DNA of 43,889 nucleotides, taken from contig JAIOYC010000003.1 in the NCBI GenBank assembly GCA_021741325.1, positions 1-43,889 on the forward strand, given 5' to 3'. Below the pieces are notes generated by a model. That model was not told the DNA's origin. It worked only from the letters and a program-made list of their open reading frames with translations, and did no database searches. The DNA comes from Alphaproteobacteria bacterium. Lineage in GTDB: Bacteria > Pseudomonadota > Alphaproteobacteria > Micavibrionales > Micavibrionaceae. The position numbers and the translations under genes were made by a program. Shown here piece after piece: positions 1 through 43,889 of the stretch (its first letter is position 1; each line of letters opens with the position of its first letter).

Positions 1-1
1 C

Positions 2-757
2 CAGTTCCAGGTGAGCGAGGGAGAGTATGTCGAATGCCACAAGGACGAATTAGGCCTGCGAACCGATCTTTTATTCGCGCAGGAGCGTCTTGAAAATCTC
101 ATACGGAAACGCGATGAAATTTCTGAGGAAATAAAGGAAAAACAAGCATTGCTGCTCTGGCTCGAGAAAAAGAGCATGGTTGATAAAAAACAGCTTGATG
201 AAATTCGGGACAATATTCACAAGCTCGAAAAAAATGAGCGCGACCTCCTGAAGAAAATCGAGAAAAAAGAAGAGGAAATCCGTGAGTTGGAAGAAAAACT
301 TCCCCCCGGCTCGCAGGCTTCCATCGGGGAAGAGCCCAGAGAAACAGATCTCCTCAATCCTCTCGCTCCGGCCCCCAGCCCAGCCCTCATAGACCGCCAT
401 AAAGACGGGATCGCCGCCATTATAGAGGCGGCAGGCGGCTCCATGGACAGAAGCGCCCTGGCCACATTATCAGCCCGCTATGGCATAGAAGGCAGCGCGC
501 TGGACCTTCTCATCTCAGAGCTGGACGGCAAGAACGGCCTTTCGATTACTGCCCCCGCTTCACGGAACGAACCTGCTGGATGCAGCTTTGCCTACGGCAT
601 CGATCCCTATCCGCCGGGCGGCGGCCTCCAGCTATGCCTTTCGCCTGTTTTCGAGAAATGTTCCGAAGTCTTGGAAACAGAGACCCCCAAGCCCGAAACA
701 GCCCCCTCTCCCGTGCCCAAACCGCTTCTGGCTCATCAGATTACGGGAATATCCTGA
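2..757 (+). CDS. Coiled-coil protein, 5'-truncated by the window edge
   Basis: The reading frame is open to the left edge of the window, so the true start is probably outside. A GTG at 11 is possible but has too little upstream sequence to judge. Roughly the first 100 residues are a long charged helix rich in Glu and Lys with heptad-like Leu/Ile spacing, very probably a coiled coil. A Pro-rich linker follows, then a compact helical segment with an 'AGGSMDRSALATL' stretch that loosely recalls small TerB-C or winged-helix folds. The tail is Pro-rich and ends 'HQITGIS'. I do not recognise a family. The gene is followed by an AT-rich gap of about 80 bases and then three further plus-strand genes, two of which are cell-wall hydrolases, so it may belong to the same cluster. 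Confidence 0.6.
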   Translation, partial: QFQVSEGEYVECHKDELGLRTDLLFAQERLENLIRKRDEISEEIKEKQALLLWLEKKSMVDKKQLDEIRDNIHKLEKNERDLLKKIEKKEEEIRELEEKLPPGSQASIGEEPRETDLLNPLAPAPSPALIDRHKDGIAAIIEAAGGSMDRSALATLSARYGIEGSALDLLISELDGKNGLSITAPASRNEPAGCSFAYGIDPYPPGGGLQLCLSPVFEKCSEVLETETPKPETAPSPVPKPLLAHQITGIS

Positions 758-837
758 AATATAAGAAATATTTGACCTTTTACTCAAAATATTTTATAAT
801 TTTATTAAAGAATAAATAATAAAATTGTAATTTTAAT

Positions 838-1347
838 ATGGGTGTGATGGTCAGCAAATATTCAGATTCAGGTCCCTATGTCACGTCATTCACGGCTGCC
901 GCCGCGGGTTTACGGAATGACGTGTCCTTTGCCGATCAGATTCTGGAACTCGGCAAGCAGGCGAATCTGGTCGTCATCCCTGAAGGCGGTGTTGTTTATA
1001 CCGAAAACGGGAAGCATTTTACGTTCAGGGATGAAACAAGGAGTTTTCTGGACGCCCCCCTCAGCGCCTCCGTCAATACATTGCGCAAGTCTGGCCTGGA
1101 CACCGTTGAATGGCCTCTTAATTTCCAAGGCAACATAGAACTCGCCCCCGTGATTTCAGAGATTCAGGACCGGGTGGAAAATCTACTTCTCGCCCATGAG
1201 GAAGCCTTTAAGGCGCAGGGAGGCAACGACAGAGTTTCCTTCCGGGACAACGGCGACAGCATCACAAATAAATTTGGCGAAGCCAGCACGGGAACGGGCG
1301 TACCCGCTCCCGTCCGCCTTGGATTCACCGGCAATGGGTTGGAGTAG
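838..1347 (+). CDS. Hypothetical protein upstream of cell-wall hydrolases
   Basis: This is a 169-residue orphan with no signal peptide, membrane segment or motif that I recognise. The N-terminus is Ser/Thr/Ala-rich, the middle is mixed alpha/beta, and the last 30 residues are Gly-rich and probably disordered. Neither ATG at 838 nor the in-frame ATG at 847 has a good Shine-Dalgarno sequence; the upstream DNA is AT-rich and could hold a promoter. It ends 12 bases before the M23/lysozyme-fold gene, so the two are probably co-transcribed. By position it could be an accessory, immunity or chaperone protein for the hydrolases, but nothing in the sequence shows this. Confidence 0.65.
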   Translation: MGVMVSKYSDSGPYVTSFTAAAAGLRNDVSFADQILELGKQANLVVIPEGGVVYTENGKHFTFRDETRSFLDAPLSASVNTLRKSGLDTVEWPLNFQGNIELAPVISEIQDRVENLLLAHEEAFKAQGGNDRVSFRDNGDSITNKFGEASTGTGVPAPVRLGFTGNGLE

Positions 1348-1359
1348 GAACGAGTAGCA

Positions 1360-3126
1360 ATGGTTGGAGAGAATATCTACAAGCACGATTTTAACAGCGA
1401 AGCCGAGGACAAACCCTGGTGGCGGCAGATCGGCAGCTTGTTTTCCGGATGGGGAACGCCGACCTACAAGCGCCGCGAACCCGCCTGGAAGAGCGATCCC
1501 TCCCTGCGCGAGCCATGGGAAAATGAACCCGAGCCTGAAAAAGATTACGCCGCCGGAAAAACGGGCTGGTGGAAAAGAATTCTGGACAAGCTGACGGGCG
1601 AGAACGCCGGCCAGTTCGAGAGAATTCTGGGCAAACTGCTCTCGGGCCTGCAAGGCGTCTTTCAGGGGATAGGACAGATCGGGAAGTCCGAGCCGGACAA
1701 CGCCATCCCGGTGGGGGCGGTCGTGCTGCACGATCCTTCCAAATACGGCACCCCCAACAGCGCTTTTCAGTGGCGCCACAAACATCCGAATAAGAATGTC
1801 AAGGAATCCCGGATGCACGAGGGGACCGACTATCCGGCTCCGCTGAACACCTCCCTGAAAGCGACAGCTGTCTGCCAGGTCGTGGGCATAGGGCACCAGA
1901 AAGGGCTTGGGAAGTATGCCATTCTTCTTCACGGCGTAACCCCGGAAGGACATGGGATCTATACGCTGGATGCCCACCTGAACAAAGTGAATGTCGCCGT
2001 GGGGACGGTTTTAAAGCCGGGCCAGCAATATGCCCTGACAGGAAACACCGGCGCTTACAACACGGGCCCGCACCTCCACCGGGAACTGTGGCTGCCCGAT
2101 AGATCCGGAAAATACTGGTACACATCCTTTGAGCACGGCAAAAACAAAAATCTCGCCGATCGCGCGGTTTGTGATTCTGTCATAGCCCACGCAAAGGGGC
2201 AGCCGACCAAAGCGGGAAGAAGCGCTGAAAAGGTGGCTGTGGACAATCTCTGGCGCGTTGACAAACTCTACCGCCCCGGCGGCAGCAAGTGCATGATCAC
2301 AAGCCCGGAGCAGAAGAGCAAGAAGGCCGGGAAATCCTTTCACCTTCCACCCAAGGATATCCCTGCCAAATACGAGGATTTTCTCAAGAAGGCTGTGGCC
2401 GATTACAACAAGAGAAACGGCACGGATATCGACGTGGGCGAAATGAGCCGTCTTCTGGATATCGAATCGGAGTTTGATGCGCATGCCGTGGGCCAGCCCA
2501 GAACCGTCGACGGCAAAAAGGGAAAAGCTTACGGCCTTGCCCAGTTCTGGGTCTTTGACCATGAATACAGCGATCAGAGTGTTAAAAATAAATACGCGAA
2601 ATACGGTCTGAACACCATCAGCGACCTTTATGACGGCTACAAATCTATCAAGGCCTCCATCCAGAAAGTCGGCGAAAATACCAAGACCTACGGCAATAGC
2701 CTTTTCGCGCTCGTAGCCTACCACCGGGGCGAAAAAGTTCTGTTTGACGCCTGTAAATCTCTCGGCAAAGGGAAAAAGGTCAGCAGCATGACCCCCAAGG
2801 AATTCGTCGATTACTGCAAAAAGAATTCGACCGCGTCGGGAACGCTGGCCTACGTCAAGAAAATCTTGGGCGATGATGCTTATAATGATCTTCTCTCCTT
2901 TGAGGAAACCCCCGCCCTGAAGAAAGATTTCAACGGTGCGCGCACCGAGCCAAACCCGGAAGACGGGCTGGCCGTGATGGATGATCTTCTGCGTCGCGGC
3001 AGTACCTTTGAAAGCGCGGGCACGCTTCATCCTGAATTTTCGGATGCCTCCGCCGGAACAGGAAAAGAAAAACGGCTTGAAACACCCAAACCCACGACGG
3101 TTCCTTTTCTGAGTCTGGTGAGCTGA
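1360..3126 (+). CDS. Two-domain peptidoglycan hydrolase: M23 endopeptidase plus lysozyme-fold domain
   Basis: This 588-residue protein joins two cell-wall enzymes. The first domain, about residues 115-255, is a LytM/M23 zinc endopeptidase: H153 and D157 in 'HEGTD', H206 in 'DAHL' and H238/H240 in 'GPHLHREL' match the metal and catalytic residues of the family. The second, about residues 345-500, looks like a lytic-transglycosylase/lysozyme fold, with E369 or E371 in 'IESEF' as candidate catalytic acid and 'AYGLAQF' at 390-396. Together they could cut both peptide cross-links and glycan strands. The Trp- and Pro-rich N-terminus has no Sec signal peptide or lipobox, so export would need another route or cell lysis. 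The protein ends 'TTVPFLSLVS', similar to the end of the next gene product. The exact lysozyme family is uncertain. Confidence 0.85.
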   Translation: MVGENIYKHDFNSEAEDKPWWRQIGSLFSGWGTPTYKRREPAWKSDPSLREPWENEPEPEKDYAAGKTGWWKRILDKLTGENAGQFERILGKLLSGLQGVFQGIGQIGKSEPDNAIPVGAVVLHDPSKYGTPNSAFQWRHKHPNKNVKESRMHEGTDYPAPLNTSLKATAVCQVVGIGHQKGLGKYAILLHGVTPEGHGIYTLDAHLNKVNVAVGTVLKPGQQYALTGNTGAYNTGPHLHRELWLPDRSGKYWYTSFEHGKNKNLADRAVCDSVIAHAKGQPTKAGRSAEKVAVDNLWRVDKLYRPGGSKCMITSPEQKSKKAGKSFHLPPKDIPAKYEDFLKKAVADYNKRNGTDIDVGEMSRLLDIESEFDAHAVGQPRTVDGKKGKAYGLAQFWVFDHEYSDQSVKNKYAKYGLNTISDLYDGYKSIKASIQKVGENTKTYGNSLFALVAYHRGEKVLFDACKSLGKGKKVSSMTPKEFVDYCKKNSTASGTLAYVKKILGDDAYNDLLSFEETPALKKDFNGARTEPNPEDGLAVMDDLLRRGSTFESAGTLHPEFSDASAGTGKEKRLETPKPTTVPFLSLVS

Positions 3127-3154
3127 CCTTGTAATGAACAAAGAGTGTGAATGA

Positions 3155-4447
3155 ATGAGTGGTCCTGAATCTCCTTTTCTGCGCAAAACCTTTTCCTCCG
3201 TCTCGGAGGGATATAAAGACGCCCTCCTGGAAAGTACGCACCCGCTTCTCTCCCTGCTCAAAACCAGACTTGAAAAAACCAGCGGCGACCGCGTCCACAA
3301 CGCCGAGGGCAAAACCATTGCCGATCTGATCGAGGCGAAGGGTGGGCAAGGACATTACCAGATGCTTCCTTCCACGATTGAAACACTCGCCAAAAGGCTG
3401 GGCTATGACGCAAGCAGCGTTTTCTCGGAAGATATCGAGGAGCGCTTCGCACTGGAGATCATGAAGGACGCCGGATATGACCGCTGCATGGCCGGCACCC
3501 TCTCTCCAAAGCGTTTCATGAAAAATCTTTCAAAAAAATGGGCTGTCGTTCCTGCGCATGGCGATCCCGAGCTCCTCAAGGCCCTCAAAGCCGAAAAGGC
3601 CGCACAACCGCCCGCCAGGAAAAAAAGACGGGGCGGTTCTTATCTATCTGATGAAGAAGGCCTCGCCGGCTCTTCATACGCCCCCGGCCCCATCGGCGCG
3701 GAGGAAAAAACCTATCTGGCCTCCCATCCTCTCCTCGAGATGATCGGACAGGCGGAGCACCGTCCCGGCGCGGACGGGCACAATGTCATGTTCGGGAACA
3801 GAACGCTGGAAGACCTTAAAAAACTCAAAGGCATGAACGCCTTTGTCAAAAATATCGATGCCAAAAATTTCACCGACCTCACCATCAACGAGATGATCGA
3901 GGTCCAGGGCCACTGGCACAAATGGCGGAAAAAGAACCATGTCCGGGGCTCCACAGCCTGCGGTGAATATCAATTCCTGCGGAAAACCCTCATCGGACTT
4001 AAAAAAGAGATGGGACTGACCGGCGAAGAGCGATTCAGCCCCGAAATGCAGGACGGAATGGCCATGCATATGCTGAAACGGCATTGCCGGTATGACGATT
4101 TCCTGGCCGGCGAGATCAGCGAGAAAACCTTTCAGGGAAAAGTCGCCCGGATCTGGGCCTCTGTACCAAAAAACGCAAACGGCAAAAGCGCCTATCACGG
4201 CGACGGCCTGAACGCGGCCCGGGTGGATACGGACTCGGTCCGCACGGCCTTTAAGGACGCCCGGCTCTATGAAATGAATCCTTACGCCAGACAAACGGAC
4301 GCCCTTGCCGGAAGCCCCGCCGCCGGAGACCGTCTCAACGCCGCCTCCGAACGGCTTCTCAGTCAGTTTGATACCGCCAGCGACACCACAAGAGTAGCCA
4401 CGGCTCAACCTATCGTAGCCAGCGTTCCGGTCATGAGTCTGCGCTAA
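3155..4447 (+). CDS. Tandem muramidase-like protein (two phage-lysozyme-type domains)
   Basis: The 430-residue product carries two related domains like those of phage-type muramidases (GH24/GH104-like). The second, about residues 190-345, is more complete: E201 in 'IGQAEHRPGADG' is a candidate catalytic acid and is followed by 'VMFGNR', then 'CGEYQFL' at 269-275 and 'ARIWASVP'. The first, about residues 25-135, keeps 'GHYQML' at 66-71, 'AGTLSPKRF' and 'KKWAVVPA' but seems to lack the N-terminal Glu segment, so it may only bind glycan. A basic, low-complexity linker joins them. There is no signal peptide. The tail 'SVPVMSLR' resembles the tail of the upstream hydrolase, 28 bases away, which suggests a shared fate. 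Domain resemblance is by eye; the precise family is not certain. Confidence 0.75.
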   Translation: MSGPESPFLRKTFSSVSEGYKDALLESTHPLLSLLKTRLEKTSGDRVHNAEGKTIADLIEAKGGQGHYQMLPSTIETLAKRLGYDASSVFSEDIEERFALEIMKDAGYDRCMAGTLSPKRFMKNLSKKWAVVPAHGDPELLKALKAEKAAQPPARKKRRGGSYLSDEEGLAGSSYAPGPIGAEEKTYLASHPLLEMIGQAEHRPGADGHNVMFGNRTLEDLKKLKGMNAFVKNIDAKNFTDLTINEMIEVQGHWHKWRKKNHVRGSTACGEYQFLRKTLIGLKKEMGLTGEERFSPEMQDGMAMHMLKRHCRYDDFLAGEISEKTFQGKVARIWASVPKNANGKSAYHGDGLNAARVDTDSVRTAFKDARLYEMNPYARQTDALAGSPAAGDRLNAASERLLSQFDTASDTTRVATAQPIVASVPVMSLR

Positions 4448-4460
4448 GGGTTGAAAAAAC

Positions 4461-5456
<996 letters not shown>

Positions 5457-5495
5457 CTAAAGGAGGAGCACGCGGACGTACAGGGAATTTATAGA

Positions 5496-5792
5496 TTATC
5501 CGTTATGGTCCAGATAGGATTGCAGAATATCAATATTCCCAAAATTACTGGTATGAGCCTCATAAGCCTCTTCGGGTTTTGTCTCAGGAAAAAGATTGAT
5601 CGCCGTGCTGCAAAATACAAGCGTGACCGGCCCGCCTTCTCCTGCGTTAATCTGTTTGGCGATTTCCAAACCTTTTGAGACGGCTGTTTTTAGGTTATTA
5701 TCTGTCGGATTTTCAAGACAATATAGGGGCTCATTAAGTACCTGCCCTCCCTGAGCGCGATAATAAAATCCTGCTTGCAAAGATTCGGACAT
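5496..5792 (-). CDS. Small hypothetical protein (98 aa)
   Basis: This orphan has no recognisable domain, signal peptide or membrane segment. The sequence is mildly acidic with a helical middle ('AVSKGLEIAKQI') and two cysteines. The ATG at 5792 is well supported by an AGGAGA ribosome-binding site at good spacing, and a plausible promoter (TTGACA, 17 bases, TAAAAG) lies just upstream. It is transcribed away from the next orphan at 5952, and its transcript probably ends at the hairpin before mdh. Base composition is more AT-rich than in mdh. Function is unknown. Confidence 0.7.
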   Translation of the reverse strand: MSESLQAGFYYRAQGGQVLNEPLYCLENPTDNNLKTAVSKGLEIAKQINAGEGGPVTLVFCSTAINLFPETKPEEAYEAHTSNFGNIDILQSYLDHNG

Positions 5793-5823
5793 GGTCTCTC
5801 CTATTTCATTTTATGGTAGAGAG

Positions 5824-5852
5824 CTTTTAGCATCCAATTTTCTATATGTCAA
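5824..5852 (-). promoter_or_regulatory. Predicted sigma-70 promoter for the 98-aa orphan
   Basis: On the minus strand TTGACA (5852-5847) and TAAAAG (5829-5824) are separated by 17 bases and point to the gene starting at 5792. The -35 box is a perfect consensus; the -10 box matches at four of six positions. Confidence 0.5.
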
Positions 5853-5891
5853 AAATCTTTTGGCCTAATTTAATCTATTCTAAAATATTTA

Positions 5892-5920
5892 TTGACATAG
5901 ATATTTTGCAGTACCATATT
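5892..5920 (+). promoter_or_regulatory. Predicted sigma-70 promoter for the 173-aa orphan
   Basis: TTGACA (5892-5897) and CATATT (5915-5920) are spaced by 17 bases, about 30 bases before the ATG at 5952. It is divergent from the promoter at 5824-5852 and the two -35 boxes are about 40 bases apart, so a shared regulator could control both. Confidence 0.55.
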
Positions 5921-5951
5921 GCGACATTGATAATTTTACGGAAGGCATGCT

Positions 5952-6473
5952 ATGAGTTCTAACACATTCGCAAAAAAACCCCTCATATTTAACCTGGATG
6001 AGCTTGCAGATCACGTGGGAGAAATCCCACCCTCTATCGACACAAAAGTCGTTCCAGCGAACTACGACGATAATGCGACGATGTTCAAGAGAAACACAGT
6101 CCCGCTTGGCCGCGATAATTCCGGACAGGAAATTTTTATCGAGCATTGGCGCGGAGGACATCTGAGAGTGGGTGTAGACATACACCCCGCTGAAAATTCA
6201 GAATTTGCAAAAGATCCGACATGTCTCGATGATTATAACGGCGAGGGTGTTCTCGCATATCGGGCCATAGATATAACGGGGATGATAAATCCTTCTAAGA
6301 ACCAAGCTGGATTTTATAGAGCCTCCTGCCATGGGATAGATGTAACTGAAAAAGATGACGGTCTTTTGGTTTTGTTCAATGCATTAAAAGACGCTAAACA
6401 AAACAACTGTCCCTTTACGGCGGAAAATACGAACTTCACATTTAAGCAAACGATCGGTCTAAAGAACGATTAG
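5952..6473 (+). CDS. Hypothetical protein (173 aa)
   Basis: This cytoplasmic-looking orphan has no signal peptide, membrane helix or motif I recognise. The start is supported by GGAAGG about 6 bases before the ATG. Composition is mixed alpha/beta with several His, Asp and Asn residues ('EHWRGGHLRVGVDIHP'), which could be a metal site, but this is only a guess. DNA is clearly more AT-rich than mdh or the PH-domain genes, which suggests a lineage-specific or acquired gene. It ends 4 bases before the minus-strand PH-domain gene. Confidence 0.7.
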   Translation: MSSNTFAKKPLIFNLDELADHVGEIPPSIDTKVVPANYDDNATMFKRNTVPLGRDNSGQEIFIEHWRGGHLRVGVDIHPAENSEFAKDPTCLDDYNGEGVLAYRAIDITGMINPSKNQAGFYRASCHGIDVTEKDDGLLVLFNALKDAKQNNCPFTAENTNFTFKQTIGLKND

Positions 6474-6477
6474 ATTT

Positions 6478-6963
6478 CTAGCCTTTATTTCCGAGCACCT
6501 GCTCATTATACGCCCGGCGCAGGGCGGGGCCGTTGGCGACATAAGGAATGCGGATCAACCGGTTGCCCGTCCCTGAGATCAACACATTCGCATAGCCCAT
6601 GAGGTAGCCGGGCAGCATACGCTCCAGCTCAATGCTTTCGATCTTGTCGAAATGGATGTCCACCACATCCACCTGCAAAAGCCCGTAACGGGTCAAGACT
6701 CGCTTGTTGGTCATCACCAGCACCAGAATGGATTGAACCAGCCCGGCATAGAACGCCATCAGGAGCGCCACAAACGCCAGCATGATTCCCAGCTCCACGG
6801 CGATAAACAGCCCGAAAAACATGGCCAGGATAAGCACCGCGATGCTTTGCCAGTAGATTCCCGGATGAATCACGGCCCGCTCCAGGACGATTTCTCCGCT
6901 GACAAGGCGTTCTTCGACGGCATTTTCCTGATTGCGGCGCATCGCCTGTTTTAAGTTCTTCAT
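6478..6963 (-). CDS. Bacterial PH-domain membrane protein (YdbS/DUF304-like)
   Basis: The 161-residue protein has a charged N-terminus, a hydrophobic hairpin of two membrane segments at about 38-85, and a C-terminal bacterial pleckstrin-homology domain (PF03703 type). The diagnostic block is 'MTNKRVLTRYGLL' followed by 'DKIESIELER' and 'YANVLISGTGNRLIRIP'. Such proteins sit in the inner membrane; molecular roles are mostly unknown. Its ATG overlaps the stop of the paralogous upstream gene (ATGA), so the pair is translationally coupled and probably forms a hetero-oligomer. Confidence 0.8.
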   Translation of the reverse strand: MKNLKQAMRRNQENAVEERLVSGEIVLERAVIHPGIYWQSIAVLILAMFFGLFIAVELGIMLAFVALLMAFYAGLVQSILVLVMTNKRVLTRYGLLQVDVVDIHFDKIESIELERMLPGYLMGYANVLISGTGNRLIRIPYVANGPALRRAYNEQVLGNKG

Positions 6964-7490
6964 ATGGATCTCGCCCGCTCGATAGCCTGCCGGAATACGA
7001 TCGGGTCCTCGATCGTCGGCAATATGACCTCTCCGATCCCCATACCGCGAATCGCAAGCCTCCCGTAGTTCAAAAGCCGCCCCATAACTGTCTGCAGAAC
7101 ATTCACCCCCTCAATCCGGTCGATGCTCATCTCGCCGACGTGGCGGGCGATCAGCCCGCGCTTATAGACGACCCGCTGATTTGTAATGGCGATTTCGGTG
7201 GTGGCCTGAATAATCATCATCCGGGCAAAGCCGAGAAGTCCAAAGACAAGAACAAGGAAAGCTCCCATCCGCACGAGCGGATGAAGATAGGGAATGGCTT
7301 GAAACCAGCCGACATCCTCCGGAAAATAACCCAGCTTCTTATAGGCAAAGACAGCCGCCGTGATGACGGCCAGACTGGCGATGATCCCCCACAAAATTGA
7401 GAAAAAGGCCGCCACCGTGTAACTCCAGTGGAATTGCCCTATATGAACCAGCTCCTCGTCGGGGCCGAGGGATTGTTGGACATACAGCAT
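6960..7490 (-). CDS. Bacterial PH-domain membrane protein, partner of the downstream paralog
   Basis: I start this at 7490 (MLYVQQSLGPDEE), because the longer reading frame to 7559 would use a TTG and has no homologous look. The product of about 176 residues has two membrane segments at roughly 27-48 and 68-90, then the PH-domain block 'ITNQRVVYKRGLI', 'IDRIEGVNVLQ' and 'GRLAIRGMGIGEVILPTI'. This is the same architecture as the downstream gene, so the two arose by duplication. It is divergent from dotD; the 286-base gap between them holds possible promoters but no other gene. Confidence 0.8.
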   Translation of the reverse strand: MLYVQQSLGPDEELVHIGQFHWSYTVAAFFSILWGIIASLAVITAAVFAYKKLGYFPEDVGWFQAIPYLHPLVRMGAFLVLVFGLLGFARMMIIQATTEIAITNQRVVYKRGLIARHVGEMSIDRIEGVNVLQTVMGRLLNYGRLAIRGMGIGEVILPTIEDPIVFRQAIERARSI

Positions 7491-7611
7491 ACACGTACCC
7501 CGCTTGAGAAAAAGACCGTCTCGAAACCCCATGATATCAGGGAACGCCCACACCACCAAGAGTTTATGCCTCTCTGCCCTGTGCGCCCCTCACCATACCA
7601 GAAGCATAAAC

Positions 7612-7642
7612 TTGCTTTCCCCCCGGGAAATCTTGCTATAAT
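7612..7642 (+). promoter_or_regulatory. Possible promoter upstream of dotD
   Basis: TTGCTT (7612-7617) is followed after 19 bases by a perfect TATAAT (7637-7642), reading toward dotD. The spacer is longer than ideal. A second TATAAT at 7710-7715 lacks a matching -35 box. Confidence 0.3.
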
Positions 7643-7776
7643 GAAAAGATTGGCTCTGGCCTAACGCCCCCTGTGCAAAACCCTGGGGATGGATTGGCTG
7701 GAATTCTTGTATAATCATGCGGGAATCAGTAGGGTTGAGGCCTATTGGGGACTCTCGCCGGGACAATTGCGTACAC

Positions 7777-8289
7777 ATGATCAGACTTCTTCTTTCTCTT
7801 TCGCTATTCGTCGTTCTCTGGCCCTTGAGCGGTTGTGAATCCGTTAAGGACTTCAGCGATGGCGCGCCGCAGGTCGTCGCGGCGCCCGATAGCGTCTCGG
7901 CCATGCTGGCGGAGGCCGCCGACCGTGCGTCCACGGCGCTTGAAGCTCTGGCGGCCGTCGAACAGGCCCGCGGGCCGGGCGTGGCGGCGGAACCCGTGGC
8001 GAATGCACCGGCGGAACTGCGCCGCGCCGTCACCATCACCTGGACCGGCCCGGTTGAGCCCGTGACGAAAATGCTGGCTGAACGCGCCAGCTACACATTC
8101 CTGACCGTCGGTACGCCACCTCCCGTTCCGCTTGTCGTGACGCTGGACATGGAAAACAGGCCCGTGATCGACGCGCTGCGCGATCTGGGCCTGCAAATGG
8201 GTGTCCGCGCGGATATCCGGGTGCAAAGCGACCGGAAAGCCGTTGAAATCCATTACCCGCCCAACACCGGTGTCGGGCAGGAGCCCTAG
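7777..8289 (+). CDS. dotD: DotD-like outer-membrane lipoprotein of a type IVB secretion system
   Basis: DotD (TraH in IncI plasmids) is a lipoprotein of the outer-membrane core of Dot/Icm systems; with DotC it places DotH in the outer membrane. I start at 7777 because this gives a clean lipoprotein signal 'MIRLLLSLSLFVVLWPLSGC' with C20 as lipidated residue; the frame is open further upstream but without sense. The mature part has a helix ('MLAEAADRASTALEALAAVEQA') and then a small alpha/beta domain with 'TWTGPVEPVTKMLAE', 'PLVVTLDMENRPVIDALRDL' and 'VEIHYP', which matches the secretin-N1-like DotD fold. Length of about 170 residues fits the family. It is followed 10 bases later by dotC. Confidence 0.85.
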   Translation: MIRLLLSLSLFVVLWPLSGCESVKDFSDGAPQVVAAPDSVSAMLAEAADRASTALEALAAVEQARGPGVAAEPVANAPAELRRAVTITWTGPVEPVTKMLAERASYTFLTVGTPPPVPLVVTLDMENRPVIDALRDLGLQMGVRADIRVQSDRKAVEIHYPPNTGVGQEP

Positions 8290-8299
8290 GAGAATCTCG

Positions 8300-9172
8300 A
8301 TGGGCAGAACATCTCCAGCCTCCATGGTTCTCGCGCTCGCAGGGGGATTGATCCTCTTTCTCGCCGCATTCGGCACCGCCCTATCTGCGACGGTGGAAGA
8401 ACCCTATGATTCCGCCCCTCCTCCGGCCTCTTTGCCCACACCGCTCCAGGATCTTCAAAATATTCCCAAGATGAATAAAATCATCGAGGGCGAAACAGGG
8501 ATGCCCCTGGATATCCGCAAGGACGCCATCCGGGAGGCTGCCTTTTCCTATGGCGCGCGCGGCGGTCTGGCGTGGCGAACCTATGAGATCCGGCAGGAGC
8601 TCAACCTCCGGGGCCGTTATCTGGACAAGGTGTTCGATTTCGCCCAGCTTCTGATTCCCGCGCCGTCGGGCCTCCTGATTGAGCCCCCTATTATCTCCGA
8701 ATCCATCAACGCCATGATCATTGAGGGCGACGGCCAACAGGCCGCCGTTTCTGATAAAATTTACCACATCATCAACAACGCCGCGATTGTCCCCACGTCC
8801 CGCACCTGGCGGACCTATCTGGAGCGCACCTGGGACGCGGTGGAACCTCCGCCCGATATCCTGCGCCCGGAAAATGAGGAAGAGCGCAAACTCTGGATAG
8901 AGCTGGTCGCCGAAGGATGGGCCGAGGGGATCAAGCAGGCCAATGAAATTTTCCAGGACGACCTCAATCTTCTTCTCGCCGATTTCCGGGGCATGATTCG
9001 CTACCGGACCCTGCTGGCGCAGGGCATGGTTTCTCCGCCCTACGCCCTGCAGGTTGACCGGGGTGTGACCGGCGGCGGGAACGAAATGCGGATCGGAGAC
9101 CGCGCCGTACAAATTACCGGCGTGCCGGAACTCGTAACCGGACATGATCAATGGCAACCCGCAAGCCGATAA
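8300..9172 (+). CDS. dotC: DotC-like outer-membrane-complex protein of a type IVB secretion system
   Basis: DotC (TraI of IncI plasmids) joins DotD and DotH in the outer-membrane core. The ATG at 8300 has AGGAG 7 bases upstream and follows dotD by 10 bases; the longer open frame from 8201 overlaps dotD and is not needed. The family block is clear: 'YGARGGLAWRTYEIRQEL', 'RYLDKVFDFAQLLI', 'LLIEPPIISES', then 'VPTSRTWRTYLERTW' and 'EGWAEGIKQANEIFQDDLNLL'. A Sec signal is present at about residues 8-30 (ending 'GTALSA'), but there is no lipobox cysteine, whereas Legionella DotC is a lipoprotein. The 290-residue length is normal. The 3' end overlaps dotB by 22 bases. Confidence 0.88.
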   Translation: MGRTSPASMVLALAGGLILFLAAFGTALSATVEEPYDSAPPPASLPTPLQDLQNIPKMNKIIEGETGMPLDIRKDAIREAAFSYGARGGLAWRTYEIRQELNLRGRYLDKVFDFAQLLIPAPSGLLIEPPIISESINAMIIEGDGQQAAVSDKIYHIINNAAIVPTSRTWRTYLERTWDAVEPPPDILRPENEEERKLWIELVAEGWAEGIKQANEIFQDDLNLLLADFRGMIRYRTLLAQGMVSPPYALQVDRGVTGGGNEMRIGDRAVQITGVPELVTGHDQWQPASR

Positions 9173-10314
9173 GCCTTCTCAAGGCCGAAGACCAGTTTGC
9201 GGCCACCTGGCCCGCGGAATCTCCCCGATTCACGGATGACCAGATCGACACTTTCATCTTGTGGTGCGTAAAGCAAAATTCCTCGGATATCACCATCCAG
9301 ACCGACCGCCCTGTCTACAATGAAATCAACGGGGTGCTCTATCCCGCCACTTACCGTTCGCTGGACGCGGCCGATATGGCGGTCATGCTCAATAGAATCT
9401 ATGGCCCCGAGGCTCAGGCCCGCCTTGCCTCCGCCCGGGATCTCGACGTCTCCTATGAGATCCGCCCCGACCGCTATACCCGCATACGCTTTCGGGTGAA
9501 CATCACGGCGATCCTCTCCCGGGGCCGGGATTCCGCACAGATCACCATGCGGGTCTTGCCCAGTGATCCGCCCACCATGAAGGATCTCAATATCGAGAAG
9601 GAAATCATCGATGCCTGGGCGCCCCGCCAAGGAGTCGTCATCGTCACAGGACCCACCGGATCGGGGAAAACCACCCTTCTGGCTGCCGGCAACCGAATGA
9701 TGCTGGAGCGTCCAGGCGGCTGCGGCAAAATGCTGACCTACGAATCGCCCATCGAATATGTGTACGATTCCGTGCATAGCCCCCGCTCTCTGGTGGCACA
9801 AACGGAAATTCCCCGCCACCTGCCCGATTTTGCCCGGGGCGTACGCAACGCCCTGCGCCGCAAGCCGGAGATCATTCTGGTGGGCGAGGCGCGCGACCGG
9901 GAAACCATCAACGCCGCCATCGAGGCCGCGCAGACAGGCCACACCGTCTATACAACCACGCACACGCTGGGCGTGGCCAACACCGTCTCGCGGATGATCT
10001 CGACCTATGACATGGGGGAACGGGAAGAACGCGCCCTAGCCCTGATGGAGACCCTGCGGCTCATCGTCACGCAATCGCTGGTGCCCAAAATCGGTGGCGG
10101 GCGGCTGGGCGTGCGGGAATGGATGAAATTCCCCGACGAAGTGCGGGAAAAGCTCATGGATATGCACTTCACCAAATGGCAATCCGAGATCCGCCGTCTC
10201 CTGCCCCAATGGGGTCAGACCATGGAGCGCTCCGCCGAGCAGGTCTTCGAGCTGGGCCTGATCGACCGGCGGCATTATATCTTGCTCTCCTCCAGTACGG
10301 GCGGCGGGGATTAG
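9151..10314 (+). CDS. dotB: DotB-like secretion ATPase (type IVB system)
   Basis: DotB (TraJ of IncI plasmids) is a cytoplasmic hexameric ATPase of the PilT/VirB11 superfamily that powers effector or DNA transfer. The 387-residue product has a PAS-like N-terminal domain ('NSSDITIQTDRPVYNEINGV'), the Walker A motif 'GPTGSGKTT' at 167-175, Asp and His boxes, and Walker B 'PEIILVGEARDRET' around 239-252 with E246 as likely catalytic Glu, then 'QTGHTVYTTTHT'. These features favour DotB over plain PilT. The start lies inside the end of dotC, so translation is probably coupled. The dotD-dotC-dotB order is the same as in Legionella and as traH-traI-traJ in IncI plasmids; no other Dot/Icm gene is in the window. 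Confidence 0.92.
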   Translation: MATRKPISLLKAEDQFAATWPAESPRFTDDQIDTFILWCVKQNSSDITIQTDRPVYNEINGVLYPATYRSLDAADMAVMLNRIYGPEAQARLASARDLDVSYEIRPDRYTRIRFRVNITAILSRGRDSAQITMRVLPSDPPTMKDLNIEKEIIDAWAPRQGVVIVTGPTGSGKTTLLAAGNRMMLERPGGCGKMLTYESPIEYVYDSVHSPRSLVAQTEIPRHLPDFARGVRNALRRKPEIILVGEARDRETINAAIEAAQTGHTVYTTTHTLGVANTVSRMISTYDMGEREERALALMETLRLIVTQSLVPKIGGGRLGVREWMKFPDEVREKLMDMHFTKWQSEIRRLLPQWGQTMERSAEQVFELGLIDRRHYILLSSSTGGGD

Positions 10315-10523
10315 ATATCGTACGAAGGCGTCGTAACCTGCCCTGTTATCCCGAGCAAAACTAGGAATGTCACAAGATGAAACGGGAAAAGATCCTCTTC
10401 TTATCCCTATTTCCGCTATCCCCGCGATCTGCCTCCCGAACCGTTGAAATGATGAAAAATAATAATTTTTGGAACTATGTCACATGAAAAGATGTTTTTT
10501 GTGTATAAAATAGATATTATATG

Positions 10524-10552
10524 TTGACTCAGGCGCTTTGATTAAGTATTAT
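10524..10552 (+). promoter_or_regulatory. Predicted sigma-70 promoter for the 99-aa orphan
   Basis: TTGACT (10524-10529) and TATTAT (10547-10552) are spaced by 17 bases, about 50 bases before the ATG at 10603. The rest of the 10315-10602 gap is AT-rich and shows no gene, hairpin terminator or RNA that I can see. Confidence 0.55.
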
Positions 10553-10602
10553 TAATTACATAATGTTTATACAGCCTAATATTAATAAAGGGAGATAAAT
10601 TT

Positions 10603-10902
10603 ATGCCAAAAGATATCATGGACAAATCTGCGCAAAAAGCTGCCCTGGAATTTTTTGGAGACTTTATTAAGCCCGATAAAAGAGGGCACAGATTTATTCC
10701 CAAAGGGCATGGTGAAAATGGGAGCATAACTGATACGGTTAATGCAAATTTTCTGGGAGTATCGACGGATTTTGGATCCCGCCCCGCGCGTCCTAGAAAC
10801 CATTATCTCGCTAAGAGCAATACTAAGGTCGGCGCTTCCTCGCAGCATTCATCTGCTGATGAATATCAAGACTATGGTAATTTAACTCATGGGTATACCT
10901 AA
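10603..10902 (+). CDS. Small hypothetical protein (99 aa) with own promoter and terminator
   Basis: The gene is a complete stand-alone unit: promoter at 10524-10552, an AGGGAGAT ribosome-binding site before the ATG, and a strong terminator five bases after the stop. The product is hydrophilic, rich in Lys, Gly, His and Ser, with a short N-terminal helix and a probably disordered C-terminal half. It has no signal peptide, membrane segment or family that I recognise. It lies just downstream of dotB but is transcribed separately. A role as a secreted substrate is possible but not shown. Confidence 0.75.
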   Translation: MPKDIMDKSAQKAALEFFGDFIKPDKRGHRFIPKGHGENGSITDTVNANFLGVSTDFGSRPARPRNHYLAKSNTKVGASSQHSSADEYQDYGNLTHGYT

Positions 10903-10907
10903 AGCAT

Positions 10908-10934
10908 AAAGGCCCGCAGAACGGGCCTTTTTTT
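10908..10934 (+). terminator. Rho-independent terminator
   Basis: AAAGGCCCG and CGGGCCTTT form a 9-bp stem with loop CAGAA, followed by a T-run. The A-run on the other side also lets it act for the minus-strand 97-residue gene that ends at 10947. Confidence 0.9.
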
Positions 10935-10946
10935 ATACTTCTTCTG

Positions 10947-11240
10947 TCAGCACAGCCCAAAATAAAAGGGCGGGCTTTCTATTTTCAGCAGCTTATCCAT
11001 TTTTTCCAAAATCTTTAAGTCCATCTGAAAGCTTTCATCCGAGACATTCTTATCCCGGGATTTTTCCATCACGGACATACGATGCATTTCAACCTGGAAC
11101 CTAAGACAGGTATCGAGAGCCGCTAAACGCGCGGGGGCGAGATGATCCGCCATGGCGGGATCCTTACTCCCGAGCGTCTTAAGGTATTCATAGTGCTGGG
11201 AATGAACCTCGAACAAGTCCGTCAGAAAATCCTTGTTCAT
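10947..11240 (-). CDS. Small hypothetical protein downstream of rplQ
   Basis: The 97-residue product is mostly helical and charged, with no signal peptide or known domain. It starts 18 bases after the rplQ stop and is read in the same direction, so it probably forms the last gene of the rpsM-rpsK-rpoA-rplQ transcript. A short inverted repeat (TAGAAAC...GTTTCTA, 11239-11261) spans the rplQ stop and this start and covers the region where the ribosome-binding site should lie; only a weak GGAAA is visible. The downstream hairpin at 10908-10934 probably ends the operon. I do not recognise the family. Confidence 0.6.
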   Translation of the reverse strand: MNKDFLTDLFEVHSQHYEYLKTLGSKDPAMADHLAPARLAALDTCLRFQVEMHRMSVMEKSRDKNVSDESFQMDLKILEKMDKLLKIESPPFYFGLC

Positions 11241-11258
11241 AGAAACTGTTTCCGGTTT

Positions 11259-11756
11259 CTATGCTGCGGCCTTGCGTCTACGGGGAGCCGGAGCCGCCTT
11301 CGGTGCGGGTTCCTTTTGCGGGGCTTCATCTGCAGTTTCGTCGAACTGCGTGGGTCCGCTATCCTGCCCCTTGGCCTGGGGATCCCGGTCGACCAGCTCG
11401 ATGATGGCCATGGGCGCGGCATCACCATAACGGAAACCCGCTTTAAGGACCCGCGTATAACCGCCGGAGCGCTCAGCGTAACGTTCCGCCAGAACATCAA
11501 AAATTTTACGGGCCTGCTCCTGGTCGCGCAGAATTCCGATAGCCTGACGGCGCTTGGAAAGGGCCGTCTTTGGATTTGCAGCGGCCTGTTTGCCCAATGT
11601 GATCAGTTTCTCCACATAGGGGCGCAGTTCCTTGGCCTTGGGCAGGGTCGTCTTGATCTGCTCATGCTTGATCAGGGCCGCCGCCATATTGGCCAGCATC
11701 GCCTTGCGGTGTGAAGAGGTGCGGTTCAGTTTCCGGTGTTTCATGCCGTGTCTCAT
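11259..11756 (-). CDS. rplQ: 50S ribosomal protein L17
   Basis: L17 is a structural protein of the large ribosomal subunit. The N-terminal 120 residues hold the hallmark '[21 protein letters not shown]' region (split here in the record only for length), '[16 protein letters not shown]' and 'GGYTRVLK'. Residues after about 120 form an Ala, Pro and Lys-rich tail ending 'RRRKAAA', an extension usual in alphaproteobacteria and absent in E. coli. The start at 11756 has AAGGAG upstream. It follows rpoA with an unusually long 168-base gap that contains a strong hairpin. Confidence 0.96.
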
Positions 11757-11893
11757 TTGGTCGTTCTCCTTCTCTGTGCGCCCTCTTCCGGGCGATTCTG
11801 CGGCCTTAAACAGGTAAAGCCATTTTCACTGCCCGCCCGGCACGTTTCCGTTACCGGACAGGTCGGGGCCACTCACCCCTTCTCTCTTGAAAT

Positions 11894-11915
11894 TCTCCCG
11901 GCTCACACCGGGAGA
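11894..11915 (-). other. Stem-loop between rpoA and rplQ
   Basis: TCTCCCGG and CCGGGAGA form an 8-bp GC-rich stem with a 6-base loop, 9 bases after the rpoA stop on the minus strand. There is no clear T-run after it, so it may be an RNA-stability or processing element rather than a full terminator. The rest of the 168-base gap shows no gene. Confidence 0.5.
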
Positions 11916-11924
11916 GCATAATTT

Positions 11925-12947
11925 TTAGGTCGAAAACGGATCGTCCGCGCGCTTAGCCATTTCCTCGATATTCTCGGGCGGCCAGCCATCGACCTGCATT
12001 CCCAGATGCAGCCCCATGATGGTGAGGACTTCCTTGATCTCGTTGAGGGATTTCCGGCCGAAATTCGGCGTACGGAGCATGTCGTTCTCGCTCTTTTGCA
12101 CCAGATCCCCGATATAAACGATGTTGTCGTTTTTGAGGCAGTTGGCGGAGCGTACCGAAAGCTCAAGCTCGTCGACCTTGCGCAGAAGATTGCGGTTGAA
12201 GGGAAGCTCGGCACCTTCTTCCTTGCGATCTTGAATGTTCGGCTCGTCGAAATTGACGAACACCTGAAGCTGATCCTGCAGAATGCGCGAAGCATACGCC
12301 ACCGCATCTTCCGGAGAAATCACGCCGTTGGTCTCGACATACAAATTCAGCTTGTCGTAGTTCGTGACCTGACCAACGCGGGTGTCTTCCACTTCATAGG
12401 TAACCTTGCGCACCGGAGAGAACACGCTGTCCACGGGAATCAGGCCCACAGGGGCCTCTTCCGGACGGTTCTGATCGGCGGGCTTATAGCCCTTGCCGGT
12501 TCCGACCGTCAATTCCATGCTGATCTTGGCGCCCTTGTCGAGCGTACAGATCACCAGATCCGGGTTCATGATCTCGATATCCGCGCCGGCTTCGATCTGC
12601 GCGGCCGTGACCTCGCAAGGGCCCGTCGCGTTGAGGCGCATTTTCTTCGGACCCTCGGCATGCATCCGAATGGCCAGCGCCTTGATGTTGAGGATAATAT
12701 CCGTCACATCTTCGCGCACACCCTCGATGGAGGAGAATTCGTGCAGAACGCCGTCAATCTGGATCGCGATAACCGCCGCGCCCTGAAGGGAAGACAGAAG
12801 AATGCGGCGCAGGGCTGTCCCCAGCGTAATCCCGAATCCGGGCTCCAGAGGCTCGGCCACAACGCGGCCTGTGTTGCGCGCGCCGGAAGCTATTACTTCA
12901 AGTTTCGCGGGCTTCTTCAGTTCCTGCCAGTTTTTCTGTATCAACAT
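11925..12947 (-). CDS. rpoA: DNA-directed RNA polymerase alpha subunit
   Basis: The alpha subunit dimerises to nucleate RNA polymerase assembly and contacts activators and UP elements through its C-terminal domain. The 340-residue protein shows the N-terminal domain ('[18 protein letters not shown]', '[13 protein letters not shown]'), and an alpha-CTD with '[16 protein letters not shown]' and '[17 protein letters not shown]', the helix-hairpin-helix that binds DNA. Length is typical of alphaproteobacteria. It sits between rpsK and rplQ as expected. Confidence 0.98.
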
Positions 12948-13025
12948 TGCGTTCCCTTTTTTCTGTCTAAATTACAGTGAATGGAGTGGTCTCTTTCGTG
13001 AATGAAAACTCAAACACCAGTCCCG

Positions 13026-13409
13026 TTAAACTCTTCTTCTCTTCCGCGGGCGCGTGCCGTTATGCGGAACAGGCGTGACGTCCATGATGGAGCGAACGGT
13101 CAATCCTACGGCCTGAAGCCCCCGAAGCGCCGATTCCCTTCCTGAGCCCGGACCCTTGACGCGGACTTCAAGTTCGCGCATCCCATGCTCCTGCGCCTTG
13201 CGGCCTGCGTCTTCCGCGGCCATCTGAGCGGCATAAGGAGTGGATTTCCGCGATCCCTTGAAACCCATCGTGCCGGCGGAGGACCAGGAAATAACCTGCC
13301 CCTGTGAGTCGCTGATGGTGATCTGCGTGTTGTTGTAGGTCGAATTGACGTGAACAACACCGGAACTGATGTTCTTCTTCTCTTTTTTCTTGGTGCGTGG
13401 CTTAGCCAT
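13026..13409 (-). CDS. rpsK: 30S ribosomal protein S11
   Basis: S11 forms part of the platform of the small ribosomal subunit near the mRNA exit. The 127-residue sequence has '[18 protein letters not shown]', '[18 protein letters not shown]' and the conserved C-terminal '[18 protein letters not shown]'. Length and motifs are normal. It lies 19 bases after rpsM and before rpoA, in the usual alpha-operon order. Confidence 0.98.
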
Positions 13410-13428
13410 TTTCTAAATCTCCCCTGCC

Positions 13429-13800
13429 TTATTTCTTTTTGCCGGCGATGGCTTTAGCCGGACCCTTGCGCGTACGCGCATTGGTGCGTGTGCGCTGCCC
13501 ATTGACCGGCAGGTTGCTGCGGTGGCGCAAGCCGCGGTAGGACTTCATGTCCAGCAGGCGCTTGATGTTCATGGATACTTCACGACGGCGATCGCCCTCG
13601 ATGCTGTAGCCGCTGCTTTCAATTTCCGAACGGATCTGGTTGAGCGTGTCCTCGCTGGCCTCGCCCATGCGCTGCTGGAGGTCGATTCCCAGCTTCTCGC
13701 AGATTTTGAACGCCGTTGTGCGGCCAATGCCATGAATATAAGTAAGCGCGATGGGAATACGCTTCTTGTCGGGGATGTTTACACCCGCAATACGAGCCAT
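13429..13800 (-). CDS. rpsM: 30S ribosomal protein S13
   Basis: S13 contacts the large subunit and the P-site tRNA in the 30S head. I start at 13800 ([10 protein letters not shown]), the conserved N-terminus, with AAGGAAG upstream; a longer frame to 13815 is not supported. Hallmarks are 'YIHGIG', '[16 protein letters not shown]' and the basic tail '[16 protein letters not shown]'. It is first in a group that has its own strong promoter in the 190-base gap after adk. Confidence 0.97.
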
Positions 13801-13906
13801 GTTTCTTCCTTTCAATCTTTAACCGGACCGTAAAATCCTGGATTTTCAAGCCAGAACGCCGGTCCGTACACTAAAAAGCTTCCTATTCCTTTGAGGAATC
13901 TGGCGG

Positions 13907-13934
13907 ATCATAGGGATTTACAGGGATCTGTCAA
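13907..13934 (-). promoter_or_regulatory. Strong predicted promoter for rpsM-rpsK-rpoA-rplQ
   Basis: On the minus strand a perfect TTGACA (13934-13929) is followed after 16 bases by TATGAT (13912-13907), a good sigma-70 promoter. The leader from about 13900 to the rpsM start is about 100 bases and could carry S-protein feedback control, but I see no clear known structure. Confidence 0.65.
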
Positions 13935-13990
13935 GGGCTTTTTTGGTCCTCGCACGGCGCAAAACGTAACAAAGCGCGCGTTATCACACC

Positions 13991-14572
13991 CTATGCAGCC
14001 GCCTTGGCCGCCAGAGTGGCCTCGATCTGCTCCGTAACCGCATCGATGGGCTTCATGCCGTCCACACGCCGTAAAAGTCCCTTGGATTCGTAATAGGGCA
14101 ATATGGGGGCCGTCTGATTATGATAAACTTCTAAGCGGTGGCGCAGCACGTCTTCATTGTCGTCGCTCCGGGCCGCACCTGATTCATCGGCGCGACTCTT
14201 GATCCGCTCTATCAAAATATTCTCGTCAACCTCCAGGACGATCACATGGTCGATGTGCCGGTTCCACTTCACCAGCATTTCATCCAGCGCCTCGGCTTGG
14301 GGCACCGTCCGGGGAAATCCATCCAGGATAAAGCCTTTCTGGCAATCGGAGTCCTGCAAGCGGCTTTCAATCAATTCCACGATGATTCCATCGGGCACAA
14401 GTTCGCCGGAATCCAGAATATCCTCGATACGCTTGCCGAGAAAGCTCTGGCTGGAAACCTCTCCACGAAGCATGTCGCCCGTTGAAAGCTGCCTGATTTT
14501 GTGATTTTTCTGGAGGCGAACGGCTTGCGTCCCCTTCCCTGCCCCCGGCGGTCCGAAAAGAATGATGTTCAT
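13991..14572 (-). CDS. adk: Adenylate kinase (short form)
   Basis: The enzyme balances AMP, ADP and ATP in the cytoplasm. The 193-residue protein begins with the P-loop 'GPPGAGKGTQ' (7-16), followed by 'STGDMLR', 'GFILDGFPRT' and the Arg-containing lid region. It is the short variant without the zinc-finger LID insert found in E. coli, as is common in alphaproteobacteria. No clear ribosome-binding site precedes the ATG, because a heptamer-repeat hairpin fills the whole gap between secY and adk. Confidence 0.96.
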   Translation of the reverse strand: MNIILFGPPGAGKGTQAVRLQKNHKIRQLSTGDMLRGEVSSQSFLGKRIEDILDSGELVPDGIIVELIESRLQDSDCQKGFILDGFPRTVPQAEALDEMLVKWNRHIDHVIVLEVDENILIERIKSRADESGAARSDDNEDVLRHRLEVYHNQTAPILPYYESKGLLRRVDGMKPIDAVTEQIEATLAAKAAA

Positions 14573-14585
14573 GCTGGATTATTTA

Positions 14586-14637
14586 GGTGATGGGTTATGG
14601 GGGATAAACAATTCCCATTACCTATAACCTATCACCC
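14586..14637. repeat. Inverted heptamer-repeat element between secY and adk
   Basis: The left arm on the plus strand reads GGTGATG GGTTATG GGGGATA; the right arm on the minus strand reads GGTGATA GGTTATA GGTAATG. The arms are nearly complementary and can form a hairpin in RNA of either strand. The adk-side end reads CACCTAAAT on the minus strand, the same as the right end of the element before mrcA at 30643-30654. It looks like a small non-coding relative of the repeats that flank the S23-type gene. Confidence 0.8.
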
Positions 14638-14645
14638 ACCGCCTA

Positions 14646-15989
14646 TCAACCCTTCCGTCCGCGCAATTTCGCCTTCTTGATCAACCCCTCATACTGATGC
14701 GCGATCAGGTGGGAATGAATCTGCGCCACGGTGTCCATCGTCACGCTCACAACGATCAACAGACTCGTCCCCCCGAAATAGAACGGTACGCTGTATTTCG
14801 AAATAAGAAACTCCGGCAAGAGACAGATAAAGACCAGGTACAGCGCGCCGATGCTTGTGATTCGGGTCAGGATATAATCCAGGTGATCCGCTGTGTTTTT
14901 ACCGGGACGAATACCAGGAATAAACCCGCCATATTTCCGCAGCATGTCCGCGTTTTCCTCCGGATTAAAGACGATTGCGGTATAGAAGAAACAGAAAAAT
15001 GCAATCAGGGCCCCATACAGAAGCATGTAAAGCGGCTCCCCGTGCTGAAGAAGGCGGGCCATCGTCGCTGTGAAATCCCCCCCACTTGCACCTGAAAACC
15101 CTACGATTGTCAGGGGTAACAAAAGAAGAGAGGACGCAAAAATCGGCGGAATGACTCCCGCCGTGTTGAGCTTGAGGGGAATATGGCTCATTTCCCCACC
15201 ACTCATCCGATTCCCGGCTTGCCGCTTTGGATATTGAACCGTCACACGGCGCTGCGCGCGCTCCATGAACACAATAAAGGCGATAACGCCCGTGATCATC
15301 ACGACCAGGAAAAGAAGCGCAAAGAAGCTGAACTGCCCCTGCCGCCCCAACTCCAGGACACTCGCAATGGCGCGTGGCAACTCCGCGACAATCCCCGCAA
15401 AGATGATCAGGGAAATCCCGTTCCCGACGCCCCGCGCCGTGATCTGCTCGCCCAGCCACATCAGGAATACGGTGCCGCCCACGATCGTGATAATGGTGGA
15501 GACGCGGAAGAACAGGCCCGGATCAAGAACTGCCGAACCTGTGGCTCCCTGCATGCTCTCCAGCCCGACGGCCAGCCCGTAAGCCTGAATGGAGGCCAAC
15601 AAGACCGTGAAATAGCGCGTGTACTGATTGATTTTCTGACGCCCCGCATCCCCCTCTTTTTTCAGCGCCTCCAGCTTCGGCGACATAGAGGTCGCCAGCT
15701 GCATAATAATGGACGCGGAGATATAGGGCATGATGTTCAACGCGAAGATTGTCATACGGGAAAGAGCCCCCCCGGAGAACATATTGAACATGTCTAAAAT
15801 CCCGCCGCCCTTTTGCGTGAAGATCTCGTTCCACACATGCGGATCGATTCCCGGCACGGGGATATAGGTTCCAAGCCGGTAAACCAGCAAGGCACCCACT
15901 ACGAACAAAAGGCGCTGCTTAAGCTCCTTGGCCTTGGAAAAAGCACCCCAGTTGACGTTCTTGGCGAGCTGTTCAATGGCGGAGGCCAT
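14646..15989 (-). CDS. secY: Protein translocase subunit SecY
   Basis: SecY is the ten-helix channel of the Sec translocon. The 447-residue protein has ten hydrophobic segments, the N-terminal 'RLLFVVGALLVYRLGTYIPVPG', 'SGGALSRMTIFALNIMPYI', 'GEQITARGVGNGISLIIF' and C-terminal 'GFIPGIRPGKNTADHLDYI'. The start at 15989 has an AAAGGAT ribosome-binding site. Upstream on the same strand lies nspC, not rplO, so this part of the ribosomal protein supercluster is separated from the spc operon. Confidence 0.98.
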   Translation of the reverse strand: MASAIEQLAKNVNWGAFSKAKELKQRLLFVVGALLVYRLGTYIPVPGIDPHVWNEIFTQKGGGILDMFNMFSGGALSRMTIFALNIMPYISASIIMQLATSMSPKLEALKKEGDAGRQKINQYTRYFTVLLASIQAYGLAVGLESMQGATGSAVLDPGLFFRVSTIITIVGGTVFLMWLGEQITARGVGNGISLIIFAGIVAELPRAIASVLELGRQGQFSFFALLFLVVMITGVIAFIVFMERAQRRVTVQYPKRQAGNRMSGGEMSHIPLKLNTAGVIPPIFASSLLLLPLTIVGFSGASGGDFTATMARLLQHGEPLYMLLYGALIAFFCFFYTAIVFNPEENADMLRKYGGFIPGIRPGKNTADHLDYILTRITSIGALYLVFICLLPEFLISKYSVPFYFGGTSLLIVVSVTMDTVAQIHSHLIAHQYEGLIKKAKLRGRKG

Positions 15990-16062
15990 GCGGAAATCCT
16001 TTCAAAATCTCAAAATATGCGACTGATGATCCTTAAAGAAAAATGGAGACAGAAACAAGACA

Positions 16063-17211
16063 CTACGACACTCTGTTTTTGAAGTCCTCATACCCAAAGC
16101 GCTTTACGACGCGATAAGAGCCGTCTTCCTCCAAAATGCCAATATCGGGCAGCGGCACGCCGTTGAAAGTCGTGTTCTTAACCATCGAATATTGCATCAT
16201 GTCGAAAAAGACTAGCCGATCCCTAATTTTCAAAGGGGCGTCAAAACTATATGTCCCGATTACATCCCCCGTCATGCAGGTCTTTCCCCCTAAAATATAG
16301 GTATGGGCTTTTTCCCCCGCCTCTCCGCTGTTCAGAAGGGGTGGACGGTAAGGCACTTCCAGAACGTCGGGCATGTGCGTGCTGGCCGACGTATCGAGAA
16401 TCGCAATGGCCGGATCGTGCGGGATGATATCCACCACGCGGGACACCAGATACCCCGCCCCGTAGACCAGTGCCCCGCCCGGCTCCAATGTTACCTCCAC
16501 ATCAAAACGGGCGCGAAAATCCCGGATCGCCTTGATGAGAACCTCCCGGTCATACCCCGAATGCGTGATGTAATGGCCGCCGCCGAAATTCACATGACGA
16601 ACCTTACCCAGAGCCTCCGTAAAATTCTCCGCCACATGGCCAATCAGCGCGGCGGAATCCCCGGCCATATTCTCGCACAAATTATGCACATGCAGGACGT
16701 CGATCTGCGCCAGCACGTCCGGGCTCAGCTCATGGGCGTGAACCCCAAACCGGGATTCCGGCGTGGAGGGGTCATACAGCGCGCTATTCTTCACCAGTGA
16801 AAACTGCGGATTGACCCGCAGGCCGATCAGCGCATCGGGTCGCGTCGCCCGCACCAGCGGCCCGAATCGCCGGAGCTGTCCCAGCGAATTGAAATAAATA
16901 TGCCCGCTATAGGCCAGAACGGCGCGGATTTCATCCTCATCATAGGCCGGGCTGTAAGTATGGACTTCCTTCCCGAAATGCTCATGGCCCAGACGCGCCT
17001 CATACAGGCCGCTGGCGGTCGTGCCATCGAGATATTCGGCCATAAGGGGAAAGACGCTGAACATCGAAAATGCCTTGGTCGCCAGCAGGATTTTGCACCC
17101 CGCCCGCACCTTGATATCCGCCGCAATTTCAAGATTTTCACGAATACGCGCCATATCCGCCACATAAGCGGGGGTATGCATGTCCGGGGGAAGGTAAGGG
17201 ATCGTGCTCAT
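16063..17211 (-). CDS. nspC: Carboxynorspermidine/carboxyspermidine decarboxylase
   Basis: NspC is a PLP-dependent enzyme of the alanine-racemase fold that decarboxylates carboxy(nor)spermidine in the alternative polyamine pathway. The 382-residue protein starts with the family N-terminus 'PAYVADMARIRENL', has the PLP lysine K46 in 'LLATKAFS', 'HVHNLCE', 'NFGGGHYIT', 'LEPGGALV', and the second-site 'GKTCMTGDV' with its cysteine. The partner carboxyspermidine dehydrogenase is not in the window. It ends 73 bases before secY on the same strand, so read-through into secY is possible. Confidence 0.93.
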   Translation of the reverse strand: MSTIPYLPPDMHTPAYVADMARIRENLEIAADIKVRAGCKILLATKAFSMFSVFPLMAEYLDGTTASGLYEARLGHEHFGKEVHTYSPAYDEDEIRAVLAYSGHIYFNSLGQLRRFGPLVRATRPDALIGLRVNPQFSLVKNSALYDPSTPESRFGVHAHELSPDVLAQIDVLHVHNLCENMAGDSAALIGHVAENFTEALGKVRHVNFGGGHYITHSGYDREVLIKAIRDFRARFDVEVTLEPGGALVYGAGYLVSRVVDIIPHDPAIAILDTSASTHMPDVLEVPYRPPLLNSGEAGEKAHTYILGGKTCMTGDVIGTYSFDAPLKIRDRLVFFDMMQYSMVKNTTFNGVPLPDIGILEEDGSYRVVKRFGYEDFKNRVS

Positions 17212-17241
17212 CCGCCTTTCTAGGCGGAGGAGGATCTATTT

Positions 17242-17865
17242 TCAATCCCATTCAGGAGAGTACAGATCCCGGACCATTTGGACTCCACCTTCATTTTGGG
17301 AAAAATAATCCCATTCTTTCCTTACAAATCCGGCCCGCTCATAGGCCTCGACAACCTTGGGATTCTCCTCGGCATATACGCAGACGCTAAAAAAACCGTT
17401 TTTCTTGGCGAATACGGCGGTCAGGTCTAAAAGCACCTGCCCAAGCCCCTGCCCCCTGAATTTTGCATCGGTCGCCACGTTGGATATACGCATCGCCCCC
17501 GAACCCGGACGATCCGCCTGGGTTTCAACCGTGACCGTTCCGACGGGCTCGTCTTCGTGGCGCAGAAGAAGGGAACATGCCTTCTCCTCTGGGGCGCTGA
17601 TCTTGCACATCTCATAGCGTGCGTCGTAATCATCCCTGTAATTTTGAAAAAACTTCCCCAGAACAGGAACTTCACTGAGCCAGCGAGAAAGCCCCCACAG
17701 ACGCATCGGTTGCTCATAGCGGGGGTCACACGTATTCCAAATCCGGTGAAACGGCATCCAGCCTTTGAACAGGCTGACTTTCTCCAAGCGAAAACCGCCG
17801 TTCTGATCGGCTTTTACCGACCGGGTTTCAGCGGGATTTGTCTCTATATCTGAAAAGCCACCCAT
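17242..17865 (-). CDS. GNAT-family acetyltransferase
   Basis: The 207-residue product carries a GNAT fold at about 85-200: 'MRISNVATDAKFRGQGLGQVLL' is motif A with the acetyl-CoA loop 'RGQGLG', and 'AEENPKVVEAYERAGFVRK' is motif B. The first 80 residues are not part of the core fold and are rich in aromatic residues. The substrate cannot be told. It lies 30 bases upstream of nspC on the same strand, and could act on a polyamine, but this is only suggested by position. Confidence 0.8.
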   Translation of the reverse strand: MGGFSDIETNPAETRSVKADQNGGFRLEKVSLFKGWMPFHRIWNTCDPRYEQPMRLWGLSRWLSEVPVLGKFFQNYRDDYDARYEMCKISAPEEKACSLLLRHEDEPVGTVTVETQADRPGSGAMRISNVATDAKFRGQGLGQVLLDLTAVFAKKNGFFSVCVYAEENPKVVEAYERAGFVRKEWDYFSQNEGGVQMVRDLYSPEWD

Positions 17866-17926
17866 GCAGAGATCCTAACATAATTTTCACAAAATTAAAA
17901 ATTATGACAAAAATAAAGCCCTGCTC

Positions 17927-18514
17927 TTAAAATTTAAAATCCTTCACATTCAGGGAATCAAACGCTGACTCATCATATTCGTAATCGCCATCAGGTTCCG
18001 GGATGCCGAGCGCTCTACGGACCATAGAGGTCTGCTCGTTCGGATGCGCATCGGAATCCACAAAATGGCCGCCGGTATAAAATGCCGGATGCACGTTATC
18101 TTTTCCACAGGGATTGGTCTCGACGCAGCTCCACTTGGTAAAAACGTAAAACATTTCCTTATCAGCCCTGTAGCGCCACTCCGTAAAGTCAACGCCTCTA
18201 TCAGTCTTGCCTGAGCACTCATTGAATTCCGGTGTGCGATCGGAAATTTCTGTGAAGACACCACGAATGGTAGTGCCTTCCGAATCCTTCTCCAGAAGCC
18301 TCACCTTGCTATAGCCGTCCTTCAGATTGTCATCGACGCCAAACTGTCCCTGGCTGTAACGGGAGAAAACCACGCCTCCCAAAACAATCATCGAAGTTCC
18401 AAGAACCCAGGGAATCGCCTTGGTGGAAAAATTCTGTACCTTCCCATTGAAGGCATTGAATTCTTCCTTCGCCTTTTTTTCCGCTTCCTTTTTCTTTCTT
18501 AACCAGTTGGGCAT
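17927..18514 (-). CDS. Hypothetical single-pass membrane protein
   Basis: The 195-residue product has a strongly basic, Lys/Glu-rich N-terminal helix (1-20), one membrane segment at about 34-50 ('PWVLGTSMIVLGGVVF') and an outer domain with paired cysteines ('NECSGKT', 'KWSCVETNPCGK') that could form disulfides in the periplasm. The C-terminus is acidic. The ATG at 18514 has AGGAG at good spacing. It follows the ankyrin-like gene by 15 bases and is probably co-transcribed with it. Family unknown. Confidence 0.7.
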   Translation of the reverse strand: MPNWLRKKKEAEKKAKEEFNAFNGKVQNFSTKAIPWVLGTSMIVLGGVVFSRYSQGQFGVDDNLKDGYSKVRLLEKDSEGTTIRGVFTEISDRTPEFNECSGKTDRGVDFTEWRYRADKEMFYVFTKWSCVETNPCGKDNVHPAFYTGGHFVDSDAHPNEQTSMVRRALGIPEPDGDYEYDESAFDSLNVKDFKF

Positions 18515-18529
18515 GGGAAAACTCCTCTC

Positions 18530-19156
18530 CTAAAAACTCGCGGGCTGGCGCCCGTTTCTTATTCCCAATCTGGAAAAAGCAGGAAGAGATATTTTCAGAT
18601 CTTCGGATGTAAAATTGCCGCCCTGTTCACGAACGGTATCAAAAATGAAGGACGCGTTTTTTAAGCATCCGGACGGCTTTAATTTACTATGACTTGGATT
18701 GGTGGTCACAGCATAAAACAGCGCAGATCTGTCTGCTATATTCGCTGCATCGAAACGCATGCCTATGCTCTTCAGAAAGGAAAGCACTCCGACATTGTCT
18801 GGCTTCAGGGCTGCACAATGAACCGCCTTGTCGCCAGTAATACTAGAAGACAGGCTAAAATCCGCCCCTTTGGCATGGAGCCGCCGCATGGCTTCCTCAT
18901 CACCGCTGCAAATCTCATACGCCCGTGTTTCACATTCATACCCGTCCCGACCACCAATCCTTGCGTCATAGCCCAGGTTGGGGTCGGCACCTTCATTAAC
19001 CGCCTGTATGATAAGGTCTACAGAACGTTTTTTTATGCCTTTTAGAAGCCGTTCCCTACTTTGTTGACTTTGATAGACGGGGTCCACGTCCAGGATTTGG
19101 GATGTATCCGCGCTTCTCTCTTCGAAAAGACCCTTTAAAAAATTCGGCAGCTTCAT
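18530..19156 (-). CDS. Ankyrin-repeat-like protein
   Basis: The 208-residue product has at least three segments that read as ankyrin repeats: 'LIIQAVNEGADPNLG' (about 48-62), 'AMRRLHAKGADFSL' (about 88-101) followed by 'DKAVHCAALK', and 'VLSFLKSIGMRFDAANIADRSALFYAV'. Ankyrin proteins bind other proteins and are common among effectors of Dot/Icm systems, but also occur in ordinary bacterial proteins. There is no signal peptide. I take the ATG at 19156; a GTG directly before it is the alternative. It leads a two-gene unit with the membrane protein downstream, divergent from gmd. Confidence 0.7.
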   Translation of the reverse strand: MKLPNFLKGLFEERSADTSQILDVDPVYQSQQSRERLLKGIKKRSVDLIIQAVNEGADPNLGYDARIGGRDGYECETRAYEICSGDEEAMRRLHAKGADFSLSSSITGDKAVHCAALKPDNVGVLSFLKSIGMRFDAANIADRSALFYAVTTNPSHSKLKPSGCLKNASFIFDTVREQGGNFTSEDLKISLPAFSRLGIRNGRQPASF

Positions 19157-19272
19157 CACGACACCCTTGTTTTTTATTATAGTTCAGAAAATACCATAAT
19201 TATTCATAAAAATCAAATTTCACCTCCTATAAACCATTTACATTCCCCTCCAAATCAGGGGAAAGTTTCCTT

Positions 19273-20334
19273 ATGAAGAATCCCAAAATCGCCTTTATCA
19301 CCGGCATCACGGGGCAGGACGGCGCCTACCTGGCGCAATTCCTTCTGGAGAAAGGCTACAGCGTCCATGGCCTGCTGCGCTGGGACTGGGCCGAGGGCAC
19401 GGACCGCCTGAAAACCCTCGGGATTGAAGACCGCCTGCACCTGCACCACGGGGACATGACCGACGCGGGAAACCTGACCCGCCTTATCAAGGCCATCGAG
19501 CCCGATGAAATATACAATCTCGCCGCGCTTACCCATGTGCAGGTGAGCTTCGAAACCCCCTCCTCCGCGTTTCAGGCCAATGCCATGGGAACGCTCAATC
19601 TCCTGGAATCCCTGCGCATCCTGGACATGCCCAAAATCCGTCTCTATCAGGCCTCCAGCTCGGAGATGTTCGGCTCCGCCCCGCCGCCGCAGAATGAAAC
19701 AACGCCCTTCCAGCCCTGCAGCCCTTATGGGGTATCGAAACTGGCCGCCTACTGGCTGGTGCGCACCTACCGGGATTCCTACGGGCTGCATGCCTCCAAC
19801 GGCATCCTGTTCAACCATGAAAGTCCCCTGCGCGGGCAGGATTTCGTCACCCGCAAGATCGCCCGCGCCGCCGTTCGGATCGCCGCAGGGTTGCAGGACG
19901 CGCTGGCGCTGGGCAATCTGGACGCCATGCGCGACTGGGGGCACGCGCGCGATTTTGTGCGGGGCATGTGGCTGATGCTGCAACAGGACGCCCCGGATGA
20001 TTATGTTTTAGCAACTGGAGAGGCTCATACGGTCCGGAACTTCGCCACGCGCGCCTTCGCACAGGCTGGGATTAAATTGACATGGACAGGCGTGGGCCTG
20101 AACGAACAGGGAGCGGATTCCAAAGGCCGCGTTCTCGTCACACTCGCCCCTTCCCTATTCCGGCCCAAGGAGGTTCATCATCTGCGGGGCGATTCCTCCA
20201 GGGCCCGCGAAAAACTCGGCTGGCGCCCTGAAACCACGCTGGACGGCCTCATCCGGGAGATGGTGGAGGCCGAACAGGGCGTTCTGGAAGACGGGAAAGA
20301 GCCGCCCTTCCCCCAACAGAGCGCCGCGGCATGA
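19273..20334 (+). CDS. gmd: GDP-mannose 4,6-dehydratase
   Basis: Gmd turns GDP-D-mannose into GDP-4-keto-6-deoxymannose in the cytoplasm, the first step to GDP-fucose or GDP-rhamnose. The 353-residue short-chain-dehydrogenase-type protein has the NADP motif 'GITGQDGAYL' (11-20), catalytic E131 in 'SSSEMFGS', Y152 and K156 in 'PYGVSK', and 'FNHESPLRG'. It overlaps fcl by the ATGA arrangement, so both are translated together. No glycosyltransferase is adjacent, so the end polymer (O-antigen or capsule) is not shown here. Confidence 0.96.
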   Translation: MKNPKIAFITGITGQDGAYLAQFLLEKGYSVHGLLRWDWAEGTDRLKTLGIEDRLHLHHGDMTDAGNLTRLIKAIEPDEIYNLAALTHVQVSFETPSSAFQANAMGTLNLLESLRILDMPKIRLYQASSSEMFGSAPPPQNETTPFQPCSPYGVSKLAAYWLVRTYRDSYGLHASNGILFNHESPLRGQDFVTRKIARAAVRIAAGLQDALALGNLDAMRDWGHARDFVRGMWLMLQQDAPDDYVLATGEAHTVRNFATRAFAQAGIKLTWTGVGLNEQGADSKGRVLVTLAPSLFRPKEVHHLRGDSSRAREKLGWRPETTLDGLIREMVEAEQGVLEDGKEPPFPQQSAAA

Positions 20335-21284
20335 GCGATGGCTGGCTGAGAGAGCCTTACCCTCTAAAGAACAAGCACATTTGGATTGCGGGACACACAG
20401 GTATGGTCGGCGCGGCACTCATGCGGGCGGTGTCGCAAGAAAGCTGTGAAATCTTGAGCGTCCCCTCTTCCTCTTTAGACCTCCGCGACCAATCCTCCGC
20501 CTTAGATTGGATTATATCAAACCATATTGACGTGATCCTCATCGCCGCAGCAACGGTCGGAGGAATCGCCGCCAACCAGAACCGGCCGGCGGATTTTCTC
20601 TACGACAATCTGATGATCGCGGCCAATATTATCCACGCCGCGCACAAGGCTAACGTGGGAAAGCTCCTCTTTCTGGGCTCCTCCTGCATCTACCCGCGCG
20701 GGGCGGACAATCCCATCCCGGAAGACGCCCTGCTGTCCGGCCCGCTGGAGCCCACCAACGAAGCTTACGCCATTGCCAAGATCGCCGGAATCAAGCTTTG
20801 CCAATCCTACCGTCGCCAGCATGGCTGCGATTTCATCAGCGCCATGCCCTGCAATCTCTACGGCCCCGGAGATACCTACGACGCGGAAAATTCCCATGTG
20901 ATCCCGGCCCTGCTGATGAAAGCGCACGAAGCCAAAACAAGCGGAGCCAGGAGCCTCACCGTCTGGGGCAGCGGCACGCCCCGCCGGGAATTCCTGCATG
21001 TGGATGATCTGGCGCGCGCGTTGCTGTTCCTGCTGAAAAATTATTCCGGCGAAAAACCCGTTAATGTCGGCGCGGGTGAAGATATTACCATCACGGATCT
21101 CGCCCGGTTAGTCGCGGATACGGTCGGCTTTGAAGGGCGCGTCGCTTTCGATCCCTCCCGGCCTGACGGCGTCCTTCGCAAGCTTATGGATTCTTCCCGG
21201 ATTACCCGGGCCGGGTGGAGAACCGAAATTTCTCTGGAAGAGGGGCTGGAGGACGCTTACAGAGATTATCTCTCCCGTTTCTAG
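20331..21284 (+). CDS. fcl: GDP-L-fucose synthase
   Basis: Fcl (WcaG) epimerises and reduces the Gmd product to GDP-L-fucose. The 317-residue protein shows 'GHTGMVGAAL' (21-30) for NADP, 'AATVGGIAAN' typical of this enzyme, 'LGSSCIYPR' with the conserved Cys, and the Y146-x3-K150 pair in 'YAIAK'. It is coupled to gmd upstream and ends with a 4-base tail-to-tail overlap with the YggS-family gene. Confidence 0.96.
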   Translation: MSDGWLREPYPLKNKHIWIAGHTGMVGAALMRAVSQESCEILSVPSSSLDLRDQSSALDWIISNHIDVILIAAATVGGIAANQNRPADFLYDNLMIAANIIHAAHKANVGKLLFLGSSCIYPRGADNPIPEDALLSGPLEPTNEAYAIAKIAGIKLCQSYRRQHGCDFISAMPCNLYGPGDTYDAENSHVIPALLMKAHEAKTSGARSLTVWGSGTPRREFLHVDDLARALLFLLKNYSGEKPVNVGAGEDITITDLARLVADTVGFEGRVAFDPSRPDGVLRKLMDSSRITRAGWRTEISLEEGLEDAYRDYLSRF

Positions 21285-21940
21285 CGCTCGCCAAAGAGCG
21301 CGGTCCCAATCCGGATGTGTGTAGCCCCCAGCCCGATCGCCTGCTCGAAATCGCCGCTCATCCCCATGCTTAAACACGGCAAACCCAGCTCCCTGCCGAA
21401 TTTATCCAGCAGCGCGAAATGCAGAGCGGGCGGATCTTCGGCCGGCGGGATGCACATAAGGCCGCGAATATCCAGGCCGCATTCCTGGACGCAAAACTCC
21501 TTAAATGCTTCCAGATCCGCTGGAATAACGCCCGCTTTTTGGGGCTCCTCCCCCGTATTCACCTGAATAAAGCATCGCAATGGACGATTCTGCTTCTCCA
21601 TTTCGGCCGCCAGGGCGCGAGCCAGCTTTTCCCGGTCCACCGTCTGGATTACGTCAAACAGCGCCACCGCATCCCGGACCTTGTTGGTCTGAAGCGGCCC
21701 GATCAAATGCAGTTCCAGATCGTGATAATCCGCGCGCAAGCCTGCCCAGTGCGCCCGCGCCTCCTGGACGCGGTTTTCTCCGAACACGCGCTGCCCGGCG
21801 GCGAGCGCCTCCCGGATTTTCTCTTCCGGCTGCGTCTTGCTGACGGCGACAAGGGTGACATCGGCGAAAGCCCGCCCGGCGGATTCACACGCTTTACGAA
21901 TGTTAGAATGAATTATTTCAAGATTTTCAGAGATCGACAT
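21281..21940 (-). CDS. YggS-family PLP homeostasis protein
   Basis: This protein family (YggS/PLPBP, COG0325) binds PLP and helps balance vitamin B6 and amino acid pools. The 219-residue product is a single alanine-racemase-type barrel with K35 in 'LVAVSKTQP', 'FGENRVQEA', 'LHLIGPLQTNK', 'VNTGEEPQKAG' and the C-terminal 'LSMGMSGDFEQAI' with 'GATHIRIGTALFG'. Length is typical. It is a single gene with its promoter probably in the 90 bases to the porin terminator. Confidence 0.93.
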   Translation of the reverse strand: MSISENLEIIHSNIRKACESAGRAFADVTLVAVSKTQPEEKIREALAAGQRVFGENRVQEARAHWAGLRADYHDLELHLIGPLQTNKVRDAVALFDVIQTVDREKLARALAAEMEKQNRPLRCFIQVNTGEEPQKAGVIPADLEAFKEFCVQECGLDIRGLMCIPPAEDPPALHFALLDKFGRELGLPCLSMGMSGDFEQAIGLGATHIRIGTALFGER

Positions 21941-21981
21941 GACTTTTCTAAGCGTTCTTTACCGTTAAAGTTTTTATAAAT

Positions 21982-22010
21982 AAAAAAGGCGCCCGCGAAG
22001 GCGCCTTTTT
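21982..22010 (-). terminator. Rho-independent terminator of the porin gene
   Basis: GGCGCC (21988-21993) and GGCGCC (22000-22005) form a stem extended by A/T pairs, with a 6-base loop. On the minus strand a T-run follows. It lies 21 bases after the porin stop. Confidence 0.88.
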
Positions 22011-22030
22011 CAATTCTAGAGATCAGCCAA

Positions 22031-23218
22031 TTAGAAGCTGATCTGCGTGCCGAGCAGAACCGACGTCGCGTCGAAGCTGTCGCCCGATGTCAGGCCGGCA
22101 ACGTTGTCGTGGTCGATGTAGCTGATCGAACCGCGGAACGTCATGCCGGGGCCGTACGTGTAAACCACGCCGCCTGTGTAGCGGTCGGTTTCCACGCCGT
22201 CGTTTCCTGTGTTACCCAGGGCGTTGGCTGTGCCTTCGCCGTTCAGGTAGGAAGCGCCCAGCTTGAAGGGGCCTGTTGTATAGTCAGCGCCGACAACGAA
22301 GGTTTTTTCCTCTTCGCGGTTTCCACCACCAACAACTTCGGTGTCACCGTAGTCGTCTTCCATGTAGGCTGCGCCCACGCCGAAGGGACCGATGTCAAGG
22401 TCGATACCGGCGTTCCATGCCTGACGGTCATCGCTGGGCTGGCCAGCAACGATAGCGGCAGTCGTGCCTTCAACGTCAACATGGGTGTAACCCGCGCCGA
22501 CGATAACGCCGACATTGTTGAACATGCCTTCATAACGAACGCCAGCTTCGTAAGCAGCGCCGAATGCATTGTCAACGTTGTCCAGGTTCAGAGCATCTTC
22601 CGTGGAAGCGTCTGCTGTGTCAGGCGTATAGGACAGACCCAACTGGAAACCGCTCCAGATCGGGGAGAGGTACGTTACTTTGTCGTCGTAACCGGAAGCA
22701 TCCTGATCGTAATCAACGCCATCGCCGCCTTCAACAACGAACGGCAGAGCTGCCGTGCCGCCAGCAGGGTCAGCTGCTGCGTAGTTGACGGGGTTTACGT
22801 ACTGACGGATACCGTCCAGGTTGGAATCAGCCGAAGGAGCTTCAACCTGCAGAAGGTAAGCTGCGCCATCTTCAGCGCCGACGTTTACACGTCCCCATGC
22901 GCCGGAGAAGTAAGCATAGCTCTCTTGAACTTCCATGCCGTCCGTTCCGTTGCCATCGGCTTCGGTTTCGAACTGCATACCAACCGTCAGGCCGTTATCC
23001 AGCGTTGTTTCGCCACCGAAGTGAATTTCAGTGCTGCGGATCATGTCCAGCTCGCGGGAGTCGCCAGCGCCGGCAACGCCGCCATTGTCGTCATCCTGGT
23101 CGGTGTACATGCCGTAACCTTTGAACCAGCCGCCCAGGTCAAGCTTAACCTGCGCGTGTGCGGGCGATGCCGCAACCACGAGACCGCAAACTGCGGCAGT
23201 TGTAAGTAGTCTTTTCAT
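22031..23218 (-). CDS. Outer-membrane porin (gram-negative porin family)
   Basis: The 395-residue protein forms a general diffusion channel in the outer membrane. I start at 23218: the ATG has GGAGA upstream and gives a clean Sec signal 'MKRLLTTAAVCGLVVAASPAHA' with cleavage after residue 22; the longer open frame to 23359 is not protein-like. The mature part is full of alternating beta-strand patterns with aromatic girdles, Asp/Gly-rich loops and a final 'LLGTQISF' with the C-terminal Phe recognised by the BAM complex. Codon use is strongly biased (GCC, AAC, TTC), as in highly expressed genes. The closest types are Rhodobacter-like or Porin_4 proteins. Confidence 0.92.
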   Translation of the reverse strand: MKRLLTTAAVCGLVVAASPAHAQVKLDLGGWFKGYGMYTDQDDDNGGVAGAGDSRELDMIRSTEIHFGGETTLDNGLTVGMQFETEADGNGTDGMEVQESYAYFSGAWGRVNVGAEDGAAYLLQVEAPSADSNLDGIRQYVNPVNYAAADPAGGTAALPFVVEGGDGVDYDQDASGYDDKVTYLSPIWSGFQLGLSYTPDTADASTEDALNLDNVDNAFGAAYEAGVRYEGMFNNVGVIVGAGYTHVDVEGTTAAIVAGQPSDDRQAWNAGIDLDIGPFGVGAAYMEDDYGDTEVVGGGNREEEKTFVVGADYTTGPFKLGASYLNGEGTANALGNTGNDGVETDRYTGGVVYTYGPGMTFRGSISYIDHDNVAGLTSGDSFDATSVLLGTQISF

Positions 23219-23372
23219 TTTATTTCTCCAATCGTAGAGAGTAAGTTTAAGAACAAGCCCTGAAGTTCCGGGCACAAAATCCGCTCGCAGACCAGCAAGC
23301 CCCCTGAAAATGCCAAGGTTCGTCTCCGGGTTCAATGACCTTTTGCCGATATGACACATTTTTCCCAGAGGC

Positions 23373-23388
23373 GTTGCAAAATTGCAAC
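23373..23388. promoter_or_regulatory. Palindromic operator-like site between porin and ctaA
   Basis: GTTGCAA and TTGCAAC are perfect inverted repeats around an AA centre, in the 236-base divergent gap between the porin start and the heme A synthase start. It lies 33 bases before the ctaA -35 box. The regulator is not known. Confidence 0.4.
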
Positions 23389-23420
23389 ACAGGCATCTTT
23401 CACACTTTACCTGGTATTTG

Positions 23421-23448
23421 TTGACATAGAATTTTCTTCTCCTACAAT
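23421..23448 (+). promoter_or_regulatory. Strong promoter of ctaA, predicting a leaderless mRNA
   Basis: TTGACA (23421-23426) and TACAAT (23443-23448) are spaced by 16 bases. Transcription should begin about 7 bases downstream, that is at or within a base or two of the ATG at 23455, leaving no room for a ribosome-binding site. Confidence 0.6.
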
Positions 23449-23454
23449 CCCCCC

Positions 23455-24537
23455 ATGCGCGCGCCCCCTGATAACGCCACCCGATCTCTCGCCCTCTGGC
23501 TCCTGTCCTGCTGCGGGCTTATTTTTGTGATGATCGTGGTCGGCGCCATCACCCGCCTGACGGAATCGGGGCTGTCGATCGTGGAATGGCGTCCCGTGAC
23601 GGGTACGCTCCCCCCACTCAGCCAGACTGCCTGGGAACGGGCCTTCGCGCTCTATAAGGAGTCTCCTGAATACCACAAGGTCCATTTCTGGATGGAGCTT
23701 TCCGATTTCAAGCGAATCTTCTTCTGGGAATGGCTTCATCGCCTTTTGGGCCGGGCGATAGGCCTTCTCTACGCCCTTCCCCTTCTGGTCTTCTGGATCC
23801 GGGGAATGATCCCGAAGGGATACGGCGCGCGCTTTCTCGCCTTTCTGGTTCTCGGCGGGCTCCAGGGCCTGCTCGGTTGGGTGATGGTCCAAAGCGGGCT
23901 GGTCGACCGACCCTCCGTCAGCCATTACCGCTTGGCCGCCCACCTCTCACTGGCCCTCGCCATTCTCTGCCTCCTTTTATGGACCGCGCTGGATTTCCTG
24001 CCCCGCAAACAGATCCCGTGCGCGCGCGGGCTTATTGGCCATGGCCTTGCCGTCCTGAGCATGATCGCGATCACTATTATATGGGGCGCCTTCACGGCTG
24101 GCCTCGACGCGGGGCTGGTTTATAATGAAAGCTTTCCCAAGATGGGCGGCCACTGGATTCCGCCCGATTTATGGACGCTCTCACCCGCCTGGGTGAATAT
24201 TTTCGAAACTCCCGCCGCCGTGCAATTCGCGCATCGCTGGCTGGCGATCACCGCTGTTCTTGGGATTTTAAGCCTCTGGGCTCATGCCCGCCTCCGGCAG
24301 ACATCCTTCCCGGCACTTCACGCGCTGGCCTTCATGGCCTTGATGCAGGCGGGGCTAGGCATTTCCACCCTGCTCAGTGGCGTGGCCCTCCCCCTTGCCG
24401 TGGCTCACCAGGCGGGCGCGGTGATTTTGCTGGGGCTGTTGGTGGCAGTTCTTAAAGAAATTCAGACCGCTAAAAGCTCTTGTCCGGAAACAACTTGGTT
24501 GTCTCGGCAAGATCAAAGAAATTTTCCACCCCACTAA
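23455..24537 (+). CDS. ctaA: Heme A synthase (COX15/CtaA)
   Basis: The enzyme oxidises the C8 methyl of heme O to make heme A for aa3-type cytochrome oxidase, in the inner membrane. The 360-residue protein has eight hydrophobic segments, 'VGAITRLTESGLSIVEW' and 'EWLHRLLGRAIG', and the heme-ligand histidines in 'AAHLSLALA', 'FAHRWLAI' and 'VAHQAGAV'. This is the proteobacterial/mitochondrial COX15 type. The predicted start sits directly at the likely transcription start. Its last 68 bases overlap the convergent sigma-region-4-like gene, so the final residues (after about 'LKEIQT') may be poorly conserved. Confidence 0.95.
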   Translation: MRAPPDNATRSLALWLLSCCGLIFVMIVVGAITRLTESGLSIVEWRPVTGTLPPLSQTAWERAFALYKESPEYHKVHFWMELSDFKRIFFWEWLHRLLGRAIGLLYALPLLVFWIRGMIPKGYGARFLAFLVLGGLQGLLGWVMVQSGLVDRPSVSHYRLAAHLSLALAILCLLLWTALDFLPRKQIPCARGLIGHGLAVLSMIAITIIWGAFTAGLDAGLVYNESFPKMGGHWIPPDLWTLSPAWVNIFETPAAVQFAHRWLAITAVLGILSLWAHARLRQTSFPALHALAFMALMQAGLGISTLLSGVALPLAVAHQAGAVILLGLLVAVLKEIQTAKSSCPETTWLSRQDQRNFPPH

Positions 24538-24901
24538 AAGATCCCGTAAGCTTCCAAGCATGCCAGCTTCTAATTTTTCTGAGTGCCGCATCGTGAGCGG
24601 TACGTACCTTATGAGGCTCCAGATCGAACTCGCTCGCTATTTGAGATCGAGTCTTTTCTTCCCTCCACACCCCTAAAAACGATTGCTTCTCCATCTCTGT
24701 GCAGTTTTCCATACATATTTCTCCGGCACGCAGAAAATTCTCAAAGCTTAGTATCTCATTATCCGGACGGATGGAGAGATGAGAGAGCCTTTCACCTTCA
24801 CGCAAACGCCCCTCAGCCGTACCGAAGAAATCTTCGTTCTCGTCCTCAGGCCGCAAAGAAATAACACGAAAACCGTGACTTAATCCATTTCCTTTAGGCA
24901 T
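24470..24901 (-). CDS. Small protein with sigma-70 region 4-like helix-turn-helix
   Basis: The 143-residue product has a C-terminal helical segment at about 68-112 that reads like sigma-70 region 4 or a related HTH: 'TEMEKQSFLGVWREEKTRSQ' then 'IASEFDLEPHKVRTAHDAAL'. No region 2 is present, so it is not a complete sigma factor; it could be a DNA-binding regulator or a remnant. The first 60 residues resemble nothing I know. The 3' end overlaps the end of ctaA by 68 bases on the opposite strand. The gene is more AT-rich than its neighbours. Start at 24901 is the ATG following an AT-rich leader with weak ribosome-binding site. Confidence 0.6.
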   Translation of the reverse strand: MPKGNGLSHGFRVISLRPEDENEDFFGTAEGRLREGERLSHLSIRPDNEILSFENFLRAGEICMENCTEMEKQSFLGVWREEKTRSQIASEFDLEPHKVRTAHDAALRKIRSWHAWKLTGSFSGVENFFDLAETTKLFPDKSF

Positions 24902-24983
24902 ATAAATACTCCATAAAAATGATTATTTTATAGAATAACTACACAATTCTATGGATTTCGTCAATAAAATACGGTGAGAGGGG

Positions 24984-27740
24984 CTATTCCGCCGAAATTT
25001 CCGGATCCTGCTCCGTAGCGGGCACATCCCCTTCAGCGGACATATCGGCGCCTTCGGGTACGGCGTCCTCCTCCTCTCCCTCTTCCTGGATCAGCCAGGC
25101 AACGGAGACGACGCTCTCACCCTTGGCCACATTGAAGACCTTGACGCCCTGCGCAACGCGGCCTGTGATCCTGATATTGGAAACCTTGGTGCGGATCAAT
25201 TGCCCCCGGTCGCTGACCAGCATGATCTGGTGGGAATCCGTGACCGGGAAGGTCGCCGCCACTTCATTACCGTTCTTGTCGGTCAGGCTCATATTGGTGA
25301 TCCCCTGCCCGCCACGCCCGGTGATGCGGTATTCATAGGATGAGGTCCGCTTGCCGTAGCCGCCGCTCGTCACGGTCAGTAAAAGCTGCTCTTTTTCCAA
25401 CAGCTCCTGGAAGCGCGCAGGATTGAGAGCCGGAACACCCGATTCAGGAACAACCGCGCCTTCGTCTTCCCCGCCGATTTCCTGTCCGGCCATCTTCATA
25501 TAGGAAACGCGTTCCTCGGAGGTCATGTCCACATGCCGCAGAACGGACATGGAGATCACTTCATCCCCCTTGCCGAGCTTGATTCCGCGCACGCCCGTGG
25601 ATGTCCGTCCCGCGAATACCCGGATGGCCTCCACAGGGAAACGGATCGCCTTGCCCAGCCTGGTGGCCAGCATGATATCCTCATCCTCGCGGCATAGCTT
25701 CACAGAGACAAGACTTTCACCCTCCTCCAGCTTCATCGCGATCAGCCCGTTGGCGCGGATATTCTTGAAATCGGCAAGCTTGTTCCGCCGCACCGAGCCA
25801 TGAGACGTCGCGAACATGATATCCAGCTTTTCCCACAGGCTTTCATCTTCCGGCAGTCGCATATAGACAGAAACATTTTCACCCGATTCCAGCGGCAGGA
25901 GATTGACCATGGCCTTGCCGCGGCTTTGCGGCGTCGCCAGGGGCAATTGATAGACCTTCATCCGGTGGACGATCCCCCGGCTGGTGAAAAACAGGATGGG
26001 CGTGTGGGTGCTGGCCACGAACAAGTCGGAGACGAAATCCTCATCCTTGGTGGCCATGCCCGAGCGGCCCTTGCCGCCGCGTCTCTGCGCCCGGTAAGTA
26101 TCCAGCGGTACGCGCTTGACGTATCCGCCGTTGGTGACGGTCACCACCATCTCCTCGCGCTGGATCAACTCCTCCATGTCCATTTCGAACTCGGCGTCGA
26201 TCAGCTGCGTGCGGCGCGGCGTGTTGAATTTTTCCTTGATCTCGCGCAGCTCGTTGACCAGAACTTCGAGAAGTTTCTCCCGGCTGCCCAGAATGGCCAG
26301 ATACTCGGCGATTTCATCCGTGATGGTTTTCAGCTCGGCCGCGATTTTCTCGCGCTCAAGACCCGTCAGGCGGTGCAGGCGCAGATCGAGGATCGCCTTG
26401 GCCTGGATCTCGCTCATCCTATAGGTGCCGTCTTCCACGAAATGTTCGGGATCGTCGATCAGCGCGATCAGTGGCCCCACATCCCGCGCCGGCCAGGCCT
26501 TTGCCAGAAGGCCCTCCCGGGCTTCTGCCGGATTGGCCGCCGCACGGATCAGCGCGATGATCTCGTCGATATTCGCCACAGCCACGGCCAGTCCCGCCAA
26601 GACGTGCGCGCGCTCCCGCGCCTTGCCCAAATCGTGAATCGTACGGCGCGTGATGACCTCTTCCCGGAACTGGATGAACGCCTTGATCATATCGCGGATC
26701 AGCATGATCTGCGGCTTGCCGCGATTGAGGGCAACCATGTTGCAGGCAAAATTGCCCTGAAGCGCCGTGTGCTTGTAAAGAAGGTTCAAAACGACATCGC
26801 TGTTCGCGCTGGGCTTCAACTCGATCACGACGCGCACGCCGTCACGGTCGGATTCATCGCGGATCTCATGCAGTCCTTCGATGATTTTCTCGCGCCCGAT
26901 CTGACCCAAACGCTCCAGAAGCTTGCCCTTATTGACCTGATACGGCACCTCATGGACGATGATCGCCTCGCGCTTGCCCATTTGCTCGATCGAGGTTTTC
27001 GCGCGCATCGTGACGGACCCGTTGCCCGTGTGATAGGCGGATCGAATGCCGTTCTTGCCCAATATATAACCGCCGGTCGGAAAATCAGGACCGGGAATGA
27101 TCTGGTTGATTTCCTCGGTTGTGATGTCGGGATTATCCACAAAGGCACAGCACGCGTCGATGACCTCGCCCAGATTATGCGGCGGGATGTTCGTGGCCAT
27201 TCCCACGGCAATCCCCCCGGCCCCATTGACCAGAAGATTGGGAATCCGCGCGGGCAGAACCATGGGCTCCGTCATGGATTCGTCGTAGTTGGGCTGGAAA
27301 TCCACCGTATCCTTGTCGATGTCCGCCAGCAGCGTCTCCGCCGCCTTGTTCAGGCGCGCCTCGGTGTACCGCATCGCTGCGGGCGAATCCCCGTCCATGG
27401 AGCCGAAATTCCCCTGCCCGTCGATCAACGGCAAGCGCAAGCTCCAGGGCTGCGCCATGCGGACCAGCGAATCGTAAATCGCCTGATCGCCGTGCGGGTG
27501 GTATTTACCCATCACATCCCCGACAATCCGGGCCGATTTTTTATAGGGCTTGTCCGAGGCGTACCCTCCCTCGCGCATCGCATAGAAAATCCGCCGGTGC
27601 ACCGGCTTGAGCCCGTCGCGCACATCGGGCAGAGCCCGGCTCACGATCACGCTCATTGCGTAATCGAGGTATGATTGCTTCATCTCCTCTTCAAGGGAGA
27701 TCGTGGGAATTCCAGAGGGGGACTCAGTTATATCGGTCAT
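24984..27740 (-). CDS. gyrA: DNA gyrase subunit A
   Basis: GyrA cuts and rejoins DNA for negative supercoiling, working with GyrB. The 918-residue protein has the breakage-reunion domain with catalytic Y125 in '[10 protein letters not shown]', the quinolone-determining loop '[17 protein letters not shown]' (81-97), and a six-bladed C-terminal domain opened by the GyrA box 'QRRGGKG', which marks it as gyrase and not ParC. An acidic tail rich in Glu ends the protein. At the position equal to E. coli S83 it has Q86; D90 (E. coli D87) is kept. It is a single gene. Confidence 0.98.
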
Positions 27741-27788
27741 GGTGGAAGAGTTTATAGATTAGAGCCCCGGGAGTCGAGAGAGACTCAC

Positions 27789-27821
27789 AAAAAAGCCCTC
27801 TCCCCCTACAGAGGAGAGGGC
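27789..27821 (-). terminator. Rho-independent terminator overlapping the dipeptidase stop
   Basis: GCCCTCTCC (27795-27803) and GGAGAGGGC (27813-27821) form a 9-bp stem; on the minus strand it is followed by a T-run. The upstream arm lies within the last codons of the dipeptidase gene. It insulates that gene from gyrA. Confidence 0.85.
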
Positions 27822-28486
27822 CGCGCGGCCACCCGCATCCCCTCCGGCAGATCGGCATCGGAGAGCGGAGCGTATTGTTCGTAAATCTCCCTCGGCAAGC
27901 GGAAATCCCACCATTCCTGCGGCAGAGGCAAAAGCGGAATATCTAATTTTTCCGCTGCCCCCCGCATGGATGCATCAAGGCAAGCCCTGTTTTCCCTGAC
28001 CAAGGGACTTAAGAAAGGATGCTCCCGGTGCGCGGGATTGGCCTCCGGCGAGGAATCCTCGGCCAGAAAATCAAACGGCGTGCCCATGTCCACCGTTTCG
28101 CCAGCCTCCGTTTCAAGAGAAACATCGATCGCCATCCCGCGCGGGTGCGCGCCCGCGCCGGGCGGGGACAGCAGGCGGGGCTCTTCCAGCCAGTGCGGAT
28201 TGTCCCGCACGCGCCGCGTTTCAATCATACGTTGCTGCGCCTCGACGGTCCGCAGCCCGTCATGCAGGACAAACAGAAGTCCGTGGGCGGCGTGACACAG
28301 CCTCGAAGCTTCCAGCACCACCTCCGCCAAAATCTTATGGAGCCACAGGCGGGCGTCCGGGCGGTAAATCCGCTCCCCGAACAGGAGATTATCCGCCCGC
28401 GCATAATCCAGCGCGATCCGGACGGGATATTCCCCAGCGAAGGAGTCCATGGGGAGCAGCTGTTCGGGCGGGATGGTTTTCAACAC
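27806..28486 (-). CDS. D-Ala-D-Ala dipeptidase-like protein (VanX/DdpX, peptidase M15D)
   Basis: VanX/DdpX enzymes are zinc dipeptidases that split D-Ala-D-Ala. The 226-residue protein shows the family blocks 'YARADNLLFGERIY', 'HDGLRTVEAQQRM' with the conserved Arg, and the zinc motif 'GAHPRGMAIDVSL' with H114 and D121. The last block, normally E-W-W-H with catalytic Glu and third zinc His, is 'EWWDF' here: E191 is kept but the His is D194. Asp can bind zinc, so activity is possible but altered. There is no signal peptide, in keeping with a cytoplasmic role in cell-wall recycling. Confidence 0.87.
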   Translation of the reverse strand: MLKTIPPEQLLPMDSFAGEYPVRIALDYARADNLLFGERIYRPDARLWLHKILAEVVLEASRLCHAAHGLLFVLHDGLRTVEAQQRMIETRRVRDNPHWLEEPRLLSPPGAGAHPRGMAIDVSLETEAGETVDMGTPFDFLAEDSSPEANPAHREHPFLSPLVRENRACLDASMRGAAEKLDIPLLPLPQEWWDFRLPREIYEQYAPLSDADLPEGMRVAARPSPL

Positions 28487-28505
28487 ATCTCCTTAATATA
28501 AAAAC

Positions 28506-28576
28506 ATTGTCACCCCGGAAAAAAACCGGGAGCGAGTCAGATCTTATCAGATCCCGGCTTTCGCCGGGATGACAAT
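28506..28576. repeat. REP-type palindromic repeat
   Basis: Outer arms ATTGTCACCCCGG (28506-28518) and CCGGGATGACAAT (28564-28576) are inverted, with an inner hairpin ATCCCGG...CCGGGAT around CTTTCG. This matches the common extragenic palindromes of the 'GTCATCCCGG' type in many proteobacteria. It lies between the divergent dipeptidase and mlaE genes. Confidence 0.75.
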
Positions 28577-28659
28577 ATATAGCCCTTCCACTCTGGACGG
28601 CCCTTCCCCTTTATTATAGGGTTTGAAACACGACTCTCTTGCTATACATACTCAGCCCC

Positions 28660-29475
28660 ATGACAGCCAGCACCCCCGACACCTCGACATTCATCACGGC
28701 CCCCTTCCAACTCTGCCGGAACACGGGCGCGGGCTTGCTCGGCCTTTTCGAAAAAATAGGCACGCTGTCCCTCTTTGCCCTGCGGGCCGTGGCGCATTGT
28801 TTCCTGCCCCGCTGGTTTCCGGCCCAGTTCCTGCGCCAGCTCATTGATATCGGATATTACTCCCTGCCCGTTGTGGGGATGACGGCACTCTTCACCGGCA
28901 TGGTGTTGGCGCTGCAAAGCTACACCGGATTCACACGCTTCAACGCCGAAAGTGCGATTGCGGGCGTCGTCGTCCTGTCCGTCACGCGGGAGCTCGCGCC
29001 CGTCCTGGCGGGTCTCATGGTAGCCGGGCGCGTCGGCGCGGCGATTGCCGCCGAGATCGGCACCATGCGCGTGACCGAACAGATCGACGCCCTGACCACG
29101 CTGTCGGTCAACCCGTTCAAATACCTGATCGCCCCGCGCCTGATGGCCGGGACATTGATGCTCCCCCTGCTGGTGCTGATCGGCGACGTCATCGGCGTAT
29201 TCGGCGGATATGTCGTCGCAATTTACAAACTGGGCTTTTCGCCCAACAGCTACCTCTCCCAGACCTGGGACATTCTCGAGACCATGGATGTCGTCTCCGG
29301 CCTGGTCAAGGCCGGGGCGTTCGGATTCATCGTAGCGCTGATGGGCTGCTATCATGGGTTTAATTCCGCCCGCGGCGCCCAGGGAGTCGGCGCGGCCACC
29401 ACCAACGCGGTGGTCTCCTCCTCGATCCTGATCCTGATCTTCAACTATATCCTGACGCAGGTGTTCTTCTCATGA
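28660..29475 (+). CDS. mlaE: MlaE-family lipid ABC transporter permease
   Basis: MlaE is the inner-membrane permease of the Mla system that moves phospholipids between the two membranes. The 271-residue protein (start at the ATG 28660; a TTG at 28639 is the alternative) has an amphipathic N-terminal helix and five membrane segments, with the family block 'ALFTGMVLALQSYTGF', 'VTRELAPVLAGLMVAGRVGAAIAAEIGTM'-type motif (kept here in two parts) and 'ATTNAVVSSSILIL'. Its stop overlaps the start of mlaF. The solute-binding gene mlaD is not downstream. Confidence 0.93.
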   Translation: MTASTPDTSTFITAPFQLCRNTGAGLLGLFEKIGTLSLFALRAVAHCFLPRWFPAQFLRQLIDIGYYSLPVVGMTALFTGMVLALQSYTGFTRFNAESAIAGVVVLSVTRELAPVLAGLMVAGRVGAAIAAEIGTMRVTEQIDALTTLSVNPFKYLIAPRLMAGTLMLPLLVLIGDVIGVFGGYVVAIYKLGFSPNSYLSQTWDILETMDVVSGLVKAGAFGFIVALMGCYHGFNSARGAQGVGAATTNAVVSSSILILIFNYILTQVFFS

Positions 29476-30230
29476 CACCCAAGCTTGAACTGAACGCCGT
29501 CAGGAAATCCTTCGGCCCCAAGAAGGTCCTGAACGGCATCGACCTGGCCATCCAGCCGGGGCGTTCGCTGGTGGTCATCGGCGGCTCCGGCACCGGGAAA
29601 TCGGTGATGATCAAAAGCGTTCTGGGAATCGTCCAGCCCGATTCAGGCTCCATCAGGATTGACGGAGAAGAAGTCACCGGCCTGCGGGGAAAAAACCGGG
29701 ACGCCATGTTGCGCAAATTTGGAATGCTTTTTCAGGGCGGGGCCCTGTTCGATTCCCTGAAAGTCTGGGAAAATGTCGCCTTTGGCCTTGTGCAGGGACG
29801 CGGCATGAACCGCAAGGACGCCCGCGAGATCGCGGTCGAAAAAATCCGGGCCGTGGGCCTCTCCCCCGATGTGGGCGATCTCCTGCCCGCCGAGCTTTCC
29901 GGAGGAATGCAAAAACGCGTGGGCCTGGCCCGCGCCATCGCCGCCAGCCCGGAAATCATCTTCTTCGATGAACCCACGACCGGCCTCGACCCGATCATGG
30001 CCGACGTCATCAATGATCTGATCGTCAAATCTGTGAAGCAACTCGGCGCCACCGCCCTGTCCATCACGCACGACATGGCCTCCGCCCGCAAGATCGCGGA
30101 CGACGTGGCGATGATCTATGACGGGAAAATTATCTGGCACGGCCCTGTGGGCGACCTCGACAATTCAGGCAACGACTATGTCGACCAGTTCATCCACGGC
30201 CGGGCAGAAGGGCCCATTGGCAGGATATAG
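29472..30230 (+). CDS. mlaF: MlaF-family lipid ABC transporter ATPase
   Basis: MlaF drives lipid movement through MlaE. The 252-residue protein has Walker A 'GGSGTGKSV' (37-45), a Q-loop in 'GMLFQGGALFDS' that is typical of MlaF, the signature 'LSGGMQKRV' and Walker B with 'FFDEPTTGLDP', then the H-loop 'ITHDM'. It is translationally coupled to mlaE (ATGA). Its stop codon lies inside the first heptamer of the repeat that borders the S23-type gene, so that element is inserted directly at the gene's end, where mlaD might be expected. Confidence 0.95.
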   Translation: MTPKLELNAVRKSFGPKKVLNGIDLAIQPGRSLVVIGGSGTGKSVMIKSVLGIVQPDSGSIRIDGEEVTGLRGKNRDAMLRKFGMLFQGGALFDSLKVWENVAFGLVQGRGMNRKDAREIAVEKIRAVGLSPDVGDLLPAELSGGMQKRVGLARAIAASPEIIFFDEPTTGLDPIMADVINDLIVKSVKQLGATALSITHDMASARKIADDVAMIYDGKIIWHGPVGDLDNSGNDYVDQFIHGRAEGPIGRI

Positions 30231-30250
30231 GAAATAGGTGTGGGGTGTAA
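30223..30250 (+). repeat. Left heptamer repeats of the S23-type element
   Basis: The plus strand reads GGATATA GGAAATA GGTGTGG GGTGTAA in register. The first unit includes the mlaF stop codon. The pattern is the same as the inverted copy at 30624-30649 and the element at 14586-14637, although more degenerate. Confidence 0.6.
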
Positions 30251-30626
30251 TGGGAATAGAGAGTTTCAGGGATTTAAACGTCTATCAAAACGCCTTTAGA
30301 ATATCGGTAGATATTCATAAAGAATCCCTCGGTTTTCCCAAAATAGAGCAATATGCCCTTGCCGACCAGATCCGGCGCGCCAGCAAGTCCATATGCTGGC
30401 CAATCTCGCGGAAGGATTCGCAAAGCAATTTACGTCCAATGCCGAGTACAAGCGTTTTATCATCATGGCCCTGGGATCTGCCAATGAAATGCTGGTATGG
30501 ATAGACTATGCAAGAACTTTGGAATATGTCACTCCCGATACAGCGATCCGCTGGCAAGAAGACTATACTATCATCTGCAAAATGCTAAGATCACTTCATA
30601 AAAGTCGAAACACTCTGGATCTCTGA
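30250..30626 (+). pseudogene. Frameshifted four-helix-bundle protein gene (S23/bAvd-like)
   Basis: The 5' part encodes 'MGIESFRDLNVYQNAFRI' and 'ALADQIRRASKSI', and the 3' part, in another frame from about 30393, encodes 'LANLAEGFAKQFTSNAEYKR' through 'ICKMLRSLHKS'. Joined, these give a complete member of the four-helix-bundle family first found in 23S rRNA intervening sequences (related to bAvd). The frame changes between 30388 and 30398 (net -1 or +2 bases) at the usual 'SI-ANLAEG' junction. Both halves are still well conserved, so the break is recent, or it is a sequencing error. Heptamer repeats flank the gene on both sides. Confidence 0.85.
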
Positions 30627-30649
30627 CCTATAACCCCTTACCCCTCACC
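30624..30649 (-). repeat. Right heptamer repeats of the S23-type element
   Basis: On the minus strand the units read GGTGAGG GGTAAGG GGTTATA GGTCAGA, inverted with respect to the left set. The outer end reads CACCTAAAT on the plus strand, three bases into the mrcA start codon region, and leaves mrcA without a visible ribosome-binding site. Confidence 0.7.
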
Positions 30650-30652
30650 TAA

Positions 30653-33124
30653 ATGAAATACCTCTGGTACGCCTTTCTCGGACTTTTCTCTCTCGGTTTT
30701 CTGGGCCTGATGGCCGCTGTGGGGTTGGTCGCGTTTATCTTTAATTATTACGGCCATGATCTGCCCGACTACGCGCAGCTTAAAAATTACGAGCCCCAGA
30801 TCGTCACGCGCCTCTACGCGGGGGATGGACGGTTGATGGGTGAATTCGCGCAGGAAAAGCGCGTCTTTGTTTCCATCGACAACATCCCCGATCTGGTGAA
30901 GAACGCCTTCATCGCCGCCGAGGACCAGAATTTCTACAAGCATGAGGGCGTGGATCTCTTTGCCATCGTCCGGGCCGGGATCAGCAACCTGAAAAATCGG
31001 GGATCAGGCAAGCGCCCCGTGGGAGCCTCCACCATCACGCAGCAGGTGGCCAAGAACTTCCTTCTCACCAACGAAGTCTCCTACGAGCGCAAGGTGAAGG
31101 AGGCCATCCTCGCCTACCGCATGGAGCGAGCCATGAGCAAGGATCACCTCCTTGAGCTATATATGAACGAAATTTACCTCGGCGCGCGCGCCTATGGCGT
31201 GGCGGCAGCGGCCCTGCAATATTTCGACAAGCCCCTGAATGAGCTGACGATTGAAGAGGCCGCCTATCTCGCCGCGCTGCCAAAGGCCCCGAACAACTAC
31301 CATCCGGTGCGCCATTACGAAGCTGCTCTGGCCCGGCGCAACTGGGCGATCGAGCGCATGAGAGAAGACGGGTATATAACACGGGAACAGGCCGCATTGG
31401 CCGCGCAGCAACCGCTCAAGACCATTGCGCGCGATGAATCCCGGGTGGTCAACGCCCCCTATTTCACCGAAGAGGTCCGACGCCTCCTGGCCGCCAGCTA
31501 CGGAGAGGACAGTCTCTATGGCGGAGGTCTGGTCGTGCGTAGCACGATCGACCCGCATCTTCAGGATATTGCCGTGCGCACATTGCGCGATGGGCTTCAA
31601 GCCTATGACCGCCGCCATGGCTACCGCGGCCCTCTGCAAAACCTGCCTTCCCTCGACGACTGGCAGTCCCAACTCGCGCAAATCAAAAGACCGCCCGCGG
31701 CGCTGAAAGATTGGCGCCTGGCGGTGGTTCTCGATTCCAGCACGTCCTCCGCCAAGCTTGGCTTTGCCGACGGTCCGGAAGGCACACTCTCCCTGGAACA
31801 CGCCAAATGGGCCCGCAAATATCTGAACGAAGGCTACGCGCAGGGGCCGGAGATCACGGCCGTCTCGCAGGTGGTCAAAGCAGGGGACATTGTATTGGTT
31901 TCCCCGGTGGGGGATAAGGAAAACGCCTGGGAGCTTCAGCAAGTCCCCGACGTACAGGGGGCCCTTGTCGCTATGGACCCGCACACGGGCCGGATTCTCG
32001 CGATGCAGGGCGGCTGGACGTATGACATCAGCGAATTCAATCGCGCCACCCAGGCCCAGCGCCAGCCGGGATCCTCCTTCAAACCCTTTGTGTATCTCGC
32101 GGGGCTGGATAATGGATTTACCCCCGCGACCCTCATCCTGGACGCGCCCTTCCAGATCGAGGACCGTCCCGGCCATTTTTGGAATCCCACCAACTATCAT
32201 GACGATTATTTCGGTCCCACGCCCCTGCGCGTGGGTATTGAGAAATCGCGCAACCTCATGACGGTGCGCCTGGCTCACCATCTCGGGGTGGAAAAAATAT
32301 CCGAATACGCCAAAAATTTCGGAATCACGGATAATATGCCGCTGCATCTCTCCAATTCACTGGGCGCGGGCGAAACAACCCTTTTGCGGATGGTGTCCGC
32401 CTACGCCGTGCTGGTGAATGGCGGCAAGAAAATCGTTCCCACCTTCATCGACCGGATTCAAAACCGCTACGGCGGCACGATTTTCCGTCATGACGAACGC
32501 GAATGCCTGGATTGTGGACCGCGGATGAAATGGCAGGATCAGCCAACTCCCGAGATCCCCGACACGCGGGAACAAGTCGCTGATCCCCGCACGGCCTATC
32601 AGATGGTCTCGATCCTCGAAGGGGTCGTTCAGCGCGGTACGGGCGCGGCCATCAAAACGCTTGGCCGCCCGCTGGCGGGCAAGACAGGCACAACCAATGA
32701 ATCCCGCGATACATGGTTTATCGGATTTTCTCCCGATCTGGTGGTGGGGATCTTCGCGGGCTTCGACGCCCCGCGTTCATTGGGGAAACGGGAGACAGGC
32801 GCCTCCATCTGCGTTCCCATGTTCAAATCCTTCATGGAAGAGGCGCTCAAGGACGTGCCCCTGACCCCCTTCCGTGTTCCGCCCGGAATCCGGAACGTCC
32901 AGATCAACGCGTCAACCGGCGCGCGGGCGCAAATCGGGGATCAGAACGTCATCTGGGAAGCCTTCGTCACGGGAACGGAACCCACCGAGGACATCTTTAT
33001 TCTGGATGAATCGGGAATCAACTTGATGGGGGCGGCGCCCTCATCGGATTCCTACAGCACGCCCGCCGGCCCCGGCAGCTATACTCCGCCCGGCCCCATC
33101 ACGGGCACAGGCGGGTTGTATTAA
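30653..33124 (+). CDS. mrcA: Class A penicillin-binding protein 1A
   Basis: PBP1A polymerises and cross-links peptidoglycan. The 823-residue protein has an N-terminal membrane anchor (about 7-32), the GT51 glycosyltransferase domain with E90 in 'AAEDQNFYKHEGVD' and 'GASTITQQVAKNF', an OB-like insert at about 310-440, and the transpeptidase with S474 in 'GSSFKP', 'KSRNL' and 'KTGTT' at 677-681. The C-terminus is Pro/Gly/Ser-rich and flexible. No ribosome-binding site is seen before the ATG because the heptamer repeat lies there. The protein is not linked to pilMNOPQ genes as in many gammaproteobacteria. Confidence 0.97.
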   Translation: MKYLWYAFLGLFSLGFLGLMAAVGLVAFIFNYYGHDLPDYAQLKNYEPQIVTRLYAGDGRLMGEFAQEKRVFVSIDNIPDLVKNAFIAAEDQNFYKHEGVDLFAIVRAGISNLKNRGSGKRPVGASTITQQVAKNFLLTNEVSYERKVKEAILAYRMERAMSKDHLLELYMNEIYLGARAYGVAAAALQYFDKPLNELTIEEAAYLAALPKAPNNYHPVRHYEAALARRNWAIERMREDGYITREQAALAAQQPLKTIARDESRVVNAPYFTEEVRRLLAASYGEDSLYGGGLVVRSTIDPHLQDIAVRTLRDGLQAYDRRHGYRGPLQNLPSLDDWQSQLAQIKRPPAALKDWRLAVVLDSSTSSAKLGFADGPEGTLSLEHAKWARKYLNEGYAQGPEITAVSQVVKAGDIVLVSPVGDKENAWELQQVPDVQGALVAMDPHTGRILAMQGGWTYDISEFNRATQAQRQPGSSFKPFVYLAGLDNGFTPATLILDAPFQIEDRPGHFWNPTNYHDDYFGPTPLRVGIEKSRNLMTVRLAHHLGVEKISEYAKNFGITDNMPLHLSNSLGAGETTLLRMVSAYAVLVNGGKKIVPTFIDRIQNRYGGTIFRHDERECLDCGPRMKWQDQPTPEIPDTREQVADPRTAYQMVSILEGVVQRGTGAAIKTLGRPLAGKTGTTNESRDTWFIGFSPDLVVGIFAGFDAPRSLGKRETGASICVPMFKSFMEEALKDVPLTPFRVPPGIRNVQINASTGARAQIGDQNVIWEAFVTGTEPTEDIFILDESGINLMGAAPSSDSYSTPAGPGSYTPPGPITGTGGLY

Positions 33125-33139
33125 AGATTGAAGAAAGAA

Positions 33140-33658
33140 TCACATTCCCGGCTTGGCAGGAACCGCGAGGGGCGGGACAAAGGCCAGATCAATTTCCGAA
33201 GCACCGGCCCTATTAAGGGAGTGCGCCTTGTTGAAATCACCCCGCAATCCGGTGCCATGATCTTTCTCCGAGGTTTCCACGCCGTTGGCTTTCACGACAT
33301 TGCGCGCAAATTCCTCTTCCTTCCCCTCGGGCACTTTTCCCTGTCCGACGATATAAACATCCGTATGGGAACGGGAACAAAGCCTCTCCAGAAAACGACT
33401 GGCTTCTTCCGCGGGCAGGGTCGCGATTCCGTCGCTTCTTGTATCCATGCCGAAGCAATCCCTCCCCATACCATCTGAATCGCCTGTCTTGAACATGTCT
33501 CCGGAAGAATATCTGTATCGTCCATCCTCCAGACGCTCCACATCCGCAGTGACCTGTACCCCCAAAGCATCGGTCGAAGTGAGCGTAAAGCGTTCGAAAT
33601 CTTTTCCGCTTTGATCGCCCTGGGCGAATATAAACTCGACTGTGATGGGATTGGGCAT
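33140..33658 (-). CDS. Hypothetical protein (172 aa)
   Basis: This orphan has no signal peptide, membrane helix or recognised domain. It begins with a beta-rich stretch ('ITVEFIFAQGD'), has a Gly/Asp-rich centre and a Pro-rich end ('FVPPLAVPAKPGM'). The start at 33658 has AGGAG at 8 bases. It faces mrcA tail to tail with a 15-base gap and is divergent from the Dsb-like gene. The upstream leader is AT-rich. A search of close relatives would show whether this is a lineage-specific gene. Confidence 0.7.
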   Translation of the reverse strand: MPNPITVEFIFAQGDQSGKDFERFTLTSTDALGVQVTADVERLEDGRYRYSSGDMFKTGDSDGMGRDCFGMDTRSDGIATLPAEEASRFLERLCSRSHTDVYIVGQGKVPEGKEEEFARNVVKANGVETSEKDHGTGLRGDFNKAHSLNRAGASEIDLAFVPPLAVPAKPGM

Positions 33659-33806
33659 TTATCAAACTCCTATAATGAACTCTTATTATTATAATATGAT
33701 ATGGTAAATAAATTAATGAACATTTAAAACCCTCCTGAGCAGCGCATTGAGCCTTCTCCCGGGACCTGCTACACTGAAAGAACACGCCCACTCCCGAGGA
33801 GATTCC

Positions 33807-34658
33807 ATGATCCGGCTTCTGACTGTTTTTGTCACTTTATTGACCCTGTCCGCTCCGGCCATAGCCGCCGAAAGCACGGCGCTGCCGGAAATGCCCCCGC
33901 CGATCCGCAGCCTCTCCGACGAGGGCGCGCAGATCCGTTATTTGGGGCGCGATTACGGACTTGATTCCTGGCTGGCGATCAAAAACGGGCAGGAGCAATA
34001 TTTCTACGTTCTCCCCGGCGGCGAAGCCTTCGTCATGGGGGTTCTCTTCGACAAGGACGGCAAGGCCATCACCGTCGAACAGGTCCGCCGCCTTCAGCAG
34101 GAAGGCGACAACATGCTCGATACGCTCGCCGCGGGGGAGCTTGACTCCCTGGCCGGTGTCCGGAAATCCGGGAAAAACACCGTAAAATTTTCCTCCCCGG
34201 CGGAGCAGCTCTACAACGACATCGAAAACGCGAACTGGGTTCCCCTGGGCAAAGTGGGCGCGCCGGTGATCTACAGCTTTATTGATCCGCAATGCCCCCA
34301 CTGCCACAGCTTCATCAACGACCTTAAGGATTCCTATATCGACAAGGGCCGGGTGCAGGTACGCATCGTGCCCGTCGGCTTCCGGGATGAAACCAAGGCC
34401 CAGGCCGCCTATCTGATTGCCGCACCCGACCCCCAGGGTCTCTGGTTCCGGCACATGGAAGGCGACAAGACCGCCCTGCCCGCGAAGGCTGAAATCAACC
34501 AGCAGGGCGTCCAGCGCAACCTGGCCATCATGCAGACCTGGAAATTCGACGTGACGCCCCTGATCGTTTACCGGGCCAAGGACGGCACCGTGAAACTGGT
34601 GCGAGGCCGCCCGAAGGACATCCCCGCCCTGATCGCCGATCTGGGGGCAAGAGGATAA
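33807..34658 (+). CDS. DsbC/DsbG-like periplasmic thiol-disulfide protein
   Basis: The 283-residue protein has a Sec signal 'MIRLLTVFVTLLTLSAPAIA' (start 33807 with GAGGAG; the frame to 33747 is not needed), a small N-terminal dimer domain with the 'GGEAFVMGVLFDKDGKAIT' pattern of DsbC/DsbG, and a thioredoxin domain with active site C163-P-H-C166 in 'DPQCPHCHSF' and cis-Pro in 'DVTPLIVY'. The CPHC motif is like DsbA or DsbG-related proteins. It probably isomerises or protects cysteines of secreted proteins. Related proteins occur with conjugation and type IV secretion genes, but here it stands alone. Confidence 0.88.
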   Translation: MIRLLTVFVTLLTLSAPAIAAESTALPEMPPPIRSLSDEGAQIRYLGRDYGLDSWLAIKNGQEQYFYVLPGGEAFVMGVLFDKDGKAITVEQVRRLQQEGDNMLDTLAAGELDSLAGVRKSGKNTVKFSSPAEQLYNDIENANWVPLGKVGAPVIYSFIDPQCPHCHSFINDLKDSYIDKGRVQVRIVPVGFRDETKAQAAYLIAAPDPQGLWFRHMEGDKTALPAKAEINQQGVQRNLAIMQTWKFDVTPLIVYRAKDGTVKLVRGRPKDIPALIADLGARG

Positions 34659-34668
34659 CCTTAAAACA

Positions 34669-34709
34669 AGACCGTTTTCGCCCTTTTATAACGAGGGCGA
34701 AAACGGTCT
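34669..34709. terminator. Long stem-loop between convergent genes
   Basis: AGACCGTTTTCGCCCT and AGGGCGAAAACGGTCT form a 16-bp perfect stem with a 9-base loop. It lies between the Dsb-like gene and the convergent 85-residue orphan; on the minus strand a TGTTTT follows. It can serve as a two-way terminator. Confidence 0.75.
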
Positions 34710-34732
34710 GGAATTGAGCATATAAAGGCGAA

Positions 34733-34990
34733 TTATAATTGCATAATAATGTGCTCTTTGCTGGCCTGAACTTCCGCTTCCACCCCGGTTATCCGCGCTT
34801 GAATAGTCCCTAAACTTTCTTCAACCACATATTCTTTATCTTGAGGCCCATATGAAAAAGTTGAATGACCTAAATCTACAGATCCTACAGACGCAATCGG
34901 AGAGTTAATTTTATCCAACAGGAAAAGCCTTTTTTTGCTTTCGGTATCTTTATTGAATTCGTTTTTAATTGTTAAAATTATTCCACTCAT
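34733..34990 (-). CDS. Small hypothetical protein (85 aa)
   Basis: The product is beta-rich in its first half ('GIILTIKNEF') and helical at the end ('VEAEVQASKEHIIMQL'). There is no known domain, signal peptide or membrane segment. The ATG at 34990 has AGGAGT before it at 6-7 bases, so it is very probably translated. The gene is markedly AT-rich compared with the Dsb-like gene. The 168 bases upstream to the Ala/Pro-rich protein gene show no other feature. Function unknown. Confidence 0.65.
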   Translation of the reverse strand: MSGIILTIKNEFNKDTESKKRLFLLDKINSPIASVGSVDLGHSTFSYGPQDKEYVVEESLGTIQARITGVEAEVQASKEHIIMQL

Positions 34991-35158
34991 ATGAATACTC
35001 CTTTTGTTACAGCACCCCTCTTGGCATAACCTTATTAATCTGTCAATCTAATAAGTGTTTGTTTTTCAATCTCTTCAAATGAACCCCTTAAAAATCTCCT
35101 CAATATAGGCGATAATGAATCAAGAGCCTTTAATATTGCGTATGGAGCCCTTGCCCTG

Positions 35159-36265
35159 ATGACCCCCCGCACGGAACATTTGATCCGGATTTTAGAAAAA
35201 ATCGGCCTCCCGCTGATGCTCTCCGCCATGACCGTACCCACCGAGTCGGGGGATGCGGCCGATGATGCCCGAACCGTCGCGGCCCTTCTCTCCCGGACGG
35301 TGCAGGCGGGAATCGATCTCGGGCGCCTGACGGAATTTTCGATGGATGGCGAGAACGGCGATTCCCTGCGCGTGGCGCTGGCGGGGATTGCGGGTCCTCT
35401 GGTCGCCGCCCTGTACCAGAAAAATGGCGCGCCTCCCGACGATTCCGACTTGAAAAAAACCGCCGGCGCCCTGCAGGCCGTCTTGAGCTTCGCGCAGAAT
35501 TTCGAACCGTCCCAGAGCATCCGCCTGGAAGAACTGGAAGCTCGGGGCCAGGCCGCCGATAAGGATCAGGCCGGCATTCAATATCTTCAGGCTTTCACGC
35601 CCGTCGTCGATGCCGTGGCGGCCTTTTCTTTTGGACGGCCCGAGCAGACACTCATGACCGATATCGCCTCCCGCTTGAGCGCCCGGCCCCCGGCCTTCCG
35701 CGAACGGGCTTTTCCGGGTGGCATGGACCCCGCCGCTGCCGCAAGCCTTGATCTGGCTCTTTTGCGCACAATGGCCCAACTCTACGCTGCCGCGCACCGG
35801 CAGATCACAGCCCGCCTCCTCTCTATGGACGGCGCAGGCGCTCCCTCCCTTTCGCTCGATGACGTCTGGACCGGCTTTGAGCTCCGTGCGGGAATTCTCG
35901 AAGCACTTGCGGCCAATCTTCTGCCCGGCGCTCAAAACAGCTCAACCCAAAGCCCCGCTCCGCAAACCCCCGCAGCCTCACCGGCCGCTCCGCTGAAATC
36001 TTCCCCCATCGCTGCGGCGTCCGCATCCGGAGCCCCCGCCGTCAATCCCATGGCCATGTTTGCCCAGCCCAAAGCAGCGGAGACCGTCGCATCAAAACCA
36101 CCAGAGGCTCCTCCACCCGCCGTCGAACCCGCAACCCGCCGTACGGCCCCGGTGCCAGGCGAAGCCGTGCCGCCGCTGACCGCGCCGACGGAGGAAAAAG
36201 AAGAAAAACCTGCCAAAAACCCGATGTCCTTCTTCGGCGGGAAACCGAAAGAAGATGACGAATAA
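35159..36265 (+). CDS. Hypothetical Ala/Pro-rich protein with NPMxxF motifs
   Basis: The 368-residue product has a helical N-terminal region (1-260) rich in Ala and Leu, then about 100 residues of Ala/Pro-rich disordered linker. Two short motifs repeat in the linker: 'VNPMAMFAQPK' and 'KNPMSFFGGKPKEDDE', the latter at the C-terminus. Such repeated motifs often bind a partner protein. There is no signal peptide. It precedes a lytic transglycosylase gene by 40 bases, so the two are probably one operon. This could be a secretion or cell-envelope component; family not recognised. The start (ATG 35159) has only a distant GGAG. Confidence 0.65.
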   Translation: MTPRTEHLIRILEKIGLPLMLSAMTVPTESGDAADDARTVAALLSRTVQAGIDLGRLTEFSMDGENGDSLRVALAGIAGPLVAALYQKNGAPPDDSDLKKTAGALQAVLSFAQNFEPSQSIRLEELEARGQAADKDQAGIQYLQAFTPVVDAVAAFSFGRPEQTLMTDIASRLSARPPAFRERAFPGGMDPAAAASLDLALLRTMAQLYAAAHRQITARLLSMDGAGAPSLSLDDVWTGFELRAGILEALAANLLPGAQNSSTQSPAPQTPAASPAAPLKSSPIAAASASGAPAVNPMAMFAQPKAAETVASKPPEAPPPAVEPATRRTAPVPGEAVPPLTAPTEEKEEKPAKNPMSFFGGKPKEDDE

Positions 36266-36305
36266 AGAAGAATGACGTATAGAGTGTGGAGAAAAGAGAA
36301 AGATT

Positions 36306-36722
36306 ATGTCCGCCGCTAAAGTCCTTGCCGCCTGCCTGATGCTGGCCTCGCAAACCTACGAGGTCCCGCCCGCCGTGCTTGTGGGGATTTATAAGGCTGA
36401 AGGCGGCAAGGTAGGACAGGAAGTCGGCAACACAAACGGCTCGCAGGACTTGGGGCCCATGCAGATCAACACAATCTGGATGCCCGAGCTTTCAAAGAAA
36501 TGGGGCGTGAGCGAAAAAACCGCCAAGAAATGGGTCCGCGATGACCCCTGCACGAATGTCGGCGTCGCGGCCTGGATTTTGCGCAGCCATCTGGACGAGA
36601 CCCAGAACCTTTCCCAGGCCATCGCGCACTATCACTCCCGCACGCCCCTCCATGGGACGAAGTACAAAACCAAAGTCATTTCCATCCTGAAGGACAACGG
36701 CCTCGTGAAGACGGACCGTTAG
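36306..36722 (+). CDS. Lytic transglycosylase (SLT domain, VirB1-like size)
   Basis: The 138-residue protein is a single SLT domain: E32 in 'GIYKAEGG' as catalytic acid, 'GSQDLGPMQIN' at 46-56, 'CTNVGVAAWILRSHL' and 'AIAHYHSRTP'. It cuts glycan strands, and small stand-alone enzymes of this kind often open the wall for type IV secretion or pilus machines. There is no clear cleavable signal; the hydrophobic start is part of the fold. It follows the Ala/Pro-rich gene in a likely operon. With dotDCB in the same window, a link to the type IVB system is possible, but not proven by position, as they are 26 kb apart. Confidence 0.85.
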   Translation: MSAAKVLAACLMLASQTYEVPPAVLVGIYKAEGGKVGQEVGNTNGSQDLGPMQINTIWMPELSKKWGVSEKTAKKWVRDDPCTNVGVAAWILRSHLDETQNLSQAIAHYHSRTPLHGTKYKTKVISILKDNGLVKTDR

Positions 36723-36743
36723 AGGTTTATTACCAGCGACCGT

Positions 36744-37394
36744 CTACAGACTCATGAAATAAGTTTTCTTAGGAGCGTCGGGCGGAGGAATACCCTCAAG
36801 CAGCAATTTTTGATCCACCTGATTCTGGATTTCCTTAAGATTCGTTTGAATGGACAAAAACAGCGGAAGTTCTCCTGAATCGTTCATTTTTTTCATAACA
36901 TCCTCTTTGGGCCGTTCCTGCAGACCGTATTCCTCCACCAGTTTATGAGCAGCCGGATGGTCTGGATTAACCTTAACGGCCAGTTCCTTATAACCGGACT
37001 GGCCGTAATGATGGACTGCAGCGTCGAATAAGATGTTTAGGCAATTTTGCCCGCGGTGTTTTTGAAAGACATAGGCATTGCGAAGAACGGCTTTTTTAAT
37101 AGGCCTGTAAGGCTCGGAATAGCCGTAACCGGCAAGATTCCCGCTGTAATCTTCGAGTAAAATTGCTTCCTCAAAAGAATCAGTGACCTGCGGATGGCGT
37201 TTTCTGGCTAAATTCAATGCTCTGAGTTCTATCTCTTTTGTCGTCCCGGAGATTTTATAATCTTCCTCGCTGCCATCCCGGGCTCCTGCCTCCATGACAT
37301 CATACCAATACCCCACCTTCTCTTGCCCCTCGAGAAGGTGAACGCTAAATCCATTCCGGCCATATTTTTTTTTCATAGGCCGAGATATAGCCAT
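36744..37394 (-). CDS. GNAT-like protein
   Basis: The 216-residue product has a probable GNAT fold: 'RNAYVFQKHRGQNCLNILFD' resembles motif A and 'VNPDHPAAHKLVEEYGLQ' resembles motif B. The acetyl-CoA loop is not the standard R/Q-x-x-G-x-G/A, so binding may be weak or changed. The last 60 residues extend beyond the fold and end 'KKTYFMSL', which is reminiscent of the ends of the two hydrolases at the left of the window. There is no signal peptide. The gene lies between the transglycosylase (convergent) and the TPP riboswitch (divergent). Confidence 0.6.
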   Translation of the reverse strand: MAISRPMKKKYGRNGFSVHLLEGQEKVGYWYDVMEAGARDGSEEDYKISGTTKEIELRALNLARKRHPQVTDSFEEAILLEDYSGNLAGYGYSEPYRPIKKAVLRNAYVFQKHRGQNCLNILFDAAVHHYGQSGYKELAVKVNPDHPAAHKLVEEYGLQERPKEDVMKKMNDSGELPLFLSIQTNLKEIQNQVDQKLLLEGIPPPDAPKKTYFMSL

Positions 37395-37454
37395 ATTGTT
37401 CCACGAGCGTCAAGACATGCCGATAATCCTTGACAGTTCGGCCCGCATGTCTAT

Positions 37455-37552
37455 CCTTCCCCCACCTTAGGGGTGCCCGGCTGAGTCTTTGACGAAGCCG
37501 GGCTGAGATTAAACCCTTGGAACCTGTCGGTTAGAACCGGCGAAGGGAAAGG
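37455..37552 (+). promoter_or_regulatory. TPP riboswitch (THI element)
   Basis: The conserved THI-box parts appear in order: AGGGGTGCC, GCTGAGA after a paired CCCGGCT...AGCCGGG arm, ACCCTTGGAACCTG, then CGGTTAGAACCGGCGAAGGGAA. The closing stem pairs CCTTCCC with GGGAAAGG, which leads directly into the ribosome-binding site GGAG (37551-37554), 7 bases before the ATG at 37562. TPP binding would therefore hide the ribosome-binding site, pointing to translational control of the operon. Confidence 0.95.
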
Positions 37553-37561
37553 AGCCCGCAA

Positions 37562-37915
37562 ATGCCACATATCACTGTTTTCTATGCGCCCGACGACCGT
37601 CTGGACATGCCCGTTCTTCTGCACGACCTGCATGAATCGCTCTCCGGCGACCCCAGCGTGAACAAATCCCAGACAAAGGCCTACGCCCTGCCCATGGCGG
37701 CCTGGATCAACGGCGACGGGAAAACCAAGCCCGACCGCGCTCTTCATGTCCAGGTGCGCCTCCTGCCCGGGCGCGCGCCTGAATTGAAGCGTAAGATGTC
37801 CGAGGCCCTGCACGCCATCGCCCGCAAGCACGTGAATGACCGTGCCGCGCCGTTCAGCGTCTCCGTGGAGATGCACGAGCTGGACAAGGACACCTATATT
37901 TCATCCCATGAATAA
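37562..37915 (+). CDS. CHMI/tautomerase-superfamily protein under TPP riboswitch
   Basis: The 117-residue product begins 'MPHITVFYAP', giving the N-terminal Pro needed for tautomerase chemistry after Met removal, and continues like 5-carboxymethyl-2-hydroxymuconate isomerase: 'VQVRLLPGRAPELKRKMSEA' and 'VSVEMHELD'. CHMI normally acts in homoprotocatechuate breakdown, but here the gene is the first one after a TPP riboswitch and sits 12 bases before thiC, so it probably serves thiamine synthesis or salvage. The substrate is unknown. Assignment to the superfamily is fairly firm; the CHMI subgroup is less so. Confidence 0.75.
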   Translation: MPHITVFYAPDDRLDMPVLLHDLHESLSGDPSVNKSQTKAYALPMAAWINGDGKTKPDRALHVQVRLLPGRAPELKRKMSEALHAIARKHVNDRAAPFSVSVEMHELDKDTYISSHE

Positions 37916-39684
<1,769 letters not shown>

Positions 39685-39685
<1 letters not shown>

Positions 39686-39930
39686 TGAGCAAGCACAATG
39701 ATGTTATCGACGGTCTGCTTTTATCCACCGCCAGCGGCGAGTGGCAAAAAACCGCGCTGTTGATCTCCCAAGTGTTCGAAGATCCGGCCTTCAAAGGCGC
39801 CCGCGACCTCGCCCCGCAAATCGCCGCCCGTATCCAGAGCCTCGTCGAGTCCGGCAAGCTCGAAGCCAAAGGCAATCTCCGTCGCTGGCGCGACAGCGAA
39901 GTCCGGGCGGTCGAGGCTGGCTCCCTCTAA
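39685..39930 (+). CDS. Small DUF3658-like protein coupled to thiC
   Basis: The 81-residue product starts inside the thiC stop (TAATG), so it is translated by coupling. The sequence 'DGLLLSTASGEWQKTALLIS' and the C-terminal 'LEAKGNLRRWRDSEVRAVE' resemble the small DUF3658 domain, which is helical and usually ends 'RWR.SEVR'. Function of that domain is not known. Being inside the riboswitch operon it may have a role linked to thiamine, or it may be a passenger, since the other two thiC tails downstream are each followed by a different gene at the same place. Confidence 0.7.
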
Positions 39931-39936
39931 CTGTCT

Positions 39937-40096
39937 GCGCGACTGCCGTCAGGCCAACGCAGCCCCCTAACCGTCATTGCGAGGCGGCCGGAGGCCGACG
40001 CGGCAATCCCCCTAACCGTCATTGCGAGGAGGCCGTCAGGCCGACGCGGCAATCCCGTTGTTACATCTGGATTGCTTCGCTACGCTCTCAATGACA
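39937..40096. repeat. REP-type repeat cluster
   Basis: Two close direct copies of a unit 'CGTCATTGCGAGG..GGCCG' ending 'CGACGCGGCAATCC' lie at 39967-40010 and 40011-40056, with a degraded copy before them (39937-39970) and an inverted half unit (GGATTGCTTCGCTACGC to AATGAC, 40069-40094) after them. This is a known kind of extragenic palindrome in proteobacterial genomes. It lies at the junction between the resident thiC operon and the duplicated thiC tail. Confidence 0.8.
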
Positions 40097-40111
40097 GGAT
40101 GATGGTGCCCT

Positions 40112-40185
40112 GCTGCTGGATGAAAATCACGTAGGATGTGCGGGAGTTTGTTGCGGAGGAAGATAAAAAAGATAAGGCGGCATAG
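40112..40185 (+). pseudogene. Diverged copy of the thiC 3' end (copy 2)
   Basis: In frame with itself this stretch encodes '[19 protein letters not shown]' then 'KAA' and stop, matching the end of ThiC ('[20 protein letters not shown]'). A CAG-to-TAG change breaks it. It shares a 23-base identical block (40147-40169) with copy 3 that differs from the resident thiC, so copies 2 and 3 are closer to each other. The ATG of the 188-residue gene follows two bases after its stop. Confidence 0.85.
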
Positions 40186-40187
40186 TT

Positions 40188-40856
<669 letters not shown>

Positions 40857-40857
<1 letters not shown>

Positions 40858-41534
40858 TGGATTTTGATAAAATCTGCTATTTTGCAGAGAAATTGCAAAC
40901 GCAACTCGCTGGGCCGCCTAAATGGAGCAAAGCCAAACAAGTTTTTGAATATGAAGAAATTAATATTAAAGTTGTTGTAAGCTTAAAAATAATTCGAGCT
41001 GTTCAAGGTTTAAAATCTATAGAAATACTTTGCAATAACGGCTTGTTTATTGACATGCAAGCTTTATGGCGATGTGTACATGATTGTGTAGCGGAAGTAT
41101 TTTTTTTGATAGAAAAATATCCAGAACAGGATCCGAGCGTAGAAAAATTCATCAATTATTTTTCAAGTTTTACTATTGATAATGACTCAGATCTAAATCC
41201 TGTTGAAAGTAAAAAAATTCAAGCAGCGATGTCTCGGGTAATAAATGAAAAGAACCCGAGCGGGACTCGCGATATGATCAGAAAAATATATGAAACTTAT
41301 TCTGGTTACATTCATGCAAACTATGTTCACATAATGGAAATGTATAGTGGAGAATCAGAAAATAATTTAAGTTTTAATTTATCTGGAATCCCTTCGCTAA
41401 ATAAAAAAAAAGAACGCTTTAGTCTGCTTGAAGAACTTTCAAAATCTGTTGTGCATGCAATGTATTTTATAGCATTTAAATTTGAACTCGAAGATCTACG
41501 AAAAGAGATTTTTGAATATTACAAAAGTTTATAA
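40857..41534 (+). CDS. AT-rich cargo gene: hypothetical helical protein (225 aa)
   Basis: The product is nearly all helical, with a stretch 'IIRAVQGLKSIEILCNNGLF' and 'DMQALWRCVHDCVAEVFFLI' followed by 'YETYSGYIHANYVHIMEMYS' and a C-terminal helix. This pattern recalls uncharacterised proteins with a HEPN-like or DUF5677-like bundle, but I cannot assign it. No signal peptide. DNA is strongly AT-rich. It is bordered by thiC-tail copy 3 at the 5' side and by a copy of the YCII gene start at the 3' side, which marks it as one inserted unit. It may be linked in function to the HEPN-like gene, given the same kind of location. Confidence 0.75.
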
Positions 41535-41542
41535 GGTAAACT

Positions 41543-41590
41543 CCCATACGCATCATCGTTCTCGTGAAAGCCACCGAAGACTCTAAAAAA
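41543..41590 (+). pseudogene. Diverged copy of the YCII gene 5' end
   Basis: Read in frame from 41546 it encodes 'IRIIVLVKATEDSKK', against 'MRVIVLVKATEDSEKG' at the start of the YCII gene at 41772. The start ATG has become ATA. It also includes the preceding CCC. The copy ends in an A-run. It gives the right-hand border of the accessory patch. Confidence 0.9.
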
Positions 41591-41601
41591 AGTTTTTGCC
41601 C

Positions 41602-41630
41602 TTGACGGTGCGGAAAAAATATAGGATAAT
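41602..41630 (+). promoter_or_regulatory. Predicted promoter for the YCII-PhnA pair
   Basis: TTGACG (41602-41607) and GATAAT (41625-41630) are spaced by 17 bases. A long leader of about 130 bases leads to the ATG at 41772, containing a GGGGGCACCCCC stem and two TGGCGAACG repeats (41700-41718) but no gene. Confidence 0.5.
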
Positions 41631-41771
41631 ATTCTTATTTATGTTTTGAGGCGATCAAGAAGGAAAGAGAGGGGGCACCCCCACCCCCCCCGGTAAAAAT
41701 GGCGAACGAACTGGCGAACGCGATTTTGAAATTAAAAACAATGTGTTATAAGGCATAAACAGGAAGCCCCC

Positions 41772-42149
41772 ATGCGCGTCATCGTTCTCGTCAAAGCCAC
41801 TGAAGACTCCGAAAAGGGCGCGGATTTTAAATCGCCTGAAATGCTTGGAATGATGGAGGCCATGGGCCAATACAATGACGAGCTCATCAAAGCCGGCATT
41901 ATGAAAGTGAGCAGTTGCGAGGGCATGAAGCCGACCTCGGAGCGCAAGCGCATTGCCTTCGACGGACCAAATCGCTCTGTTATCGACGGGCCGTTCACGC
42001 CTGCACGCGAACAGGCAACCGGATACTGGATCTGGGACGTTAAAGACATGGATGAGGCCATCATGTGGGCAAAGCGCTGCCCCAATCCCATGCCGGGGCC
42101 GAGCGAGATTGAAATCTGCCCGTGCTATGAACCGGAAGATTTCCAATGA
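41772..42149 (+). CDS. YCII-related (DGPF-domain) protein
   Basis: The 125-residue product has the YCII/DGPF pattern: 'MRVIVLVKATEDSEKG' at the start, 'KVSSCEGMKPTSERKRIAFD' and the eponymous 'VIDGPFTPAREQATGYWIWD', then 'EAIMWAKRCPNP'. The fold is a ferredoxin-like barrel, often dimeric; most members have no known role, some appear with ECF sigma factors. AGGAAG stands before the ATG. The stop overlaps the PhnA-like gene (ATGA). A diverged copy of its first 15 codons lies 230 bases upstream. Confidence 0.88.
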   Translation: MRVIVLVKATEDSEKGADFKSPEMLGMMEAMGQYNDELIKAGIMKVSSCEGMKPTSERKRIAFDGPNRSVIDGPFTPAREQATGYWIWDVKDMDEAIMWAKRCPNPMPGPSEIEICPCYEPEDFQ

Positions 42150-42496
42150 CCCCACCCTGCCCCAAATGCGCCTCCGCCTTCGCTTATGAAGACCGCGCCC
42201 TGTGGAATTGTCCCGAATGCGGACATGAGTGGGCCGTGGCCGAGGATGCTTCCGACGACAATGTCGCAAAAATCATCCGCGACGCCAACGGCGTGGAGCT
42301 CAAAGACGGCGACACCGTCACAATCATCAAGGATTTGAAAGTGGGCAACAGCGCGATCAAGGTCGGCACGAAGGTCAAGAATATCCGCGTCCTCCCGCCC
42401 GAACAATGGATCGGCGATCACGACATCGAGGCCAAGGTTCCGGGCTTCGGCCCGATGGGGCTCAAATCCTCCGTCGTCAAAAAGATCGCGGAGTGA
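42146..42496 (+). CDS. PhnA/YjdM-family zinc-ribbon protein
   Basis: The 116-residue product starts with a zinc ribbon formed by 'CPKC' (about 5-8) and 'CPEC' (about 22-25), followed by the PhnA domain 'VKDANGVELKDGDTVTIIKD'-type stretch and 'GTKVKNIR'. Such proteins were named for alkylphosphonate use, but a direct role is doubtful; YjdM is their E. coli member. It is coupled to the YCII gene upstream. Length and motifs are normal. Confidence 0.9.
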   Translation: MTPPCPKCASAFAYEDRALWNCPECGHEWAVAEDASDDNVAKIIRDANGVELKDGDTVTIIKDLKVGNSAIKVGTKVKNIRVLPPEQWIGDHDIEAKVPGFGPMGLKSSVVKKIAE

Positions 42497-42607
42497 AGGT
42501 CCCTATTACATATCCACAATCGCGCTGAACATCGGTCCGGCAGGGCAAGGAGAAAAACGCGTCATCTATAAGACGGAACTTTCTTCGCTCTTTTTTGTTC
42601 GTTTCCC

Positions 42608-42808
42608 ATGGATGCACTGAATATACTTAAACTTGGCGTCGGCGGCGTTTTGGGAACGATCATCCTGGTGCTGTGGCTATTTGGCGGCATTCTGGGCGCG
42701 ATCATCGGGATCGCAAAGGAAGAGGCCCTCTACGCGGTGGCCAGCCTGCTTGTGCCGGGCTTCGGGGCGATCTACACTGTGATCAGCGCGCTGGGCGCAA
42801 TCTTTTAA
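42608..42808 (+). CDS. Small hydrophobic membrane protein (66 aa)
   Basis: Nearly the whole protein is hydrophobic, with two membrane segments at about 10-36 and 44-66, rich in Gly, Ile and Leu. There is no charged motif and no known family that I recognise; it is not a clear Pmp3/YqaE protein. No ribosome-binding site is seen before the ATG. It may be a stress-linked small membrane protein, but that is only a guess. Confidence 0.55.
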   Translation: MDALNILKLGVGGVLGTIILVLWLFGGILGAIIGIAKEEALYAVASLLVPGFGAIYTVISALGAIF

Positions 42809-42832
42809 TCCACGACTAGGGAACGGCCTTTC

Positions 42833-43039
42833 ATGCGATCCGCGCTTTTGCTGTGCCTGCCGATCATGCTCGCCGCCTGCGCCGATTATAAAACACCGGG
42901 CTTGTCAAAATCGCCCTCCTCGATGAGTTCTGACACGCTCTGCTACCGCTATGCCGCGACCAAAGACGAGACGCTGGGGGCCGAGGTCCGCGCCCGCAAT
43001 CTCGACTGCGCCGCCATTCTCGAGAGCCAGCCGTTTTAG
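42833..43039 (+). CDS. Small lipoprotein (68 aa)
   Basis: The N-terminus is a clear lipoprotein signal with lipobox 'MLAAC' (C16), giving a mature chain of about 50 residues with two more cysteines ('DTLCYRYA', 'NLDCAAIL') that could pair in a disulfide. No known domain. It follows the 66-residue membrane protein by 24 bases and may share its transcript. It would be anchored in the inner or outer membrane. Confidence 0.7.
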   Translation: MRSALLLCLPIMLAACADYKTPGLSKSPSSMSSDTLCYRYAATKDETLGAEVRARNLDCAAILESQPF

Positions 43040-43054
43040 GGAATGTTTCTCAGT

Positions 43055-43336
43055 CTAGCCTGGGGCGTTAAGTTCCTTGGGCAAATAAGTCCTGTATTTT
43101 TCCGGAAGGTTCCGAAGATAATTTACAGTATTTTTTGCCGCCGTATCTGTTTCAGGGTCCATAATCTGTGCCGTTTCAAAGGCGCCCTTAACGGTCAATC
43201 GAATACTCTCGAGGGCGGTTTCTCCGGATGTTCCATAGGGCAATTTGCCAGAAGATTCATACCAACTAATATAATTACCTACAACGTGCGCCCCGCTGAA
43301 CATGGACGTATCTGGCTTATTCTTTTGATCTGTCAT
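43055..43336 (-). CDS. Small hypothetical protein (93 aa)
   Basis: I start at 43336 (MTDQKNKPDT), because GGAGAAGG stands right before this ATG; a TTG at 43348 is the alternative. The product is polar, mostly helical in the second half ('SIRLTVKGAFETAQIM'), with no signal peptide or known domain. It lies between the lipoprotein gene and ubiG; the upstream 75 bases are very AT-rich. It resembles the other small AT-rich orphans of the window in style, not in sequence. Confidence 0.65.
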   Translation of the reverse strand: MTDQKNKPDTSMFSGAHVVGNYISWYESSGKLPYGTSGETALESIRLTVKGAFETAQIMDPETDTAAKNTVNYLRNLPEKYRTYLPKELNAPG

Positions 43337-43423
43337 GTCCTTCTCCAATGAATATATTTCTATGTAATGTATAGATATTATAAATATATGTCAATAAAAA
43401 TGTGCTTGGGCCGCGACATCAGT

Positions 43424-43889
43424 TCATTCTCCGGATTCAGCGGTTCTTTTCGTCCCGCTCAGGAAATAATTCACGCCCATATCCGTCTCCGACAGCGCAA
43501 ACTCCCCCGAAAGCGGATGAAAGGCCAGACCCGTGATATCCCGGGGCGACAGCCCGGAATCCGTGCACATCCGCGCCAGTTGCGAAGGCCGCAGAAACCG
43601 CTTCCACTGGTGCGTCCCGCGCGGCACCCAGCGCAGGATATATTCCGCCGCGACGATGCCCAGGGCGAATGATTTCGCCGTGCGGTTCAGCGTGGAAAAA
43701 ATCACGATTCCGCCCGGTTTCACGACGCGGGCGCACTGCCGGACGAACTTCGCCGGGTCGTCCACATGCTCGATGATCTCCAGCGCCAGAACGACGTCGT
43801 ACAGGGCGTCCGTCTCCTCGATCAGACCGTTCTTATAGTCGATGGAAAGACCGGACTGCGCGGCGTGCTCCCGGGCGACCTCGATGGCC
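43424..43889 (-). CDS. ubiG: Ubiquinone biosynthesis O-methyltransferase, 5'-truncated by the window edge
   Basis: UbiG carries out two O-methylations in ubiquinone synthesis, using SAM. The frame is open to the right edge of the window, giving the C-terminal 155 residues: 'ALEIIEHVDDPAKFV' (motif II region), 'VVKPGGIVIFSTLNRTAKSF' and 'YILRWVPRGTHQWKRFLRPS', all typical of UbiG. The SAM-binding 'DVGCGGG' motif lies outside the window. Confidence 0.94.
   Translation of the reverse strand, partial: AIEVAREHAAQSGLSIDYKNGLIEETDALYDVVLALEIIEHVDDPAKFVRQCARVVKPGGIVIFSTLNRTAKSFALGIVAAEYILRWVPRGTHQWKRFLRPSQLARMCTDSGLSPRDITGLAFHPLSGEFALSETDMGVNYFLSGTKRTAESGE

What the first reader, a model, noticed from the sequence alone, without database searches (positions are those of the whole stretch)
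1360..4447. Peptidoglycan hydrolases without signal peptides that share a hydrophobic '-SL-' tail
Two adjacent wall-degrading enzymes (M23 plus lysozyme fold; double muramidase) lack Sec signals but end 'VPFLSLVS' and 'VPVMSLR'. The GNAT-like protein at 36744-37394 ends 'YFMSL'. A shared extreme C-terminal motif could be an export signal, for example for a contact-dependent or type IV route used in predation on other bacteria.
Basis: inference. Interest (0 to 1): 0.6.

Follow-up and report, generated by a model that had tools for sequence, protein, structure and literature searches.

The report
Predator cell-wall enzymes with uncharged tails
A relative of the bacteria-eating bacterium Micavibrio carries wall-cutting enzymes that lack the usual export signal but share an uncharged tail with the mostly unrelated proteins found at the same chromosomal spot in its relatives, which suggests, without proving it, a set of weapons fired into prey through a type IVB secretion machine.

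Summary
The two hydrolases are real: M23+SLT (1360-3126) and a lambda-lysozyme-like double muramidase (3155-4447). Neither has a Sec-type signal. The literal "-SL-" motif is not enriched: 4 of 555 genes, 3 of them the cited ones. The idea behind it survives in a broader form.

In this family (Micavibrio relatives) the gap between malate dehydrogenase and sucC, 31-657 bp in sister families, holds 1.4-6 kb of exchangeable cargo: several unrelated peptidoglycan hydrolase types plus orphans, nearly all without signal peptides. Their last 8-10 residues lack charge (last 8 uncharged in 39/76 cargo proteins versus 21/348 neighbours, p=3e-19), and only there. A tail model trained on orphan cargo of other genomes ranks the window's four operon genes high (p=1.5e-4).

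A Dot/Icm-type IVB secretion system is conserved across the order (DotB in 86/95 genomes); dotDCB lies 3.3 kb away; T6SS is absent. Best reading: candidate T4BSS effectors aimed at prey walls, marked by an uncharged C-terminal tail. Export, route and signal are inferred, not shown. Against it: the tail alone is unspecific, and cargo is not linked to dotB elsewhere. Type I secretion is the main rival.

The parts
2..757 (+). first gene of the operon, cut by the contig start; coiled-coil protein, C-terminal part related to orphan cargo of relatives; ends LLAHQITGIS
   Evidence: tail at 98th percentile of own genes
838..1347 (+). orphan 169 aa cargo gene, no family found
   Evidence: tail at 90th percentile
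1360..3126 (+). M23 endopeptidase (about 1810-2091) plus SLT transglycosylase (about 2443-2757) protein without Sec-type signal
   Evidence: M23 5.6e-15, SLT 1.9e-8; tail at 95th percentile
3094..3123 (+). last 10 codons, TTVPFLSLVS: uncharged tail, candidate export signal
   Evidence: sequence; tail property
3155..4447 (+). double lambda-lysozyme-like muramidase without Sec-type signal; well-folded domain about 3716-4279, weaker N-terminal repeat about 3284-3604
   Evidence: tail at 92nd percentile
4415..4444 (+). last 10 codons, VASVPVMSLR: disordered tail, candidate export signal
   Evidence: sequence; pLDDT about 40
4461..5414 (-). malate dehydrogenase, conserved border of the cargo slot
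7777..8289 (+). dotD, T4BSS outer-membrane lipoprotein
   Evidence: (PF16816 1.1e-33)
8324..9172 (+). dotC (T4SS_TraI family)
   Evidence: PF16932 6.7e-78
9151..10314 (+). dotB, T4BSS ATPase
   Evidence: TIGR02524 4.4e-118; below curated cut-off
33807..36722 (+). three genes (thioredoxin-like 33807-34658, unknown 35159-36265, SLT lytic transglycosylase 36306-36722) that lie beside dotD in relative G021: probable T4BSS accessory genes
36744..37394 (-). GNAT-like protein ending KKTYFMSL; weak candidate cargo beside the T4BSS accessory genes
   Evidence: 90th percentile

Best explanation
The operon at 2-4447 is this genome's copy of a cargo island, conserved in position within the family, that encodes proteins meant to leave the cell in one step. 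The peptidoglycan hydrolases among them are candidate prey-directed effectors of the order-wide Dot/Icm-type (IVB) secretion system. An uncharged, disordered C-terminal tail of about 8-10 residues, ending in aliphatic or small residues, is the likely recognition signal read by the coupling complex. On contact the enzymes would reach the prey periplasm and cut peptidoglycan (M23: peptide cross-links; SLT and lambda-type: glycan strands). Shown by computation: domains, no Sec-type signal by hydropathy, the cargo slot, the tail property and its confinement to the C-terminus, T4BSS genes, no T6SS. Inferred: that the proteins are exported (about 0.7), that the route is the T4BSS (about 0.5), that the tail is the signal, and that prey wall is the target.
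For: Cargo slot between mdh and sucC filled in 15/16 genomes of the family and 3/3 of f7, closed in 15/15 of other families. Several unrelated wall-hydrolase types exchange in it. Tail depleted of charge only at the extreme C-terminus, in 23/23 loci; AUC 0.89 leaving genera out. Orphan-trained tail model ranks window operon genes high, p=1.5e-4; in one family the tail goes with absence of a Sec signal. T4BSS conserved: DotB 86/95, DotH 51/58, DotN 54/58; dotDCB in the window. No T6SS in 58 genomes. Precedents: PMC9519443, PMC11253643.
Against: dotB neighbourhoods of 22 relatives hold no such hydrolases. The tail is not specific: 37 of 504 signal-less genes in 800 kb of G021 pass, several with ordinary domains. 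Sister families have the T4BSS but a closed slot. Two homologous muramidases outside the slot have charged tails. Tails lack the acidic E-block described for many Legionella effectors (PMC11602083). DotH and DotN were not found in this incomplete MAG. No immunity genes were identified.
Confidence: 0.45

Rival explanations
1. The cargo is exported by a type I (ABC/TolC) system, which also reads an uncleaved C-terminal signal; the uncharged tail is that signal.
For: M. aeruginosavorus has a complete type I system, up-regulated during attachment (PMC3189940). C-terminal, uncleaved signals are the rule in type I export (established knowledge). The tail has no fixed sequence.
Against: No RTX-type family was found in the cargo. 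Of the two RTX-like proteins found in fetched loci, one has a charged, low-scoring tail and one a moderately high-scoring tail: too few to decide. Type I would release the enzymes to the medium and not into a prey periplasm.
Confidence: 0.2
2. The tails are merely disordered, low-complexity ends typical of fast-evolving proteins and are not a signal; the enzymes are released by lysis of the predator or act in its own envelope.
For: Similar tails occur on some proteins with ordinary domains. The tails have no fixed sequence motif.
Against: Depletion of charge is confined to the last 8-10 residues; N-termini and internal Pro-rich stretches of the same proteins are normally charged. It goes with absence of a Sec signal inside a homologous family. 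Without a Sec-type signal the enzymes could not reach the predator's own wall by the usual route.
Confidence: 0.2
3. The genes are remnants of a prophage or phage tail: endolysins released by a holin or carried in a virion.
For: The muramidase matches endolysin families and phage lysozymes at 28-34% identity over about half its length; endolysins lack Sec signals as a rule.
Against: No phage genes were recognised around the operon in the window; the neighbours are housekeeping and T4BSS genes. The slot is at the same place in many genera with non-phage orphans. No phage match covers 80% of the protein.
Confidence: 0.08

Closest known systems
Pseudomonas putida IsoF Kib T4BSS and its effector-immunity pair (PMC9519443)
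   Same: A type IVB system used by one bacterium against others, with an effector lacking an N-terminal signal.
   Different: There a horizontally acquired island in few strains, with a linked effector-immunity pair predicted cytosolic; here an order-wide system, unlinked cargo and wall hydrolases.
Stenotrophomonas maltophilia T4SS effector TfcB (PMC11253643) and Xanthomonas X-Tfes
   Same: Signal-less T4SS effector resembling a GH19 endolysin that may act on cell wall; effectors of varied enzymatic type share a C-terminal transport region. One cargo protein here also has a GH19 domain.
   Different: They use a type IVA (VirB/D4) system and a folded XVIPCD domain; here the system is Dot/Icm-type and the shared part is a short disordered tail.
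Legionella Dot/Icm effectors (PMC11602083)
   Same: Uncleaved C-terminal signal without sequence homology, enriched in small and polar residues, read by a coupling complex (DotL/M/N, IcmSW).
   Different: Many Legionella signals carry an acidic E-block; these tails avoid charge. Targets there are eukaryotic cells.
Phage lambda lysozyme and related endolysins (phrog_90)
   Same: Fold and sequence of the muramidase domain.
   Different: Chromosomal cargo operon, duplicated domain, disordered C-terminal tail, no phage genes recognised nearby.

Membership tests
T4BSS (Dot/Icm) effectors | Translocation dependent on the T4BSS | not testable with these tools
   Needs mutants and a transfer assay.
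T4BSS (Dot/Icm) effectors | A T4BSS in the same genome | tested here: met
   dotDCB in the window and a homolog of the large protein of the G021 dot cluster on contig C4. DotH and DotN not found in this 85% complete MAG but present in most relatives.
T4BSS (Dot/Icm) effectors | No N-terminal Sec signal | tested here: met
   Hydropathy of the N-terminus; SignalP not available.
T4BSS (Dot/Icm) effectors | C-terminal signal of known type (acidic E-block) | tested here: not met
   Acidic residues are depleted in the last 10 positions. The E-block is not found in all known effectors (PMC11602083), so this lowers but does not exclude membership.
Peptidoglycan hydrolases (M23, SLT, lambda-type muramidase) | Catalytic domain recognised by profile or fold | tested here: met
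   near-invariant Glu201 in an alignment of 19 homologs; enzyme activity untested
T6SS effectors | A T6SS in the genome | tested here: not met
   Sheath family PF05943 absent from this and 57 related genomes, while the E. coli control gave a match.
Type I (RTX-like) substrates | C-terminal RTX repeats and a type I system | tested here: inconclusive
   No RTX-type family in the cargo; type I components not searched here.
Prophage endolysin | Phage gene context | tested here: not met
   Neighbours are housekeeping and T4BSS genes; only remote phage similarity.

The most novel reading that the evidence does not exclude
Micavibrio-like predators deploy, through a T4BSS conserved across their order, an arsenal of exchangeable prey-directed wall hydrolases and orphan effectors. 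It is encoded in a fixed slot between mdh and sucC and tagged by a previously undescribed uncharged C-terminal export signal. This would be a main molecular weapon of epibiotic predation, in a group whose first genome paper reported no type IV secretion system.
Probability: 0.35. Interest if true: 0.88.

Novelty: new variant of a known kind. Interest (0 to 1): 0.68.

Why it matters
[quoted passage not shown] A T4BSS conserved across the order, together with a fixed locus of signal-less wall hydrolases, gives a concrete and testable mechanism. If the tail is a signal, it offers a sequence handle for finding further effectors and a case of a Dot/Icm-type system used for feeding on bacteria.

Tried and rejected
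The literal "-SL-" motif: not enriched, absent from cargo tails of relatives. T6SS as the route: absent. Prophage origin of the operon: endolysin similarity is real but no phage context was recognised. Cargo clustered around dotB in relatives: not found. Tail score as a stand-alone effector finder: too unspecific. M23 homologs split by N-terminal hydrophobicity did not differ significantly in tail score (p=0.16); that set mixes cargo and ordinary envelope proteins. Literature searches found no paper on a type IVB secretion system in Micavibrio in the open-access set; subscription papers were not searchable.

Full report
What is in the window. The genome is an 84.75%-complete MAG of 1.69 Mb. 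Its DotB protein is 78-84% identical to proteins of MAGs named Micavibrio sp. or Alphaproteobacteria bacterium. The finding's two genes are real. The first has an M23 domain and an SLT domain. The second matches endolysin family phrog_90 in two stretches. An AlphaFold model from 19 homologs folds its C-terminal half at pLDDT above 90 and leaves the last 20 or so residues disordered. The best solved match is lambda lysozyme (probability 1.00, TM-score 0.59 on the target, but E only 0.03). Neither protein has a Sec-type N-terminus by eye and hydropathy. They end a run of four same-strand genes cut by the contig start and are followed by malate dehydrogenase on the other strand.

The literal motif fails. 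In 555 genes called from 614 kb of this genome, [VILMFY]2-S-L-x(0,2)-end occurs four times: the three cited proteins and one flagellar-type protein. Shuffled tails give 0.8 on average and internal truncations 0.9. The three were picked after seeing them, so this is no evidence of enrichment. Homologs of the muramidase end differently: PALAIQ, PAPALS, AGLALS, GMGAAV.

A conserved cargo slot. Where mdh and sucC are on one contig, they are 31-657 bp apart in 15 of 15 genomes of the other families. They are at least 1.4 kb apart in 15 of 16 genomes of the window's family and in 3 of 3 of family f7 (Fisher p=9e-9); two genomes with the genes 94 kb apart were left out. The gap is filled by about one to six genes that change from genus to genus. 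Recognisable members are M23, SLT, GH108, GH19, CHAP and lambda-type muramidase; most others match nothing. In genomes whose malate dehydrogenase is of another type the cargo is still in that place. In the window's genome sucC lies on another contig with different neighbours, so only the mdh side of the slot is kept, as in G028 and G055.

A shared tail, more loosely defined than "-SL-". Of 76 distinct signal-less cargo proteins, 39 have no charged residue in the last eight positions, against 21 of 348 neighbouring genes (p=2.7e-19). Charge rises back towards normal beyond position -10. N-termini of the same proteins are normally charged, and Pro-rich stretches elsewhere in them carry about twice as much charge (p=4e-10). 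All 23 loci with enough neighbours show the difference. A simple tail model separates cargo from neighbours with AUC 0.89 when genera are left out in turn. Trained only on orphan cargo from other genomes, it places the window operon's genes at percentiles 98, 90, 95 and 92 of this genome (p=1.5e-4) and the GNAT-like protein at 90. In one SLT-like family found in the slot, the eight clearly signal-less members all score at about the 95th percentile or above. Of the other five, three or four with a Sec-type start score at the 23rd to 87th percentile, one Sec-bearing member has the tail, and one has an uncertain start.

Limits of the tail. It is not a stand-alone predictor. In 800 kb of relative G021, 37 of 504 signal-less genes pass, and several carry ordinary domains. 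Two muramidases outside the slot end in LLEKK and LLEKR.

The machine. The window holds dotD, dotC and dotB, plus three genes that flank dotD in relative G021. A homolog (72% identity) of the large protein of the G021 dot cluster, in the position expected of DotO/IcmB but not recognised by Pfam or NCBIfam, starts about 305 bp from the end of contig C4, so the genes expected upstream of it would lie beyond the contig. DotB is found in 86 of 95 genomes of the order, DotH in 51 of 58 and the coupling-complex protein IcmJ/DotN in 54 of 58; the DotB matches are strong but below the curated cut-off. The G021 cluster also has DotG-, DotF- and DotI-like proteins. T6SS sheath protein is absent from all 58 genomes tested. 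The 2011 M. aeruginosavorus paper reported type I and II but no type III or IV systems (PMC3189940); that species itself was not checked here.

Interpretation. Wall hydrolases without Sec signals, in a lineage related to a predator, in a slot with changing cargo, with a shared C-terminal property and a Dot/Icm-type system available, are best read as candidate T4BSS effectors aimed at prey wall. Bacterial targets for a T4BSS are precedented (PMC9519443), and a T4SS effector resembling a wall hydrolase is known (PMC11253643). The tails differ from the acidic E-block described for many Legionella effectors (PMC11602083). The link to the T4BSS rests on availability and exclusion: in 22 relatives the region around dotB holds no such hydrolases, so the 3.3 kb closeness in the window may be accidental. 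Type I secretion, which also reads C-terminal signals, is the main rival and was not tested directly. That this organism is itself a predator is inferred from kinship only.

Noticed in passing
7777-10314; L181 and L182 (relative G021): A Dot/Icm-type T4BSS is conserved across the order, although the 2011 Micavibrio aeruginosavorus genome paper reported no type IV secretion system (PMC3189940).
   Followed up: yes
mdh locus in relatives (e.g. L115, L116, L127, L131, L155, L156, L160-L162, L164, L170, L171, L174): The malate dehydrogenase next to the cargo slot is replaced by a second, distantly related type in many genera, at the same place on the chromosome.
   Followed up: no
L012:8841-14147 and L016:1727-5680 (same genome as the window): Very large signal-less orphans (1768 and 1317 aa) with Pro-rich, weakly charged tails: possible further cargo.
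   Followed up: partly
L010:13575-14243; window 17242-17865 and 36744-37394: Three GNAT-like proteins in one small genome; the L010 one has a Pro-rich uncharged end and the one at 36744 ends YFMSL beside T4BSS accessory genes.
   Followed up: no
L129:3398-15499: In relative G027 a signal-less muramidase with a charged tail sits in an array of related short and long genes on one strand.
   Followed up: no
18530-19159 (minus): A 209 aa protein that looks ankyrin-like by eye, next to a 195 aa orphan (17927-18514); NCBIfam finds no family for either.
   Followed up: no
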